Assembly (NCBI RefSeq): GCF_030818655.1
Contig: NZ_JAUTAN010000001.1
Span: forward strand, 4,316,405 to 4,380,404
Length of the DNA stretch: 64,000 nt
Reading direction: 5' to 3'
Source of the DNA: Nocardioides zeae
GTDB lineage: Bacteria; Actinomycetota; Actinomycetes; Propionibacteriales; Nocardioidaceae
Numbering within the stretch: the first letter of the stretch is position 1; each line of letters starts with the position of its first letter. Below the pieces are notes generated by a model. The model searched no databases and was not told the DNA's origin. It was given only the letters and a program-made list of their open reading frames with translations. Shown here piece by piece: positions 1 through 64,000 of the stretch. Made by a program: the position numbers and the translations under genes.

Positions 1-575
1 CGCCAACGCCGGGCTCATCCGGCCCGGCTCGACCTGGACGACCCCCCTGTCGACCTGGCGCACCGTCCTCGACGTCAACCTGCTCGGCGCCGTCCACACC
101 CTCGCCGCCTTCCTCCCCGACATGGTCGAGCGCGACGCGGCCGGCGGCCGTGGTCCTGACCGCGTCGGTGGCCGGCCTCACCGCCGCGCCCGGCTTCGCG
201 GCCTATGCGGCCAGCAAGCACGCGGTGGTCGGACTGGCCGAAGGACTGCAGGTCGAGCTGGCCGAGGCGGGTGCGGACCACGTGCGGGTCAGCGTGGTGT
301 GCCCGGGCGGGGTGGACACCGCCATCTGGCGCAGCGCCGGCCCCGCCGCCCCCGGGCTCGACGAGGTCGCCCGCCGTCGCTTCGCCGCGGTCGGCGGTCC
401 CCGCACCGACCAGGCGGACCCGGCCGCGATCGCCCGCCTGACCCTCGACGCGGTCGAGGAGGGCCGCTCCTGGGTCGTGCCGATCGAGCCGCACCACCGC
501 GAGGCGCTCGCCTCTCGTGCCCACGACCTCGCCGCCGCCGCGGCGGCCGACGGCGGCCTCGTCTACGGACGCTGA
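1..575 (+). CDS. SDR family oxidoreductase, 5' truncated, one apparent +1 frameshift
   Basis: The 3' part of a short-chain dehydrogenase/reductase; the Rossmann N-terminus lies outside the window. Reading starts with ANAG (the NAG motif), then DVNLLG, and after a frame change ASVAG and the catalytic Y-x-x-x-K as YAASK. The frame moves by +1 between about 137 and 150: upstream codons ending LPDMVERDA and downstream codons starting VVLTASVAG are both good SDR sequence but in different frames. One surplus base in the GC-rich stretch explains this, as in four other genes of the window, so a sequencing or assembly insertion is more likely than a pseudogene. Substrate unknown. It ends 44 bp before the solute-binding protein gene on the same strand. 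Confidence 0.8.
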   Translation, partial: PTPGSSGPARPGRPPCRPGAPSSTSTCSAPSTPSPPSSPTWSSATRPAAVVLTASVAGLTAAPGFAAYAASKHAVVGLAEGLQVELAEAGADHVRVSVVCPGGVDTAIWRSAGPAAPGLDEVARRRFAAVGGPRTDQADPAAIARLTLDAVEEGRSWVVPIEPHHREALASRAHDLAAAAAADGGLVYGR

Positions 576-618
576 CCCCCCGCTCCTCCCCATCCACCGA
601 CGCATGCAGGAGACCACG

Positions 619-1659
619 ATGAAGAAGCGAACCCCCGTCACCCTGACCGCCGCCCTGGTGGGCGTCGGCCTCCTCGCCGCAGGCTGCGGGTCGAGCCAGC
701 CGACGGCGTCCGGACCGGTCGACGGCGACTGGGACGCCGTCGTGGCGGCCGCCGAGGAGGAGGGCTCGGTGCTGCTCTACTCCACGCAGCACCCGGACAA
801 CCTGGCCCGGCTCGAGACCGCGTTCGAGGCGGCGTACCCCGACATCGACCTCGAGTTCGTGCGCGGCACCGACGTCGAGATCACCCCGCGGGTCGAGACG
901 GAGGCGCAGACCGGGCGGGGGATGGCCGACGTCCACATGACCTCCGACCCCGCCTGGGCCGAGCGTGCGGCGGAGTCCGGTGACCTCTCGACCCCGGTCG
1001 TCGGCCCGTCGTTCGACGACCCCGACTACGACCGTGCGGCCAGCATCATGGAGGACAAGCTCTTCCTCGCGGGGGCGGCCGTGATGGCGATGGGGTGGAA
1101 CACCGACGCGGTGCCCGAGGGCCTCGACGACGTCGAGGACATCCTCGACCCGCGCTTCGAGGGCAAGGTCGGTGTCGTCGACCCGGCGGGCTTCGCCTCC
1201 GTGGTCGACGAGTACCGCTTCTTCGACGCCAACTGGGGCGACGGCGACTTCAACGAGCGGCTGGCCGACCTCGAGCCGCGGGTCTACCCCAGCGTCCTCG
1301 GCATCGCCCAGGCCCTGGCCTCGGGCGAGATCGAGGTGACGCCCATGGTCGCCCCGCTCGTGCGCGAGGGCGACACGGGTGCCCCGGTGGACTGGGCACT
1401 GCCCGACCCCGCCTGGGGCGTGCCGATGTACGCCCACGTCCTCGCGGCATCGCCGCACCCCAACGCGGCCCAGGTGCTCGCCGACTTCATGGTCGGGCCG
1501 GAGGGCCAGGAGGCGCTCTCCCTGGGCTACGGCAGCGTCCTCGGCAGCGTCGAGTCGCCCATCACCCGGGCCCAGGACATCCCGTTCCCCGACACGGACT
1601 CGCTCACCTCGGAGTCGGTCGCGGCCTACCAGACCGAGTGGGAGCAGCTCTTCCGCTGA
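619..1659 (+). CDS. ABC transporter solute-binding lipoprotein, family 1, iron(III)-type
   Basis: A 346-residue extracellular solute-binding protein. The ATG at 619 is preceded by AGGAG and opens a lipoprotein signal: MKKR, a hydrophobic stretch, then LLAAGC with the lipidated Cys near residue 20. The mature part resembles AfuA/FbpA-type iron(III) or organic-anion binding proteins (for example VLLYSTQHPDN near the start and a C-terminal segment ending ESVAAYQTEWEQLF). Role inferred: capture of a small anionic ligand or metal complex outside the membrane. No permease or ATPase gene is next to it, so its translocator must be encoded elsewhere or it has another role. It is convergent with the SDR gene that follows. 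Confidence 0.8.
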   Translation: MKKRTPVTLTAALVGVGLLAAGCGSSQPTASGPVDGDWDAVVAAAEEEGSVLLYSTQHPDNLARLETAFEAAYPDIDLEFVRGTDVEITPRVETEAQTGRGMADVHMTSDPAWAERAAESGDLSTPVVGPSFDDPDYDRAASIMEDKLFLAGAAVMAMGWNTDAVPEGLDDVEDILDPRFEGKVGVVDPAGFASVVDEYRFFDANWGDGDFNERLADLEPRVYPSVLGIAQALASGEIEVTPMVAPLVREGDTGAPVDWALPDPAWGVPMYAHVLAASPHPNAAQVLADFMVGPEGQEALSLGYGSVLGSVESPITRAQDIPFPDTDSLTSESVAAYQTEWEQLFR

Positions 1660-1683
1660 GGGTGGTCGGGCGCGGGGCGGTCC

Positions 1684-2379
1684 TCACCAGGGGACGGTGG
1701 CGCCCCGGTGGTCCACGTAGTGCAAGCCGCTGCGTCCGGAGAACGTCTCCACGACGTCGGCCAGACCGCTGGTGCTCGCCTCGACGGACAGGCCCGCGTC
1801 CGGGCCGCCCATCTCGGTCCGCACCCAGCCCGGCGCCAGGAGCAGCAGCGTGCGCGGGTCGTCGGCGTGGCGGGCCGCGAAGCTACGCATCAGCTGGTTG
1901 AGCGCGGACTTGCTGGCCCGGTAGATCTCCCACCCGGTCACGCGGGTGTTGTTCGTGATGCTGCCCTGGCCCGATGACGTGACCGCGAGGACGCCATGGG
2001 GGGTGACCAGGTCGCGGAACTGCTCGACGAAGCGCATCGGGCTGAGCGCGTTGGTCAGCATGAGGCGCTCGAACGTCGCGGTCGAGACCTCCGCCACCGT
2101 CTCCCACCGGTCGTGGGTGATGCCGGCGTTGACCAGCACCAGGTCGAACCGTGCCCCGTCGAGCCGCTCACGCAGGGCGGACACCTGTGCGGTGTCGTTG
2201 ATGTCCACGTGCTCCAGGCGCAACCGGTCGCCCACGCGGTCGGCCGCGTGGGCCAGGTTCCCGCCGGATCCCACCCGCTGGGTCGCCGTCACCGACCACC
2301 CTCGCTCGAGGAACCGTTCGGTCAGGCCCAGGCCGATGCCCCGAGAGGCCCCGACGATCAGTGCGTGCTTGTCGCTCAT
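1684..2379 (-). CDS. SDR family NAD(P)-dependent oxidoreductase
   Basis: A 231-residue classical short-chain dehydrogenase. It has the cofactor loop GASRGIG near residues 9-15, NAG at about 86-88, the catalytic Ser in VTSSGQ, and Y-R-A-S-K as the active-site Tyr/Lys pair near 153-157. The length is typical of a single-domain SDR; the substrate cannot be read from sequence. It is divergent from a TetR regulator across 71 bp that contain an inverted repeat, the usual layout for a TetR repressor controlling its neighbour. An RBS-like GGAAGGTGAGCC lies before the ATG. Confidence 0.85.
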   Translation of the reverse strand: MSDKHALIVGASRGIGLGLTERFLERGWSVTATQRVGSGGNLAHAADRVGDRLRLEHVDINDTAQVSALRERLDGARFDLVLVNAGITHDRWETVAEVSTATFERLMLTNALSPMRFVEQFRDLVTPHGVLAVTSSGQGSITNNTRVTGWEIYRASKSALNQLMRSFAARHADDPRTLLLLAPGWVRTEMGGPDAGLSVEASTSGLADVVETFSGRSGLHYVDHRGATVPW

Positions 2380-2400
2380 GGCTCACCTTCCGCTCATCGT

Positions 2401-2435
2401 CTGTTGAGTGAAGCGTAGGTCATCCTGCTCAACAG
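2401..2435. promoter_or_regulatory. Putative TetR operator between SDR and tetR
   Basis: Inverted repeat CTGTTGAG (2401-2408) and CTCAACAG (2428-2435), 8 bp each with 19 bp between. It lies in the 71-bp divergent promoter region just ahead of a TAGAGT -10-like box (2439-2444), where a bound repressor would block both promoters. Assignment to the adjacent TetR protein is inferred from position. Confidence 0.5.
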
Positions 2436-2450
2436 TTGTAGAGTCAGTTC

Positions 2451-2993
2451 GTGACCACAGCAGAGAAGCCGAGTCGAGCAGCGCAACGCGCCGCGAGTGC
2501 CCGCCGCATCCTCGACGCGGCGCGCGAGGAGTTCGCTGCCCACGGCTACGACAAGGCGACGATCCGCGCCATCGCCTCCCGTGCCGGCGTCGACCCGGCC
2601 CTGGTGATGCAGCACCACGGGTCGAAGGCGGCCCTGTTCCGCAGTGCGGTGCAGCTGACCGGACGCACGGTGGACGACGTCGACGCCCACCTCCGCGAGG
2701 TCGTCGACGCGCGCCTCGACGGGCTGCCGCCCGAGCTCCACGCCCTCGTGCGGTCGATGCTCACCGTGCCGGAGGCGTCGGAGTCCATGCGGGCCTACCT
2801 CGACGAGCGCGTGGTCAACCTCGCCGGCGCCCTGCAGGGTCCTGATGCCGAGGCGCGAGCCGCGCTCGCCGTGTGTGCGCTGCTGGGGTTGACGATCGGG
2901 AAGCACTTCCTCCACCTCGACGTCTTCGACCGCATCCCGGAGGCCGACGTGGCACGCGTGGCCGGTGCTCGGCTGTCGGGGCCAGGCGGCTGA
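2451..2993 (+). CDS. TetR/AcrR family transcriptional regulator
   Basis: A 180-residue TetR-type repressor. The N-terminal helix-turn-helix spans about residues 15-60, with RRILDAAREEFAAHGY followed by ATIRAIASRAGVDPALVMQHHGSKAALF; the C-terminal ligand-binding half is divergent as usual. The start is GTG 2451: TAGAGT sits 6 nt upstream, so the mRNA is probably leaderless. It is divergent from the SDR at 1684-2379, its most likely target, and an inverted repeat lies between them. The ligand is unknown. Confidence 0.9.
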   Translation: MTTAEKPSRAAQRAASARRILDAAREEFAAHGYDKATIRAIASRAGVDPALVMQHHGSKAALFRSAVQLTGRTVDDVDAHLREVVDARLDGLPPELHALVRSMLTVPEASESMRAYLDERVVNLAGALQGPDAEARAALAVCALLGLTIGKHFLHLDVFDRIPEADVARVAGARLSGPGG

Positions 2994-3028
2994 CCCCCGC
3001 AACGACCGACGGGGTCAGGACGCGAGGC

Positions 3029-3835
3029 TCAGCGGCACCGCGCCTCGAGCCACCTCACCGCGAAGGCGCAGATCGCGGCGGCGTCGACCACGAGGGTGCG
3101 GGCCGCGCCCACCTGACCGAGCCGGTGCGGGTGCTCCGCGACGAACCCCCGCACGACGTCGGCGAAGTAGTCCTCCGCGAGGCCGTCGACGACCGGCACG
3201 CTCGTGTCGAACTCCTCGACCATCCGCCAGGTGACCTGGCCGTCGACGAGCAACGGCACCTCGTAGTGGATGACGCGCTTGCCCGGGACGTCGGCGAGGG
3301 CCTCGGCGTGGTGCAGGAGCGTCATGGTGTCCCAGGGGGCGCCGAGCATGACCACCTTCCCGCCGGCGGCGACGAGGCGGGCGAGGGGCGAGCCCGCGCC
3401 GTACCCGTGGTCGAGGGGGTGGTCGCGCGTGAACGCCTCGGCCTCGGCGCCGATCGCTGCCACGGACGCACCGGGGCTGCCGCTGCGGCGGGCGTCGGGC
3501 CACGTGCGCAGGAACTCCGGCAGGGTGCCGTTGTCGCGGTGGGCGCGCGACGTCGCGGCGTCGAAGGGCGGCACGTGGGGGCGCCACGCGGCCGGGACCC
3601 GTCCGGTGGCGTCGAGGAGCACGTCGTAGCGCGCGTCCCAGTCGGTGTAGGCCAGCACCGTGCCGCCCGGCGAGACGGCGTCGAGCAGTCCTCCGACCAC
3701 CGCGTCGGGGCCGTTGAGCAGCGGGCCGACGCCGCCGAGCGCGCCGTGCGCCATGACGACGTCGCCGGGCGACAACCCGAGGTCGCGGAGCTGGGCGGCG
3801 ACGTCCGCGCGGGTCACGAAGGCGGGGGTGCTCAC
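3029..3835 (-). CDS. Aminoglycoside N(3)-acetyltransferase family protein, AAC(3)-like
   Basis: A 268-residue protein of the AAC(3)/YokD acetyltransferase family, which uses acetyl-CoA to acylate the 3-amino group of 2-deoxystreptamine aminoglycosides. Family features: the N-terminal LGLSPGDVVMAHGALGGVG, HRDNGTLPEFLRTWP, and the motif GSPLARLVAAGGKVVMLGAP followed by MTLLHHAEALAD. Length agrees with the family (about 260-290). Proteins of this family are common in soil actinobacteria and not all confer resistance, so resistance is possible but not shown. It stands alone, convergent with the TetR gene and with no mobile element within 7 kb. The GTG or ATG region near 3835 is accepted as start. 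Confidence 0.85.
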   Translation of the reverse strand: MSTPAFVTRADVAAQLRDLGLSPGDVVMAHGALGGVGPLLNGPDAVVGGLLDAVSPGGTVLAYTDWDARYDVLLDATGRVPAAWRPHVPPFDAATSRAHRDNGTLPEFLRTWPDARRSGSPGASVAAIGAEAEAFTRDHPLDHGYGAGSPLARLVAAGGKVVMLGAPWDTMTLLHHAEALADVPGKRVIHYEVPLLVDGQVTWRMVEEFDTSVPVVDGLAEDYFADVVRGFVAEHPHRLGQVGAARTLVVDAAAICAFAVRWLEARCR

Positions 3836-3861
3836 GGCGGGATCATCCCCCGGGGCGGCCC

Positions 3862-4710
3862 TCAGAGCAGGCCGTGACGGCGCGCGACGTTCGCGGCCTG
3901 CACGCGGTTGGCGACCCCCAGCTTGGCCATCGCGCCCTTCATGTAGGACTTCACGGTCTGCTCCGTCAGGCCGAGCCGGTGCGCCACGGCGGCGTTCGAC
4001 AGTCCCTCGCCCGCGCCGCGCACGACGTCCCGCTCCCGCGGCGTCAACCGGACCTCGCCCCCCGCTGCCTCGTCGTCGGTCCCGGCGCGCGTGCCGCCGA
4101 GGAGGGCCGCCAGGCGCTCCCGGGCGCGCGGATCGGTCGTGGTGCCCATGAGGTCGACGAGCTCGGCGTACAGCTCCGGGGCCATGGCGGGGGCCGCGGC
4201 CGGCGCGGCGCGCCGCGCCACCTCGCTCTCGATGTGGATCTCGCGGGCCAGCTCCGCGACGACAGGACGCAGGCGGTCGGCGAGGACCGACCCGAAGTCC
4301 GTACGGCGACGCTCGGCCAGGTAGAGCACCGCGCTCACCGGCGACCCCGGGAGGGCGATCGGGAGGCTGATGACGGAGACGAGCCCCTCCGGGCTCACCT
4401 CGCGGTGGTACCGCTTCGTGATGCCGCGGGCGCTGGCGTAGTCGGACACGGCGGTGGGCCGCGCCGCGGCCAGGGTCCGGCCGCCCAGTCCCTCGCCGGA
4501 GCGGACGGTGAGGTTCACCAGGGACGACGTCTGGAGGCCGCGCGACGCCGAGATCACGAAGCTGCGGCGGTCGGGGTTGACGAGGCCCGCGAAGCCGATG
4601 GGCAGACCGGTCCGGCGCAGTGCCTCACCGAGGCCGCGGTTGAGGACGGCGGTGACGTCGGGGGTCGGGCGCTGCACGGAGGCCTCCTCGCAGGGGGGTC
4701 GGGGCCCCAT
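3862..4710 (-). CDS. LuxR-type response regulator with GAF-like sensor domain
   Basis: A 282-residue regulator. Residues about 15-165 resemble a GAF domain (a small-molecule sensor fold) and the C-terminal 65 residues are a LuxR/GerE helix-turn-helix: LTPRERDVVRGAGEGLSNAAVAHRLGLTEQTVKSYM (read in two parts), ending in RRHGLL. There is no receiver-domain aspartate pattern, so it is probably ligand-regulated rather than phosphorylated. It is divergent from the MFS symporter gene across about 170 bp that hold strong inverted repeats, so it probably controls that transporter. The signal molecule is not predictable. Confidence 0.8.
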   Translation of the reverse strand: MGPRPPCEEASVQRPTPDVTAVLNRGLGEALRRTGLPIGFAGLVNPDRRSFVISASRGLQTSSLVNLTVRSGEGLGGRTLAAARPTAVSDYASARGITKRYHREVSPEGLVSVISLPIALPGSPVSAVLYLAERRRTDFGSVLADRLRPVVAELAREIHIESEVARRAAPAAAPAMAPELYAELVDLMGTTTDPRARERLAALLGGTRAGTDDEAAGGEVRLTPRERDVVRGAGEGLSNAAVAHRLGLTEQTVKSYMKGAMAKLGVANRVQAANVARRHGLL

Positions 4711-4721
4711 GATCGCCCAGC

Positions 4722-4810
4722 GTGACCTGGGTCACCACCCTCCGAAGGGGGTGGTGCTCCGGCAGCGGGGGCGGGGGAGCGGCGTACCCCCGTTGGAGGG
4801 TGGTGACCTG
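4722..4810. promoter_or_regulatory. Nested operator-like inverted repeats between luxR-type gene and MFS gene
   Basis: A perfect 13-bp inverted repeat, GTCACCACCCTCC at 4731-4743 and GGAGGGTGGTGAC at 4795-4807. A third ACCACCC-type arm (GGGGGTGGTG, about 4747-4756) makes a tight hairpin with the first. GTGACC-TG-GGTCAC (4722-4735) overlaps its left edge. Multiple phased copies of one word in a divergent promoter suggest cooperative binding of the neighbouring LuxR-type regulator; this is inference. Confidence 0.55.
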
Positions 4811-4881
4811 TCGGTGTGACGGCCGACACTTCCGCCGCCGGTCGACACCAGGTCGCCGCCCGAACCGACCACGGAGGTCGC

Positions 4882-6237
4882 ATGAGCACCACGTCGACGA
4901 CACCGCCCGGGCACGTCGCCCCACGGGGGGACCGCCCGCAGGAGATGCGGAAGGTCGCCGTCGCCAGCTGCGTCGGCACCACGATCGAGTACTACGACTT
5001 CTTCATCTACGGCACCGCCGCCGCCCTCGTCTTCCCGACGGTGTTCTTCCCCGCGCTGGGGTCCACCGCGGGCACGGTCGCCTCCTTCGCGACGTTCGCG
5101 GTCGCCTTCGTGGCGCGTCCGCTCGGTGCCGTGCTCTTCGGCCACTTCGGCGACCGGCTCGGCCGCAAGCGCACCCTCGTCACGACGCTCCTGCTCATGG
5201 GTGCGGCGACGGTCGCGATCGGCCTGCTGCCGACGGCGGCGGCCATCGGCGTGCTCGCGCCCATCGCCCTCGTGGTGCTGCGCTTCCTCCAGGGCCTCGC
5301 GGTCGGCGGCGAGTGGGCGGGGGCGAACCTGCTGACGGCGGAGTACGCGCCGGTCGGCAAGCGCGGCTTCTACGCCGTCTTCCCGCAGCTCGGCCCGGCC
5401 TTCGCCTTCGCGCTGTCGAGCGCGACCTTCCTGGTGAGCGACGCCGTGCTCGGCACCACGGACGGGGCGTTCCTCAGCTACGGCTGGCGCATCCCCTTCA
5501 TCGCGAGCGCGCTCATGGTGGCCGTGGGGCTCTACATCCGGATCAGCATCGAGGAGACCCCGGCGTTCCGTGCCGAGGCCGAGCGGGCCGACCGGGCGGA
5601 GGACGTCGCCGGCGCGAAGCGCCCGCTCCCGTTCGTCGAGGTGGTGCGCCAGCAGCCGCTCGAGATCCTGCTGTCCGCCGGCCTCATGAGCGTGCTCTTC
5701 GGCTTCTTCTACATGGGGACGGCCTACCTCACCGCCTACGGCACCGCACCCGAGGGCGCCGCGCTCGACCGGCAGTTCGTGCTCTCCACGGGCATCGTGG
5801 CCGCCCTGGCCCTCGGCGTGGCCACCCTCGCCGGCGGCGTGTGGTCGGACCGTGTCGGCCGTCGCCCGGTGATCATCACGTCCGGCGTGCTGGCGCTCGC
5901 CTGGTCGCTGGTGCTCTTCCCGCTCCTCGACACCGACACCCCGCTCGCGTTCGCGGCCGGCGTGGTCGTGACGCTCGCGATCTTCGGTCTCGCCTTCGGT
6001 CCGGTCGGGGCCTACCTGCCGGAGCTCTTCGAGACCCGCTTCCGCTACACGGGCGCCGGTGCGGGCTACAACCTGGGTGGCGTGCTCGGCGGCGCGGTCC
6101 CGCCGCTGCTGGCGCCGGGCCTCACCGCGTCGTACGGCAGCATCGCCGTCGGCGTCATGCTCGCCCTGCTGGCCGTGCTCAGCATCGCCTGCACGGTCGC
6201 CCTCCGCGGTCGCACCCGCATGGCCGTGGCCGGCTGA
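4882..6237 (+). CDS. MFS transporter, metabolite:H+ symporter (MHS) type
   Basis: A 451-residue major facilitator protein with about 12 membrane segments, of the MHS group (ProP/ShiA/KgtP-like importers of osmolytes, aromatic or dicarboxylic acids). Family marks: TTIEYYDFFIYGTAAALVF in TM1, the loop GDRLGRKRTL between TM2 and TM3, GLAVGGEWAGA in TM4, and a second SDRVGRRPV loop in the C-terminal half. The ATG at 4882 is chosen because ACGGAGG lies 6-7 nt upstream. It is divergent from the GAF-LuxR gene. Proton-driven uptake of an organic acid is inferred; the substrate is unknown. Confidence 0.85.
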   Translation: MSTTSTTPPGHVAPRGDRPQEMRKVAVASCVGTTIEYYDFFIYGTAAALVFPTVFFPALGSTAGTVASFATFAVAFVARPLGAVLFGHFGDRLGRKRTLVTTLLLMGAATVAIGLLPTAAAIGVLAPIALVVLRFLQGLAVGGEWAGANLLTAEYAPVGKRGFYAVFPQLGPAFAFALSSATFLVSDAVLGTTDGAFLSYGWRIPFIASALMVAVGLYIRISIEETPAFRAEAERADRAEDVAGAKRPLPFVEVVRQQPLEILLSAGLMSVLFGFFYMGTAYLTAYGTAPEGAALDRQFVLSTGIVAALALGVATLAGGVWSDRVGRRPVIITSGVLALAWSLVLFPLLDTDTPLAFAAGVVVTLAIFGLAFGPVGAYLPELFETRFRYTGAGAGYNLGGVLGGAVPPLLAPGLTASYGSIAVGVMLALLAVLSIACTVALRGRTRMAVAG

Positions 6238-6255
6238 GCCGGACGCGCCTGCACA

Positions 6256-6291
6256 GGAGGCCGTCGCACCCGGGTGGGTGCGACGGCCTCC
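6256..6291. terminator. Bidirectional hairpin terminator
   Basis: Perfect 16-bp stem, GGAGGCCGTCGCACCC at 6256-6271 and its complement at 6276-6291, with a GGGT loop. It lies in the 60-bp gap between the convergent MFS and acyl-CoA ligase genes. There is no long U tract, as is common in high-GC actinobacteria. Confidence 0.8.
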
Positions 6292-6297
6292 TCGCGT

Positions 6298-7947
6298 TCA
6301 GGAGCCCCGCAGCTCGCGGCGCAGGATCTTCCCCGTCACCGTCTTCGGGAGCTCGTCGATCACGACGACCTGGCGGGGGTACTTGTACGCCGCCATCCGC
6401 TCCCGGCAGTGCTCGATCAGCTCCTCGGGCGTGGCCTCCCGGCCCGCGTGCAGGCTCACGAACGCCTTCACCGTCTCGCCCCGCTTCTCGTCGGGCACGC
6501 CGACGACCGCGGACTCCCGCACCGCCGGGTGCTCGGCCAGGACGTCCTCGACCTCCCGCGGCCAGACCTTGTAGCCCGACGCGTTGATCATGTCCTTCTT
6601 GCGGTCGACGATGAAGATCCAGCCGTCGTCGTTCATGAACCCGACGTCACCCGACCGCAGCGACCGCCCGGGCAGGCTCGCCTCCGTCTCCCGCGGCTTG
6701 CCCCAGTAGCCCGCCACCACCTGCGGCCCCTCGGCCACGATCTCGCCGACCTCGCCGAGGGGTACGTCGTGGCCGTCGTCCCCGAGGACGCGCACCACCG
6801 TCGAGGGCACGGGCACGCCGACGGACAGCGCCCCCGAGACCGGGTCGACCGGCGAGGGCGTGCCGAACGGCGTCAGCGTCATCGGGCTCGTCGTCTCCGT
6901 CAGGCCGTAGGCGTTGTGCACCTGCAGTCCCGTCGCCTCGAGGAACCGCTTCTCGGCCGTCGGCGAGATCGCCGCGCCGCCGGAGTAGACGGAGGTGAGC
7001 GAGGAGAAGTGGTCGGGGGTGAAGTCCGGGTGGTTGAGCAGGGCGTTGAAGGCCGTGATCGCCCCGATCGTGCACGTCGGCCGGTGCTCGGCCAGCGCGT
7101 CGAGCACCACCGCCGGCTCGAAGCGGTAGGCCAGCACCAGGGGCATCGGCGCCAGGAAGCTGACCGCGATGTGTCCGATCAGCCCCGTGATGTGGAAGAG
7201 CGGCGCGATGCCGAACACCGAGCCGCCCGGCCGGAAGCGCGCCCAGTCGCGGTAGACGGTCGCGGTGAACACCACGTTGCCGTGGGTGTTCATCGCGCCC
7301 TTCGGCACGCCGGTGGTGCCCGACGTGTAGGTCAGGAACGCGACGTCCTCCGGCCCGAGCGTCACGGGCGGCGGCACCTGGCCGCGGTGCGCGTCGATGA
7401 ACGCCGCCAGGTCCGTCGTGCCCTCGTGCCGCTGCCGCTCCGTCCCGGCGAACAGGCGGGGGTCGTGCCGCGTCTGGTGCTCCAGCTCGCTGGTGGTGAG
7501 CACGAGCTCGACGGCGCTGCCGGGGACGACGTCGCGCGCCACCTCGTCGTACAACGACTCCAGGGACACGAGCACCCGCGCCCCCGAGTCCTCGAGGAGG
7601 TAGGTGAGCTCCCGCGCACGGCTCATCGGGTTGACGGAGACCATCACGGCGCCGGCCTTCCACGCCGCGAGCAGCACGACGAGGAACTGCGGCACGTTCT
7701 GCAGGTACGCCGCGACGCGGTCCCCCGGGGCCACGCCGTGCGCGAGGAGACCCGAGGCCAGGGCGTCGCTCTGCGCGTCGAGCTCGGCGCGGGTGAGCAC
7801 CCCGTCGAAGTAGCGCACGGCCACACCGTCGGGCTCCTGGGCGAGGCCCGCGCGGAACATCGCGAGGGCGTTGCGGTGGTCCGGCTCGATCTCCGGCGGT
7901 TGCTGGCCGTAGCGGTCCAGCCACGGCCGTTCGTCGTAGACGCTCAC
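6298..7947 (-). CDS. AMP-dependent acyl-CoA synthetase / long-chain fatty-acid-CoA ligase family
   Basis: A 549-residue adenylate-forming ligase that activates a carboxylic acid to its acyl-CoA. Visible motifs: the P-loop YTSGTTGVPKGAMNTHGN (about 190-207), the A5 motif NAYGLTETTSP, A7/A8 as SGDVGFMNDDGWIFIVDRKK then DMINASGYKVWPREVE, and the C-terminal catalytic Lys in PKTVTGKILRRELR. The start is taken as GTG 7947, 8 nt after the stop of the upstream cyclase gene, giving a two-gene operon (cyclase then ligase). Context with a cyclase, a luciferase-like monooxygenase and a TetR-type regulator suggests catabolism of a cyclic or terpenoid acid; the acid itself is unknown. Confidence 0.85.
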   Translation of the reverse strand: MSVYDERPWLDRYGQQPPEIEPDHRNALAMFRAGLAQEPDGVAVRYFDGVLTRAELDAQSDALASGLLAHGVAPGDRVAAYLQNVPQFLVVLLAAWKAGAVMVSVNPMSRARELTYLLEDSGARVLVSLESLYDEVARDVVPGSAVELVLTTSELEHQTRHDPRLFAGTERQRHEGTTDLAAFIDAHRGQVPPPVTLGPEDVAFLTYTSGTTGVPKGAMNTHGNVVFTATVYRDWARFRPGGSVFGIAPLFHITGLIGHIAVSFLAPMPLVLAYRFEPAVVLDALAEHRPTCTIGAITAFNALLNHPDFTPDHFSSLTSVYSGGAAISPTAEKRFLEATGLQVHNAYGLTETTSPMTLTPFGTPSPVDPVSGALSVGVPVPSTVVRVLGDDGHDVPLGEVGEIVAEGPQVVAGYWGKPRETEASLPGRSLRSGDVGFMNDDGWIFIVDRKKDMINASGYKVWPREVEDVLAEHPAVRESAVVGVPDEKRGETVKAFVSLHAGREATPEELIEHCRERMAAYKYPRQVVVIDELPKTVTGKILRRELRGS

Positions 7948-7954
7948 GCCGGGC

Positions 7955-8914
7955 TCACTTGACGACGAGCGGGTTGACGGGGGAGCCGCTGCCCTTCGCG
8001 ACCTTGAGGGGGGCGGCGGCGTAGAAGAGCTCGTAGCGGCCGTCCTCGGCACAGTCGGCCGCGAGCGCCTCGAGGTCGCAGATCTCCGTGAACGCGATGC
8101 CGAGGTTGCGCATGAGCGCGTTGTGGAGCACCAGCGCGACACCGTTCTCGGGGTCGATGGTGACCTCGTTGGCGATGGTGTCGGTGACGAGGTTGGGGAT
8201 CTCCATGTCGGCGAACCACTGCACGAGCTCGGGGCTGTAGACCAGCCCGGGCTCGCAGAAGCCCTCGTAGAACTTGTCGCCCAGCTCGAAGAAGAGCTGC
8301 AGGTAGTTCGTGCGGATGAGGAGGATGTCGCGCTTGCGCAGCTCGACGCCCTGGGCCTCGGCGCACGCCACGAGGTCCTCGTGGGTGTAGGTCTCGGCGG
8401 AGTCCAGCGTGTCCTTGCCGCGGAAGCGGGCCATGTCGAGCAGGACCGCGCGGCCGACGACGCCGCGCTGGGCGATCGGCTCGACGGAGGCCTTGTCCAT
8501 GCCGCCGACGGTCGTGCGGGCGTCGAAGCCGTTGTAGAGCTGGCCGCCGTACCAGACGTGGCCGAGCGCGTCGTACTGCGTCGAGCCCTGCAGGAAGGCG
8601 TCGATCTTGTCGTCGGCGTAGTGCAGGCCGCCCGGGAACTGCGGCGCATCGGCGCCGTCCCAGCTCGACTCGTCGAGGATCTGGGTGCGGGTCGCGGGGG
8701 TGCGGCCCGGCCAGACGGGGTCGCCCTTCGGGTCGCCGATGAGGCGCTGCAACGTGAAGACCTTGCCCGAGCTGATGAGGCCGGCCGCGGCCACGACCTG
8801 CTCCGGACCCAGGTAGTTGAGGCTGCCGACCTCGTCGTCGGGTCCCCACTTGCCCCAGTTCGACGGGGAGTCGGCGAGCAGGTCGGTCAGGTCGGGGGCG
8901 GTGCCGTCGGACAT
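7955..8914 (-). CDS. Cyclase family protein (kynurenine formamidase-like fold)
   Basis: A 319-residue protein of the cyclase/kynurenine-formamidase superfamily of metal-dependent amide or lactone hydrolases. It belongs to the variant group where the usual HxGTHxDxPxH metal motif is replaced by QYDALGHVWYGGQLYNG; the GADAPQFPGGLHYADDKID and LVACAEAQGVELRKRDILLIRT segments also fit. Start ATG 8914 has GGAGGAAC directly upstream. It is the first gene of an operon with the acyl-CoA ligase and is divergent from the XRE-TetR regulator. Ring opening of a lactone or cyclic amide before CoA activation is a reasonable inference, not proved. Confidence 0.8.
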   Translation of the reverse strand: MSDGTAPDLTDLLADSPSNWGKWGPDDEVGSLNYLGPEQVVAAAGLISSGKVFTLQRLIGDPKGDPVWPGRTPATRTQILDESSWDGADAPQFPGGLHYADDKIDAFLQGSTQYDALGHVWYGGQLYNGFDARTTVGGMDKASVEPIAQRGVVGRAVLLDMARFRGKDTLDSAETYTHEDLVACAEAQGVELRKRDILLIRTNYLQLFFELGDKFYEGFCEPGLVYSPELVQWFADMEIPNLVTDTIANEVTIDPENGVALVLHNALMRNLGIAFTEICDLEALAADCAEDGRYELFYAAAPLKVAKGSGSPVNPLVVK

Positions 8915-9041
8915 GGTTCCTCCACGGAGTCGTGCCGGACGGGTCGCGAACGGCCGTTCGGCAACGGGCATGACCCACGTCACACTTCGGGGTTCTGGGG
9001 CGGTCGTCAAGGGCTGCATCGGGTTGTTCTCGGAGCATCGT

Positions 9042-9058
9042 GTTCAGGTATGCTGAAC
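9042..9058. promoter_or_regulatory. Palindrome overlapping -10 box of the XRE-TetR gene
   Basis: GTTCAG-N5-CTGAAC, a perfect 6-bp inverted repeat. The TATGCT -10-like box at 9049-9054 lies inside it, 7 nt before GTG 9062. A repressor here would shut its own leaderless promoter, so autoregulation by the adjacent regulator is likely. A looser TGTTC-N3-GAGCA repeat lies just upstream (about 9026-9038). Confidence 0.55.
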
Positions 9059-9061
9059 TCT

Positions 9062-9965
9062 GTGCCGGACGCGTCGTTGCACCGCGAGCTGCTGGGGGCG
9101 ACGGTCCGCGACCTCCGCCGCAACCGTGGCCTGACCCTGCGGGACCTCGCCCGCGCCCTGGCGGTGAGCCCGGCGACGCTGAGCGCGATCGAGAACGGCC
9201 GCACCGGCACCTCCAGCGAGCGCGTCGTGCAGCTCGCCGACGCGCTGGGGGTGCGGGTGGAGCGACTGGTCGGCAACTTGGCGGAGCCGGTGAGCGACGA
9301 GCGGTGGGCGCTGCGGGCGTCCGCCGGGGCCCGGGCGCCAGGCCCCGCGGGCGACTGGCGCACCTACGCGCCGCTCGTGCTCGACCCGGCGCTGCGGGGC
9401 GCGCTCGCGACGTTCCTCGAGCTCGGCTACCACGGCGCGACGATGCGCGCCGTCGCCGCACGGTCCGGGCTGTCGGTGGCGGGGCTCTACCACTACTACG
9501 CCAGCAAGCAGCAGATGCTCGTCACCATCCTCGACCGCACCATGAGCGACCTCGCGGCGCGCACCGACGCGGCCGCGGCGGCCGGCGCCGACCCGGCGGA
9601 GCGGTTCGCGAACCTCGTCGAGTGCCTCGCGCTGTTCTCACACCCACCGCCGCGAGCTGGGCTTCATCGGCGCCGCCGAGATGCGCAGCCTCCTGCCCGC
9701 GGCTCGGCACCGCATCGCTGCCGTACGGCGCGGGGAACAGGCCAAGGTGGACCGCGAGGTGGTCGCGGGCCGGGCCGCCGGGGCCTTCGACGTGGCGGAG
9801 CCCCTCGAGGCCGCGCGCGCCGTGGTCACGATGTGCACGTCGCTGGCGCAGTGGTACCGCCCCACCGGGCCGGCGACGCCCGAGGAGGTGGCGGCGGGAT
9901 ACGTCGAGCTCGCGCTCGACGCCGTACGGTGCCGTCCGTCGGCGCGGCCGCTGCCGCGGCGATGA
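9062..9965 (+). CDS. Fused XRE-TetR regulator with one apparent +1 frameshift
   Basis: Two DNA-binding modules in one protein of about 300 residues. Residues about 7-65 form an XRE/Cro HTH (LRRNRGLTLRDLARALAVSPATLSAIENG, read in two parts). From about residue 100 there is a TetR HTH (GATMRAVAARSGLSVAGLYHYYASKQQML) and a TetR-type effector domain. The reading frame shifts by +1 at about 9638: upstream ends VECLALF, downstream continues HTHRRELGFIGAAEMRSLL in another frame, and the total length is 3n+1. A surplus T is the simplest cause. GTG 9062 is preferred (TATGCT 7 nt upstream); ATG 9050 is the alternative. It is divergent from the cyclase-ligase operon and 46 bp before the LLM gene, which it probably controls. 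Confidence 0.75.
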
Positions 9966-9977
9966 GAGCCGGTGCTG

Positions 9978-10003
9978 GAACATCGGTGGAGAGGTAGTTG
10001 TTC
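9978..10003. promoter_or_regulatory. Possible second operator ahead of LLM gene
   Basis: GAACA (9978-9982) and TGTTC (9999-10003) form an inverted pair 8 nt before the ATG at 10012. The GTTGTTCT word here also occurs at about 9023, upstream of the XRE-TetR gene. It could be a second binding site of that regulator; weak evidence. Confidence 0.3.
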
Positions 10004-10011
10004 TTTCAACC

Positions 10012-11031
10012 ATGAAGAAGATCGGGTTCCTGTCGTTCGGGCACTGGACGCCGTCGCCGCACTCGCAGACGCGGTCGGCGTCCGACGTGCTGCTGCAGTC
10101 GATCGAGCTCGCCGAGGCGGCCGAGGAGCTGGGTGCCGACGGCGCCTACTTCCGCGTGCACCACTTCGCCCGCCAGCTCGCGTCGCCCTTCCCGCTGCTC
10201 GCCGCCGCCGGCGCACGCACGTCGAGGATCGAGCTGGGGACCGGCGTGATCGACATGCGCTACGAGAACCCGCTCTACATGGCCGAGGACGCCGGTGCCG
10301 CCGACCTCATCTCCGGCGGGAGGCTGCAGCTCGGCATCAGCCGGGGGTCACCGGAGCAGGTCGTCGACGGCTACCGCTACTTCGGCTACGGCCCCGCCGA
10401 GGGCGAGGACCACGCCGACATGGCGCGGCGCCACACGTCGGTGTTCCTGGACGTGCTGAGCGGACGGGGCTTCGCCCAGCCCAACCCGCGCCCGATGTTC
10501 CCCAACCCGCCCGGCCTGCTGCGCATCGAGCCGCACTCCGCGGGGCTGCGCGACCGCATCTGGTGGGGTGCCGGCTCGCGGGCCACCGCCGAGTGGACCG
10601 CCCAGCAGGGCATGAACCTCATGAGCTCCACCCTGCTCACCGAGGACACCGGCGTGCCGTTCCACGAGCTGCAGGCGGAGCAGATCCGCGTGTTCCGTGA
10701 CGCCTGGACGGAGGCGGGGCACGAGCGCGAGCCCCGCGTCTCGGTCAGCCGCAGCATCTTCCCGCTCGTCGACGACCGCGACCGGGCCTACTTCGGCCAG
10801 GACCGGGCCAGCAGCGACCAGGTGGGCATCATCGACGGGGGCACGGCCCGCTTCGGCAAGTCGTACGCCGCCGAGCCCGACCAGCTCATCGACGAGCTGG
10901 CGAAGGACGAGGCCATCGCCGCCGCGGACACGCTGCTCATCACGGTGCCGAACCAGCTCGGGGTGGAGTACAACGCCCACGTCATCGAGTCCCTGCTGAC
11001 CCACGTCGCGCCGGGGCTGGGCTGGCGCTGA
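10012..11031 (+). CDS. LLM class flavin-dependent monooxygenase
   Basis: A 339-residue luciferase-like (TIM-barrel) oxidoreductase using FMN or F420. Recognisable parts are the start MKKIGFLSFGHW, the conserved GADGAYFRVHHFARQ stretch, IELGTGVIDMRYENPLYMAEDAGA, and SGGRLQLGISRGSP near residue 105. The ATG at 10012 has only a poor RBS (GGTGGAGAGG is about 17 nt away), so start or regulation may be unusual. It follows the XRE-TetR regulator on the same strand and faces the cyclase-ligase operon, suggesting one catabolic pathway. It is convergent with the IS30 element and hypothetical gene downstream. Confidence 0.85.
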   Translation: MKKIGFLSFGHWTPSPHSQTRSASDVLLQSIELAEAAEELGADGAYFRVHHFARQLASPFPLLAAAGARTSRIELGTGVIDMRYENPLYMAEDAGAADLISGGRLQLGISRGSPEQVVDGYRYFGYGPAEGEDHADMARRHTSVFLDVLSGRGFAQPNPRPMFPNPPGLLRIEPHSAGLRDRIWWGAGSRATAEWTAQQGMNLMSSTLLTEDTGVPFHELQAEQIRVFRDAWTEAGHEREPRVSVSRSIFPLVDDRDRAYFGQDRASSDQVGIIDGGTARFGKSYAAEPDQLIDELAKDEAIAAADTLLITVPNQLGVEYNAHVIESLLTHVAPGLGWR

Positions 11032-11069
11032 GCCTCGTGCGGCTCGGGTGAGCCCGAGCCCGGGGGGAC

Positions 11070-11130
11070 GAAAGTGCGCGGGCCGGTGAGGCTCGGGAAA
11101 GAAAACGCGGACCCTCAGGGCCGGGCGCTC
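11070..11130. repeat. Intergenic palindromic repeat, copy A, left half (split by IS30)
   Basis: Contains AAAGTGCGCGG and, at 11097-11113, GAAAGAAAACGCGGACC. This matches the left arm of the uninterrupted copy at 16984-17120. The sequence stops at CTC (11128-11130), the left target duplication of the IS30 element, and resumes at 12444. The repeat lies between genes that were convergent before the insertion. Confidence 0.75.
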
Positions 11131-11155
11131 GGCGGCTTCAGGTGGTCGGTGCAAC
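11131..11155. repeat. IS30 terminal inverted repeat, right (3' of transposase)
   Basis: GGCGGCTTCAG followed by GTGGTCGGTGCAAC; pairs with 12419-12443. The transposase stop codon (11138-11140, minus strand) is inside it. Confidence 0.85.
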
Positions 11156-12412
11156 GTTGAGTAGTTGTTGGAGCCTATCGGCGGGGGTGTCCCAGTTGAG
11201 GGTTTGGCGGGGGCGGATGTTGAGGAGGCGTTCGGTCTCGGTGATGTCGGCGTCGCTGACGTGGTTGAAGTCGGTGCCCTTGGGGTGGATGTCGCGCACG
11301 AGTCCGTTGGTGTTCTCGTTGGTGCCGCGTTGCCAGGGGCTGTGGGGGTCGGCGAAGTAGACGGGGCATCCGGTGGCCAGGGTGAAGGTGGTGTGCGCGG
11401 CCATCTCGCTGCCCTGGTCCCAGGTCAGCGAGCGGCGCAACGACTCGGGCAGGTTGGTCATCATCGTGACCAGGGCAGCTGCGACGGTGGTGGCGTCGTG
11501 GGTCAGCGGCAGCCGTCGGATCAGGGCGTAGCGGGTCGAGCGTTCGACCAGGGTGATCAACGCCGAACGCCCGCCGGCGCCGATGACGAGGTCGCCCTCC
11601 CAGTGCCCGGGTACGGCGCGGTCGGCGGCTTCGGGTGGGCGGTGGCTGATGTGGGCCTCGGCACCGATCCAGGACCGGTTGGACCGTGGGGGCAGCGCCG
11701 AGCGGGGCCGACGGCTGGTGCGGCCGCTGCGCAACGCTTTCTCGACCTTCAGCTCCTCACGCAGCGATCCCTTGCCCTGCACGTAGAGCGCTTGGTAGAT
11801 CGTCTCGTGGCTCACCTGCATATCGTCGCGCCCCGGATAGCACCGCCGCAGATCCTGGCTGACCTGCACGGGTGAGAACCGGTTGTTCAACCGGACCAGC
11901 ACCGCTGCGCGCAGCACCTCACCGGCACCCCCATCCACACCCGCATCCACACCCGCATCCACGCCGGTGTCTGCACGAACTGCGAGCTTGGACGGGCGGG
12001 GCCGGGGCCGGCGCTGCTCGGTCATCACCTGCGCTGCAGCAGCGTGGTAGCGACCCAGGCGGGTGTTGCGGGCCAGTTCGCGTCCCACCGTGCTGCGGTG
12101 CACCCCGAGCTCGGCAGCGATCCGTGCTGGACACCGTCCCTCGCTGCGACGGATCTGGATCAAGGCCCGCCCGGCCTGGCTCAACCGGCCGTGCTCATCG
12201 ACCCAGTCACCGTCCAGCGGGGGTGGATGGGCACCGACAACACCGCCGTGGCGGCCCTTGCGCAGTCGCATGCCAGCGACTGTGGCCCATGAAGCCACCG
12301 TGTCTCGATCCCACCCCAGCAACTCGGACACCTGCTTCGCCGGGACCCCGGCCGCCAACAGCCCCAGACCCCGCGCACGCGCCGCTTCTTGATCCCGCAA
12401 CACAACCCCCAC
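11138..12412 (-). CDS. IS30-family transposase
   Basis: A transposase of about 424 residues with a retroviral-integrase DDE domain. The N-terminal part has one HTH-like segment (VPAKQVSELLGWDRDTVASW) and the typical IS30 HTH (RRSEGRCPARIAAELGVHRSTVGREL). The catalytic acidic residues are in GHWEGDLVIG, TWDQGSEM and RGTNENTNG. Between HTH and catalytic domain is a short tandem DAGV repeat, encoded by 12-bp DNA repeats near 11934-11962. Start is uncertain: GTG 12412 and GTG 12403 both lie just inside the left inverted repeat. Upstream open frame toward 13219 is not part of the gene, since it crosses the element end. No frameshift is seen, so it may be active. Confidence 0.9.
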   Translation of the reverse strand: MGVVLRDQEAARARGLGLLAAGVPAKQVSELLGWDRDTVASWATVAGMRLRKGRHGGVVGAHPPPLDGDWVDEHGRLSQAGRALIQIRRSEGRCPARIAAELGVHRSTVGRELARNTRLGRYHAAAAQVMTEQRRPRPRPSKLAVRADTGVDAGVDAGVDGGAGEVLRAAVLVRLNNRFSPVQVSQDLRRCYPGRDDMQVSHETIYQALYVQGKGSLREELKVEKALRSGRTSRRPRSALPPRSNRSWIGAEAHISHRPPEAADRAVPGHWEGDLVIGAGGRSALITLVERSTRYALIRRLPLTHDATTVAAALVTMMTNLPESLRRSLTWDQGSEMAAHTTFTLATGCPVYFADPHSPWQRGTNENTNGLVRDIHPKGTDFNHVSDADITETERLLNIRPRQTLNWDTPADRLQQLLNVAPTT

Positions 12413-12418
12413 AGCCGT

Positions 12419-12443
12419 GTTGCACCGACCACTAGAAACCGCC
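12419..12443. repeat. IS30 terminal inverted repeat, left (5' of transposase)
   Basis: GTTGCACCGACCAC followed by TAGAAACCGCC, the inverted partner of 11131-11155 (22 of 25 positions match). It is followed by the CTC target duplication. Confidence 0.85.
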
Positions 12444-12535
12444 CTCGGCGTGTCGCGGTCCGGGTCCGCGTTTTCTTCTCCCGGTTCGGGTCCGGCCCCG
12501 GTCCCGGTCCGCGTTTTCTTCCGCCGAGGCAAGGG
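12444..12535. repeat. Intergenic palindromic repeat, copy A, right half
   Basis: Starts CTCGGCGTGTCGCG and carries GGTCCGCGTTTTCTTC twice (12463-12478 and 12506-12521). The first is the complement of 11097-11113 in the left half, so before the IS30 insertion they formed one hairpin. The order and spacing agree with copy B at 16984-17120. Confidence 0.75.
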
Positions 12536-12545
12536 CCAGCCGGGC

Positions 12546-13085
12546 TCAGCCCACCGCGGGCGCCGCGGCCAGCACCGTCCGCACGGCGGCGACGCGCTCG
12601 TCGTACCGCCCCGGCCCCGCGCCGTACGCCCGCTGCTCCCACGGGTCCACGACGGTGGCGAGCAGCGCACACGCCCGTTCCGCCCACGCCCGGAGCTGCG
12701 GGTGGACGCCGCCCGCGACCTTGAAGTGCGCCACCGCGGCGGCGACGTAGGCGTCGATCTCGCCGTGCAGGAAGCGGACGTGCGGCTCGTCGGCGTCGAG
12801 CCACGCGACGACGTCCTCTGGGGCCGCCTCCCACAGCTCCTCCGGCACGAGCGCCCAGTCGTCGAGCAGCTCGACGAGCGCGCCGGGGACCTCGTCGTCC
12901 GACCCGCCGTCGAAGAAGTACTCCTCGAGGTGCCGCAACGTGTCGTGCCCGTCGTCGGAGCCGAACGGCGCACGCGGGTCGTCGGCGGCCCAGAACCAGT
13001 CGGGCGCGACCGCGACGTACGCGGGGTGGCTCGTGGCACGCGCCAGTCCGTCGAGGCCGTCGAGGAAGCGGGACGAGGTCGCCAT
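12546..13085 (-). CDS. Hypothetical protein, acidic, 179 aa
   Basis: A 179-residue soluble acidic protein that I do not recognise. It starts MATSSRFLDGLDGLARATSH (ATG 13085) and is rich in Asp, Glu and Trp in the middle (APDWFWAADDPRAPF; LRHLEEYFFDGGSDDEVPG; LVPEELWEAAPEDVVAWLD). It has no signal peptide, membrane segment or metal-binding Cys pair. Strand-appropriate codon use and GC-rich third positions support a real gene. It is divergent from the acetyltransferase gene at 13171 and lies 100 bp from the IS30 element, which did not damage it. Confidence 0.65.
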   Translation of the reverse strand: MATSSRFLDGLDGLARATSHPAYVAVAPDWFWAADDPRAPFGSDDGHDTLRHLEEYFFDGGSDDEVPGALVELLDDWALVPEELWEAAPEDVVAWLDADEPHVRFLHGEIDAYVAAAVAHFKVAGGVHPQLRAWAERACALLATVVDPWEQRAYGAGPGRYDERVAAVRTVLAAAPAVG

Positions 13086-13170
13086 GCGGCGCACGCTAGC
13101 GAGCCCGCGCCGACCGGATAGCGTCGACCCGTGGCCGCCGACGGGCGGCGGCCCCGAGCGAGGAGTCGCC

Positions 13171-13476
13171 ATGGCGGTCGAGGTCGTCGAGAACGAGCAG
13201 GAGAAGCGGTACGAGGCACGCGTCGACGGGGCGCTCGCCGGCTTCGCGGTCTACATCCCCGCCGACGGCATGCGCGTCATCACCCACACCGAGGTGGACC
13301 CGGCCCACGAGGGCCAGGGAGTCGGCTCGGCCCTGGCCCGCTTCGCCCTCGACGACATCCGCGCCCGGGGCACGAAGGTCATGCCGCTCTGCCCGTTCGT
13401 GCTGGGCTGGATGCAGCGCCACCCCGACTACGCCGACCTCGCCTTCAACGCCCCGGCCAGCCGGGTCACCGACTGA
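13171..13476 (+). CDS. Small GNAT-fold N-acetyltransferase (NATD1/YjdJ type)
   Basis: A 101-residue protein of the minimal GNAT family (COG2388). The acetyl-CoA loop is seen as THTEVDPAHEGQGVGSALARFAL, with the Q/GxGxG/A core QGVGSA; the end MPLCPFVLGWMQRHPDYADL is characteristic of this group. The ATG at 13171 has GAGGAG upstream; a TAGCGT box at 13119-13124 would give a roughly 40-nt leader. The substrate is unknown. It is followed after 16 bp by the CMD-family gene, probably one transcript. Confidence 0.85.
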   Translation: MAVEVVENEQEKRYEARVDGALAGFAVYIPADGMRVITHTEVDPAHEGQGVGSALARFALDDIRARGTKVMPLCPFVLGWMQRHPDYADLAFNAPASRVTD

Positions 13477-13492
13477 GCCGCGCGGCCGCACC

Positions 13493-13939
13493 ATGAGCGA
13501 CTGCTACCTCGACAAGGCCGAACCTGCGGCGTACGCCGCCCTCGGCTCCACGGCCGCCGCCGTCACCGAGGCCGCGAAGCGGGTCGGGCTCGACCGCCGG
13601 CTGGTCGAGCTCGTCAACCTCCGGGTCTCGCAGATCAACGGCTGCGCCTTCTGCCTCGACCTGCACCACCGCCGTGCGCTGGCGGCGGGGGAGGAGCCGC
13701 GACGGCTCGCGGTGCTCGTGGCGTGGCGCGATACCTCCCTGTTCTCGGAGGCGGAGCAGGCCGCGCTCGTGCTCGCCGAGTCGATCACCCGCCTGCCGTC
13801 CCACGACGAGCGCTGCCGCGCCGAGGCGCGGGCCCGACGGGTGCTCGGCGACGAGGCGTACTCCGTCGTCGCCTGGATCGCCGTCACCATCAACGCCTTC
13901 AACCGGCTGTCGATGACGAGCCACCACCCGGTGGGCTGA
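13493..13939 (+). CDS. Carboxymuconolactone decarboxylase/AhpD family protein
   Basis: A 148-residue CMD-domain protein of the alkylhydroperoxidase AhpD type. The redox motif is INGCAFCLDLHHRRA (C-x-x-C with the following His) around residues 50-64, and the C-terminal half has the helical VVAWIAVTINAFNRLSM seen in this family. The likely role is a thiol peroxidase or disulfide reductase in the cytosol. The gene is 16 bp downstream of the acetyltransferase and ends before a long palindrome separating it from the sortase gene on the other strand. Confidence 0.85.
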   Translation: MSDCYLDKAEPAAYAALGSTAAAVTEAAKRVGLDRRLVELVNLRVSQINGCAFCLDLHHRRALAAGEEPRRLAVLVAWRDTSLFSEAEQAALVLAESITRLPSHDERCRAEARARRVLGDEAYSVVAWIAVTINAFNRLSMTSHHPVG

Positions 13940-13957
13940 GCCCCCCCCGAACGCCGA

Positions 13958-14010
13958 CCGGGTCGTGGTGGGAGACCGACGGAATCCGTAGGTCTCGCAC
14001 CACGACCCGG
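13958..14010. terminator. Long near-perfect palindrome between convergent genes
   Basis: The outer arms CCGGGTCGTGGTG (13958-13970) and CACCACGACCCGG (13998-14010) are perfect. Inner arms GAGACC/GGTCTC and ACGGA/TCCGT continue the stem almost to a 1-nt centre. The 53-nt element folds on either strand, so it would stop transcription from both the CMD gene (+) and the sortase gene (-). Confidence 0.75.
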
Positions 14011-14036
14011 TCGTGGGGGAGGGAGTACGCCGCGGG

Positions 14037-14684
14037 TCAGCCCGCAGCGACGTCGATCGGCTGGCCGTCCTTGGGACGGCCGAGCGGCTTGCCGACGACG
14101 ATGACGTTGTTCTCGTAGTACTCGCCGTTCCAGTCCGCGCAGGTGATGAGCACCAGCGCGCCGTCGCCGTGGTCCTGGCCGAAGAGCTCCTCGGCCTTCT
14201 CGGTGACGTCCTCCCGGCTGTAGTAGCGCGGGGAGGTGGTGAGCTCGTAGCGCATCCGGCCCTGGTCGCTCACCACGTCGACCAGGTCACCCTGCTCGAG
14301 CTGGCCGACGCTGTTCATGGCGCCGCCCCCGGTGTGGACCGTGTGGCCGGTGATGACCGTCTGACCCTGGGTGGCGCCCGGCTTCGCGCTCAGGTTCCAC
14401 CAGCCGACCAGCTCGGCGTCGCGGGGCGGGTCGAGCACCCCGTCGGCGACGCTGATCGGGATGATCGGCGCCGAGACGTCGATCCGCGGCACCTCCAGCC
14501 GGATGGGCGCGGCCGGGTCGATCGAGACGAACTCCGACGACGTCGTGCCGTCGTCCGCCTCGCCACCCGGCCACGCCACACCCCAGCCGATCATGCCGAC
14601 GCTCATCACGAGGAGCACCGTGGTCAGGGCCGAGAGGAGCGCGTCCCCCAGTCCGGGCCGCTTCGTCGTGGTGCTCTCGTTCAT
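14037..14684 (-). CDS. Class F-like sortase
   Basis: A 215-residue sortase-family transpeptidase with one N-terminal membrane anchor (about residues 15-40). The sortase fold begins IRLEVPRIDVSAPIIPISV; the catalytic His is in VITGHTVHTGG and the nucleophilic Cys in LVLITCADWNGEYYENN. The catalytic Arg expected 8-12 residues after Cys is not obvious here. Start ATG 14684. The next gene upstream, 22 bp away on the same strand, encodes a secreted protein with a C-terminal membrane segment, its probable substrate or partner, which is why I call an anchoring role at the cell surface. Confidence 0.8.
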   Translation of the reverse strand: MNESTTTKRPGLGDALLSALTTVLLVMSVGMIGWGVAWPGGEADDGTTSSEFVSIDPAAPIRLEVPRIDVSAPIIPISVADGVLDPPRDAELVGWWNLSAKPGATQGQTVITGHTVHTGGGAMNSVGQLEQGDLVDVVSDQGRMRYELTTSPRYYSREDVTEKAEELFGQDHGDGALVLITCADWNGEYYENNVIVVGKPLGRPKDGQPIDVAAG

Positions 14685-14706
14685 CGCGTCAGTAGACCAC
14701 GGAGGG

Positions 14707-15972
14707 TCAGATCGAACGGCGCGAACGGACGAGCTGCGCCACACCGGCACCGCCCGCGAGGACCGCCATGCCACCCAGGGCGACCGGGCCCCACGGGACC
14801 TCGGTCTCACCGGCGGAGCCAGCCGGCACCGACACGGGAACGGCCGGGGTCGGGTCGCTCGGCGGCGTCGGGTTCGGCGTCGTGGTCGGCGGGGTCGGGG
14901 TGTCGATGTCGGCCACGCCGCCCTTGCAGAACGCCTTGCCCAGCTCGAGGCTCGCGAAGCTGGTGCCGATGAACTGCGAGGCCGCGGGCAGCACCTGCAG
15001 GTCGAGGGCGGTGACCTCGATCGAGTTGGCGGACGGCTGCGACTGCTTGTTGAGCGTCAGGCTCAGCAGGTTGTCGCGGACCGGGGCCAGCTGGCTCGAG
15101 ATCTGCGCGATGACCAGGTCGTTGATCTGGCCGACGTAGGGCAGCAGGGCGGTGAGCGGCTGGAGCGCGCCGTTGAGGCCGTTGGTCAGCTGCTGGTCCA
15201 CCCCCACGAGCACGGCGTCGACGACGTCGTCGAGGTTGGTGACGACCTCCGTGTTCGGCGCGATGTCGCCGACCGGCAGGTCGAGGATCTCGATCTCCTG
15301 GCCGCCGACCGTCACGTAGCCGCGCAGGTCGGCGACGTTGGAGTCGGCCGAGGCGGAGGTCGACGTCGCCTGGCAGGTGCTCTGGATCGCGCCGGCGGAC
15401 TCGATGACGATGCCGAGGTCGCCGAGGCCGCCCAGGACCTGGTTGACCACGTCGCTCAGCGGCGTCGTCAGCTGGGAGGCCAGCGGGCCGAGCGCGTCGT
15501 TGAGCGGCTGCGTCAGCGGGTTGAGGATGTTGGACTGGATCAGCTGGGCGTCGCCCAGCTTGACCGTGCCCGGCAGCAGCGTGACCGCGTCGCCGCCGGT
15601 GAGGCAGGAGCCGTCACCGACCTCGACGACGACCGCACCCGTGCCGGCGACGCCCGAGCAGGCCTGGGACGTGCCGCGGCCGTCGGCGACGGTGGTGGTC
15701 GCGTCCTGGTAGAGCACGCCCACCGAGACGTTGCTCTGGTTGGACAGGACGTCGGCGACCTCAGGGGAGTTCGTGCCGGTGGCCGTCTGCTCCTTGCCGT
15801 CGTTGACGACCGTGAACTGGCCGGAGTCGACCGGGCTGCCCGCGATCGTCAGGATCGCCGCCGTGGCGCTCGCCTCGGCGGCGGGCTCGGCGGCCATGGC
15901 GGGCGCGGTGGTCACGCCGATGATGGCGACGGTCGAGAGCGCGGCGAAAAGGCGCGTGGTTGAGCGTGGCAA
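14707..15972 (-). CDS. Secreted, C-terminally membrane-anchored surface protein, probable sortase partner
   Basis: A 421-residue exported protein of unknown function. It has a signal peptide (PRSTTRLFAALSTVAIIGVTTAPAMA, cleaved after AMA), a Gly/Thr/Val-rich body with a few Cys, helical repeats of the type NPLTQPLNDALGPLASQL, a Pro/Thr stalk (DTPTPPTTTPNPTPPSDPTP), then WGPVALGGMAVLAGGAG and the basic tail RSRRSI. This is the layout of a sortase substrate, but no LPxTG-like pentapeptide is evident; VPAGS or nearby residues might serve. Start is TTG 15972, with GGAGGG 7-8 nt upstream. It is 22 bp from the sortase gene, so the two form an operon. Confidence 0.75.
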   Translation of the reverse strand: MPRSTTRLFAALSTVAIIGVTTAPAMAAEPAAEASATAAILTIAGSPVDSGQFTVVNDGKEQTATGTNSPEVADVLSNQSNVSVGVLYQDATTTVADGRGTSQACSGVAGTGAVVVEVGDGSCLTGGDAVTLLPGTVKLGDAQLIQSNILNPLTQPLNDALGPLASQLTTPLSDVVNQVLGGLGDLGIVIESAGAIQSTCQATSTSASADSNVADLRGYVTVGGQEIEILDLPVGDIAPNTEVVTNLDDVVDAVLVGVDQQLTNGLNGALQPLTALLPYVGQINDLVIAQISSQLAPVRDNLLSLTLNKQSQPSANSIEVTALDLQVLPAASQFIGTSFASLELGKAFCKGGVADIDTPTPPTTTPNPTPPSDPTPAVPVSVPAGSAGETEVPWGPVALGGMAVLAGGAGVAQLVRSRRSI

Positions 15973-16221
15973 AGGAATCCCTCCCCGGATGGATCACGAC
16001 GAGCGACGCCTTCTGTGCCCCGCTCGAGGTGGTCAACGACACATGCGATCGCAGGCTACTCTCAAGATTTTCTCAAGGCCATTGCAAGAGGCCGGTGTCT
16101 CACCGGGGGAGCCGGCGCTGACGCCTCGTGGCGAGGGCCCCGTGCCGCACTACGCTGTCCGCTGTCGCTGCCGATCGTTCGATCGGGAGCCCCGCAGATC
16201 CCGACGAACGGAGCCATCCAC
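15973..16221. other. Divergent intergenic region
   Basis: 249 bp between the surface-protein gene (-) and npdG (+). It must hold both promoters. Locally AT-richer segments occur around 16055-16075 (CTCTCAAGATTTTCTCAAGG, containing a TCTCAAGATTTTCTCAAG direct repeat of CTCAAG). I see no clear operator, RNA gene or ORF. Confidence 0.4.
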
Positions 16222-16914
16222 ATGACTTCTCTCCCCGAGCGCCTCCAGGGCACGACCATCGCCGTGCTGGGCGGCACCGGCCCCCAGGGCCGCGGCCTCG
16301 CCCGCCGCTTCGCTGCCGCCGGCCTGCCCGTCGTGCTGGGCTCGCGCACGGAGGAGAAGGGGAAGGCGGCCGCGGCCGAGCTCGCGGAGGCCCTCGCCGG
16401 CACCGAGGGTGTCGGTGTCGTCACCGGTACGGACAACGCCGGTGCCGCCGCCGCCGGTGACGTCGTGCTCGTCGTCGTGCCGTGGGACGGCCACAAGGAG
16501 CTGCTCGAGAGCCTGCGCGAGCAGCTCGCCGGGAAGGTCGTCGTCGACTGCGTGAACCCGCTGGGCTTCGACAAGCAGGGCCCCTACGCGCTCAAGGTCG
16601 AGGAGGGGTCCGCGACCGAGCAGGCCCAGGCGGTGCTGCCCGACTCCACCGTGGTCGGTGCCTTCCACAACGTCTCCGCGGTGCTGCTGGAGGACCCCGA
16701 GGTCACCACGATCGACACCGACGTGCTGGTGCTCGGCGACGAGCGCGAGGCCACCGACCTCGTCCAGGACCTGGCCGGCGTCATCCCGGGGGTGCGCGGG
16801 ATCTACGGCGGACGTCGCCGCAACGCCCACCAGGTCGAGGCCCTGACGGCGAACCTCATCGCCGCGAACCGTCGCTACAAGGCCCACGCCGGCGTGCGCA
16901 TCACCGACGTCTGA
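16222..16914 (+). CDS. npdG: NADPH-dependent F420 reductase (F420H2:NADP oxidoreductase)
   Basis: A 230-residue Fno/NpdG protein that moves hydride between NADP(H) and coenzyme F420. The NADP-binding fold opens IAVLGGTGPQGRGLARRFA, followed by PVVLGSRTEEKG; the later motifs DVVLVVVPWDGH, VVDCVNPLGF and VGAFHNVSAVLLEDP are characteristic. Length is normal. ATG 16222 follows GGAGCC. It implies that the organism makes F420, consistent with LLM-type and PPOX-type proteins nearby. It ends 15 bp before a strong hairpin and is convergent with rpsN. Confidence 0.9.
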   Translation: MTSLPERLQGTTIAVLGGTGPQGRGLARRFAAAGLPVVLGSRTEEKGKAAAAELAEALAGTEGVGVVTGTDNAGAAAAGDVVLVVVPWDGHKELLESLREQLAGKVVVDCVNPLGFDKQGPYALKVEEGSATEQAQAVLPDSTVVGAFHNVSAVLLEDPEVTTIDTDVLVLGDEREATDLVQDLAGVIPGVRGIYGGRRRNAHQVEALTANLIAANRRYKAHAGVRITDV

Positions 16915-16929
16915 TCCGTCCCTCACGGG

Positions 16930-16974
16930 GTCGTGGCCCCAGCGCACCGGAAAGTGGTGCGCTGGGGCCACGAC
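16930..16974. terminator. Perfect hairpin, repeated element (copy 1)
   Basis: 19-bp perfect arms (GTCGTGGCCCCAGCGCACC at 16930-16948, complement at 16956-16974) around GGAAAGT. The same outer arm sequence recurs at 26041-26087 behind another + strand gene. Probably a terminator for npdG. Confidence 0.8.
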
Positions 16975-16983
16975 TCGTTGGGG

Positions 16984-17120
16984 GAAAGTGCGCGGGGGGC
17001 TCGGCCGGGAGGAAGAAAACGCGGACCGGGCGGGCCTGCGCCTCGGCGTGTCGCGCCTCCGGGTCCGCGTTTTCTTTCGGGGCTCCCGGGCCCCGTCCGC
17101 GTTTTCTTTCTCGGGCCCCG
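16984..17120. repeat. Intergenic palindromic repeat, copy B (uninterrupted)
   Basis: About 137 bp between convergent npdG and rpsN. It starts AAAGTGCGCGG, then GGAAGAAAACGCGGACC (17011-17027), GCGCCTCGGCGTGTCGCG, GGTCCGCGTTTTCTTTC (17062-17078) and a second CGTCCGCGTTTTCTTTC (17094-17110). The first and second units are complementary (17-bp stem) and each ends in a T-rich GTTTTCTTT, as a two-way terminator would. The interrupted copy A is at 11070-11130 plus 12444-12535. Confidence 0.75.
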
Positions 17121-17129
17121 GCCCGACCC

Positions 17130-17435
17130 CTACCAGCTCGACTTCGTGATGCCCGGGAGCTCGCCGCGGTGCGCCATCTCGCGGAACCGCACGCGCGACA
17201 CCCCGGCCTTGCGCAGGTAGCCCCGGGGCCTGCCGTCGACCTGGTCGCGGTTGCGCAGGCGCACGGGGGAGGAGTCGCGGGGCATCCGGGCCAGCGCCTG
17301 GACCGCCGCGGTCAGCTCCGCGGAGCCGGCGGGGGCGCGCCGTACGCGCTCCTTCGCCTCCGCGCGCCGCTCGGCCCAGCGGGCGACGATCTCCTGGCGC
17401 CGCTTCTCGGCGGCGATCTTCGACTGCTTGGCCAT
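17130..17435 (-). CDS. rpsN: 30S ribosomal protein S14, zinc-independent form
   Basis: A 101-residue long-form S14. It starts [20 protein letters not shown] and ends PGITKSSW, with the conserved [20 protein letters not shown]. The long form lacks the two C-x-x-C pairs of the short zinc-binding S14, and no Cys is present. It is the last gene of the minus-strand operon rpmB-rpmG-rpsN; its ATG overlaps the rpmG stop (TGATG). Expression is probably induced in zinc starvation through the Zur-type box at 17865-17879. Confidence 0.95.
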
Positions 17436-17605
17436 CAGCGCTCCTCCCGGAACTCGACGTGGCGGCGGATCCGGGGGTCGTACTTCATGAGCACCATCCG
17501 GTCCGGGTCGTTCCGCCGGTTCTTCTTCGTGACGTAGGTGTAGCCCGTGCCCGCCGTGGAGCGGAGCTTGATGATCGGGCGCACGTCGCTGCCGCGCTTC
17601 GCCAT
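17435..17605 (-). CDS. rpmG: 50S ribosomal protein L33, zinc-independent form
   Basis: A 56-residue L33: [19 protein letters not shown], then [19 protein letters not shown] and a basic end. Zinc-binding L33 has two C-x-x-C pairs; this one has no Cys. It sits between rpmB and rpsN with 1-nt overlaps at both ends, a translationally coupled operon. Confidence 0.95.
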
Positions 17606-17841
17606 CAGAGCTTCACCCCTGCCCGCTGCAGCTCGGCGACGACCGATTCGATGCCGCGGGCGTCGATCACCTTGATGCCGCGCGCGCTGACGCGCAGCTT
17701 CACGCTGCGCCCGAGCGTCGGCACGTAGTAGCGCTTCGTCTGGATGTTGACGTCGAACCGTCGCTTGGTCCGGCGGTGGGAGTGCGAGACGTGGTGGCCG
17801 AATCCCGGCTCCCGTCCCGTCACCTGGCACACACGTGACAT
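17605..17841 (-). CDS. rpmB: 50S ribosomal protein L28, zinc-independent form
   Basis: A 78-residue L28, first gene of the minus-strand operon. ATG 17841 gives [20 protein letters not shown], followed by the basic [16 protein letters not shown]. Only a single Cys (residue 5) remains of the four that hold zinc in the C+ form. The Zur-type palindrome lies 24 bp upstream, between it and rpmE. Confidence 0.95.
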
Positions 17842-17864
17842 CGGGTTTCCTTCCGTGGCAGACT

Positions 17865-17879
17865 TGATAACGGTTCTCA
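17865..17879. promoter_or_regulatory. Zur-type box, shared by two divergent operons
   Basis: TGATAACGGTTCTCA, a 15-bp palindrome of the form TGAnAACnGTTnTCA, in a notably AT-rich patch midway between rpmB (-) and rpmE (+). Actinobacterial Zur sites have this TGA-AT-rich-TCA design, and zinc-independent ribosomal genes are standard Zur targets. One site could repress both promoters. Assignment to Zur is inferred; no zur gene is in the window. Confidence 0.75.
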
Positions 17880-17905
17880 TTCTAGACACGAAAGTGAGCA
17901 TCCTG

Positions 17906-18184
17906 ATGAAGCAGGGCATCCACCCCGACTACGGACCGGTGGTCTTCCGCGACCGCTCGGCCGGTTGGACGCTGCTGACGCGCTCGACGCTGGCGCGCAC
18001 CACCGGCGAGACGACCGAGGTGGACGGCGTGACCTACCCCGTCGTCGACGTCGACGTCTCCTCGGCCAGCCACCCCTGGTGGACCGGCAAGGGTCGCGTC
18101 CTCGACACGGAGGGCCGGGTGGAGGCCTTCCGGCGTCGGTACGGCGCGGCTGCCGCCCCCCGCGGCACGGAGCCCGCCTCGTGA
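17906..18184 (+). CDS. rpmE2: 50S ribosomal protein L31 type B (zinc-independent)
   Basis: A 92-residue L31[21 protein letters not shown], then the type-B hallmark [24 protein letters not shown] (read in two parts). There are no Cys, unlike zinc-binding type A. ATG 17906 is chosen from homology; GTG 17894 in the same frame has a slightly better spaced GAAAG. First gene of the plus-strand operon rpmE2-mrf-rpmF-rpmJ. Confidence 0.95.
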
Positions 18185-19284
18185 GGGCCGCCGTGCTGCT
18201 CGTGACCGGTGTCGACCCGGACGCGATGGCGGCCGCACAGCTGGGTCTGCTCTGGGACGCGCCCCGGGCGGTCGCCGTGAGGCACCGCATCGACGTCGCC
18301 CGTGGCGTGCTCGAGCGCGTGGTCTCGGACCTGAACGGGGTGGTGGAGCACGAGGAGACCGAGCTCGAGCACGCCTGCGTCAGCTGCGCGCTGCGCGAGG
18401 ACGTGCTGCCCACGCTCGACCGGCTCGCCCGCGACGGGCGGTGGCACTCGATCGTGGTGCAGCTGCCGGTCGGCGCGGAGGCGGACCAGGTGTGCACGGT
18501 GCTCGCCCGCGACCCCCGGCTCGCGCGCCGGCTCCGGGTCGCCGCCGTCGTGACCGCCCTCGACCACGGTGCGGTCGTCGAGGACCTCCTCGGCGACGAC
18601 ACCCTCGCCGACCGGGGCCGCGGCACGTCCGAGGACGACGACCGCGGCATCGGCGACGTGGCCTGCGCGATGGTCGAGCACGCCGACGTCGTGGTGCTGA
18701 CGGGCCCCCCGACCGAGGACGAGGACCGCTCGGGGGAGCCGGACGTGGCCGCGACGCTCGTGCGCACGCTGGCACGCCCCGACGTGCCCGTGGTGGAGGA
18801 CGCCACCCGGCTCGAGGCGGCGTCCCTCGTGGCGCAGCCGCCGCACCGGCACGGGCGGACCGTGGCCTGGGGGTCCCACGTGCGGGAGGTGCCGTTCGTC
18901 GCGGCCCCCGGCCCGGGCGTGTGGTCGCTGGAGCTCCGCGCCGACCTGCCGTTCCACCCCGACCGGCTCGTGGAGGACCTCGAGTCGCTCGCGGCGGGCC
19001 CCTGGCGCACCCGCGGCTGCTTCTGGCTGCCGACGCGCCCTGACCGGGCGCTGCTCTGGGAGGGCGCCGGCGGCCACCTCTCCATCGGCGACGGGGAGGC
19101 GTGGGGGCCGCGGCCGCGGCGTACGCACCTCACCTTCGTCGGCGTCGGCGAGCGTCCCGCGCACCTGCCCGCCACGTTCGAGTCCCTGCTCGTGCCGGCC
19201 GCCGCCGTCGGTCCGGGCATCCGCTGGACCACCGCGGAGGACGGGTTCGAGCCGTGGCTCGGTCCGATCCGCCGGGTCGCCTGA
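18181..19284 (+). CDS. Mrf/CobW-like protein of the zinc-starvation ribosome cluster (degenerate G3E GTPase)
   Basis: A 367-residue protein with a CobW/G3E-like layout that has lost the GTPase P-loop: where G3E proteins have GxxGAGKTT, this reads [15 protein letters not shown]. The metal-binding region is [19 protein letters not shown], a C-x-x-C in place of CxCC. The C-terminal CobW_C part has [20 protein letters not shown] followed by GGHLSIG. The same combination is seen, from memory, in mycobacterial Mrf (Rv0106 family), encoded with zinc-free ribosomal proteins and recruiting the hibernation factor Mpy. GTG 18181 overlaps the rpmE2 stop, so they are coupled. Identification as Mrf is inferred from motif and context; a zinc chaperone is the alternative. 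Confidence 0.75.
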
Positions 19285-19319
19285 GCGCCCACCCCTGACG
19301 CAAGGAGAAGGAGAGAACC

Positions 19320-19511
19320 GTGGCCGTCCCCAAGCGACGCATGTCGCGCAGCAACACCCGCCACCGCCGTTCGCAGTGGAAGGCGACGCCGGCCGACCTC
19401 GTGCCCGTGGTCGTCGGCGGCGAGGTGCACGCCGTGCCCCGGCCGCTGGTCCGCGCCGTGCAGCGCGGCCTGGTCGACCCCGCCACCGGCCGACCGACCC
19501 GCAAGGCCTGA
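19320..19511 (+). CDS. rpmF: 50S ribosomal protein L32, zinc-independent form
   Basis: A 63-residue L32: [20 protein letters not shown] with GTG 19320 preceded by AAGGAGAAGGAG. The usual zinc ribbon C-x-x-C pairs are absent (no Cys). It lies 35 bp after the Mrf-like gene in the same operon. Confidence 0.95.
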
Positions 19512-19536
19512 GACAACGCCCGAGAGGAGGAACGCG

Positions 19537-19659
19537 ATGAAGGTCCGCAACTCGCTGCGGTCGCTGAAGAACCAGCCCGGCTCGCAGGTCGTGCGGCGCC
19601 GTGGCCGCACGTACGTCATCAACAAGCAGAACCCCCGGCTGAAGGCCCGCCAGGGCTGA
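19537..19659 (+). CDS. rpmJ: 50S ribosomal protein L36, zinc-independent form
   Basis: A 40-residue L36: [20 protein letters not shown], then [20 protein letters not shown]. It is longer than zinc-binding L36 (37 aa) and lacks the Cys3-His site, as in the YkgO type. RBS GAGAGGAGG lies 7 nt before ATG 19537. It is the last gene of the plus-strand operon. Confidence 0.95.
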
Positions 19660-19696
19660 CGGCGTCGCCGGTCCGACCACGGACACGGTGACAGAC

Positions 19697-19734
19697 GGAG
19701 CGTTCGGTCGGCCCGGTGGTCGGCCGGACGCTCC
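19697..19734. terminator. Hairpin after rpmJ
   Basis: GGAGCGTTCGGTCGGCC and GTCGGCCGGACGCTCC form an imperfect stem around CGGTG. It ends the zinc-starvation operon before the enoyl-CoA hydratase gene. Confidence 0.6.
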
Positions 19735-19755
19735 GGTGCGGGAGACTCCGGTGCC

Positions 19756-20544
19756 ATGAGCGCTGAGCAGACCCATGTGGCCTACGCGTACGACGCCGAG
19801 TCCGGCATCGCCCGCATCACCCTCGACGACGCCGCCGCCGGCAACCCGATCCACACCGCGTCGCTGGAGCAGCTGCTCGCCGCCGCCCGTCGGGTGAACG
19901 CCGACGGCGCGCGCGTCGTCGTGCTCGCGGCCCGGGGCCGCTTCTTCAGCGTCGGCGGCGACCTCGCGCAGTTCGGCGGCGCCGACGACATGGCGGCCTA
20001 CATCGACGACCTCGCCGACGGCCTGCACCGCGCCGTCAGCGAGCTCGTGCGCTCCGACGCGATCGTCGTCGCCGCGGTGCAGGGCGCCGCCGCCGGGGCC
20101 GGCTTCCCGCTCGTGGCCGCCGCCGACATCGTGCTCGCGGCGCGGTCGGCGAGCTTCACGCTCGCCTACACGCGGGCCGGCCTGAGCCCCGACGGCGGCT
20201 CGTCGATGCTCGTGCACACGCTCGGGCTGCACCGCGCGCTGCGCCTCGCCCTGCTCAACGACCGCCTCGGCGCCGAGGAGGCCCAGGCCGCCGGCCTCGT
20301 GGCCCGCGTCGTCGAGGACACCGAGCTGGAGGCCGCGACCGAGGAGATCGCCGGCCGCCTCGCCGCCGGTGCGGCGGGCGCCCAGGCGACCACGAAGCGG
20401 CTGCTCCGCCAGGCCGCCGAGCCGGCCCCGGAGACCCGGCTGCGCGCCGAGGCGCTGGGCATCCGCGCCCAGGCGGGCGGCCCCGAGGGGCGGGAGGGCG
20501 TCTCCGCGTTCCTCGCCAAGCGGCCGCCGGTGTTCGGGGGCTGA
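19756..20544 (+). CDS. Enoyl-CoA hydratase/isomerase family protein
   Basis: A 262-residue crotonase-fold protein acting on acyl-CoA thioesters. The oxyanion-hole segments are RGRFFSVGGDLAQF and VQGAAAGAGFPLVAAADIVLA, followed by YTRAGLSPDGGSS, a pattern closer to the isomerase/PaaG-like members than to a classical hydratase (Glu at the second acid position is replaced by Asp in SPDGG). ATG 19756. It stands alone between the zinc cluster and a lipoprotein gene; the pathway is unknown. Confidence 0.85.
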   Translation: MSAEQTHVAYAYDAESGIARITLDDAAAGNPIHTASLEQLLAAARRVNADGARVVVLAARGRFFSVGGDLAQFGGADDMAAYIDDLADGLHRAVSELVRSDAIVVAAVQGAAAGAGFPLVAAADIVLAARSASFTLAYTRAGLSPDGGSSMLVHTLGLHRALRLALLNDRLGAEEAQAAGLVARVVEDTELEAATEEIAGRLAAGAAGAQATTKRLLRQAAEPAPETRLRAEALGIRAQAGGPEGREGVSAFLAKRPPVFGG

Positions 20545-20661
20545 TACGGGGCTGATGCGGGGGCTGATGCCTCGTCTGGGGAACGCGCGCCACGCGCTCG
20601 ACTACCCTCGGTCGTGGCCCGGTCGGGTCGCTCACCCAGATCTCGTGGAGGTACGACGCGG

Positions 20662-21234
20662 ATGCGCGCCAGTAGAGGCACCAGGATCGCGGCGCTCGTG
20701 GGCGCGGTGGCGCTCACGGTGAGCGCCTGCAGCGGCGACGACGGCGACGGCGACGACGCCGCCCCCGACCTCCCGGAGAACCTCGCCGAGGCGTGCCCCG
20801 CCGTCGGCGAGATCGTGAGCCCGGCCGAGGACCCGGGCGAGACGGACTACACCCGGCTCGCGGCCGACCTGCGGGACTTCGTCGACAACGCCGACGAGGA
20901 GACCGCCGACGCGCTCACCCCGCTCGCGGACGCGGCCGAGGCGCGGGCCGAGGCGGCGGCGAACGTCGACGAGTCGGACGTCAACGACTTCGCGGCGGAC
21001 CCGAGCAACTTCCCGACCGACCTGGAGCCGGGCGAGGAGGTCACGATCGAGGGCCCGCCCGTCGAGGGTGACGCGGGGGCGCTCGAGGCGGCCGACGACC
21101 AGTGGATCAGCGCGCTCGAGACCGTCAGCGCCACCTGCGACGCCGAGGGCACGCCGCTCTACTCCGAGGAGCCCACGCCCGGCCTCACCGAGGAGCCGGC
21201 GCAGCCCGCCGAGACGGAGAGCACCGAGGGCTGA
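20662..21234 (+). CDS. Putative lipoprotein, acidic, function unknown
   Basis: A 190-residue exported protein. ATG 20662 has GTGGAGG upstream and opens a lipoprotein signal: MRASRGTRIAALVGAVALTV then SACSG, with the lipidated Cys near 23. The mature protein is very acidic (Asp/Glu-rich throughout), has few aromatic residues, two Cys, and a Glu/Pro/Thr-rich end. No family recognised. It is probably anchored to the outer face of the membrane. Confidence 0.75.
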   Translation: MRASRGTRIAALVGAVALTVSACSGDDGDGDDAAPDLPENLAEACPAVGEIVSPAEDPGETDYTRLAADLRDFVDNADEETADALTPLADAAEARAEAAANVDESDVNDFAADPSNFPTDLEPGEEVTIEGPPVEGDAGALEAADDQWISALETVSATCDAEGTPLYSEEPTPGLTEEPAQPAETESTEG

Positions 21235-21258
21235 GCGCCCGGGTCTCCGCAGACGCAG

Positions 21259-21293
21259 CGAGGGCGTCCGATCCAGTGGATCGGACGCCCTCG
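21259..21293. terminator. Bidirectional hairpin terminator
   Basis: Perfect 16-bp stem CGAGGGCGTCCGATCC/GGATCGGACGCCCTCG around AGT, followed by TCGCGTTT. It lies between the convergent lipoprotein and HU genes. Confidence 0.85.
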
Positions 21294-21346
21294 TCGCGTT
21301 TCCTGGGCCGGTCCCTCGTCGAGGAGCCGGCGTCAGGTCTCCGTGA

Positions 21347-21625
21347 TCAGGAGCCGGAGACCTGCTTCTTCAGGGCCGCGGCGGCCTTGAACGCCGGCGT
21401 CGTGCTCGCGGCGATCTGGATCTCCTCGCCCGTCTGCGGGTTGCGGCCCGTGCGGGCCGCGCGCTCGCGGGTCTCGAAGGTGCCGAAGCCGGCGACGGCG
21501 ACCTTGTCGCCCGCGGCGAGCGCCTTGGCGATCGCGTCGAACACGGCGTTCGCAGCCGACTCAGCGTCGCCCTTGCTCTGGCCGGTGGCCGCGGCGACCT
21601 GGTCGACGAGCTCCTTCTTGTTCAT
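21347..21625 (-). CDS. hup: HU family DNA-binding protein
   Basis: A 92-residue HU: MNKKELVDQVAAATGQSKGD with the DNA-binding arm FGTFETRERAARTGRNPQTG then EEIQIAASTTPAFKAAAALK. It bends DNA and compacts the nucleoid. It lacks the long Lys/Ala-rich tail of mycobacterial HupB, so it is the short form; a long paralogue may exist elsewhere. GAG-rich RBS region before ATG 21625. Confidence 0.95.
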   Translation of the reverse strand: MNKKELVDQVAAATGQSKGDAESAANAVFDAIAKALAAGDKVAVAGFGTFETRERAARTGRNPQTGEEIQIAASTTPAFKAAAALKKQVSGS

Positions 21626-21688
21626 GTGTGACTCCTTGTCGAGAACGTGCGGTCAGAGCGACCGTAGCGGGGAAAACCCCGCAGCACG

Positions 21689-22975
21689 CTACCGAACCGC
21701 CGTGATTGCTGGCGTGTCGGGAGCGGACGCGGGCTCCGGGTCCCCGTCGGGGACCTCCGCGACGAGCGTACGACGCCAGGCCGCTGCCCCCGCGAGCAGG
21801 AGGGCGGCGACGCCGGACCCGACGGTGACGACGTACGCCGCGGTGGGCGCCCCGAGGTCGATCGACCCGGCTCGGGCCAGGTCGGCCAGGCGGCCGGCGA
21901 GGGCGGCGCCCGCGGCGTACCCGAGGCCCGTCGCACCGGCCAGCAGCGTCATCGCCGTCGCGACCCGCGCGACGGGGACGACCCGCTCGGCGAGCGTGAA
22001 GGTGGTGATCATGTAGGGCGCCACGGCGAAGCCGAGCACGAGCGTGACGGCGGCGACGGCCGGCAGGGTGTCGGCGAGCAGCAGCGGCGCGCTGAGCACG
22101 GCGAGCGCGGCCGCGGCCACGAGCAGGCGCCGGCCGAGCGTGAACCGGTCGGGCAGGTAGGCGTAGGTGAGCGCGGCGGTGACGCTGCCGACGCCCAGCA
22201 GCGCGTGCACGAGGCCCGCCGCGCCGGGCATCCCGGCGTCCGTCGCGACGGCGGTCGAACCGGTCTGGATCGAGCCGAACACCATGCCGAGCAGCGTCTG
22301 GGCGCCGAGCAGCACGAGGACCGTGGCGGTGAGGAGCGGGGCGGAGGTGCCACCGAAGCGACGGCCCGTGCCCCGCGGGGCGGAGCCGTGGAGCCCGAAC
22401 GCGGTGCCGAACACGCCCAGCGTCACCGCGGCGACGACGAGCGCGCCGGCCGGGTCCACGAGGGCGGCCAGCAGGCCCACGACGGCGGGGCCGAGCACGA
22501 AGGAGGCCTCGTCGGCGGCCCCCTCGTAGGAGAAGGCGGTTGCCACGAGGCGGCCCTGCTGGGCCTCCCCGGCGGTCAGCGGGCGCCAGCGCACGCGGGC
22601 GAGGGGCCCGACCTGGGGGAGTGCCGCGCCGGCGAGCGCGGCGACGACGAGGAGGGTGGTGAGGGGGGCGCCGCCCGTCGCGCACAGCACGAGGGCGACG
22701 AGCCCGACCGCGCCCACGACGGACTGGACGAGCACCACGGGGCGCTGTCCCCAGCGGTCCGCCAGGCTGCCCGCGACGGGGGCGCCGACGGCGTTCGCGA
22801 CCGCGAGGGCGCCGGCGGTCGCGCCACCTGCGCCGTAGCTGCCGGTCTCGGCCGCCACGAGGAGCAGCGTGCCGATCTGGGACATGGCGAGGGGGACCCG
22901 CGCGACGAAGGCGACGAGGACGTAGGTGGGACTGGTCAGGCTGACCAGGCGGCGATAGGAGTGCATCGGTGACAT
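21689..22975 (-). CDS. MFS transporter
   Basis: A 428-residue major facilitator protein with about 12 hydrophobic segments. The loop between TM2 and TM3 reads GSLADRWGQRPVVLVQS, the usual GxLaDrxGrr motif. Start ATG 22975 is supported by CCGGAG 7 nt upstream. Probably a drug or metabolite exporter, inferred from the divergent TetR gene at 23133, but the substrate is unknown. Confidence 0.85.
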   Translation of the reverse strand: MSPMHSYRRLVSLTSPTYVLVAFVARVPLAMSQIGTLLLVAAETGSYGAGGATAGALAVANAVGAPVAGSLADRWGQRPVVLVQSVVGAVGLVALVLCATGGAPLTTLLVVAALAGAALPQVGPLARVRWRPLTAGEAQQGRLVATAFSYEGAADEASFVLGPAVVGLLAALVDPAGALVVAAVTLGVFGTAFGLHGSAPRGTGRRFGGTSAPLLTATVLVLLGAQTLLGMVFGSIQTGSTAVATDAGMPGAAGLVHALLGVGSVTAALTYAYLPDRFTLGRRLLVAAAALAVLSAPLLLADTLPAVAAVTLVLGFAVAPYMITTFTLAERVVPVARVATAMTLLAGATGLGYAAGAALAGRLADLARAGSIDLGAPTAAYVVTVGSGVAALLLAGAAAWRRTLVAEVPDGDPEPASAPDTPAITAVR

Positions 22976-23132
22976 GAAGGCTCCGGGCAGGACGAGGCTG
23001 CGCGCCGTACCCACCTCCAAGACGCGCCCGAACCCTGAGCTGTCCCCATGTTACGGGCATGTTGCGTCCTGCGTGAGGCCGCGCGGTGGAGGCGTCCGCC
23101 ACCACGGCGTCCGGCGCCCTAGACTCCGCGCC

Positions 23133-23732
23133 GTGCCCGCCCAGACATCACCGCACCCCCCGGGACCCGCGCCGCGTCGACCCCGTGCCGACGCCACGCG
23201 CAACCGCGCGCGGGTCTCGGACGCCGCGGTCGAGGTCTTCGCGGAGAAGGGCCTCGACGCCACCGTCGCCGACGTCGCGCGGCGCGCCGAGGTCGGGAAC
23301 GCCACGGTGTTCCGGCACTTCCCGACCAAGGCCGACCTGCTGAGCGAGGTCGCGGGTCGGTGGATGGAGACCTGGTCGGCGGACGTCGCGGCCTACCTCC
23401 AGGACGACCGCGACGACACGCTGCGCCTGCTGCTCGCCGAGCTGCTGGACAGGTTCCGGCGGGACAAGTTCGCGCTCGACGCCCTGTGGAGCGGCGACTT
23501 CGACGACCGCATGCGGCTGGCCCGGGAAGAGCTGATGGGCCGGTGGTCCGTCGCGCTCGACCGCGCCGTCGGGGCCGGCCTCGTCGCTCCGGACGTCACG
23601 CTCGACGACCTGGCCCTCCTCGTGCTCGGCATGGCCTCCCGCCTGTCCGAGACCGGCGACGCCGCTCCCGCCTCCTGGCAGCGTGCCGCTCGGTTCGCCT
23701 GGGCCGCGGTCGCCCGCCCCGCCGACGTTTAG
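23133..23732 (+). CDS. TetR/AcrR family transcriptional regulator
   Basis: A 199-residue TetR protein. The HTH is at about residues 20-65 (RVSDAAVEVFAEKGLDATVA then DVARRAEVGNATVFRHFPTK). GTG 23133 is 7 nt downstream of TAGACT, so probably leaderless. It is divergent from the MFS gene across about 157 bp and is probably its repressor. Confidence 0.9.
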   Translation: MPAQTSPHPPGPAPRRPRADATRNRARVSDAAVEVFAEKGLDATVADVARRAEVGNATVFRHFPTKADLLSEVAGRWMETWSADVAAYLQDDRDDTLRLLLAELLDRFRRDKFALDALWSGDFDDRMRLAREELMGRWSVALDRAVGAGLVAPDVTLDDLALLVLGMASRLSETGDAAPASWQRAARFAWAAVARPADV

Positions 23733-23746
23733 GGGAGCCTTTCCTG

Positions 23747-23763
23747 TCTGGAACGGTTCCAGA
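23747..23763. promoter_or_regulatory. Perfect 17-bp palindrome upstream of dps
   Basis: TCTGGAACGGTTCCAGA, centred 78 bp before the dps start, within an unusually AT-rich stretch (GAAAAGGTGGTTATGT follows). Probably the operator for an iron or oxidative-stress regulator of dps. The GAAC-N1-GTTC spacing excludes a LexA box (N4). A weak terminator for the upstream TetR gene cannot be ruled out. Confidence 0.5.
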
Positions 23764-23832
23764 AAAGGTGGTTATGTAGGTGCTGTCGCCGGCTCGAGCC
23801 GGCACCACGACCCCCCAGGAGAGGAGATCGCC

Positions 23833-24369
23833 ATGAGCGACACGATCCAGACCACGACGCCCGCCGCGACCCACAAGGCCAGCCCGCGCTTCACCGCCTC
23901 GCAGCAGCTCGCCGACCACCTGCAGGCGCTGAGCGCCGACCTCATCGACCTGCACCTCGTGGGCAAGCAGGCCCACTGGAACGTCGTGGGCAAGAACTTC
24001 CGCGACCTCCACCTGCAGCTCGACGAGGTCGTCGACGCCGCCCGCGAGTTCTCCGACACGGTGGCCGAGCGCATGCGCGCGATCTACGTGACGGTGGACG
24101 GCCGGGCCGCCCGCGTCGCGACCCAGTCGAGCCTGCCGGAGTTCCCGGCGACCGAGGTCGACACCGCGCAGTGCGTGGACCTCATCACCGCCTCGATCTA
24201 CGCGGTCTCGGGCACGGCCCGACGCATCCACGACGACGTCGACGCCGAGGACCCCACCACGGCCGACATCCTCCACACCATCATCGAGCGCCTCGAGCAG
24301 CTCGCGTGGATGATCGACGCCGAGAACCGCACCGCCAACGCGAGCGAGCCGGCCAGCATCAACGAGTGA
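23833..24369 (+). CDS. dps: Dps family ferritin-like protein
   Basis: A 178-residue Dps: a dodecameric mini-ferritin that oxidises and stores iron and can protect DNA. The ferroxidase motif is DLIDLHLVGKQAHWNVVGKN then FRDLHLQLDEVVDAAREFSD (His and Asp/Glu ligands at the dimer interface). The N-terminal tail of about 15 residues, TIQTTTPAATHKASPRF, has few Lys, so DNA binding may be weak. RBS AGGAGAGGAG lies before ATG 23833. A perfect palindrome lies upstream, suggesting stress regulation. Confidence 0.93.
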   Translation: MSDTIQTTTPAATHKASPRFTASQQLADHLQALSADLIDLHLVGKQAHWNVVGKNFRDLHLQLDEVVDAAREFSDTVAERMRAIYVTVDGRAARVATQSSLPEFPATEVDTAQCVDLITASIYAVSGTARRIHDDVDAEDPTTADILHTIIERLEQLAWMIDAENRTANASEPASINE

Positions 24370-24393
24370 CCCTCGCGCGACCGACGTCGCGCG

Positions 24394-24442
24394 ACGAGCC
24401 GGCCCCCCTGTCCTCTGTGGCGGAGCAGGGGGGCCGGCTCGT
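24394..24442. terminator. Bidirectional hairpin terminator
   Basis: Perfect 17-bp arms ACGAGCCGGCCCCCCTG (24394-24410) and complement (24426-24442) around a 15-nt loop, between convergent dps and the PPOX gene. Confidence 0.85.
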
Positions 24443-24463
24443 GCCGTCCCCGGGACCCGGAGG

Positions 24464-24874
24464 TCAGAGGCGCGCCGAGTGCAGCACGCGCGTCACGTCG
24501 ATGCGCAGCGCGACCCGGTCGGCGCGCTCCTTCGGCTGGCGGTAGCGCGCGGCGTACCGCTCCACGGCCCGCGCCACGTCGTCGGGCTCGGTGGTCGCGG
24601 TGGCGGTGCCCTCGAGCGTGACCCACCGGGCGCCGTCGACGTGGCACACGGCGACCGGTCCGCCGGGGCTGGCCTGCACGTTCCGCGCCTTGCGGGCGCC
24701 GTCGAACGTGATCACCCACGCACAGCCGCGCTCCGCGTCGATGCCGACGCCGACCGGCACCACGTGCGGGCGGCCGTCGGGGCGCAGCGTCGTGAGTGTC
24801 GCGAGGTGGCGCTCGGCGAAGAACGTGGCGAGGCCGTCGGGGACGGCGCTCCAGTCGGGGGTCCAGGACGGCAC
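24464..24874 (-). CDS. Pyridoxamine 5'-phosphate oxidase-fold protein, probably F420-dependent
   Basis: A 136-residue split-barrel flavin/F420-binding protein. The start ADRHLATLTTLRPDGRPHVVPV-like segment (here ERHLATLTTLRPDGRPHVVP) and the KARNVQASPGGPVAVCHVDG strand are the common pattern of PPOX-class F420-dependent enzymes. Cofactor choice is inferred from family resemblance and from npdG in the window. The gene is convergent with dps and its physiological substrate is unknown. Confidence 0.8.
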   Translation of the reverse strand: MPSWTPDWSAVPDGLATFFAERHLATLTTLRPDGRPHVVPVGVGIDAERGCAWVITFDGARKARNVQASPGGPVAVCHVDGARWVTLEGTATATTEPDDVARAVERYAARYRQPKERADRVALRIDVTRVLHSARL

Positions 24875-24993
24875 GGGGGCTCCGATCGCGGGGGACGAGC
24901 AGGACGGCGGGGGTGCGGCGGGCTGGCCGCGCGTCGACCCTAGCGATCCGCTGCTCGCCCGACGGGGTGGGACCGCCCGCCTAGGCTCGGGTC

Positions 24994-26034
24994 ATGGCAC
25001 ACCGGACCGGCCAGGCCCCGCTCGCGACGACCCTCGCCCGGGGTCTCGACACCGTCCTCGACCGCACGATCGCGCCCGGCTACACGAAGCTCGGGCTGGG
25101 GCTGCGGCGTCGTCTCCCGACGTGGCCCGCCGACCCGGCCCCCGACGCCCTGCGCGGGCGGATCGCCGCGGTCACGGGCGCCACGTCCGGCCTCGGCCTC
25201 GCCACCGCCGAGGGGCTGGCCCGCCTCGGCGCGTCCGTGCGGCTCATGGTGCGGAACGTCGAGAAGGGCGAGCAGGTGCGCGCCGAGCTGCTGGAGCGGG
25301 TGCCGGGCGCCGACCTCGTGGTCGACCGCTGCGACGTGGGCGACCTCGACGACGTACGCCGCGCGGCCGCCGCGATCGACGCCGCCCTCGACGGCCGCAC
25401 GCTCGACGTGCTCGTGCACAACGCCGGGGTCATGCCGCCGGAGCGCACGCTCTCGCCGCAGGGCCACGAGCTGTCCATGGCCGTCCACGTGCTGGGGCCG
25501 GTGCTGCTCACCGACCTGCTCCGCGACCGCCTCGCGGCGTCGTCCGACGCGGCCGACCCCGACGACCCGGCCCCGAGCGGCGCGCGGGTGGTCTTCGTGA
25601 CGTCGGGCGGCATGTATGCGCAGGCGCTCCGGGTCGACGACCTGGAGTACGACGCGGCGCCCGCGGACTACTCGGGGACGACGGCGTACGCGCGGTCCAA
25701 GCGCGCCCAGGTCGAGCTGCTGCCGTCGCTCACCGCGCGCTGGGCCCCGGAGCACGTCAGCGTCGCGGCGATGCACCCCGGCTGGGCCGACACGCCGGGG
25801 GTCGTCGACTCGCTGCCGGGCTTCCACAAGCTGACCGGGCCGGTGCTGCGCGACGCGGCCGGGGGTGCCGACACCGCCGTGTGGCTCGGGGCCGTGGAGC
25901 CCGCGCCGCCGTCGGGCGCGCTCTGGCACGACCGCCGCGTGCGACCGACGTCGCTCCTGCGGCGTACCCGCCCGTCGGCGGCCGACCGCCGTGCGCTGTG
26001 GGACTGGGTGCAGGAGAACGCGGGCCTCGACTGA
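24994..26034 (+). CDS. SDR family oxidoreductase (retinol dehydrogenase-like)
   Basis: A 346-residue SDR, longer than classical members. An N-terminal extension of about 60 residues precedes the cofactor motif [29 protein letters not shown], the catalytic Ser in [11 protein letters not shown], and the Y-A-R-S-K pair follow. ATG 24994 lies 6 nt after TAGGCT, a leaderless start. The later [11 protein letters not shown] fits the dehydrogenase/DHRS-like group that acts on lipid-type alcohols. It is followed by the repeated hairpin at 26041-26087. Confidence 0.85.
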
Positions 26035-26040
26035 ACCCCG

Positions 26041-26087
26041 CGTCGTGGCCCCAGCGCCACGGAAAATGGCCCGCTGGGGCCACGACG
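26041..26087. terminator. Hairpin, repeated element (copy 2)
   Basis: Perfect 16-bp arms CGTCGTGGCCCCAGCG (26041-26056) and CGCTGGGGCCACGACG (26072-26087). The arm is the same sequence as at 16930-16974, although the loop differs. It lies between the convergent SDR and pmt genes. Confidence 0.8.
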
Positions 26088-26092
26088 CGCGA

Positions 26093-27826
26093 TTAGATCC
26101 AGCGGTCGAACCAGATCCGGTCGAGCCACTCGCCACGGGTGAGGAGCTCGGCGGTGTAGATCGGGTAGAACCACGCGAAGTTCACGATCACCAGCACGAC
26201 GACGGCACCCGCCACGACGACACCGACCGTGCGGCGCGGTGTGGGCACGCGGGACCGGCCGATCAGCTGCCCCAGCGCGAGCGTGAGGGCGATGACGATG
26301 AACGGCAGGATCGCCATCGCGTAGAAGATGAAGATCGGGCGGTCGTCGTTGAAGAACCACGGCACCCACGTCGAGAGCGCGCCGACGACGGCGACGCCGT
26401 AGCGCCAGTCGCGGGCGCCCAGCCACATGAGGGCCGCGAAGGCGAGCGCGACCGCGCCGGACCACCACAGCACCGGCGTGCCGAGGATGAGCACCTGGCG
26501 CAGGCAGGACGAGTCCGGTGCCGCGTCGCAGCCCTGGGCCCCGGGTGCGATGTCGTTCTCGGCGTGGACGCCGACGGGCCGGTTGAGCAGCAGCCAGCCG
26601 CGCGGGTCGGACTGGTAGGGGTGGGTGGAGCAGTTCAGGGGGGGGTACTGCGTGTGGAACGTGTAGACGTCCTCGTGGTAGTACCAGAGCGACCGCAGCG
26701 ACTGCACCACCTCGCCGAGGCCCGAGGCGTCCGGCTCGGTCGCGGTCGGCCAGCGCTTCGAGGGGTCGGTCTCCGCCTGGCCGTCGCAGTCCGCGGCGGG
26801 CGCCACGAACTGCGTGTACTGCGTCGAGGAGAACGCCGCCTCCTCCTGGTCGGCGTGGATGAGCCAGCCGGTCCAGCTGAGCACGTACGTCGCGAACGCG
26901 ACCAGCACGAGGTAGCCGAACGCCGGCAGCCCGTCGGTGAGGGCGGCGCGGAGGAGGGAGCGGCGTACGCCGAACATCCGGCGCGCGCCGGCGCTCCAGA
27001 CCCACACGAGGACGCCGAAGGCGGCGAGCGGGTAGAGCGCCGTCCACTTCGTGCCGACGGCCAGGCCCCACATGACGCCGCCCGTGAGCAGCCACGGGCG
27101 CCAGAGCAGGCGTCGTACCGGACCCCAGGCGGCCCAGCGGGCCGTGCCGTCGAGCGGGTCGAGCCGGGCGGTGGGGTCGTCGGGCCGCTCCGGCACGAGG
27201 TGCGCGAGCCGCGCGCGCAGCCAGAAGCGGTCGTTGACGACGCAGGCGACGCCGCAGGTGATGAAGAGGGCCAGGAAGATGTCGAGCAGTGCGAGGCGCG
27301 ACAGCACGAAGTGCATGCCGTCGAAGGCCAGGAGGACCCCGGCCACGAGCCCGAGCATCGTCGAGCCGGTCATGCGGCGCACGAGGCGGCACAGCACGAG
27401 CACGAGCAGGGCGCCCGCCACGGCGGCGGAGAAGCGCCAGCCGAAGGGGTCCATGCCGAAGAGCCGGATGCCGAGCGCGATCGCCCACTTGCCGACCTCG
27501 GGGTGCACGATCAGCTCGGGCTCGTCGGACCACGCGTCGAGGTCGCCGCCGAGGATCCGGTCGTTGGCGTCGTCCGGGTAGTCCCGCACGTAGCCCAGGT
27601 TGAGCAGCGACCAGGCGTGCTTCGCGTAGTAGGTCTCGTCGAAGGAGAACTCCCGCGGCGTGCCGAGGTGCCACAGCCGCATCCCGAGCGCCAACGCGAA
27701 TACGCCGAGCGCCGGCAGCCAGCCGCCCCAGCGCGTCGACCAGCCGGCGAGCGCGCGGGTGACCGCGGGCGGGGCCACGGCTCGTCCCGCCCGCTCCCTG
27801 GCGCGGGCGAGGATCGGCGAGGTCAC
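26093..27826 (-). CDS. pmt: Dolichyl-phosphate-mannose-protein mannosyltransferase (PMT)
   Basis: A 577-residue GT39 membrane mannosyltransferase that moves mannose from polyprenyl-phosphate-mannose to Ser/Thr of exported proteins. The catalytic loop is seen as [20 protein letters not shown] (Asp-Glu) and [19 protein letters not shown]; about 10-11 membrane segments follow. GTG 27826 starts [12 protein letters not shown]. The divergent neighbour is rsmI, the same pairing as Rv1002c-Rv1003 of M. tuberculosis. It implies O-mannosylated surface proteins, possibly including the secreted proteins of this window. Confidence 0.93.
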
Positions 27827-27850
27827 GGGGGTGAACTCTACGATCGGGGC

Positions 27851-28697
27851 GTGAGCGGAGACGGGAGCGGCGTGCTGGTGCTGGCGGGTACCCCGATCGG
27901 GCGCCGGGACGACGCGCCCCCGCGCCTCGTCGCGGAGCTCGCCCGGGCCGATGTGGTCGCCGCGGAGGACACGCGCCGGCTGCGGCGCCTGACCACCGAC
28001 CTCGGGGTGGAGCTGACCGGGCGGGTGGTGTCCTACTTCGAGGGCAACGAGACCGCCCGCACCCCCGTGCTGCTCGAGGCGCTGCTCGCCGGCGAGCGCG
28101 TGCTGCTGGTGACCGACGCGGGGATGCCGAGCGTGTCCGACCCGGGGCTACCGGCTCGTGGCCGCCTGCGTCGAGGCCGACGTGCCCGTCACCGCCGTGC
28201 CGGGCCCGTCCGCCGTGCTCACCGCGCTCGCCGTCTCCGGGCTGCCCGTCGACCGCTTCTGCTTCGAGGGCTTCCTGCCGCGCAAGGCGGGCGAGCGGGG
28301 CCGCCGCCTCGCCGCGCTCGCCCGCGAGGAGCGCACGATGGTGTTCTTCGAGGCGCCGCACCGCACCCACGCGGCGCTCGCGGCGCTCGCGGAGGCGTTC
28401 GGCGACGACCGCCCCGCCGCCGTCTGCCGGGAGCTGACGAAGACCCACGAGGAGGTACGCCGCGGCGGCCTCGCCTCGTTGGTCTCCTGGGCCGCCGAGG
28501 GGGTGCGCGGGGAGGTGACGCTCGTCGTGCAGGGCGCCACGCCCGGTGCGTCCGTCGCCTCCGACCCGGACAGCCTGCGGGCCGCCGTGGCCGAGGCCGA
28601 GGCCGCGGGCGCGACGCGCAAGGACGCCATCCGCGACGTCGCCGACGCCGCCGGCGTGCCCAAGCGCGTCGTGTACGACGTGGTGCACAAGGGGTGA
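27851..28697 (+). CDS. rsmI: 16S rRNA (cytidine1402-2'-O)-methyltransferase, one apparent +1 frameshift
   Basis: RsmI methylates the 2'-O of C1402 in 16S rRNA with SAM. The protein would be 281 residues: [30 protein letters not shown] and [14 protein letters not shown] in one frame, then [20 protein letters not shown] and [18 protein letters not shown] in the next. The frame changes at the GGGG run 28144-28147; dropping one G gives the expected DPGYRLV, and the total length is 3n+1. A sequencing or assembly insertion is the best explanation, since this gene is rarely lost. GTG 27851 lies 6 nt after TACGAT, a leaderless start. It is divergent from pmt. Confidence 0.9.
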
Positions 28698-28731
28698 CCG
28701 GTCGATCCGCGCCCCCGCTAGGGTCGGCCCC

Positions 28732-29586
28732 ATGCCTCCCGCGCGCGTCACGTCGTTCGTCCACGAGGGCCTGACCTTCGACGTCGAGGACTCGGGCCCG
28801 ATCGACGGGGACGTCGTCGTGCTCCTCCACGGGTTCCCGCAGCGGGCCTCCTCCTGGCGCCGCGTGGCCCCCCTCCTGCACGCGCACGGCTACCGCACCG
28901 TCGCGCCCGACCAGCGGGGCTACTCGCCCGGTGCGCGTCCGACCCGCCGGCGCGACTACACCGTGCAGCACCTGGCGGGCGACGTCCGGGCGCTGCTCGA
29001 CGCGCTCGGCCCGGCGGGCGAGCGCGTCCACCTCGTCGGCCACGACTGGGGCGCGGTGATCGGGTGGGGCGTCGCCGCGGCGTACCCCGACCGCCTGCGC
29101 ACCTTCACCGCCGTCTCGGTGCCGCCCACGGGCGCCTTCGTGCGCGGCGGGCTGCGGGGGCCGCAGCTGCTGAAGTCGTGGTACATCGGCGCCTTCCAGC
29201 TGCCCTTCTTCCCCGAGCTGCTGGCCGGCCGCCGGCCGGAGGCCCTCGAGCGCGTGCTGCGCTCGGCCGGCATGACGAAGGAGGACGTGGCCCGGTTCCG
29301 CACCGAGATCCTCGACCACGGCGCGTTCCCGGGCGCCATCAGCTACTACCGGGCGCTGCCGCTGGCCGCCCGCGGCTCGTTCTCGGCGCGCGTCCGGGTG
29401 CCCACGACCCTCGTGTGGAGCGACGGTGACACGGCGGTCGACCGCGCCGGCGTGGAGCTGGCGGCGGACTACGTGGACGCGCCGTACGAGCTCGTCGTCC
29501 TGCAGGGCGTGAGCCACTGGGTGCCCGAGCACGCTCCGGAGGCCCTGGCCGAGGCGGTGCTGGAGCGCGTGGGGAGCGTCGGGTGA
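28732..29586 (+). CDS. Alpha/beta hydrolase, epoxide hydrolase type
   Basis: A 284-residue alpha/beta-hydrolase. HGFPQ (oxyanion HGxP), [12 protein letters not shown], and the nucleophile elbow [10 protein letters not shown] with Asp instead of Ser are the epoxide hydrolase/haloalkane-type marks; the acid and base are in WSDGDTAVD and [14 protein letters not shown] 28732 is 7 nt after TAGGGT, so leaderless. It sits between rsmI and tatD, where mycobacteria carry metS, and overlaps tatD by 4 nt. Natural substrate unknown. Confidence 0.87.
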
Positions 29587-30500
29587 CCGACCCCGACCGA
29601 CCCACCCGCTCGCGGGCCGCGGCCACCGAGCAGGGCTCACGCCGTGACCGCTCCCGCCCCCCGGCCCCGGAGCCGCTCCCGCACCCGGTCGTCGACAACC
29701 ACTGCCACCTCGACATCGCCGACGGCCCGGACGGGGCGTGGGTGGAGGTCGACGCCGCGCTCGCGGCGAGCGCGGCCGTGAACGTCCCCCGCATCGTGCA
29801 GATCGGCTGCGACCTCGAGGGGGCGCGGTGGGCGGTCGCCGCGGCGGAGCGGTACGACGCGCTCGTCGCCGGGGTGGCACTCCACCCCAACGAGGCGCCG
29901 CGCCTGGCCGCGGCCGGCCGGCTCGACGAGGCGCTCGACGAGATCGAGCGGCTGGCGGGGGCACACGCCGACGTGCGGGCGGTGGGGGAGACGGGGCTCG
30001 ACTTCTTCCGCACCGGTCCCGACGGCGCCGACGCGCAGCGCGAGAGCTTCGCCCGCCACATCGCGATCGCCAAGCGGCTCGACAAGACGCTCGTCATCCA
30101 CGACCGCGACGCGCACGCGGCCGTGCTCGACGTGCTCGACGCCGAGGGCGCGCCCGACCGCTGGGTGATGCACTGCTTCTCCGGGGACGCCGACTTCGCG
30201 CGCGCCTGCCTCGACCGGGGTGCGCACCTCTCCTTCGCGGGCACGGTCACCTTCAAGAACGCCGAGCCGCTGCGCGAGGCGCTCGCCGTGACGCCCCAGG
30301 ACCGGGTGCTGGTGGAGACGGACGCGCCGTACCTGACGCCCGTGCCCTACCGCGGGCGCCCCAACGCGTCGTACCTCGTGCCGCTGACGATGCGCGTCAT
30401 GGCCGAGGTGCGGGGCGAGGACCTGGGCGAGCTGTGCGCCGCGGTGGACGCCTCGACCGAGCGTGCGTTCGGGGGCTCCTGGGGCCGCACGAGCGGGTGA
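29583..30500 (+). CDS. tatD: TatD family metal-dependent DNase
   Basis: A 305-residue TIM-barrel metallohydrolase with 3'-5' exonuclease activity in characterised homologues. Metal ligands are in VVDNHCHLD, VGETGLDFF, VIHDRDAH, MHCFSGDADF and VETDAPYLTPVPYRG. An unusual basic N-terminal tail of about 30 residues (RPTRSRAAATEQGSRRDRSR) precedes the catalytic fold, so a downstream start is possible. GTG 29583 overlaps the hydrolase stop. Order tatD-rpfB-rsmA-ispE matches Rv1008-Rv1011. Confidence 0.92.
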   Translation: MTDPDRPTRSRAAATEQGSRRDRSRPPAPEPLPHPVVDNHCHLDIADGPDGAWVEVDAALAASAAVNVPRIVQIGCDLEGARWAVAAAERYDALVAGVALHPNEAPRLAAAGRLDEALDEIERLAGAHADVRAVGETGLDFFRTGPDGADAQRESFARHIAIAKRLDKTLVIHDRDAHAAVLDVLDAEGAPDRWVMHCFSGDADFARACLDRGAHLSFAGTVTFKNAEPLREALAVTPQDRVLVETDAPYLTPVPYRGRPNASYLVPLTMRVMAEVRGEDLGELCAAVDASTERAFGGSWGRTSG

Positions 30501-32021
<1,521 letters not shown>

Positions 32022-32128
32022 TCACCCGCTCCACCGCACGACCCCGGCACGACCGACGAGCCGCCGTGGACGCCCGACCGGGCGACCGCGGCGGCTCGTC
32101 CGCATCCGGCGTCAGTAGGGTGAGCCCC

Positions 32129-33058
32129 GTGACCGACCCCGGCGAGCCCCGCCTCCTCAGCGCCGCCGACGTCCGTCGGCTCGCCGCGGAGCTCGACCTG
32201 CGGCCCACGAAGCAGCGCGGCCAGAACTTCGTCATCGACCCCAACACGGTGCGCCGCATCGTGCGCGAGTCCGGCGTGGGGCCCGAGGACGTGGTGGTCG
32301 AGGTCGGTCCCGGCCTGGGCTCGCTCACGCTGGCGCTGCTGGGCGCCGTACGCCGCGTCGTCGCCGTCGAGGTCGACCCGTTGCTCGCCGAGCGGCTGCC
32401 GGCCACCATCGCGGAGCACGCGCCCGCGCAGGCCGACACCCTCGAGGTGGTGCTGGCCGACGCGATGCGGGTCGAGGAGGTCCCCGGACCGCCGCCCACC
32501 GCGCTCGTCGCGAACCTGCCCTACAACGTGTCCGTCCCGGTGCTGCTCCACCTCATGGCGCTCCTGCCGTCGCTGGAGCGCGGGCTCGTCATGGTGCAGT
32601 CCGAGGTCGCCGACCGGCTCGCGGCCGGGCCCGGCTCGCGCACCTACGGCGTGCCGTCGGTGAAGGCGGCCTGGTATGCCGACGTGCGCCGCGCCGGCGC
32701 CATCGGACGCAACGTCTTCTGGCCCGCGCCCAACGTCGACTCGGGCCTCGTGGCCTGGACGCGGCGGGAGCCCCCGGCGGCCGTCGCCACCCGCGAGGAC
32801 GTGTTCCGCGTCGTCGACGCCGCCTTCGCCCAGCGCCGCAAGACGCTGCGGGCGGCGCTGCGACCGATGACGTCGGCGTCCGGCGAGGGCGCGGCGGAGC
32901 GGCTCGAGGCGGCGTTCGCCCAGGCCGGGCTGGCCGCCACGGTGCGCGGGGAGCAGCTCGAGGTCGAGCAGTTCGCGGCCCTCACCGACGCGCTCGTCGC
33001 GACCGGCGCGCTGGCGCCCGCCGGTGCGGCCGGACCGAGCCGCAGGAGCCGCGCGTGA
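32129..33058 (+). CDS. rsmA: 16S rRNA (adenine1518/1519-N6)-dimethyltransferase
   Basis: A 309-residue KsgA. It dimethylates two adjacent adenosines in the 3' hairpin of 16S rRNA. Marks: [19 protein letters not shown], the SAM loop [15 protein letters not shown], and the catalytic NLPYNVS. GTG 32129 is 7 nt after TAGGGT. It overlaps ispE by 4 nt, a coupled pair. ABC-F follows directly. Confidence 0.95.
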
Positions 33059-34007
33059 GCAGCCGCAGCCGAGCGACGACGGCGGTCACGGTGCGCGCGC
33101 CCGCCAAGATCAACCTCTACCTCGCCGTCGGCGCGGCCCGCCCCGACGGTTTTCACCCCGTGGCGACCGTCTACCAGGCGATCGGGCTCTACGACGACCT
33201 GACCGCGCGGCCGGGCGGCTCCGGCACGAACCCGGTCCGGCTCGCGCTGCACGCCGCCGACCACGTCGACGCCGGCGCCGTACCGCTCGCCCCGGGCACC
33301 AACCTGGTGCACCGGGCCGCGCAGCTCCTCGGCGCCCACCACGGACGCACGCTGCGGGCCGACGTCGAGATCGCCAAGGCCGTGCCCGTGGCCGGCGGGC
33401 TCGCGGGCGGGTCCGCGGACGCGGCCGCCGCGCTCGTGGCGCTGGACCGCCTCCACGACCTGGGCACGCCCGACGAGGCGCTCCTCGCGATCGCCGCGGA
33501 GCTGGGCAGCGACGTCCCGTTCTCCCTGCTCGGGGGCACCGCGGCCGGGGTCGGGCGCGGGGAGCAGGTCACGCCCTACAGCGACCCCGCCATCGCCGAC
33601 GCCGCCTGGTGGTGGGTCGTCGTCCCGCAGGCGCTGGGCCTGTCGACCCCGAGCGTCTACCAGCACTTCGACCGGATGCGGCCCGACGCGGAGGAGTCCG
33701 TCGTCGTGCCCGACCGCGTCATCGCGGCCCTCGCCTCGCAGGACCCGGTCACGCTCGCCGCGGTGCTGCACAACGACCTCCAGGCCCCCGCGCTCGACCT
33801 GCGTCCCGAGCTGGCCGACGTGCTGGCCGACGGCGAGGCCGCCGGGGCGCTGCGGGGCATCGTCTCCGGCTCGGGCCCCACCTGCGTCTTCCTCTGCGGC
33901 TCGCCCGACGAGGCGCGGGAGGTCGCCGCGCGCCTGCAGGCGTCGTACGACGTCGTGCTCGTCGCCACCGGCCCGGTGGCCGGTGCCCATCGTGTGGAGT
34001 ACGTCTG

Positions 34008-34008
<1 letters not shown>
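33055..34008 (+). CDS. ispE: 4-diphosphocytidyl-2-C-methyl-D-erythritol kinase
   Basis: A 317-residue GHMP kinase of the MEP isoprenoid pathway; phosphorylates [25 protein letters not shown] at the N-terminus, the ATP loop [20 protein letters not shown], and [13 protein letters not shown] near the C-terminus are the three family motifs. GTG 33055 overlaps rsmA; its stop overlaps the ABC-F ATG by 1 nt. Confidence 0.95.
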
Positions 34009-35810
<1,802 letters not shown>

Positions 35811-36135
35811 GGCTGGCTGGGTCCGGGCTGGCTGGGCTGGCTGGGCCCGGGCTGGGCTGGCTGGGGCGCGAAATGTGCGGCTGGTGCGGGGCCGTCGGCC
35901 AGCGAGGCGCACCAAGGTCCCATTTCGGGACCGGCCCGAACCCACCCGGACCCACCCGGACCCACCCGGGCCGAGCCTGCCGGTGCGGTAACTGGCTAGC
36001 CGGGCTCGCCGAGGCGCGAAATGTGCGGCTGGGGCCGGACCGGCGGCCAGCGAGGCGCACCAAGGTCCCATTTCGGGACCGGCCCGGACCCACCCGGACC
36101 CACCCGGACCGGAGCAACCCCCGACGCAGCGACCC
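35811..36135. repeat. Tandemly duplicated intergenic repeat with GGTCCC hairpins
   Basis: 325 bp between convergent ABC-F and MarR genes. First comes a CTGGGCTGGCTGGG-type minisatellite (about 35811-35865). Then two near-identical units, 35866-35970 and 36014-36111, start points 148 bp apart: GCGCGAAATGTGCGGCTGG, GGCCAGCGAGGCGCACCAA, the hairpin GGTCCC-ATTTC-GGGACC (35916-35932 and 36064-36080), then GGACCCACCC repeats (3 and 2-3 copies). No ORF of normal codon use. Probably a duplicated terminator-type repeat; the unit contains no transposase. Confidence 0.8.
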
Positions 36136-36621
36136 TCAGCGGAACGGCCGCATGAGCTCCCGGAGCAGTCCGGCGAGGGCGTCGCGCTCGGGTGCGGGGA
36201 GCTCGGCGAGCAGCGCGGCCTCGGCGTCGACCAGCGCGGCGAAGGCGTTGTCGACCGCGGTCCTGCCCTCGGCGGCGAGCCGCACGAGCACGCCGCGGCG
36301 GTCGTGGGGGTCGGGCAGGCGCTCCACGAGGCCGCGGGCGACGAGGCGGTCGACGCGGTTGGTCATCGTCCCGCTCGTCACGAGCGTCTCGCGCAGGAGG
36401 CGGCCGGGGGAGAGCTCGTAGGGCTCGCCCGCGCGACGCAGCGCCGCCAGCACGTCGAACTCCCACGTCTCGATGCCGTGCTCCGCGAAGGCCCGGCGCC
36501 GGGCGAGGTCGAGGTGCTTGGAGAGCCGGCTGATCCGGCTGAACACCTCGACGGGACCGAGGTCGAGGTCGGGACGCTCGCGCGCCCACGCCTCCACCAG
36601 GTCGTCCACCTCGTCCCGCAT
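36136..36621 (-). CDS. MarR family transcriptional regulator
   Basis: A 161-residue winged-helix regulator: FSRISRLSKHLDLARRRAFA, then LETLVTSGTMTNRVDRLVARGLVERLPDPHDRRGV (wing with the DxRxxx Arg/Asp signature; read in two parts). ATG 36621 is chosen as start because the longer frame to 36687 would run through a palindrome that must be the operator. It is divergent from the methyltransferase gene at 36686. Ligand unknown. Confidence 0.88.
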   Translation of the reverse strand: MRDEVDDLVEAWARERPDLDLGPVEVFSRISRLSKHLDLARRRAFAEHGIETWEFDVLAALRRAGEPYELSPGRLLRETLVTSGTMTNRVDRLVARGLVERLPDPHDRRGVLVRLAAEGRTAVDNAFAALVDAEAALLAELPAPERDALAGLLRELMRPFR

Positions 36622-36646
36622 GGCGGCATCGTAGCCGCGATCGAGA

Positions 36647-36662
36647 ATCTTGACATCAAGAT
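36647..36662. promoter_or_regulatory. MarR-type operator
   Basis: ATCTTGA-CA-TCAAGAT, a perfect palindrome of 7-bp arms in the 64-bp divergent region. This word is a common operator of actinobacterial MarR proteins. It lies 24 bp before the ATG of the methyltransferase and 26 bp before the marR start. Confidence 0.65.
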
Positions 36663-36685
36663 GTTTGGGGTGGACCGTGGTCGGC

Positions 36686-37496
36686 ATGGCCTGGGACCCG
36701 AGCGACTACCTGACCTACGCCGACGAGCGCGGCCGCCCGTACGGCGAGCTGTTGGCCCGCATCGCCGTCGAGGCCGATCGGGTGCGGCGCGTCGTCGACC
36801 TCGGGTGCGGGCCCGGCAACCTCACCGCGCTGCTCGGGCGCCGCTGGCCCGAGGCCACCGTCGTCGGTGTCGACTCCTCGCCCGAGATGCTCGAGCGCGC
36901 CCGGCGCGACCACGCCGACGTGCCGGGCCTCTCCTTTGAGCTCGGCGACGTCCGCACCTGGACCGCTCCGGCCCCCGTCGACGTGCTGCTCTCCAACGCG
37001 ACGTACCAGTGGGTGCCGGGGCACCTCGAGCTCCTGCCGGGCCTGCTCGCGCAGGTGGCGCCCGGGGGCGCGCTCGCGTTCTCGGTGCCGGGCAACGTCG
37101 ACGAGCCGAGCCACGTGCTGCGGCGCGAGCTGGCGGGGACCGCGCCCGTACGCCATGTTCACCGCCGGCGTGGCCGACCCGGCGGCGCACGACGCCGCCA
37201 CCTACCTCGGCGTGCTGGCGGCCGCGGGTGCGGAGGTCGACGCCTGGGAGACCACCTACCTGCACGTGCTCCGCGGGGTGGACCCGGTGCTGACCTGGAT
37301 CGGCTCGACCGGGGCCCGGCCCACGCTCGAGGCGCTGCCGCCCGACCTGCGCGCACGGTTCCGGGCGGAGCTGGGGGAGCTCCTGCGGGCGGCGTACCCC
37401 ACCACGGAGGTCGGCGGGGAGCCCGCCGTCGTGCTCCCGTTCCGGCGGGTCTTCGTCGTCGCGCGGCGTGTGGACGGCGTGGTTACCGAGCAGTAA
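36686..37496 (+). CDS. Trans-aconitate methyltransferase-like SAM enzyme, one apparent +1 frameshift
   Basis: A class I methyltransferase of about 269 residues, closest by pattern to Tam: WDPSDYLTYADERGRPYGEL, the SAM loop VVDLGCGPGNLTALL, VVGVDSSPEMLERAR, LLSNATYQWVPGH, and NVDEPSHVLRRELA. After ELAGTAP the frame changes by +1 at a CCC run (37145-37147); removing one C continues as YAMFTAGVADPAAHDAATYL to the stop at 37496. Length is 3n+1. Probable sequencing insertion. Trans-aconitate as substrate is inferred. It is divergent from MarR and followed by a DUF4442 gene. Confidence 0.8.
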
Positions 37497-37506
37497 GGTT
37501 CGCGTC

Positions 37507-37986
37507 ATGTCCGCCGTGCTGAACCTCTGGAAGCAGACCACGCAGCTGCCCGTCGTCGGGTCCGTCGTGGGGAAGCGGGTGTTCTCGCTGGCGTTCGCGC
37601 AGAAGGCGCCCTACTTCGCGACTATCCGGCCGCGGTTCACCGAGCTGCGGCCCAACTACGCGGAGCTGCTCATCCCGAAGCGGCGCGGCGTGCACAACCA
37701 CATCGGCACGGTGCACGCGATCGCACTGTGCAACGGCCTCGAGGCCGCCATGGGTGCGCTCGCGGAGGCCACGATCCCGGCGGACAAGCGCTGGATCCCC
37801 AAGGGGATGGACGTGGCCTACACGGCGAAGGCCGACAGCGACATCCGCTGCATCGCCGAGACCGACCCGGAGCAGTGGACGGGCGACGACCCGGACCTGC
37901 CGGTGCGCGTGCGCGGCGTGCGGGCCGACGGCGAGGTCGTCATCGAGGGCGTGATCCGGCTCTGGGTGACGCCGAAGAAGCGCTGA
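37507..37986 (+). CDS. DUF4442 hotdog-fold protein (thioesterase-like)
   Basis: A 159-residue protein with the PaaI/DUF4442 pattern: LRPNYAELLIPKRRGVHNHI then GTVHAIALCNGLEAAMGALA, a substrate-tunnel helix, and MDVAYTAKADSDIRCIAET. The fold is that of acyl-CoA thioesterases, but no activity is known for the family. ATG 37507 is 7 nt after TAAGGT, a leaderless start, independent of the methyltransferase gene. Confidence 0.8.
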   Translation: MSAVLNLWKQTTQLPVVGSVVGKRVFSLAFAQKAPYFATIRPRFTELRPNYAELLIPKRRGVHNHIGTVHAIALCNGLEAAMGALAEATIPADKRWIPKGMDVAYTAKADSDIRCIAETDPEQWTGDDPDLPVRVRGVRADGEVVIEGVIRLWVTPKKR

Positions 37987-38014
37987 GGCCCCTCCGGCGT
38001 CACCCGGCGACCGC

Positions 38015-38866
38015 TCAGACGGTGCGCTGGTCGGCCGTCCCCACGGCCGACACCTCCAGCTGCTTCTTCTCGCCGACGAAGCGTCGCTGCACGACGTTGG
38101 CCAGCGCGGTGAGCAGCAGGTTGAGCACGAGGTAGATGGCCGCGATCACGAGGAACACGGGCACGTGGTTCTGGAACTCCAGGTAGAGCGGCCGCGCCAG
38201 CGCGGTCAGGCCCGGCGCCGCGATCGCGTAGCCGAGGCTCGTGTCCTTCAGCGTCACCACGCACTGGCTGATGATCGCCGGGATCATGATCCTCACGGCC
38301 TGGGGCAGCAGGATGATCCAGACGACCTGGGTCTTGCGCATGCCGATGGCGTACGCCGCTTCCGCCTGCCCGGCCGGCACCGCCAGGATGCCCGCGCGGA
38401 ACACCTCGGCGAGCACGGCGCCGTTGTAGAGCGACAGCGCCCAGACGACGCACCAGAACGGGCCGGAGTCGCCGTTGTAGATGCCGTAGACCGAGAAGAA
38501 GAAGATCATCAGCATCAGCACGGGGACCGCGCGGAAGAACTCCACGAGCGCCCACGACGGGACCCGCACGACGGCGTGGTCCGACAGCTTGCCGATGCCG
38601 AGCACGAGGCCGAGCACCACGGCGCCCACGATCCCGCCGGCGGCCATCTTCAGCGTCTCGAGGACGCCGTCGACGAGGATGCGCTCCAGGTAGGCGGGGG
38701 TCACGAAGACCTCCCACTTGTCGCCCTCGAGCTGACCGCTCGAGGCGAGGCGCCAGCCCACCAGCCCCAGGAGGGCGAGGAGGCCGACGACGGTCAGGAC
38801 CGTGTAGAGACGGTGCCGCCGGACGGTCTTCGGACCGGGGGCGTCGAACAGGACACTCGTGCTCAT
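38015..38866 (-). CDS. gluD: Amino acid ABC transporter permease (GluD-like)
   Basis: A 283-residue polar amino acid permease with an N-terminal cytosolic part and about five membrane segments. The coupling motif is EVFRAGILAVPAGQAEAAYAIGMRKTQ (read in two parts), which contacts the ATPase. It is last in the minus-strand operon gluA-gluB-gluC-gluD; its ATG overlaps the gluC stop by 4 nt. Glutamate or glutamine import is inferred from gene order and binding protein type. Confidence 0.85.
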   Translation of the reverse strand: MSTSVLFDAPGPKTVRRHRLYTVLTVVGLLALLGLVGWRLASSGQLEGDKWEVFVTPAYLERILVDGVLETLKMAAGGIVGAVVLGLVLGIGKLSDHAVVRVPSWALVEFFRAVPVLMLMIFFFSVYGIYNGDSGPFWCVVWALSLYNGAVLAEVFRAGILAVPAGQAEAAYAIGMRKTQVVWIILLPQAVRIMIPAIISQCVVTLKDTSLGYAIAAPGLTALARPLYLEFQNHVPVFLVIAAIYLVLNLLLTALANVVQRRFVGEKKQLEVSAVGTADQRTV

Positions 38867-39561
38867 CGCGCGACCCTCCAACGTCGTTCCATGCGGTTGC
38901 TGGCGAAGGACACGACCTCGACGAGCAGCACGAAGCCGCCGGCGAACACGGCGAGCAGCCACCACCGGTCGCCGGGGTTGGCGTCGGTGAGCTGCTTGAG
39001 CTGGTAGGCCGTCTCGAGCACCGTGATGGCGATCGCCACCGTCGTGTTCTTCAGCAGGGCGATCTGGGTGCTCGCCAGCGGCGGCAGCGCGGCGCGGAAC
39101 GCCTGGGGCAGCACGACCTGGCGCATGACGCCGGAGAACGGCAGGCCGATCGCCCGGGCCGCCTCGGCCTGGCCCACCGGCACGGCGTTGATGCCGGAGC
39201 GGATGGCCTCGCAGACGAAGCACGACGTGTAGAGCGTCAGGCCGACCACGGCCGTCGCGAACGCGTTGGTCATGCGGATGTCGCCCCACCCGGTGGGGAC
39301 GACGATGTCGACGAACCGGAAGGTCACACCGATCTTCGGTCCCGCGTAGTAGAGGAACAGCAGCACGACCAGCAGCGGGATGTTGCGCACGGACGTGACG
39401 TAGACGCCGGCGGCCCGGCGCATGACGGCGACCGGTCCCACCCGCAGGGCGGCCAGGAAGGTGCCGAGCACGAGCGAGCCGATGCCGGAGACGACGAACA
39501 GCAGGATCGCGGTGACGAAGCTGATGACGATCGCCTGGTAGTTCTCGGTGATCGCGGTCAT
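38863..39561 (-). CDS. gluC: Amino acid ABC transporter permease (GluC-like)
   Basis: A 232-residue permease. Hydrophobic segments include ISFVTAILLFVVSGIGSLVL and the coupling loop EAIRSGINAVPVGQAEAARAIGLPF (in two parts). It pairs with the next permease to make the heteromeric channel. It lies 88 bp downstream of the binding protein gene. Confidence 0.87.
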   Translation of the reverse strand: MTAITENYQAIVISFVTAILLFVVSGIGSLVLGTFLAALRVGPVAVMRRAAGVYVTSVRNIPLLVVLLFLYYAGPKIGVTFRFVDIVVPTGWGDIRMTNAFATAVVGLTLYTSCFVCEAIRSGINAVPVGQAEAARAIGLPFSGVMRQVVLPQAFRAALPPLASTQIALLKNTTVAIAITVLETAYQLKQLTDANPGDRWWLLAVFAGGFVLLVEVVSFASNRMERRWRVAR

Positions 39562-39649
39562 GCGGCTCCTCGGGGGTCAGGGCCTCGGCGCCCACCGGCC
39601 CGGGACGGCAGGGCGCCGTCCCGGGCCAGTGGCCGCGGGGGGAGGTGGA

Positions 39650-40555
39650 TCAGGAGCAGGAGTCGAGCGTCGGGGGCTCGGGGGTCTCGGCACCCGAGGC
39701 GCCGAGGGTCTCCTCGAAGGCGTCCGCCCACGAGCCGTCCTCGAAGGACTCCTCGAGCACGCCGTTGATCCACTCGCACATCTCGGGCCGCTCGAGGCTG
39801 TAGCCGATGCCGATGCGCTCCTCGGAGAACTCCGGACCGACGACCTTCAGCGCGCCGTCGTACTGCGCCGCGAGGCCCAGCAGGATCGAGCCGTCCGTCG
39901 ACATCGCGGGCACGGTGCCGTCCGCGACCTGCTCGGCGCAGAGGCTGTAGGTGTCCGCGGGGACGCCGACCGCGCCGGCCTCGGTGACGTTCTCGAGCGA
40001 GGTCGAGCCGGACGCCGAGCAGACCTCCTCGCCCTGGAGGTCCTCGATCGACTCGACGTCGCTGTCCTCGGGCACCAGCACCTGCTGGCCGGTGACGAAG
40101 TAGGGACCCGTCTGGCCGACCAGCTCGCGGCGGGCGTCGGTGATGGAGTACGACGCGGCGACCAGGTCGACGCGGCCCGACTGCAGGTAGGGCTCGCGGT
40201 TGTCGGAGATGGTCTCCTCGTAGGTCACCTTGCTGGTGTCGTCCGGGTCGATGCACAGGTCGGCGATCAGCAGCTTCGCGATCGCGACGTCGAAGCCGCG
40301 CGGCAGGTCGTCGTTGGTGCCCTTGAAGCCGAGGCCCGGCTGGTCGAAGCGCACGCCCACGTTGATCTCGCCCGCGTCGGCGAGCTCGGCCATGCGCGAG
40401 CCCTCCTCGAACTTGCCGTCGCAGTCGTCGTCGGCCTCGACGGTGGTGTCGGCACCGCCCACGGCGTCGTCGTCGCTGCCGGCGTCGCCACAGGCGGCCA
40501 GGGACGCGGCGAGCACCACGCCCGAAGCCGCGGCCATCATCCTCTTGAGTCGCAT
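39650..40555 (-). CDS. gluB: Glutamate-type ABC transporter binding lipoprotein (GluB-like)
   Basis: A 301-residue family 3 solute-binding lipoprotein. The signal MRLKRMMAAASGVVLAASLA ends AACG with the lipidated Cys at about 22. The mature part has INVGVRFDQPGLGFKGTNDD, GFDVAIAKLLIADLC and VDLVAASYSITDARRELVGQ, as in glutamate-binding GluB, including an extra Cys pair. It binds the amino acid outside the membrane and gives it to GluCD. GGAGGAACAG precedes the start. Confidence 0.87.
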   Translation of the reverse strand: MRLKRMMAAASGVVLAASLAACGDAGSDDDAVGGADTTVEADDDCDGKFEEGSRMAELADAGEINVGVRFDQPGLGFKGTNDDLPRGFDVAIAKLLIADLCIDPDDTSKVTYEETISDNREPYLQSGRVDLVAASYSITDARRELVGQTGPYFVTGQQVLVPEDSDVESIEDLQGEEVCSASGSTSLENVTEAGAVGVPADTYSLCAEQVADGTVPAMSTDGSILLGLAAQYDGALKVVGPEFSEERIGIGYSLERPEMCEWINGVLEESFEDGSWADAFEETLGASGAETPEPPTLDSCS

Positions 40556-40657
40556 CTGTTCCTCCTCGCTCCCCCTCGGTGGGGAGCAGATCGATCCGGT
40601 GGGTGGGTCGCGGCGCGGGAATGCGCCGGATCAGGTCAGGTGCAGGTCAGGCGCAGG

Positions 40658-41434
40658 TCAGTGCTTGAGGATCTTGCCGAGGAAGTCGCGGGCCCGCTCG
40701 CTCTGCGGGTTGGTGAAGAACTCCTCGGGGGTGTTCTCCTCGACGATCTGGCCGTCGGCCATGAACACGACGCGGTCGGCGGCCGTGCGGGCGAAGCCCA
40801 TCTCGTGGGTGACCACGATCATCGTCATGCCGCCCTGCGCGAGGCTGACCATGACGTCGAGGACCTCCTTGATCATCTCCGGGTCGAGGGCCGAGGTCGG
40901 CTCGTCGAAGAGCATGACCTTGGGCTCCATCGCCAGCGCGCGGGCGATGGCGACGCGCTGCTGCTGGCCGCCGGAGAGCTGGGCGGGGTACTTGTCCGCC
41001 TGGTGGCCGACGCCCACCCGGTCGAGGAGCTCGCGGGCCTTGCGCTCGGCGTCGGCCCTCGACTGGCCGCGCACCTTGACGGGGCCCAGCGTCACGTTCT
41101 CGAGGATGGTCTTGTGGGCGAAGAGGTTGAAGCTCTGGAACACCATGCCGACCTCGGCCCGCAGGTTCGCCAGCGCCTTGCCCTCCTGGGGGAGCGGCTG
41201 GCCGTCGAGCGTGATGGTGCCCTCGCCGACCGTCTCCAGGCGGTTGATGGTGCGGCACAGCGTCGACTTGCCCGAGCCCGACGGGCCGATGACCACGACG
41301 ACCTCGCCGCGGTGCACCGTCAGCTCGATGTCCTGCAGCACGTGGAGCTGGCCGAACCACTTCTGCACGCCCGACAGCACGACCAGGGGCTCGCCCTGGC
41401 CCGCCGGCGCCGGGCCCTTCTCCAGCGTCGTCAT
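40658..41434 (-). CDS. gluA: Amino acid ABC transporter ATPase (GluA-like)
   Basis: A 258-residue ATPase: Walker [13 protein letters not shown]-loop [12 protein letters not shown], signature [15 protein letters not shown], Walker [14 protein letters not shown], and the H-loop VVTHEMGF. First gene of the operon. The 100-bp gap to gluB holds a short GCAGGTCAG direct repeat (about 40635-40661). It is divergent from miaB. Confidence 0.92.
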
Positions 41435-41584
41435 GCCGCGGGAACCTAGTGCCGCATGGTCCTTTCGGGCCAGTCTCCCTGGTCCGTTGGTGCCAATCGG
41501 GATCTATTCGTGACCGTAGGTCGGGGTACGGCGGGCATTCCCGACTCGGCGGGGGGCCGTTCCGCGCCGTACCCTGGGACGGTC

Positions 41585-43096
41585 ATGCCTGAGACCGCCA
41601 CGCCCGCCCCGCGCACCTACGACGTCCGCACGTTCGGCTGCCAGATGAACGTGCACGACTCCGAGCGCCTGACCGGCCTGCTCGAGGACGCCGGCATGGT
41701 GAAGGCCCCGGCCGGCGAGGACGCCGATGTCGTCGTGCTCAACACCTGCGCCGTGCGGGAGAACGCCGACAACAAGCTCTACGGCAACCTCGGCCACCTC
41801 GCGCCGGTGAAGGCGCGCCGGCCGGGCATGCAGATCGCCGTCGGCGGCTGCCTCGCGCAGAAGGACCGCGGCGAGATCACCCGCAAGGCCCCCTGGGTCG
41901 ACGTCGTCTTCGGCACCCACAACATCGGGTCGCTCCCCGTGCTGCTCGAGCGGGCGCGGGTGGCGGAGGAGGCGCAGGTCGAGATCCTCGAGAGCCTCGA
42001 CGTCTTCCCCTCGACGCTGCCGACGAAGCGGGAGTCGGCCTACGCCGCGTGGGTGTCGATCTCGGTCGGCTGCAACAACACCTGCACCTTCTGCATCGTG
42101 CCGAGCCTGCGCGGCAAGGAGAAGGACCGGCGGCCCGGCGACGTGCTCGCCGAGATCGAGGCGCTCGTCGCGGAGGGCGTCACCGAGGTGACGCTGCTGG
42201 GGCAGAACGTCAACGCGTACGGCGTCGAGTTCGGCGACCGCCAGGCGTTCTCGAAACTGCTGCGGGCCTGTGGCGAGATCGAGGGCCTCGAGCGCGTGCG
42301 GTTCACCTCGCCCCACCCGGCCGAGTTCACCGACGACGTCATCGAGGCGATGGCGGAGACGCCCAACGTCATGCCGTCGCTCCACATGCCGCTGCAGTCG
42401 GGCTCCGACACGGTGCTCAAGGCGATGCGTCGGTCCTACCGGCAGAGGAAGTTCCTCGGCATCATCGAGCGGGTCCGCGCCGCGATCCCCGACGCCGCGA
42501 TCACCACCGACATCATCGTGGGCTTCCCCGGCGAGACCGAGGCGGACTTCGAGGACACCCTCCACGTGGTCCGCGCGTCGCGCTTCTCCGGCGCGTTCAC
42601 GTTCCAGTACTCCACCCGCCCCGGCACCCCCGCCGCCACCATGGAGGACCAGATCCCCAAGGCGGTCGTGCAGGAGCGCTACGAGCGCCTCGTCGCGCTC
42701 GTCAACGAGATCGCGTGGGAGGAGAACCGGCGCCTCGAGGGCCGCCGCCTCCAGCTGATGGTCGCCGAGGGCGAGGGCCGCAAGGACGCCGCGACCTCCC
42801 GCCTGTCCGGCCGTGCCCCCGACAACCGGCTCGTGCACTTCGCCGCCGACTTCTCGCTCGTCGACGGCCAGGTGCCGCGGCCCGGCGACATGGTCGAGGT
42901 CGAGGTCACGTACGGCGCGCCCCACCACCTCGTCGCCGACGGGCCCGTGCTGGCGGTGCGCCGCACGCGGGCCGGCGACGCGTGGGAGCGCCGCACGGCC
43001 GAGCCGCCCGCGCCCACGGGCGTCTCGCTCGGCATGCCGACCGTCGGCCAGCCGGCGCCGCTGCCGGTCGTCGTCGACGCGTGCGCGGTGCGCTGA
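41585..43096 (+). CDS. miaB: tRNA-2-methylthio-N6-dimethylallyladenosine synthase
   Basis: A 503-residue radical-SAM methylthiotransferase modifying i6A37 of tRNAs. The N-terminal cluster Cys lie in TFGCQMN, NTCAVRE and GGCLAQK. The radical-SAM C-x3-C-x2-C is [18 protein letters not shown], and a TRAM domain ends the protein. ATG 41585 is used; TACCCT is about 10 nt upstream. Its substrate is made by MiaA, encoded 15 kb away in the same window. Convergent with iclR, 16 bp apart. Confidence 0.95.
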
Positions 43097-43112
43097 GGCG
43101 GTCAGCCGCCGC

Positions 43113-43883
43113 TCAGCGCTCGAGCCCGCGCCCGATCCCGCGGGCAGTGACCTCCAGCGCCGTGACGTGGCGCGCGTGGTTGGCCTCGAGGCGCGGCAGC
43201 ACGATGCCGATCGAGGCGACGACCGTGCCGTGGCGTCGCACGGGCACCGCCAGGGAGCATGCGCCGAGCGTCATCTCCTCGTAGGTCACGGCGTAGCCGT
43301 TGCGCTCCACCTGGTCGAGCTGCGTGCGCAGCCGGGCCGGCTGGGTGATCGTGTAGGCGGTCAGGCGCTGCAACGAGGCCATCACCTCCTCGCGCACCTG
43401 CTCGGGGGCGTGCGCGAGCAGCACCTTGCCGACCCCGGTCGCGTGCAGGGGCAGGCGCCCCCCGACCGAGCTGACGACGGGCACGGAGGAGTGTCCGGCC
43501 AACCGGTCGAGGTAGAGCGCGTGGTGGCGCTCGCGCACGGCGAGGTGCACGGTCGCCCGCGTCGTCCCGTAGAGGTCGTGCAGGTAGGGCGACGCCACGT
43601 CGCGCAGGCCGCGCTGCACGGGCGAGAGCATCCCGAGGTCCCACAGGCGACGTCCCACCACGTAGCGGCCCTCGGGGTCCCTCGTCAGCGCACCCCAGGC
43701 GACCAGGTCCGCCACCAGCCGGTGGGCCGTGGGCACGGGGAGCCCCGCGCGCCCGGCCATCTCCGTGAGCGTCAGGCGGCGGTGGCGCTCGTCGAAGGCG
43801 CCCAGCAGCGACAGCGCCCGCATGGTGACGGTGCCGCGGCCCGGCGCATCCGGGGGAGAGGAGACCTGGGTCACACCGGTCAT
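43113..43883 (-). CDS. IclR family transcriptional regulator
   Basis: A 256-residue IclR regulator: wHTH at about 20-75 (ALSLLGAFDERHRRLTLTEM then AGRAGLPVPTAHRLVADLVA), and a C-terminal effector domain with LPLHATGVGKVLLAHAPEQV and GACSLAVPVRRHGTVVASIG. IclR proteins commonly control aromatic or sugar-acid catabolism. It is likely to regulate the neighbouring island; a fitting palindrome lies at 47009-47025. Confidence 0.88.
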   Translation of the reverse strand: MTGVTQVSSPPDAPGRGTVTMRALSLLGAFDERHRRLTLTEMAGRAGLPVPTAHRLVADLVAWGALTRDPEGRYVVGRRLWDLGMLSPVQRGLRDVASPYLHDLYGTTRATVHLAVRERHHALYLDRLAGHSSVPVVSSVGGRLPLHATGVGKVLLAHAPEQVREEVMASLQRLTAYTITQPARLRTQLDQVERNGYAVTYEEMTLGACSLAVPVRRHGTVVASIGIVLPRLEANHARHVTALEVTARGIGRGLER

Positions 43884-43893
43884 CGTGCCAGGA

Positions 43894-44809
43894 TCACCCG
43901 GTCGCGATGCTGTTTTTGACCTCGTCGACGAGGGCCCGGCGGCGCTCCTCGACCGCGCGGCGACCGGGCGCGACGGGCACGTCGTGCCGCACCGCGGCGA
44001 GCACCTCGGCGTGCAGCGCGTCGAGCTCGTCGTCGAACTCGGCGTGCGCGATGACGTAGGCGTCGTTCGCGCGGACGGCGTCCACGACGCAGGCCGCCAG
44101 CACGGCCGGGTCCATGGCGCTCCCCTGCGCGAGCGCGAACTCGGCGTTCACCGGGTCCCGGGTGGCGTCGAAGGTCGGCGTACCTGCCGGGGCGTCGGCC
44201 CCGCCGACCGGGTCGAGGATGCGGGTGCGGGTCAGCCCCGGGCACAGGCAGGTGACGCCGATGCGGTCGGGCGCCAGCGCGAGGCGCAGCGAGGCGCTCA
44301 GCCCGCGCACCGCGAACTTGGTCGTCGTGTAGATCCCTCCCGCGTCGAGCATCGGGATCAGCCCCGCCATGGACGCGGTGTTGACCACGTGGCCGCCACG
44401 ACCGTGGCGCCGGATCCGGGGCACCACGGTGACGACGCCGTTCACGACGCCGCCCAGGTTGACGGCCAGCATGCGGTCCCAGTCGTCGAAACCGGCCGTG
44501 CTCATGGGGGCCGAGAGCCCGACGCCCGCGTTGTTGACCAGCAGGTCGATCCCGCCCAGCTGCTCCTCGACCCGGTCCGCGACCGCGGCGAAGCCGGGAC
44601 GGTCCGTCACGTCCAACCGGTGCAGGACGACGGCTCCCGGGCGGGGGCGCCGCCGCGCCGAGGAGGCGCTCGGCCTCGGCGAGGTGCTCCTCGCTGTGGT
44701 CGGCGACCGCCACGGACATGCCCTCCCCGAGGAGCGCGGCGGCGATGGCCAGACCGATGCCGCTCGCGCCCCCGGTGACGAGGGCGGACCGCCCGTCGAG
44801 CTCACGCAC
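43894..44809 (-). CDS. SDR family oxidoreductase, one apparent +1 frameshift
   Basis: An SDR of about 304 residues. Cofactor motif LVTGGASGIGLAIAAALLGE; then, after a frame change, HRLDVTD, LLVNNAGVGL, NTASMAG and the catalytic Y-T-T-T-K, followed by VTCLCPGLTRTRI. The switch is at a run of five C (minus strand; about 44643-44647), where one surplus base explains it and gives LGAAAPRPGAVVLHRLDVTD. The total is 3n+1. Probably a sequencing or assembly insertion. Stop codon lies 10 bp from iclR; the upstream neighbour is the beta-lactamase-fold hydrolase. Confidence 0.82.
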
Positions 44810-44812
44810 GGC

Positions 44813-46039
44813 TCACACCACCGCGGAGATCGCGAGGTCGGACAGCCGCTGGAAGCGCAGGACGTTGTCGCCCTCCTCCATGGCGCCCGCCGTGAGGCAG
44901 ACGAACGTGACGTCGTTCTCGGGGTCGACCCAGAAGAGCGTCGAGCCGGCGCCGTAGTTGCCGAAGGTCCGCGGGGACGTCATCGTGCCGAAGAACGAGG
45001 GGGCCACGCCCGTGCCGGACAGCGCGAACCCGAACCCGAGGTTGCCCGGGCCGACCTCCCAGCCGCGAGCCTCCGCGATGCGGCGGTAGAGGTCGTTGGG
45101 CTCGTCGCCGGTCTGCACCCGGGTGACCTTGTCGATCACGGCCCGCGAGAGCAGCGGCTCGCCGGACTCGTCGAGGCCGTTGCGGCGGTACATCTCCGCC
45201 AGCAGGAACAGGTCGTGCGCGGTCGTGACGGAGCCGACCCACGGCATCTCGGCGTCGCCGTCGATCACCTCGTTGAGGATCTCGAGGTCGGAGGCCGTCA
45301 GCCAGCCCTCCTCGCCGAAGACCGCGCGGATCGGGACGATCCGGGACGCGAGCCGCTCGGGCAGGCCGAAGGCGGTGTCGGTCATGCCGAGCGGGTCCAG
45401 CACCTCGCGCTGCATCGAGTCGCTGAAGCGGGCGTCGCCGTTGACCCGGCGGCACATCTCGCCCATGAGCGCGTGGTTGAGCGCGGGGGAGTAGTTGACG
45501 ACGCTGCCGGGCACGGCGGCCAGGGGCAGCTCGCAGATGGCGGCAACCACGTCGCTGAGGTCGCCGAGGCGGCGGTAGGGCAGCGGCTCGGGGGTGACCA
45601 CCATCCCGGCGCGGTGGGTCAGGAGGTGACCGAGGGTCACGCGCTCCTTGTTGGCGGCCAGGAAGCGGTCGTGCCCCAGGAACTCGGGGATCACGTCGAC
45701 GACGCGGGTGTTGAACGACAGCAGGCCGCGGTCGATCGCGTTGTAGACGAGGGTGTTCGTCAGCGCCTTCGACACCGAGAGCACGCGGAACACGTCGCTG
45801 CGGCTCGCGTGGCGCCCGGCGGTGACGTCGGTGCTGCCGAGCGCGGTGTCGAGCACGACCTCGCCGTGACGGGCGATCTTCACGACGGCGCCGTGGTAGA
45901 GCCCGCGCTCGATGTCGGCCTCGATCGCCGAGGTCAGGCGGTGCAGCTGGCGGTTGCTCATGCCGCTGGTGGTGCCGCGGGGGGCGGGGCTCGCGGGCGG
46001 CGTCCGGTCGGGTGCGGCGGGGGGTGCGGTAAGGGTCAT
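44813..46039 (-). CDS. Serine hydrolase, class C beta-lactamase/esterase fold
   Basis: A 408-residue penicillin-binding-protein-like hydrolase (beta-lactamase/EstB family). The nucleophile motif S-x-x-K is LSVSKALT at about residues 87-94, and the second motif Y-x-N/S is NYSPALNHALMG. No signal peptide is seen, so it is probably a cytosolic esterase rather than a resistance enzyme. ATG 46039 has CAGGAGACGAC before it. It sits between two SDR genes in a catabolic cluster, which suggests ester cleavage of the growth substrate. Confidence 0.85.
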   Translation of the reverse strand: MTLTAPPAAPDRTPPASPAPRGTTSGMSNRQLHRLTSAIEADIERGLYHGAVVKIARHGEVVLDTALGSTDVTAGRHASRSDVFRVLSVSKALTNTLVYNAIDRGLLSFNTRVVDVIPEFLGHDRFLAANKERVTLGHLLTHRAGMVVTPEPLPYRRLGDLSDVVAAICELPLAAVPGSVVNYSPALNHALMGEMCRRVNGDARFSDSMQREVLDPLGMTDTAFGLPERLASRIVPIRAVFGEEGWLTASDLEILNEVIDGDAEMPWVGSVTTAHDLFLLAEMYRRNGLDESGEPLLSRAVIDKVTRVQTGDEPNDLYRRIAEARGWEVGPGNLGFGFALSGTGVAPSFFGTMTSPRTFGNYGAGSTLFWVDPENDVTFVCLTAGAMEEGDNVLRFQRLSDLAISAVV

Positions 46040-46050
46040 GTCGTCTCCTG

Positions 46051-46077
46051 GTCGGACGTGTCGGACGTGTCGGACGT
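46051..46077. repeat. Triple 9-bp tandem repeat
   Basis: GTCGGACGT three times in a row, in the short gap between the SDR stop (46095) and the hydrolase start. Possibly slippage-prone spacing DNA; no function is shown. Confidence 0.6.
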
Positions 46078-46094
46078 GGGGTGGGGTGGGCGGG

Positions 46095-46862
46095 TCAGCC
46101 CAGCGGGCTGGCGGCGAGGGCGCCGCCGTCGATCGGGATCACGGCGCCGGTGAGGTAGCCGGCCTCGGGGCCGAGGAGGAAGCACGCCAGCTCGGCCGCC
46201 TCGCTCGGCTGGCCGAGGCGTCCCAGGGGGACGCCGGCGACCATCGCGCCGGCGCCGCTCTCGCCGTGGAACTCCTTGAGGGGCGCCTGGAGGGGGGTGT
46301 CGGTCATGCCGGGGGCCAGGCAGTTGGCACGGACGCCGAGCGGCGCCCCCTCCACGGCGGCGACGCGGGTCAGGCCGATCACCCCGTGCTTGGCGCCGGT
46401 GTACGCCGCCAGGCCGGTGCCCGCGGTGAGCCCGGCGACCGAGGAGGTCGTGACGATCCGACCGCCCCCGGGACGCGAGGCGAAGTGCCGCAGGGCCGCG
46501 CGCAGCCCGAGGAAGACGCCCCGCAGGTCGACCGCCACGACGCGGTCGAACTCCTCGACCTCGGTGTCGGCCAGGCTCGCGAACCGCCCGGGCACGGCCG
46601 CGTTGAGGAACACGCCGTCGTACCGGCCGAAGGCCTCGACCGCCGCACGGTCGTAGGCCGCCACGTCGGCCTCCGCCGCCACGTCCGCCGGGACGACGCG
46701 GAGCCGGTCGCCCCCCAGGTCGGCGGCGACCCGGTCGAGTCCCGCGGCGTCGCGGTCGACGAGCACGACGGCGTGGCCCCGGGCGTGCAGGAGCCGCACG
46801 GTCGCCTCTCCGATGCCGCTCGCTGCGCCCGTCACGACGACGGTCCCCGGCTGCTCGGCCAT
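46095..46862 (-). CDS. SDR family oxidoreductase (3-oxoacyl reductase-like)
   Basis: A 255-residue classical SDR: VVVTGAASGIGEATVRLLHA, NAAVPGR at the NAG position (N-A-A), TTSSVAGLTAG, YTGAKHGVIGLTRVAA, and NCLAPGMTDTPL. It ends in IDGGALAASPLG, usual for FabG-like members. ATG 46862 follows GAGAAGGAGACCAA. It is first in the minus-strand group SDR-hydrolase-SDR-iclR and divergent from the ABC transporter operon across 350 bp. Confidence 0.87.
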   Translation of the reverse strand: MAEQPGTVVVTGAASGIGEATVRLLHARGHAVVLVDRDAAGLDRVAADLGGDRLRVVPADVAAEADVAAYDRAAVEAFGRYDGVFLNAAVPGRFASLADTEVEEFDRVVAVDLRGVFLGLRAALRHFASRPGGGRIVTTSSVAGLTAGTGLAAYTGAKHGVIGLTRVAAVEGAPLGVRANCLAPGMTDTPLQAPLKEFHGESGAGAMVAGVPLGRLGQPSEAAELACFLLGPEAGYLTGAVIPIDGGALAASPLG

Positions 46863-47212
46863 GTCGTTGGTCTCCTTCTCGCGGCTGCTCCGCGGTGGTC
46901 TCCCGCCTCGGTGCCGCGCGGTGTCGCGGGCCGTCGTGCAGGGTCGGGCGACGTCGTGCCGCCGACCCCCGAACCTTCGGCGACGGGCGTGACGGGAGCC
47001 ACACCGGGCTTCCGTCAGACGGAAGTGGACGCGTGCCAAGCCGATCGCGGCCTGCCCATCCTTCACCCGGCCGACAGCAGCAGCACGCCGCCGCCGGCCC
47101 CCCGGCCCACCGGGACCCCTCAGCACTCGGGGTGCTGCGGCCCACGGGCGCCGCCGGCCCGACCCCCGGACGTGGCTCGGCGGCCCCGCACCACCACCAG
47201 AAAGGCAACACG
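46863..47212. other. Long divergent regulatory region, contains a palindrome
   Basis: 350 bp between two divergent catabolic transcripts. At 47009-47025 is a perfect 17-bp palindrome, CTTCCGTC-A-GACGGAAG. IclR-type operators are often of this TTCCG/CGGAA form, and an iclR gene is 3 kb away. I see no gene in this stretch. Confidence 0.55.
47009..47025. promoter_or_regulatory. Probable IclR-type operator
   Basis: CTTCCGTCAGACGGAAG, palindromic to the central A. It lies 188 bp before the transporter ATG and 147 bp before the SDR start, placed to serve both. Assignment to the IclR at 43113-43883 is inferred. Confidence 0.5.
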
Positions 47213-48313
47213 ATGACGCACGCACGACTCCGCAAGCCCGCGGCCGCCGGCCTCGCGGTCCTGGCGACCTGCACGCTCGTCGCCGGCTGCAGCCGCGGTC
47301 CCGGCACGACGGGTGCGGCCGCCTCGGGTGGCGAGCAGGTCGAGATCGACCTCGGCGACCAGACGGTCACCGTCTCGGGCCCGCCGCGGATCGCCGTGGT
47401 GCTCCCCGGCACCAACAACAGCTACCTGCAGGCGCAGATCGACGAGGTCGAGGACGCGGTCGCCGACATCGACGGCGCGACCTACACCGTCTTCGACGGG
47501 AAGTTCGACCCGACCACCCAGTTCAACGCGCTGACCAACATCGTGCAGGGCGGGCAGTACAACGCGATCCTGCTGCCCTCGCTCGACTCGAACCTCAACT
47601 GCAACGTCGCCTCCCAGGTGGCCCCCGAGAACGACATCGTCGTCGTCGCGATGACGACGGCGCTGTGCGGCCGCACGACCAACGAGGGCGAGGAGCTGTG
47701 GCAGCCCGGCACGCTCACCTACCTGGGCGGCGTCGACACCGTCGACTACTGGACCGACTACCTCGAGTACGTGATCGCGGAGAACCCGGGCGAGCAGAAG
47801 ATGGTCGTCCTCAAGGGCCCCGACAACATCGGCATCACCATCAACCTCGACGCCGCGATCGAGAAGGTCACGGCGGAGCACCCGGAGCTCGAGATCGTCG
47901 GCGAGGCGAACACCGACTACTCGATCCCGGACGGCAACGAGAAGGCCACCTCGCTGCTGCAGGCGCACCCCGACGCCACCATCATCTTCTCGGCGTACGT
48001 CACCCTGACGCAGGGCGCCGTGCAGGCGGTCGAGGCCGCCGGCCTCCAGGGCGACGTGAAGATCTACGACAAGGGCTCGTCGGAGTACTCCTTCGAGCAG
48101 CTCGCCGCCGGGACGATCGAGGCCACCGCGCCGGAGTATCCCCGCACCATCGTCCGCAAGGCCGTCGAGGTCCTGGGCCAGGCCTTCGCGGGCGAGGAGG
48201 TCGAGCGCTTCTACCCGAACAGCGGCGCGCCGCTGCCCGAGGGTGCCGACCCCGAGACGGGCTTCTTCGTGATCACCGAGGACACCGCGGCCGACTTCGA
48301 GCCGGAGTCCTGA
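47213..48313 (+). CDS. Sugar-type ABC transporter binding lipoprotein
   Basis: A 366-residue periplasmic-binding-protein-like lipoprotein of the ribose/autoinducer type (Peripla_BP_4). The signal is MTHARLRKPAAAGLAVLATC then TLVAGCS, Cys near 26. The body reads IAVVLPGTNNSYLQAQIDEV, FDGKFDPTTQFNALTNIVQG and YNAILLPSLDS. First gene of the operon with ATPase, permease, LLM and pobA; ATPase ATG overlaps its stop. Although sugar-type, this family also takes up aromatic and other non-sugar ligands, which the operon partners suggest. Confidence 0.85.
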   Translation: MTHARLRKPAAAGLAVLATCTLVAGCSRGPGTTGAAASGGEQVEIDLGDQTVTVSGPPRIAVVLPGTNNSYLQAQIDEVEDAVADIDGATYTVFDGKFDPTTQFNALTNIVQGGQYNAILLPSLDSNLNCNVASQVAPENDIVVVAMTTALCGRTTNEGEELWQPGTLTYLGGVDTVDYWTDYLEYVIAENPGEQKMVVLKGPDNIGITINLDAAIEKVTAEHPELEIVGEANTDYSIPDGNEKATSLLQAHPDATIIFSAYVTLTQGAVQAVEAAGLQGDVKIYDKGSSEYSFEQLAAGTIEATAPEYPRTIVRKAVEVLGQAFAGEEVERFYPNSGAPLPEGADPETGFFVITEDTAADFEPES

Positions 48314-49956
48314 TGGGCACCCCGGAGGCCTCGACCCTCGCCCCGGCGACCGCGCACGCGGCGGCCATCCGCACCCACGGGGTGGGCCGCACGTTCGGCG
48401 CCGCCGTCGCCCTGGCCGGGATCGACGTGACGATCACGGCCGGCACGGTGCACGCGCTGGTCGGCCAGAACGGCGCCGGGAAGTCGACGTTGCTCGGCAT
48501 CCTCGCGGGCCGGATCGAGCCCACGTCGGGCGAGTTCGAGGTCTTCGGGGAGCGCGTCTCCCTCGGCAGCCCCCGCGCGGCGCGCCAGGCCGGCATCGCC
48601 GCGATCTACCAGGAGCTGACGATCATCCCGCAGCTGACGGCGATGGCGAACGTCTTCGTCTCCCGGCCGCGCTCGCGGGGCGGGTTGCTCGACGAGCGCG
48701 CCATGCGGCGCCGGTACGACGAGCTCTCGGCCCGTCTCGGCGTCCACGTGCCGCCCGACGCGATCGCCCGGGACCTGTCGGTGGCGCAGCAGCAGCTGCT
48801 CGAGATCATGCGTGCCCTCGACGCCGAGGCGCGGGTGATCTTCTTCGACGAGCCGACCGCGCCGCTCGGCCCGAGCGAGCGCGAGGCCCTCTTCGCCCTC
48901 ATGCGCGACCTGCGCGACCAGGGCGTGACGATGGTCTTCGTCTCGCACGCCCTCGACGAGGTGCTGGCGATCAGCGACGACGTGACCGTCTTCCGCGACG
49001 GCCGGCTGCGGGCCAGCCGACCGACATCGACGTGGACCAAGCAGTCCCTCGTCGACGAGATGCTGGGCCGGTCGGCCGAGGCCGCCCTCGCCGAGGTCGC
49101 GGCCACGACGGCCGAGGCGTCCGCGCCCCTCGTCCCGACCGCACCGCGGCATCCCGCGGGCGCGGCCGCCCGGACCTCGTCGTCGCCCGCGACGGAGGAG
49201 CCGGGGCTGCGGGTCCGGGACCTCTTCGTGTCCGGCTCGCGGGAGGGCGTCTCGTTCGAGGTCCGCGGCGGCGAGATGGTCGGCATCGGCGGTCTCGTCG
49301 GCGCCGGCCGCTCCTCGGTGCTCCGCGCCCTCGCCGGTCTCGACCGCCGGGCGCGGGGCGAGCTGTGGATCGACGGGCGCCAGGTGCCCTGGCCCCGCAC
49401 GGTGCGCCAGGCGCTGCGGCACGGCATCGCCCTGCTGCCCGAGGACCGCAAGACCCAGGGGCTCGTGCTCGGCATGTCGGCGATGGAGAACGTGACGCTC
49501 TCCGACCTGGGGGCGGTCGCGACCGCCTCGGTCGTGTCGATGCGGCGGATGCGCCGTGCGGCCGGGGAGTCGGCCGCGGGCTACGGGTTCGACGTGCGCC
49601 GCCTCGACGAGCCGGCGCGCAACCTCTCCGGGGGCAACCAGCAGAAGCTGCTGCTGGCCCGCTGGGGACACCGACGCCCCCGCTTCCTGCTCGCCGACGA
49701 GCCGACCCGCGGCATCGACGTGGGCGCGAAGGCCGAGATCCTCGCGACCCTGCAGGGCCTGGCCGCGGAGGGCATGGGCGTCCTGCTCGTCTCCTCCGAG
49801 CTCGAGGAGGTCGCGACGAGCTGCACGCGCGTCTTCGTCATGTCGAGCGGCCGCGTGGTCGCCGAGCACCCCATCGACCTGGCGGCGCGCAGCGTCGAGG
49901 ACACCGTCGCCGACATCTTGTACGCCGCATTCCACGTGGAGGAGACCCATGTCTGA
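48313..49956 (+). CDS. Sugar-type ABC transporter ATPase, two domains (RbsA-like)
   Basis: A 547-residue tandem ATPase. Domain 1 has VGQNGAGKSTLLGILAG, and Walker B-like VIFFDEPTAPLGPSE; its signature is degenerate (LSVAQQQLLEIM), which is normal for RbsA/MglA. Domain 2 has GLVGAGRSSVLRALAG (degenerate Walker A, as usual), LPEDRKTQGL, LSGGNQQKLLLARW and LADEPTRGIDVGAK. Between them lies an Ala/Pro/Thr linker of about 50 residues. Overlaps the binding protein and permease genes. Confidence 0.92.
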   Translation: MGTPEASTLAPATAHAAAIRTHGVGRTFGAAVALAGIDVTITAGTVHALVGQNGAGKSTLLGILAGRIEPTSGEFEVFGERVSLGSPRAARQAGIAAIYQELTIIPQLTAMANVFVSRPRSRGGLLDERAMRRRYDELSARLGVHVPPDAIARDLSVAQQQLLEIMRALDAEARVIFFDEPTAPLGPSEREALFALMRDLRDQGVTMVFVSHALDEVLAISDDVTVFRDGRLRASRPTSTWTKQSLVDEMLGRSAEAALAEVAATTAEASAPLVPTAPRHPAGAAARTSSSPATEEPGLRVRDLFVSGSREGVSFEVRGGEMVGIGGLVGAGRSSVLRALAGLDRRARGELWIDGRQVPWPRTVRQALRHGIALLPEDRKTQGLVLGMSAMENVTLSDLGAVATASVVSMRRMRRAAGESAAGYGFDVRRLDEPARNLSGGNQQKLLLARWGHRRPRFLLADEPTRGIDVGAKAEILATLQGLAAEGMGVLLVSSELEEVATSCTRVFVMSSGRVVAEHPIDLAARSVEDTVADILYAAFHVEETHV

Positions 49957-51010
49957 CCTGACCGCCGCCCTGCGCCCCGGCACGTCCACCGGCGGCGACG
50001 CGCTGCCCCCGACCGCCGGCTCGACCGGCGCGCCCTCGGGGGGTGACGGCGCCGCGCCGTCCCCCCGCCGGCGTCGCCGCAGCTTCTCCGACCTCGCCTT
50101 CAAGTACGGCATGGTCTGGCTGCTCGTCCTCCTCGTCGGCTGGGCCGAGTGGACGTACCCGGGCTTCACGTCCTGGGGCAACATGCAGAACGTCCTGGCC
50201 CAGAACGCGACGATCGGCATCGTGGCCGTCGGCATGACGTTCGTGATGATCTCGGGCGGCTTCGACCTCAGCGTCGGGGCGATCTACGCCGGCTGCTCGG
50301 TGTTCTTCGCCCAGCTCGCCCTCTCCCTGCCGATGGAGCTGGCCTTCGTGCTGGCCGTCGCCATCGGTGCCACGGCGGGGCTCGTCAACGGGCTGCTCGT
50401 GACCGTCCTCAAGGTCAACCCCTTCGTGGCGACGCTCGGCACGGCCTCGGTCTTCGGCGGCGCCGCGTTCCTCTACTCCGACTCGTCGCCCATCCTCAAC
50501 AACGAGCCGGGCTTCGAGTGGCTGGGCATGGGCAAGGTGGCCGGGGTCCCGGTGGCCATCCTGGTGCTGGCCCTGGTGTTCCTCGTGGGCGGGTTCGTGC
50601 TCTCGCGGACCGTCTACGGCCGCTCGCTCTACGCGGTGGGTGGCAACGCCGAGGCGGCCCGCCTCGCCGGCCTGCCCGTCGGCCTGCTCAAGACCAGCGC
50701 CTACGTCCTCGTCGGTGCGTGCGCCGGCGTCGCCGGGTGCGTCATCGCCTCGCGGCTGCAGGTCGGCCAGGCCGACATCGGCAGCACGATCGCGCTGGAC
50801 GCGATCGCGGCGGTGGTCATCGGCGGCACGTCGCTCTTCGGCGGCGAGGGTGCGGTGTGGCGCACGGCCGTGGGCCTGCTGATCATCGCGATCATCCGCA
50901 ACGTCTCGCAGTCCCGCGGGTTCGACATCAACGTCGAGTCCGTCATCACCGGCTTCATCATCGTCGGTGCGGTCGCGCTCGACGCCTACGCACGCAACCG
51001 GCGTCGGTGA
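49949..51010 (+). CDS. Sugar-type ABC transporter permease (RbsC-like)
   Basis: A 353-residue permease with a disordered N-terminal tail of about 45 residues and then 8-10 membrane segments. Family motifs are IVAVGMTFVMISGGFDLSVG, NGLLVTVLKVNPFVATLGT, and VYAVGGNAEAARLAGL-type (here LYAVGGNAEAARLAGLPVG). ATG 49949 overlaps the ATPase end by 8 nt. With the preceding two genes it makes a complete importer. Confidence 0.92.
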   Translation: MSDLTAALRPGTSTGGDALPPTAGSTGAPSGGDGAAPSPRRRRRSFSDLAFKYGMVWLLVLLVGWAEWTYPGFTSWGNMQNVLAQNATIGIVAVGMTFVMISGGFDLSVGAIYAGCSVFFAQLALSLPMELAFVLAVAIGATAGLVNGLLVTVLKVNPFVATLGTASVFGGAAFLYSDSSPILNNEPGFEWLGMGKVAGVPVAILVLALVFLVGGFVLSRTVYGRSLYAVGGNAEAARLAGLPVGLLKTSAYVLVGACAGVAGCVIASRLQVGQADIGSTIALDAIAAVVIGGTSLFGGEGAVWRTAVGLLIIAIIRNVSQSRGFDINVESVITGFIIVGAVALDAYARNRRR

Positions 51011-51014
51011 CGTC

Positions 51015-51908
51015 GTGACGATCCGGGTGGGGGCGGTGCTCCCCCAGCGGGAGCTCGGCACCGACCCCGCGGTCGTGCGGCACTACCTGACGACGCTCGA
51101 CGACCTCGGGTTCGCCCACGTGCTCGCCTACGAGCACGTGCTCGGCGAGCGGCCGGCGCCGGGCGCCGAGCCGGGGCCGTACGACGCGGGCAACGACTAC
51201 CACGAGCCGCTGGTGCTCCTCGGGTTCGCGGCGGCCGTGTGCCGCCTCGAGCTGGTCACCGGCGTGCTGGTCCTGCCCCAGCGGCAGGCGCCGCTCGTCG
51301 CGAAGCAGGCAGCGGAGGTGTCCCTGCTGAGCGGGGGACGCCTGCGCCTGGGCGTGGGCGTGGGGTGGAACCGCGCCGAGTACGACGCCCTGGGCGCCTC
51401 CTTCGGCGACCGTGGCCGGCGGCTCGACGACCAGGTGCGCCTGCTGCGCGCGCTGTGGAGCGAGCCGCTCGTCGAGCTCGGCGGGCGGGAGGTCGGGCTC
51501 AGCCCGCGTCCCGCGGCGCCGGTGCCGATCTGGTTCGGGGGCTCGAGCCCCGCGGCGTACGACCGGATCGGCCGACTGGGCGACGGGTGGCTGCCGCAGG
51601 TGCAGCCCGGGCCCGACCTCGACGCGGCGCGCGCGCTCGTCGACCGGGCCGCCGAGTCCGCGGGACGTGACCCCGCGGCGCTCGGGATGGAAGGCCGCCT
51701 CGTGCTGGACGACGACGTCCACCGGACGGCCGACGCGATCGGGGCGTGGGCGGCCGCAGGCGCCACGCACGTCAGCGTCGACACCATGTCGCGCGGGCTC
51801 CGGTCCGTCGACGACCACCTGGCGGCCCTGGCGGGCCTCGCTCGTGCCCTCGGGCTGCGGGCCGGGTCGCCGCGGGAGGCCGCCCCCACCACAGCGAGGG
51901 CCTCATGA
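51015..51908 (+). CDS. LLM class oxidoreductase, probably F420-dependent
   Basis: A 297-residue luciferase-like enzyme: VGAVLPQRELGTDPAVVRHY, AHVLAYEHVLG, LELVTGVLVLPQRQAPLVAK, SGGRLRLGVGVGWNRAEYDA. The last motif (GVGWN) and length fit the F420-dependent group. It starts at GTG 51015, 4 bp after the permease stop, and overlaps the next gene by 4 nt. Placement between importer and hydroxylase implies a step in the same degradation route. Confidence 0.85.
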   Translation: MTIRVGAVLPQRELGTDPAVVRHYLTTLDDLGFAHVLAYEHVLGERPAPGAEPGPYDAGNDYHEPLVLLGFAAAVCRLELVTGVLVLPQRQAPLVAKQAAEVSLLSGGRLRLGVGVGWNRAEYDALGASFGDRGRRLDDQVRLLRALWSEPLVELGGREVGLSPRPAAPVPIWFGGSSPAAYDRIGRLGDGWLPQVQPGPDLDAARALVDRAAESAGRDPAALGMEGRLVLDDDVHRTADAIGAWAAAGATHVSVDTMSRGLRSVDDHLAALAGLARALGLRAGSPREAAPTTARAS

Positions 51909-53098
51909 ACGAGCACAGCACCACCCGCACGGAGGTCGCCATCGTCGGCGGCGGTCCCGCCGGCCTCATGCTGTCCCACCTGCTCCACCTGGCGGGGATC
52001 GACAGCGTCGTGGTCGACCACCGGCGGGTCGCGGACATCGCGGGCACCCACCGGGCCGGCATCCTCGAGCGCGACAGCGTCCGCCTCCTCGTCGACTCCG
52101 GGGTGTCCGACCGGGTGCTGCGGGAGGGCCACGAGCACGAGGGCATCGACCTGCGCTTCGGGGGGCTCAGCCACCGCGTCGACTTCTCCGCGCTCGTGGG
52201 CGCCTCCTGCTGGCTCTACCCCCAGACGGAGGTCTTCGTCGACCTGCACGCGGCGCGCGTGCGCGACGGCGGGGACCTGCACTACGGGGTCCGGGACACC
52301 GCGGTGTCGGGGACGGACGGCCCCGCGCCCGAGCCCACCGTCACGTTCGTCGACGCCGAGGACCGCCCCCGACGGGTGGTCGCCGACCTCGTCGTCGGCG
52401 CGGACGGCTCGCGCAGCATCTGCCGGGCGCTCGTGGCCGGGCGCCGGCAGCACTTCCGCGAGTACCCCTTCGCGTGGTTCGGGGTCCTCGTGGAGGCCCC
52501 GCCGAGCGCGCCGGAGCTGATCTACGCGCGCTCGGAGCGCGGCTTCGCCCTCATCAGCCAACGCACCGACGTCGTGCAGCGGATGTACTTCCAGTGCGAC
52601 CCGGGGGAGGACGCGGCGGCGTGGTCGGACGACCGGATCTGGGCCGAGCTCGACGCGCGCCTGGCCGGCCACGACGGCTTCCCGCTCCAGCACGGACCCG
52701 TCATCGAGCGCACCGTGCTGCCCTTCCGCAGCTTCGTGCAGACGCCCATGACGCACGGACGCCTCGCCCTCGCCGGCGACGCCGCCCACACGGTGCCGCC
52801 GACGGGAGCCAAGGGCCTCAACCTGGCGCTGTCCGACGTGCGCCTGCTCGCCGAGGCGGTCGAGCGGTCGCTGCGCAAGGGCGACGAGGACGCGCTGGAC
52901 GTCTACTCCGACCAGGCCCTGCGCAGGGTCTGGCGGGCGCAGCACTTCTCCTACTGGATGACGACGATGCTGCACCGGGTGGACGGCGCGAGCGAGTTCG
53001 ACGAGCTCCGGCAGCTCGGTGAGCTGCGCGGCATCGTGGCCTCCCCGCACGGGGCGGCCTACCTCGCCGAGGGCTACACCGGCTGGCCGAACGGCTGA
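51905..53098 (+). CDS. pobA: 4-hydroxybenzoate 3-monooxygenase-type FAD hydroxylase
   Basis: A 397-residue group A flavoprotein monooxygenase. FAD fingerprint VAIVGGGPAGLMLSHLLHLA; DG-like motif VVGADGSRSICRALV; second FAD motif LAGDAAHTVPPTGAKGLNLA. YFQCDPGEDAAAWSDDRIWAEL is a PobA-type stretch, and the length is that of PobA (about 390). It hydroxylates 4-hydroxybenzoate to protocatechuate in homologues; here the exact substrate is inferred. Last gene of the transporter operon; its 3' end overlaps the convergent racemase by 25 bp. No pca ring-cleavage genes are in the window. Confidence 0.85.
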   Translation: MNEHSTTRTEVAIVGGGPAGLMLSHLLHLAGIDSVVVDHRRVADIAGTHRAGILERDSVRLLVDSGVSDRVLREGHEHEGIDLRFGGLSHRVDFSALVGASCWLYPQTEVFVDLHAARVRDGGDLHYGVRDTAVSGTDGPAPEPTVTFVDAEDRPRRVVADLVVGADGSRSICRALVAGRRQHFREYPFAWFGVLVEAPPSAPELIYARSERGFALISQRTDVVQRMYFQCDPGEDAAAWSDDRIWAELDARLAGHDGFPLQHGPVIERTVLPFRSFVQTPMTHGRLALAGDAAHTVPPTGAKGLNLALSDVRLLAEAVERSLRKGDEDALDVYSDQALRRVWRAQHFSYWMTTMLHRVDGASEFDELRQLGELRGIVASPHGAAYLAEGYTGWPNG

Positions 53099-53805
53099 GG
53101 CGACGCTCCGGCGACCGCCCTCCCGCCGACCGTCGTGGGGGCGCCCGAGCGCACGAGCGCGACGACGGTGCCCACGGCGGCGGCCACCCCGTCGACGACG
53201 GGCCGGCCGAGGTCCTCCCCGAGCCGCGCCGCCCAGTCCGCCATCCCGGCGCACCCGAGCACCACCACGTCGGAGCGGTCCGCGGCCACCGCCGCGCGGG
53301 CGGCGGCCAGCACGCGGTCGTACGCCGCGGGATCCGTCCCCAGCTCCAGCACGCCGACGCCGGAGGCGTGCACGCCCGCGCAGGCTCCGGCCACGCCGTA
53401 CCGGAACGCCAGGTCCTCGATCCCCGGCACGGCGGTCGCGGCCGTGGTGACCACGGAGAAGCGGCGCCCGAGGAAGGTCGCCGACCGCATGGCGGCCTCC
53501 GCGATGCCGACGACGGGTCCGCGGGCCACCAGGCGGGCCGCGTCGAGGCCGGGGTCCCCGAAGCAGGCGATCACGTGCCCGTCGACGCCCCGCAGCTCGC
53601 CGTCCGCGACCATCCGCAGCACCCCCGGCGCGGCGTGGACCTCGTCGACGGCCGTCTCGATGCAGGCCGGCCCGTCGGGGGAGCCGACGGCGACGACGGA
53701 GACGCCCGGGCCGGCGACGGCCCGGGCGCTCCGCCCGATCAGGTCGGTCATCGAGCCCGTGGAGTTCGGGTTCGTGACCTGCACCACCAGGTCGGGCTGC
53801 GTCAC
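53074..53805 (-). CDS. Aspartate/glutamate/hydantoin racemase family protein
   Basis: A 243-residue cofactor-free racemase. The two catalytic Cys are in GHVIACFGDPGL and VVVLGCAGMADW, symmetric about the fold, and the N-terminal VQVTNPNSTGSMTDLI is typical of hydantoin/allantoin racemases. GTG 53805 overlaps the permease stop. With the NCS1 permease it suggests uptake and racemisation of a hydantoin or allantoin. Confidence 0.87.
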   Translation of the reverse strand: MTQPDLVVQVTNPNSTGSMTDLIGRSARAVAGPGVSVVAVGSPDGPACIETAVDEVHAAPGVLRMVADGELRGVDGHVIACFGDPGLDAARLVARGPVVGIAEAAMRSATFLGRRFSVVTTAATAVPGIEDLAFRYGVAGACAGVHASGVGVLELGTDPAAYDRVLAAARAAVAADRSDVVVLGCAGMADWAARLGEDLGRPVVDGVAAAVGTVVALVRSGAPTTVGGRAVAGASPQPFGQPV

Positions 53806-55352
53806 GCCGGGGTCCCCGCGCCCGCGTGGAGGGCCTTCGTGCGGGCGGCTGCGTCGCTCACGCCGAACGTCCAGGCCAGGACCAGGTAGACCACGAAGCC
53901 GAGCCCGCAGCCGAGGAACCAGCTGTAGTCGGGCAGCCAGGTCAGCACCCCGGTGAGCTTCGGGACCACGACGGACAGCACGGCGACGGCGCCGGTCGCC
54001 GCGACCGTGATGACGGCGGCCGGGTTGTAGCCCTTGGCGTAGTAGTACGCCCCGTCCTGCTCGAGGGTGAAGAGGTCGTCGACCACGACGTGCTGCCGGC
54101 GCACCAGGTAGTAGTCGGCGATGAGGATGCCGAACAGGGGGCCGATGAGCGCGCCGAGGATGCCGAGGGTCCAGAAGATGGCCTCGGGGTTGGAGTACCA
54201 GTTCCACGGGGTCAGCAGCACCGAGCCGACGGCGGCGATCATGCCGCCCATGCGCCACGAGATCTTCTGCGGCGCGACGTTGGAGAAGTCGAACGCCGGG
54301 CTGATGAAGTTCGCGACGATGTTGATGCCGACCGTGGCGATGACGAAGGTGAGACCGCCGAGCAGCACCGCGGTGTAGGTGTCGATCGCCTCCACCGTGT
54401 GCACCGGGTCGGTGATGAGCTGGCCGAAGACCGGGATGGTCGCCGACGCCGTCAGCACCACCAGCAGGGAGAAGACGACGAAGTTGACCGGCAGGCCCCA
54501 GAAGTTGCCGCGCTTCACGGCCTCGAACGACTTGCCGTAGCGCGAGAAGTCGCCGAAGTTCAGCATCGGGCCGGAGAAGTAGGAGACGACGAGCGCGATC
54601 GCGCCGAGCATCGCGGTGACCTGCTCACCCGTGCTGAGCTGCTGGTCGGACAGCGAGAAGCTGATGTCGAAGTCGGCGCGGACGAGCATGTAGCCGCAGA
54701 GCGCGAACATCGCGACGTAGACCGCCGGGCCGCAGAAGTCGATGAACTTCCGGATCGACTCCATGCCTCGCCAGAACACGAGCGCCTGGGCCACCCAGAG
54801 GATGGCGAAGCTGACGTAGCCCAGCAGCGAGAGGCCGAGGAACGAGTAGGCGTCGGTGGCGAGCTCGGTGAGGCCGGGGAACACCTTGAGGATGACGATG
54901 GTGAGGGAGCCGGCCGCGAGGAAGGTCTGCACGCCGTACCAGGCCACCGCGATGAGGCCCCGGATGATGGCCGGGATGTTCGCCCCCAGCACGCCGAAGC
55001 TGGCGCGGCTGATCACCGGGTAGGGCACCGCCGCGACCTGGCTCGGCTTCGCGACCAGGTTGCAGAAGAACTGCACGAGCACGATGCCGACGATGAGGGC
55101 CACGAAGACCTGCCAGCTCGTCAGCCCGAGCGCGAACAGCGCGCCCGCCGTGACGTAGCCGCCGACACTGTGGACGTCGCTCATCCAGAAGGCGAAGAAG
55201 TTGTACATGGACCACTTCTGGTCCTGCAGCGGAGCGAGGTCCTCGTTCGTCAGGCGGGGGTCGTAGTCGCGTCCCGGCACACCGGCGCCGGGTGGGTATC
55301 CGGCCGCCTCCACGACGTCATGGGGCAGCTTGTTGTTCGCGAGACCGGTCAT
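53802..55352 (-). CDS. NCS1 family nucleobase/hydantoin/allantoin permease
   Basis: A 516-residue transporter with about 12 membrane segments of the NCS1 family (Mhp1, PucI, CodB). Family signs: LTNEDLAPLQDQKWSMYNFF then AFWMSDVHSVGGY near TM1, and VPYPVISRASFGVLGANIPA, IRGLIAVAWYGVQTFLA in TM3. Likely uptake of a purine-related or hydantoin compound. The gene is co-transcribed with the racemase and downstream of a GntR regulator. Confidence 0.9.
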   Translation of the reverse strand: MTGLANNKLPHDVVEAAGYPPGAGVPGRDYDPRLTNEDLAPLQDQKWSMYNFFAFWMSDVHSVGGYVTAGALFALGLTSWQVFVALIVGIVLVQFFCNLVAKPSQVAAVPYPVISRASFGVLGANIPAIIRGLIAVAWYGVQTFLAAGSLTIVILKVFPGLTELATDAYSFLGLSLLGYVSFAILWVAQALVFWRGMESIRKFIDFCGPAVYVAMFALCGYMLVRADFDISFSLSDQQLSTGEQVTAMLGAIALVVSYFSGPMLNFGDFSRYGKSFEAVKRGNFWGLPVNFVVFSLLVVLTASATIPVFGQLITDPVHTVEAIDTYTAVLLGGLTFVIATVGINIVANFISPAFDFSNVAPQKISWRMGGMIAAVGSVLLTPWNWYSNPEAIFWTLGILGALIGPLFGILIADYYLVRRQHVVVDDLFTLEQDGAYYYAKGYNPAAVITVAATGAVAVLSVVVPKLTGVLTWLPDYSWFLGCGLGFVVYLVLAWTFGVSDAAARTKALHAGAGTPA

Positions 55353-55447
55353 CGGTGTCTCCGAGCGGGTGGGCGGTGATGCCCACGGACGCTAGGAGCG
55401 GGATGTTCCGCGGGTCCGTCGTCGTGGTGACTGCCGTGTCACGGGAG

Positions 55448-56191
55448 TCATATATCGCTCGACGGCACCCGGAAGACGTCCGGGTCGTCGGCGAACGTGG
55501 CGATGCCCTCCCGCAGGTGGTCGTAGTGAGCGTCCGAACGGGCCACCACCAGGTCCGCGTCACGCGCGACGTACGCCGCGAGCATCGCCGCGTGGTCGTG
55601 CACGAACGTCGCGCGCCCGGCCGCCGGCACCCGTGCCATCGGGCGCGCCGGCTCGGTCATGTTCCACGCCGCGGCGTACATGTGCACCAGCCGCTGCATT
55701 CCCGACGGCTCGATGAGCAGCAGGTGGAACCGCCGCGAGGCGAGGTGGTAGGCCCGCTCGTCCTGCGCCGCGAGAGCGGCGTCCATCTCGGCGTGCACGG
55801 AGGAGACCAGGGCGACGTCGTCCTCGGTCGCGTGCCGCACGGCGGCGCGGAGCGCGGAGCTCTCCAGCGCCTGCCGCACGTCGTAGAGCTCGCGGAACTC
55901 GGGGTAGGTCAGCTTGGCGACGCTGTAGCCCACGTGGGGCGTGTGCTCGACCAGTCCCTCGCCCGAGAGCACCTTGAGCGCCTCCCGCACCGGGATCGTG
56001 CTGACCCCGAAGAAGCGGGCGACGGCGTCGATCGGGATCACCGTGCCCGGCGGCTCGTCACCCCGGAGGATCGCGTCGCGCACGTCGTCGAGCACGCGCG
56101 CCGGACCGTCGGGCCCGGTGCGGGTGAGGCGGGACGTGAAGACCGAGCGCCGCCGCGGGCTGTGGCTCGCGCGGTCGGCGGGCGGGGTCAT
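55448..56191 (-). CDS. GntR family regulator (FCD type)
   Basis: A 247-residue regulator: wHTH with VLDDVRDAILRGDEPPGTVI and IDAVARFFGVSTIPVREALK, and an all-helical FCD domain with the metal-binding Asp/His pattern (YDVRQALESSALRAAVRHAT; FHLLLIEPSG; AYVARDADLVV). It lies upstream of the NCS1-racemase pair on the same strand, 95 bp apart, in which an AT-rich TGACTCCCGTGACA stretch (minus strand) might hold its operator. Confidence 0.88.
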   Translation of the reverse strand: MTPPADRASHSPRRRSVFTSRLTRTGPDGPARVLDDVRDAILRGDEPPGTVIPIDAVARFFGVSTIPVREALKVLSGEGLVEHTPHVGYSVAKLTYPEFRELYDVRQALESSALRAAVRHATEDDVALVSSVHAEMDAALAAQDERAYHLASRRFHLLLIEPSGMQRLVHMYAAAWNMTEPARPMARVPAAGRATFVHDHAAMLAAYVARDADLVVARSDAHYDHLREGIATFADDPDVFRVPSSDI

Positions 56192-56249
56192 CCCGCGATG
56201 CTCGCAGGCGGGTGTTGCGGCTCGGTTACGCCGCGACGGGACCTCCGGC

Positions 56250-56513
56250 TCAGGCCGGCGGCTCCGACTCGGCGTCGGCGTCCTCGGACGGCTCGCGGTC
56301 GTCGTCGCCCTCGGTCGGCTCCTGCTGCTTGTCGTCGGGCGCGGTGACCTCGTCGGGCAGGTGGTCCTCGACCCCCGGGTTGAGCTCGGGGTCGGGGTCG
56401 GCCACCAGCGGCTCGGCGCTCTCGTAGCGGTCGCCCGGCGCCGCGTCGGGACCGCCCGGGTTGGGCTCGGCGGGCTCGATGGTGGGCTCGGGCTGGGGTC
56501 CGGGGTCGCTCAT
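56250..56513 (-). CDS. Small acidic, intrinsically disordered protein
   Basis: An 87-residue protein composed almost entirely of Pro, Glu, Asp, Gly and Ala, starting MSDPGPQPEPTIEPAEPNPG and ending ESEPPA. It has no aromatic core or membrane segment. ATG 56513 has CGAGGAGGAGCCCC upstream, a very good RBS, which supports expression. Function unknown. Confidence 0.6.
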   Translation of the reverse strand: MSDPGPQPEPTIEPAEPNPGGPDAAPGDRYESAEPLVADPDPELNPGVEDHLPDEVTAPDDKQQEPTEGDDDREPSEDADAESEPPA

Positions 56514-56560
56514 CGGGGCTCCTCCTCGGGGCGTGGGGGTGGGTCGTCGCAGTGTCGGGC

Positions 56561-57112
56561 TCAGGCCTCGAAGCCGAACGTGGTGTACGGCGCGAGCCCA
56601 GCGCCCACCGTAGCCAGCCGCCCCACGTCCGAGCCCGCGGGCGACGCGGCGAGCGCCTGCAGCACCGTCAGCTCGTGGGGCACCACCGGGTCGGGCAGCG
56701 CGTCGAGGGGGAACCAGCGCAGGTCGGCGCACTTCGCGCCCTCCATCACCCGCGGCTCGCCGGCCCACGCGGTGGCGGCGAAGAAGAAGTCGACGCGCTC
56801 GTCGATGGCCGGCGACACCGCGGGGCCGGGGGCGCGCCGCTGCATCGTCGTGAGGAAGGTCAGCTCGGGGTCGATGCCGAGCTCCTCGGCCGCCTCGCGC
56901 CGCGCCGCGTCGTACGCGGTCTCGCCCTTCTCGACGTGCCCCGCCGCCCCGGCGGCCCAGTGGTCGTCCATGAAGCCGGTGCCGCTGCGCAGCTGCAGCA
57001 GCACCTCGACCGCGCCGGAGCCGTCGGGAGCCCCCGGGCGCACGCACACGACGTACGCCGCGGGGACCACCGCGAAGCGGCCCCGGATCGTGTCCGGGGC
57101 GCTCGTCGTCAC
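56561..57112 (-). CDS. Nudix hydrolase
   Basis: A 183-residue Nudix protein; the box is GHVEKGETAYDAARREAAEE followed by LGI, with all metal-binding Glu. The preceding RSGTGFMDDHWAAGAAGHVE is typical of members acting on nucleoside diphosphate derivatives, but substrate is not predictable. Its start (57112) overlaps the stop of the antitoxin-like gene, so the two are coupled. Confidence 0.9.
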   Translation of the reverse strand: MTTSAPDTIRGRFAVVPAAYVVCVRPGAPDGSGAVEVLLQLRSGTGFMDDHWAAGAAGHVEKGETAYDAARREAAEELGIDPELTFLTTMQRRAPGPAVSPAIDERVDFFFAATAWAGEPRVMEGAKCADLRWFPLDALPDPVVPHELTVLQALAASPAGSDVGRLATVGAGLAPYTTFGFEA

Positions 57113-57375
57113 CGGGGGGTGCGGGGGCCGGTGCCCGTGGGGCCCGCGGGGCCGGTGTCGCCGTCGTTCTTGCCGTCGAGCTTCTCGAGGCCCTCCTTGG
57201 CCTTGACGGTGCCCTTGGCGATCTTGTCCGAGTACTTGCCCTTGGTCTTCTTGTCGGCGAACGCCGCGGCCTTGTCGATGCCGCCGGTGATCTTGTCGCC
57301 GTGCTTGTCGACGGCGCTCGACGCCTGGGTGCGGGCCTGGCCCAGCACGCCCTTGAGCTTGTCGCTGAATCCCAT
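57109..57375 (-). CDS. Rv0909/MT0933-like antitoxin-family protein
   Basis: An 88-residue Lys/Gly/Ala-rich protein: MGFSDKLKGVLGQARTQASS, then DKHGDKITGGIDKAAAFADK and TKGKYSDKIAKG. This KTKGKYSDKI pattern matches the MT0933-like antitoxin family. The usual partner toxin (a SRPBCC-type protein in mycobacteria) is absent here, so antitoxin activity is doubtful. It overlaps the Nudix gene and is divergent from miaA. Confidence 0.75.
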   Translation of the reverse strand: MGFSDKLKGVLGQARTQASSAVDKHGDKITGGIDKAAAFADKKTKGKYSDKIAKGTVKAKEGLEKLDGKNDGDTGPAGPTGTGPRTPR

Positions 57376-57448
57376 CTGGTGCCTCCTCGCCCGGGGTCTC
57401 CGGGACAGCTGTCGGTGGTCAGGAGCGGTGGCTGGAAGGATAGCCAGG

Positions 57449-58381
57449 GTGAGCGAACGCCCGCCGATCGTCGCCGTCGTCGGCCCCACGGCCGCCGGCA
57501 AGACCGAGCTGTCCCTCGCGCTCGCCGAGCGGCTGGGCGGCGAGGTGGTCAACACCGACGCGATGCAGCTCTACCGCGGCATGGACGTCGGCACCGCGAA
57601 GCTCCCCGTGGCCGAGCGGCGGGGCGTCCCGCACCACCTGATGGACCTCCTCGACGTCACCGAGCCGGCCAGCGTCGCGACGTTCCAGGGGCAGGCGCGC
57701 GAGGTGATCGCCGAGATCCGGTCGCGTGGGCGGGTGCCGGTGCTCGTCGGCGGGTCGGCGCTCTACACGCGGGCGGTGCTCGACCGCTTCGACTTCCCGG
57801 GGACGGACCCCGCCCTGCGGGCCGCGTACGACGCGGAGCTCGCCCGGGTCGGGTCCGCGGCGCTCCACGCGCGGCTGGCCGAGGTCGACCCCGAGGCGGC
57901 CGCGGGCATCCTCCCGGAGAACGGGCGGCGGGTCGTGCGCGCGCTCGAGGTGGTCGAGCTGACCGGCCGGCCGTTCAGCGCGTCGCTGCCGGTGCTGGAG
58001 TACGTCGACGACCGGTCGGTGCAGGTCGGGGTGCGCATCGACCGCCCGACGCTCGACGCCCGCATCGCGCTGCGGGTGGACCTGATGTTCGCCGCCGGGT
58101 TGGTCGCGGAGGTGGAGCGGCTGCTGGCCGCGGGCCTCGGTGAGGGGCTGACGGCGGCGCGGGCGATCGGCTACCGGGAGGTCGCGGCGCACCTCGCCGG
58201 CGAGCTCACCGAGGCGGAGGCCCGGGAGCGCACGATCATCGCGACCCGCCGCTTCGCGCGGCGCCAGGAGTCGTGGTTCGGCAAGGACCCGCGGATCGCG
58301 TGGGTCGACTGGGACGCGCCCGACCGGGTGGACCGCGCGGTCGCCGCGGTGCGGGCGCTCGACGGGAGGACGGCACCGTGA
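57449..58381 (+). CDS. miaA: tRNA dimethylallyltransferase
   Basis: A 310-residue MiaA, which adds dimethylallyl to A37 of UNN-reading tRNAs. P-loop VVGPTAAGKTELSLALAERL, NTDAMQLYRGMDVGTAKL, VPHHLMDLLDV and the RRFARRQESWFGKDPRIAWV end are diagnostic. GTG 57449 start. Product is the substrate of MiaB. Its stop overlaps the next gene by 4 nt. Confidence 0.95.
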   Translation: MSERPPIVAVVGPTAAGKTELSLALAERLGGEVVNTDAMQLYRGMDVGTAKLPVAERRGVPHHLMDLLDVTEPASVATFQGQAREVIAEIRSRGRVPVLVGGSALYTRAVLDRFDFPGTDPALRAAYDAELARVGSAALHARLAEVDPEAAAGILPENGRRVVRALEVVELTGRPFSASLPVLEYVDDRSVQVGVRIDRPTLDARIALRVDLMFAAGLVAEVERLLAAGLGEGLTAARAIGYREVAAHLAGELTEAEARERTIIATRRFARRQESWFGKDPRIAWVDWDAPDRVDRAVAAVRALDGRTAP

Positions 58382-58947
58382 CCACCACCTACTACACCGC
58401 GTCCAGCCTCGACGGCTTCATCGCCACCGAGGACCACGCGCTCGACTGGCTGCTGAGCCGGGACATCGACCCCGACGGGGTGGGGAGCAACGCCGCGTTC
58501 CTGGCCGACGTGGGGGCGCTGCTCATGGGTGCGTCCACCTACGGGTGGCTCGTCGAGCACGGCGGGGGAGAGCCGTGGTCCTACGCGGTGCCGACCTGGG
58601 TCCTGACGCACCGGGGCGACGAGCTGGCCGCGGGACGGCCCGAGGCGTGGGCGGGCGCGGACATCCGCTTCGTGGCCGCGGACGACGACGCCGCCCTGCG
58701 CGCCGTGCACGTCGAGGCCGTGGCCGCCGCGGCGGCCCTCGCACGCACGGGGGTCTGGGTCGTCGGTGGTGGCGAGCTCGCGGGCCGGGTCGCCGACCTG
58801 GGGCTGCTCGACCACGTCGTGCTCTCCTACGCGCCGTGCACGCTCGGGTCGGGCGCCCCCGTGCTGCCGCGACGGCTCGAGCTCGCGCTGCGCGAGACCG
58901 GACGCAACCGCGACTTCGTCGTCGCGACGTACGACGTCGTGCGCTGA
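58378..58947 (+). CDS. RibD C-terminal/dihydrofolate reductase-fold protein
   Basis: A 189-residue DHFR-fold reductase: TYYTASSLDGFIATEDHALD at the N-terminus, LLMGASTYGWLVEHG, and VWVVGGGELAGRVADLGLLD near the middle, as in YyaP/RibD-type proteins. GTG 58378 overlaps miaA. Probably a NADPH-dependent reductase; substrate unknown. Confidence 0.87.
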   Translation: MTTTYYTASSLDGFIATEDHALDWLLSRDIDPDGVGSNAAFLADVGALLMGASTYGWLVEHGGGEPWSYAVPTWVLTHRGDELAAGRPEAWAGADIRFVAADDDAALRAVHVEAVAAAAALARTGVWVVGGGELAGRVADLGLLDHVVLSYAPCTLGSGAPVLPRRLELALRETGRNRDFVVATYDVVR

Positions 58948-58992
58948 CGGGGCGGGCGGGCAAGCCTGGGCGGCCTGTGGAGGACGCCCCGG

Positions 58993-59048
58993 GCGGAGAA
59001 CGTGAGCCTGGAGGGCCTCCGGGGCCGGTTCTGGGACCCGTTCTCCGC
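58993..59048. terminator. Inverted repeat at convergent gene ends
   Basis: GCGGAGAACG (58993-59002) and CGTTCTCCGC (59039-59048) are perfect 10-bp arms with an inner GGAGG-G-CCTCC hairpin. They lie between the DHFR-fold gene (+) and a membrane-protein gene (-). Confidence 0.6.
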
Positions 59049-59099
59049 TGTCGTGAACCCCGGCCTACGGCTGGGCCGCCCGCTCGGCCACCCGACGGG

Positions 59100-59699
59100 C
59101 TACGGACCCGACTCGGCGATGACGCAGGGACGGCCCCACTCGATGGACACGAGCACCTCGGCGTCCGCATCGAGGTCCACGGTGCTGTGGCAGGCGTCCA
59201 TCGCGGGGTCGAGCATGCTGCAGTTGCCGTGGCAGGGCCGCGTCGCGACGGTCATGACGTACGAACCAGCAGCCAGGTCGGTCCAGGCAGCGGGTGAATC
59301 CACATCGGCTGGGCCCCGGTGCCGGGGCGTCGCGACCCCTGGTGTCGTCGGATCGAGAGCGATCTTGATCAGCGCACCCTCGTCGTACGCGATCGGGGCG
59401 TCGGTCACCACCGCGGTGCGCACCGTGAGCGCGTACGTCGCCCCCGCGCCGGGTCGGGCCGTAGTGGTGCGGTCGGCAGCGCCATCGGCAGCTCCGTCGC
59501 GAGTGCTTCCGAGGTCGACGACCCGGAGTGCGATCGCCCCGCCGGCCACGACGAGAGCGGTGGCCAGGGCCCCCACCCACACCGAGCGGTGCCAGCGTCG
59601 AGAGGTGTCCCCGGCGGTGACCGGGGCACCTGCGGCCACGGTCCCGTGCGGACGTCCCGGAGCGATCGGTGGATCGTCGGCTGGGTGTCGGTCGCTCAT
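59100..59699 (-). CDS. Hypothetical single-pass membrane protein
   Basis: A 199-residue protein not recognised. A cytosolic tail of about 38 residues is followed by a membrane segment (SVWVGALATALVVAGGAIAL), then an extracytoplasmic domain with Thr-rich linker and three Cys (RPCHGNCSMLDPAMDACHST). The extracellular domain is probably disulfide-linked. The DNA is a little less GC-rich than the surroundings, and codon choice is slightly different, a possible acquired gene. Confidence 0.65.
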   Translation of the reverse strand: MSDRHPADDPPIAPGRPHGTVAAGAPVTAGDTSRRWHRSVWVGALATALVVAGGAIALRVVDLGSTRDGAADGAADRTTTARPGAGATYALTVRTAVVTDAPIAYDEGALIKIALDPTTPGVATPRHRGPADVDSPAAWTDLAAGSYVMTVATRPCHGNCSMLDPAMDACHSTVDLDADAEVLVSIEWGRPCVIAESGP

Positions 59700-59830
59700 G
59701 GCCTCTTCGTCTCCCGGGGTCGTGCGGACGTGGGGTCGAACTCGTCCGTACGACGCGGTGTGAGCCTGAGCCGGTTCCTCACGGGGTCATGCGGCGGCGC
59801 CGTACGTGAACCACACGGGGGCGGGTTCGG

Positions 59831-60082
59831 TCACGCCTCACGGCCGCGCTGATCGGACGGCCTCGTCGGAAGACTGCGCCACTGCTGCCAGGAGATCAGC
59901 AGACCAGGTACGAATATGACGCAGAAGGCGAAGAGCTGCAGCGCCCTGCCGCCCCGACCGGTCACGAGGCACAGGAGGGCGACACCGAGCGTGAAGGCGA
60001 GTGCGCTCGTGAGGACGAGGATCTGGAGTCGGACCCACTCGCGGCCCGGGCTCCACATCGGCGGTGGCTTCCAGCTGCTCAT
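59831..60082 (-). CDS. Small two-TM membrane protein
   Basis: An 83-residue protein with two hydrophobic segments (QILVLTSALAFTLGVALLCL and ALQLFAFCVIFVPGLLISW) and a basic C-terminus. The ATG overlaps the stop of the 40-codon ORF before it (ATGA). RBS AAGGGGACCAGG is in the right place. Unknown function. Confidence 0.55.
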   Translation of the reverse strand: MSSWKPPPMWSPGREWVRLQILVLTSALAFTLGVALLCLVTGRGGRALQLFAFCVIFVPGLLISWQQWRSLPTRPSDQRGREA

Positions 60083-60201
60083 GTCCTGGTCCCCTTCCAG
60101 GTCGAGATCGCCGGGAACACGACGGGCACCAGGATCAGTGCGACAACGGTGTCCGCCCGGTCACGCATCACGCCCTCGAGCAGCAGGCTCAGAACGAACA
60201 C
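60079..60201 (-). CDS. Possible 40-aa membrane peptide, coupled to the gene below
   Basis: GTG 60201 is preceded by GGGAGG 6 nt upstream and reads VFVLSLLLEGVMRDRADTVV, then ALILVPVVFPAIST, ending at a TGA inside the ATGA start of the 83-aa gene. One likely membrane segment. The stop-start overlap and RBS argue for a real coding unit, but the length is short. The flanking 60202-60338 stretch holds a G7/C7 run and no other recognised feature. Confidence 0.4.
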   Translation of the reverse strand: MFVLSLLLEGVMRDRADTVVALILVPVVFPAISTWKGTRT

Positions 60202-60338
60202 CTCGGCCTCCCTGATCCCACCCCCCCGGCGGCTTCACGGGAACCGTCGTCGAACCCTGAGAGTAGGCAGGTCGGCTCGTCGTCGGCAGGCGAAGCAAGC
60301 CTTCACCGCGGCTCCTCCACGGTGCCGTCGTGCGCCGA

Positions 60339-61229
60339 CTACGGCTGCGCCGCCCGCTCGGCCGCCGTCGGCGTGCCGTGCTCGGGGGTCCAGCCGGGCG
60401 GTCCCGCGACGTACCCCCACCGCTCGCGCCACGTGCGGGCGCCGCGCACGTCGGCCCAGATCTCCCGGTAGTGCCCGTACTGCAGCTCGAGCAGGTCGAA
60501 CGTCTCGACCTTGGTGGTGAGCCCGTAGCGCGGGCGCCGGTGCTCCTCGGCGAACGTGCCGAACAGCCGGTCCCAGACGATGAGGATGCCGCCGTAGTTC
60601 TTGTCGAGGTACTCGGGGTCGGAGCCGTGGTGCACCCGGTGGTGGGACGGCGTGTTCATCACGAGCTCGACCGGCCGCGGCAGCTTCCCGACCAGCTCGG
60701 TGTGCACGTAGAACTGGTAGACGAGGTTGAGGCCGAACGCGACGTACAACGTCCACGGCGCGAACCCGAGCAGCGGCAGCGGGAGCCAGAAGAAGAACTC
60801 GAACCAGGGGTTCCACTTCTGGCGCAGCGCCGTGCCGAAGTTCATGAACTCGCTGGAGTGGTGGGCCTGGTGGCCGGCCCAGGCGATGCGCACGCGGTGG
60901 CTGAAGCGGTGGTGCCCGTAGTACCCGAGGTCGACGCCGAGCACGACGAGCACCCAGTACCACCACGTGTCCGTCGGCAGGTGGAACGGCGCCACGTAGG
61001 CGTAGACCGCGACGAAGCCGACGAACGAGACGACCTTGAACAGCGTGAGGAAGACGAGCGAGACGACGCCCATCGAGATCGACGTGCGGGCGTCCTTGAG
61101 GGCGTAGCCCGTCACGTTGTCGTCGTGGTCGAGCCAGCGCAGCGCCGCCAGCTCCACGAGGATCGTCAGCACGAAGAACGGCGCCGCCCACGTGACGGGG
61201 TTCTTCAGGGGGTCCAGCACGTCCTGCAT
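60339..61229 (-). CDS. Sterol desaturase / fatty acid hydroxylase family membrane enzyme
   Basis: A 296-residue di-iron membrane enzyme with several membrane segments. His-box motifs: YYGHHRFSHRVR, AGHQAHHSSE, and SHHRVHHGSDPEYLD, plus an NYGG motif (DKNYGGILIVWDRLFGTF). ATG 61229 has CGGAGG 5 nt upstream, better than GTG 61235. It would hydroxylate or desaturate a lipid. It is divergent from TetR at 61298, with palindromes between. Confidence 0.9.
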   Translation of the reverse strand: MQDVLDPLKNPVTWAAPFFVLTILVELAALRWLDHDDNVTGYALKDARTSISMGVVSLVFLTLFKVVSFVGFVAVYAYVAPFHLPTDTWWYWVLVVLGVDLGYYGHHRFSHRVRIAWAGHQAHHSSEFMNFGTALRQKWNPWFEFFFWLPLPLLGFAPWTLYVAFGLNLVYQFYVHTELVGKLPRPVELVMNTPSHHRVHHGSDPEYLDKNYGGILIVWDRLFGTFAEEHRRPRYGLTTKVETFDLLELQYGHYREIWADVRGARTWRERWGYVAGPPGWTPEHGTPTAAERAAQP

Positions 61230-61247
61230 TGCCACCTCCGGGATATG

Positions 61248-61265
61248 ACCTCGAGGTAACTTACC
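61248..61265. promoter_or_regulatory. Overlapping palindromes between hydroxylase and tetR
   Basis: ACCTCGAGGT (61248-61257) and GGTAA-C-TTACC (61255-61265) overlap in the 68-bp divergent region. The second is placed about 20 bp before the TAGGGT -10 box of tetR (61286-61291). Probable operator of that TetR. Confidence 0.55.
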
Positions 61266-61297
61266 CCCGGGTCAGTTCCGGTGGCTAGGGTGGCGGC

Positions 61298-61909
61298 ATG
61301 ACGTCCGCTCCGCGCACCGGCACCAAGGGCGTGCCGCGGGCCGAGCGCGAGGCCCAGATCCTCGAGGTCGCCCTCGCCGAGCTGGGTCGCGTCGGCTACG
61401 CCGCCGCCTCCGTCGCGGTCATCGCCCGGGGGGCGGGGATCTCGAAGCCGATGGTCTACAGCTACTTCGGCTCCAAGGAGGGCCTGTACGCCGCGTGCGT
61501 CGACCTCGCCGGAGCCGTCGTCGCCGACGAGGTCGAGCGCAGTGCCGCCCTCGGGGCCGTCGGGCTCGAGCGCGGCCTCCTCACGGTGGCCGGCCTGGCC
61601 GCCGCGCTGGACGGTCGGCCCCACCTGTGGCGGGTGCTCTTCGACCCGACGGCCCCGACCACCGGTCCGGCCGCCGAGGTCGGTCGCCGCCACACCGCTC
61701 GCCTCCACGAGCGGGCGGTCGAGGGCGTGGGGGAGATGCTGCGCCTCGCGGGCGACGCGGACCCGGCCGACCTTGACCTCATGGTGCAGGTGTGGGTGGG
61801 CATCCTCGACACCGTCATGCGCTGGTGGGCCGACCACCCCGACGAGGACGGCGCCGCGGTCGTCGCCCGCGCCGAACGGGTGGTCGGGGCACTCCTCGGC
61901 GTGCGCTGA
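61298..61909 (+). CDS. TetR/AcrR family transcriptional regulator
   Basis: A 203-residue TetR protein: HTH at about 18-62 (AEREAQILEVALAELGRVGY and AVIARGAGISKPMVYSYFGS). ATG 61298 is 6 nt after TAGGGT, a leaderless start. It probably represses the divergent fatty acid hydroxylase gene. Ligand unknown, possibly a fatty acid or acyl-CoA. Confidence 0.92.
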   Translation: MTSAPRTGTKGVPRAEREAQILEVALAELGRVGYAAASVAVIARGAGISKPMVYSYFGSKEGLYAACVDLAGAVVADEVERSAALGAVGLERGLLTVAGLAAALDGRPHLWRVLFDPTAPTTGPAAEVGRRHTARLHERAVEGVGEMLRLAGDADPADLDLMVQVWVGILDTVMRWWADHPDEDGAAVVARAERVVGALLGVR

Positions 61910-62012
61910 GCGCGACCGCCGGCGGCGCGGGAGAAGGACCGGGACGGGCTGCACGAGCGGGACGTCGCGTGGCCGCGCACCTCGCTGGTCCGACCCCCGG
62001 GCCCGTGGGACC

Positions 62013-62903
62013 ATGGGCGCCGTGACCCGCTCGCACGCGCCGTACCCCTTCGCCAAGGGCCACGGCACCCAGAACGACTTCGTCATCCTCCCGGACGCCG
62101 AGGGCGACCGGCACGAGGACATCGACGCCGCGGGCGTGCAGCGGCTGACCGACCGCCGGGCCGGGATCGGCGGCGATGGGATCCTCCGGGTCGTGCGCAC
62201 CGCCGCTACCGCCGACCCCGCCGCGGTGGCGGCGCGGGACGAGGCGGAGTGGTTCATGGACTACCGCAACGCCGACGGCTCGATCGCCGAGATGTGCGGC
62301 AACGGCATCCGCGTCTTCGCCCGCTGGCTCGTCGACCGCGAGGGTGCGGACGCCACGACGCCCCTCCGGATCGCCACCCGGGCCGGCGTGCTCTCCGTCG
62401 CGGTGGAGCCGGACGGGCGGATCAGCGCCTCGGTGGGCGCGCCCCGCCCCCTGCCCGCGTCGGAGGTGACCGTCCGCGACACCGGCGCGACGCTGCCGAC
62501 CACGGGCGTCGACATGGGCAACCCGCACGCGGTCGCGTTCGTCGACGACCTCGCGGAGGCGGGGTCGCTGCTGAGCGAGCCGGCGTACGACGCGGAGGTC
62601 TACCCGACCGGCGTCAACGTCGAGTTCGTCGTGCGCCGCGGCGAGCGGCACGTGGCGATGCGGGTCCACGAGCGCGGCTCGGGGGAGACGCTGTCGTGCG
62701 GCACCGGTGCGGCCGCGGTGATGGTCGCGAGCGCGCTGGCCGACGGCGCCGTGCCGGCCGACGGCACGCCGCCGGCCGAGCCCGTCGTCTACCGCGTCGA
62801 CGTGCCGGGCGGCGAGCTCGACCTCACGTGGACCCCCGCCGGCGACGTCGTGCTGACCGGTCCCGCGGAGATCGTCGCCGAGGGCTTCACGGCGCTGGGC
62901 TGA
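62013..62903 (+). CDS. dapF: Diaminopimelate epimerase
   Basis: A 296-residue DapF converting LL- to meso-diaminopimelate for lysine and peptidoglycan. The two catalytic Cys are in AEMCGNGIRVF and ETLSCGTGAAAVMVA; GHGTQNDFVI at the N-terminus and VDMGNPHAVAFV also fit. ATG 62013 is used; GTG 62022 is possible. It lies downstream of miaA on the same strand, with 3.6 kb of other genes in between. Confidence 0.95.
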   Translation: MGAVTRSHAPYPFAKGHGTQNDFVILPDAEGDRHEDIDAAGVQRLTDRRAGIGGDGILRVVRTAATADPAAVAARDEAEWFMDYRNADGSIAEMCGNGIRVFARWLVDREGADATTPLRIATRAGVLSVAVEPDGRISASVGAPRPLPASEVTVRDTGATLPTTGVDMGNPHAVAFVDDLAEAGSLLSEPAYDAEVYPTGVNVEFVVRRGERHVAMRVHERGSGETLSCGTGAAAVMVASALADGAVPADGTPPAEPVVYRVDVPGGELDLTWTPAGDVVLTGPAEIVAEGFTALG

Positions 62904-62989
62904 GCCCGCGAGGGGCGTTCAGCCGTCCGCCGGGGCGGTGAGGTCCCCGCGACACCCGGGGTTCACCCCCGGCCGGTGGGCTGCCGGTC

Positions 62990-64000
62990 GTGTCGAGGTC
63001 ACGGCTTCTCGGGCAGTCGGTCGTCAAGCGTCGGGGCGTGCTCGCCCTGGGCGGTGGTGTGGCGGGAGGTGTGCTCCTCGGGCGGCCGCCCATCGACGGC
63101 GACGCGGTGCAGGCGCGGGTCACGAGCCGGCCGGTGCCGCGCAGCACCCCCGGGCTCGTGCGCAGCCGCGACGCCCTCACCCACGCGCAGACCGGTGACG
63201 TGACGCCGACGTCGGGGGTGCTCTGGGCGCGCGGCGAGGCGCCGGGCCAGCTCCAGGTGCGCCTGCGCAGCGGCGGGCGCGTGATCGGCACCCGGGTCGG
63301 TCCGGCCGGCACCGCGGACACCGACTTCACCGCCCGGGTCTCCCTCGCCGGCCTCGAGCCGGGCCGCGACTACGAGGCCGACCTCTGGTTCGCCGGCCCC
63401 GACGGCACGGAGAGCGACCCGACGCACGTCAGCTTCACCACACCGTCGGCCACCCCGGCCCGCACGACCTTCGCGTGGTCGGGCGACACCTGCGGGCAGG
63501 GCTACGGCATCAGTCCCGACGCCGGCGGGCTCTTCGCGTACGGCGCGGTCGCCGACCTCCGCCCCGACGTCTTCATCCACTGCGGCGACAACATCTACGC
63601 CGACGAGCCGATCACCGACACGATGGTGGAGGTCGACGGGTCGGTGTGGCGCAACGTGGTGACGGAGCACGTGCAGCGGCCCGCGCAGACCCTGGCGGAG
63701 TTCCGCGGGCGCTACCGCTATGTCCTGCTCGACGAGAACGTGCGGCGCCTGCACGCCACCACGCCCGTGATCTCCCAGTGGGACGACCACGAGACGACGA
63801 ACAACTGGTACCCCGGCGAGATCCTGAACGACGAGACGACGACGTTCCGCTACACCGACGAGCGCCGCGTCGACGTGCTCGCGCGGATGGGTCGCCAGGC
63901 GTTCCAGGAGTACATGCCGATCGGCGAGGCCCACCTCCTCGGCCGCGGCTCGACCGGCTTCGCCGAGAAGGGGCTCTACCGCAAGGTGCCCCGCGGCGCG
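62990..64000 (+). CDS. PhoD-type alkaline phosphatase / phosphodiesterase, 3' truncated by the window
   Basis: An exported metallophosphatase whose C-terminus runs off the window; about 337 residues are visible. It starts at GTG 62990 with the twin-arginine signal VVKRRGVLALGGGVAGGVLL. An Ig-like N-terminal domain follows (VTSRPVPRSTPGLVRSRDAL), then the catalytic domain with FAWSGDTCGQGYGI, ADLRPDVFIHCGDNIYADEP (metal Asp) and ISQWDDHETTNNWYP. It would release phosphate from phosphodiesters outside the cell. It is 86 bp after dapF, in which nothing is seen. In homologues it is under PhoP control; no PHO box is visible. Confidence 0.9.
   Translation, partial: MSRSRLLGQSVVKRRGVLALGGGVAGGVLLGRPPIDGDAVQARVTSRPVPRSTPGLVRSRDALTHAQTGDVTPTSGVLWARGEAPGQLQVRLRSGGRVIGTRVGPAGTADTDFTARVSLAGLEPGRDYEADLWFAGPDGTESDPTHVSFTTPSATPARTTFAWSGDTCGQGYGISPDAGGLFAYGAVADLRPDVFIHCGDNIYADEPITDTMVEVDGSVWRNVVTEHVQRPAQTLAEFRGRYRYVLLDENVRRLHATTPVISQWDDHETTNNWYPGEILNDETTTFRYTDERRVDVLARMGRQAFQEYMPIGEAHLLGRGSTGFAEKGLYRKVPRGA

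Follow-up and report, generated by a model that had tools for sequence, protein, structure and literature searches.

How many zinc sites of the ribosome can a bacterium switch from a single operator? This question is raised by a locus in the window, the whole stretch of 64,000 nucleotides that was analysed, which forms the end of a single 4.38-Mb contig. An earlier note on this DNA had described S14, L33 and L28 on one strand and L31, L32 and L36 on the other, all without CxxC, and the six ORFs are confirmed at that place by Pfam and NCBIfam profiles and by direct reading of their cysteines (Table 1). All six score above the curated Pfam cut-off of their own family, and NCBIfam assigns L31 and L36 to type B. 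No cysteine is present in S14, L33, L31, L32 or L36; L28 retains a lone cysteine at residue 5, within C-Q-V-T, and thus has no CxxC pair, so that the motif is absent from all six zinc-free copies in the cluster. The gene list of the note was correct for the ribosomal ORFs but overlooked a gene for an MRF-like protein, which starts with GTG, overlaps the L31 stop codon by 4 bp and occupies the space between L31 and L32. Adjacent ORFs of the minus-strand operon (S14, L33, L28) overlap by one base, and the two divergent operons are separated by a gap of 64 bp, in which a putative operator lies 23 bp from the L28 start and 26 bp from the L31 start. A consensus scan of the region for sigma-70 promoters returned none.

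Table 1. Features of the locus and C+ paralogues of its six ribosomal proteins; positions are those of the window unless marked as genome positions.
Feature	Position	Strand	Profile match, motif or remark
Hairpin downstream of S14, possible two-way terminator	17013..17076	.	21-nt arms, 90% complementary
Zinc-free S14 (rpsN2, long form), 101 aa, no Cys	17130..17435	-	PF00253, 88.9 bits
Zinc-free L33 (rpmG2), 56 aa, no Cys	17435..17605	-	PF00471, 60.8 bits
Zinc-free L28 (rpmB2), 78 aa, one Cys left	17605..17841	-	PF00830, 91.4 bits
Zur-type box TGATAACGGTTCTCA, between both operons	17865..17879	.	Sole exact TGANAACNGTTNTCA match in genome
Type B L31 (rpmE2), 92 aa, no Cys	17906..18184	+	NF002462, 109.2 bits
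MRF-like CobW/COG0523-type protein, 367 aa, CVSC, no Walker A, no [NTS]KxD	18181..19284	+	PF07683, PF02492, NF047431 161.3 bits (cut-off 375)
Zinc-free L32 (rpmF2), 63 aa, no Cys	19320..19511	+	PF01783, 38.4 bits
Type B L36 (rpmJ2), 40 aa, no Cys	19537..19659	+	NF002021, 78.7 bits
C+ S14	genome 2069500		CQRC/CRIC
C+ L33	genome 2404624		CVDC/CPRC
C+ L28	genome 412783
C+ L31	genome 657761
C+ L32	genome 419142		CVNPAC/CASC
C+ L36	genome 1939461		CDKC

Family searches of the genome find two copies in total for each of the six proteins. A C+ copy of each lies elsewhere, indicating that the cluster genes are spare copies and not sole copies. The earlier note had named a genome devoid of such C+ paralogues as one finding that would overturn its reading; they were located for six of six proteins.

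The 15-bp palindrome that had been noticed between the operons is present as TGATAACGGTTCTCA at 17865-17879. It is an exact fit to TGAnAACnGTTnTCA, with six of seven base pairs self-complementary and the odd pair at the 'n'. The pattern TGANAACNGTTNTCA occurs without mismatch at one place in the 4.38-Mb genome, the cluster, and the wider pattern TGANAAYNRTTNTCA has three exact places and seven more with one mismatch; at up to two mismatches it has 23 genome sites, compared with 10 for the reversed control. Three exact places per genome correspond, by our arithmetic, to a chance match in the 64-bp gap of about 4e-5. The palindrome is also conserved at cluster promoters. Among 31 comparison loci, picked for their cluster genes independently of box presence (two of them, L059 and L108, from the same genome, SR21, and two each from G038 and G028), 28 have, no more than 120 bp from the start codon of a cluster gene, a box that deviates from the pattern at one position at most, and the box is retained where the gene order of the cluster differs between loci. 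The other three loci belong to family f3 genomes (G029, G031 and G034) and have sites with two mismatches at the same place. The 4,735 promoter bases contain 31 sites with at most one mismatch, compared with 5 in the remaining ~391 kb, and 30 scrambled palindromes used as controls gave no promoter site over the 31 loci. A chance palindrome was rejected on the basis of the rarity of the pattern in the genome, its conservation at promoters and the empty scrambled controls. The count of 28 leaves out 11 stand-alone MRF-like loci, which were scanned separately: an exact box lies within 40 bp of the gene start in six, L043-L046 have no box within two mismatches, and L048 has one only at a distance of ~340 bp.

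The earlier note had proposed a genome check for zur and znuABC, and both are present as znuA-znuC-znuB-zur, with the same kind of box. The zur gene (802829-803245) directly follows znuB, profile scores are 243.1 bits for ZnuA, 193.4 bits for ABC-3 and 115.2 bits for FUR, and two boxes at the znuA start (806140 and 806162) are among the ten best genome sites. The Zur product aligns best with the solved structure 3mwm (189.6 bits, 129 residues), presumably S. coelicolor Zur (the entry title reads 'putative metal uptake regulation protein'), with agreement at the His and Cys residues of the HHHHLVC, CxxC and C-terminal CxxC parts. The box could also be read by another Fur-family regulator, responding to iron or peroxide, considering that the genome contains two further, more distant Fur-family genes (720542 and 4270562) and that genes of kinds that often serve iron (FecCD/FecB-type transport, an NRPS) have similar boxes nearby. 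This is very improbable: znuA has boxes, another of the ten best sites lies between an ABC ATPase and a second ABC-3 permease, published Zur boxes of actinobacteria have a similar pattern, and the cluster encodes zinc-free substitutes for ribosomal proteins. The agreement of the box with the S. coelicolor footprint consensus TGAAAATGATTTTCA, as given in the available parts of PMC2823685, extends to 11 of 15 bases, which was counted against the Zur reading. According to the same parts of this paper, zur adjoins znu in Nocardioides, and regulons cover S. coelicolor and L. xyli, among others; Nocardioides is not among the genomes with rebuilt regulons there. A further one of the ten best genome sites, at 187843, has no clear adjacent gene in the ORF list.

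Judged from sequence, the locus very probably consists of two divergent operons for zinc-free ribosomal proteins and an MRF-like protein, which zinc-loaded Zur is predicted to silence via one box and which zinc starvation would open for replacement. This mechanism is supported by the gene content, the absence of CxxC, the C+ paralogues, znuA-znuC-znuB-zur with its box and the conservation of the box in relatives, and the last three also favour the prediction in the earlier note that one operator could switch about six ribosome positions. Zinc-loaded Zur would bind the box and block both promoters. When zinc is lacking, both operons would fire and new ribosomes would incorporate the zinc-free proteins, by which zinc would be spared or released. 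The MRF-like protein, devoid of GTP-binding motifs, would help to park or protect these ribosomes as in mycobacteria, not as a GTPase, while S18 would stay unswitched, as the sole copy found is already cysteine-free.

The MRF-like protein contains a CobW_C domain (48.1 bits) and a partial cobW domain. Its best NCBIfam match is MRF (NF047431), with 161.3 bits at a cut-off of 375, and by that test it is thus not MRF proper; a family f3 relative encoded beside L31, L33 and S14 reaches 176.9 bits. The COG0523-like protein Rv0106 of M. tuberculosis is listed as an orthologue of MSMEG_6069/MRF in the available parts of PMC7174638, whereas the protein of the window has diverged too far to reach the NCBIfam cut-off. 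In 160 MRF-like sequences (the best 120 of 549 matches and 40 from the loci, including the window; some are duplicated), neither Walker A within the first 60 residues nor [NTS]KxD within residues 121-230 was found in a single case, and by the Walker A and G4 motifs the protein does not belong to the COG0523/CobW GTPases. The lack of a GTP-binding loop in all 160 sequences speaks against the term 'GTPase' in the database name. CxxC is present in all of them, as CVSC in 113 and as CACC in one. The features of an MRF-type protein are found together in the window protein, which is COG0523-like, lacks the GTPase motifs, has CxxC and not CxCC, and is encoded next to C- ribosomal genes.

The confidently predicted structure (pLDDT 93.8, pTM 0.92) has YjiA as the closest solved folds (E 4.6e-14, with a TM of only 0.33-0.38), and two of the three YjiA entries are Zn-bound. 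Together with membership in the CobW/COG0523 superfamily, the retained CxxC, a weaker match to the zinc chaperone ZigA (81.9 bits) and the own box of 6 of the 11 loci apart from ribosomal genes, as a zinc handler might have, these folds would suit a zinc metallochaperone that passes scarce or released zinc to its clients, and not a hibernation factor. Such a role is unlikely, although it deserves consideration: COG0523 chaperones are GTPases and the 160 sequences lack both motifs, the top NCBIfam match is MRF, and the gene in the like position in M. smegmatis encodes the MPY recruitment factor. By analogy with the latter, we infer that the window protein may do the same job as mycobacterial MRF.

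The cluster is indeed without S18, as the earlier note had pointed out, but S18 is not missing from the zinc-free set. The one S18 gene found in the genome, downstream of ssb, encodes a protein without Cys, and S18 therefore needs no switching. The N-terminal part of S4 (PF00163, 101.1 bits) is devoid of CxxC pairs. S18 and S4 are apparently permanently zinc-free and the other six proteins switchable; as far as their sequences tell, all eight ribosomal proteins usually listed with zinc-free forms can be zinc-free here. A main S18 was found in 23 of 24 other same-genus genomes, in all 23 as the cysteine form CQFC, and G004 (85% complete) gave no S18 match. A Cys-free S18 also occurs in N. zeae, ChNu-153, N. 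alkalitolerans, two Aeromicrobium and Jonesia, which like the window's genome combine it with an S18-less cluster, and the S18s of four family f2 genomes are Cys-free as well; those of G025, G033, G038 and copy a of N. gansuensis were read separately. In a tree of 18 rows and 78 columns, from which the cluster S18s of G015 and G005 were left out, the cysteine S18s of Nocardioides, Pimelobacter and one family f3 genome group at 100/100, with the window S18 outside and the rest weakly resolved. This topology fits gene replacement rather than recent loss of the Cys; a Cys-free type may have taken the native place of the sole S18 found in the genome, which would complete the set.

The rule that S18 is missing from a cluster if, and only if, the genome has a Cys-free main S18 was not upheld. 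A cluster S18 accompanies a C+ main S18 in five genomes seen (G001, G005, G011, G015 and N. gansuensis), and S18-less clusters are also found with a C+ main S18, namely in SR21, N. lianchengensis, Pimelobacter, 21Sc5-5, G007, G012, G014 and G022. The comparison suggests that S18 may pass from a switched to a permanent zinc-free state.

Comparable systems have been described. According to the available parts of PMC7174638, MSMEG_6065-6070 of M. smegmatis comprise S18-S14-L33-L28 beside MRF and L31. With the zinc chelator TPEN, expression of these homologous genes increases ~280- to 1,233-fold; they belong to a group of Zur- and zinc-dependent genes with an induction of >100- to 5,000-fold, and deletion of zur induces them as well. 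The Zur sites listed there for MSMEG_6068 and MSMEG_6069 share 21 bases in our comparison, one being read on the other strand, which in our reading indicates one bidirectional box. Like the window, the M. smegmatis altRP/mrf locus, as far as described in these parts, thus combines zinc-free proteins, five in number, and MRF with apparently one bidirectional Zur box. It differs in having S18 and, by gene numbering, MRF before L31, whereas the window has L31 before MRF, additionally contains L32 and L36, and is without S18; the window is consequently not a mycobacterial altRP/mrf locus proper (S18-S14-L33-L28 beside MRF and L31). Zur of S. coelicolor controls six zinc-free ribosomal proteins (rpmE2, rpmF2, rpmB2, rpmG2, rpsN2 and rpsR2; PMC6103462, available parts), a list that includes S18 and not L36, the reverse of the window. 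RpmJ (L36) and RpmF (L32) are among the seven kinds in predicted actinobacterial Zur regulons (PMC2823685, available parts).

Plasmid searches for MRF returned two annotated clusters and a third region without annotation. Both clusters, on a Tsukamurella tyrosinosolvens plasmid (NZ_LR134465.1) and on a plasmid of Streptomyces NBC_01001 (NZ_CP108713.1), comprise six ribosomal genes, a divergent gap and a 'GTP-binding protein' that matches the MRF-like protein of the window. By annotation only, from the incomplete PLSDB gene table, they differ from the window in the presence of S18, the lack of an annotated L36 and the gene order. A literature search, with subscription papers mostly outside its scope, found no title on this locus, and Zur, Nocardioides, ribosomal protein and zinc occur together only in PMC2823685. 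The description of the locus as a broad version of the known switch holds with regard to the unusually full set, including L32 and L36. Its rarity is lessened by the shared box of M. smegmatis and the six Zur-controlled proteins of S. coelicolor, which are already in print and make the case less unusual than had been implied. The strategy is already known, and the novelty lies in the presence of L32 and L36, the absence of S18 from the cluster and the Cys-free single S18, not in the principle.

Taken one step further, the ribosome may become fully zinc-free through one operator, a possibility that we rate slightly below an even chance. S18 and S4 would be permanently zinc-free, and the single bidirectional Zur box would add the six other proteins and a GTPase-dead MRF, so that starvation would leave no zinc site and would be coupled to a GTP-independent hibernation factor. 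If this is true, the lineage tests whether a ribosome that loses every zinc site still translates or only hibernates, in a setting where one operator controls the set and the outcome is not confounded by an exchange of S18.

The nearest named genome found, a comparison N. zeae genome (order Propionibacteriales), has the same seven-gene order and an MRF-like protein that is 91% identical in the best segment. The MRF-like gene is present in 10 of 25 same-genus genomes. In all ten an additional copy of L31, L32 and L36 is present (that of L36 as a partial match in G007), and nine have a second L28 and eight a second L33; a second L36 was found in none of the 15 genomes without the MRF-like gene. 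Two of these 15 show traces of other second copies: G016 has a weak second-L31 fragment below the cut-off, and G017 has L32 and L28 in duplicate, the members of each pair being equal in score and frame length, which, considering its 9% contamination, probably reflects duplicated contigs. For the most part, the genes of the zinc-free set are retained or lost together. The expectation that the MRF-like gene always accompanies the ribosomal set was not upheld because of the 11 stand-alone loci, which belong to other families of the order and show no zinc-free ribosomal gene within the ~4 kb examined.

The MRF-like gene is dispensable, being absent from 15 of 25 same-genus genomes, and G007 has a fused L36-L28, as might be expected if the zinc-free set were silent or degenerating and had ceased to supply proteins to ribosomes. 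Of all the alternatives this is the least probable, because all seven ORFs are intact, the box is kept, and dN is below dS in comparison with three relatives. Against N. zeae, the seven genes have a dN of 0.000-0.038 and a dS of 0.078-0.372, and dN/dS is ~0.06-0.25 for the six genes with amino-acid changes, L36 being unchanged; the ratios are rough for L33 and L36, which have only four nucleotide differences each. Against two more distant relatives, dN/dS rises to ~0.45. The locus is flanked by a gene for an F420-type oxidoreductase upstream and one for an enoyl-CoA hydratase downstream, and, judged by the beginnings of the sequences, part of this neighbourhood is also found next to the cluster of N. 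zeae, ChNu-153 and N. alkalitolerans.

Eight of the nine other clusters of zinc-free ribosomal protein genes from the same genus contain or adjoin a second Zur-type gene, whose product shares 50-57% identity with that genome's other Zur. The exception is the G014 cluster, which lacks such a gene, as does the cluster of the window. With a Zur dedicated to it, a cluster may respond at its own zinc threshold.

In the relative G007, the reading frame of L36 continues into the terminal part of L28, and neither L28 nor L33 was found apart from this L36-joined L28 end; the joint reflects either a deletion or an assembly collapse. N. gansuensis seemingly carries two loci in one genome (L154 and L111), one with Cys-free S18, S14, L33, L28 and L32 together with an MRF-like gene, and the other with another MRF-like gene that has a Zur-type box and a zur gene nearby.

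MRF-like genes also occur where no such cluster was seen. At six loci from relatives that share the order but belong to different families, an exact Zur-type box lies at most 40 bp upstream of the MRF-like gene, and no zinc-free ribosomal genes were seen in the approximately 4 kb examined around them. These six genes are stand-alone, probably zinc-regulated family members.

Zur-type boxes elsewhere in the genome of the window fall in a region that is possibly a zinc-regulated metallophore cluster, and at L085, where two boxes flank a periplasmic-binding-protein gene adjoining a FecCD permease, an arrangement that suggests a second uptake route for metal or metallophore.

GGTCCGCGTTTTCTTNC has six matches (at most 2 mismatches) across the window, compared to 0 expected, and the copies at 17011 and 17062 pair as a hairpin directly after S14. 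A long ORF with helix-turn-helix and rve integrase domains in its later part probably encodes an IS30-type transposase.

Coordinates and loci of the features discussed
Feature	Position or locus	Remark
Clusters with second Zur-type gene	L059, L061-L067	G010, G011, G001, G015, G005, G012, G022, G007
L36-L28 joint, G007	L067, about 5139-5321	
Stand-alone MRF-like loci	L042, L051, L053, L054, L055, L057	
Candidate metallophore region	genome 2868221-2893504	L116, L117
Zur-type box	genome 2873819	between ABC transporter and 1858-aa NRPS
Zur-type box	genome 2888102	at methyltransferase
Zur-type box	genome 2893490	near family 5 solute-binding protein
Zur-type boxes	genome 3868358, 3869418	L085
GGTCCGCGTTTTCTTNC matches	window 11097, 12463, 12506, 17011, 17062, 17094	
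Putative transposase ORF	window 11138-13219
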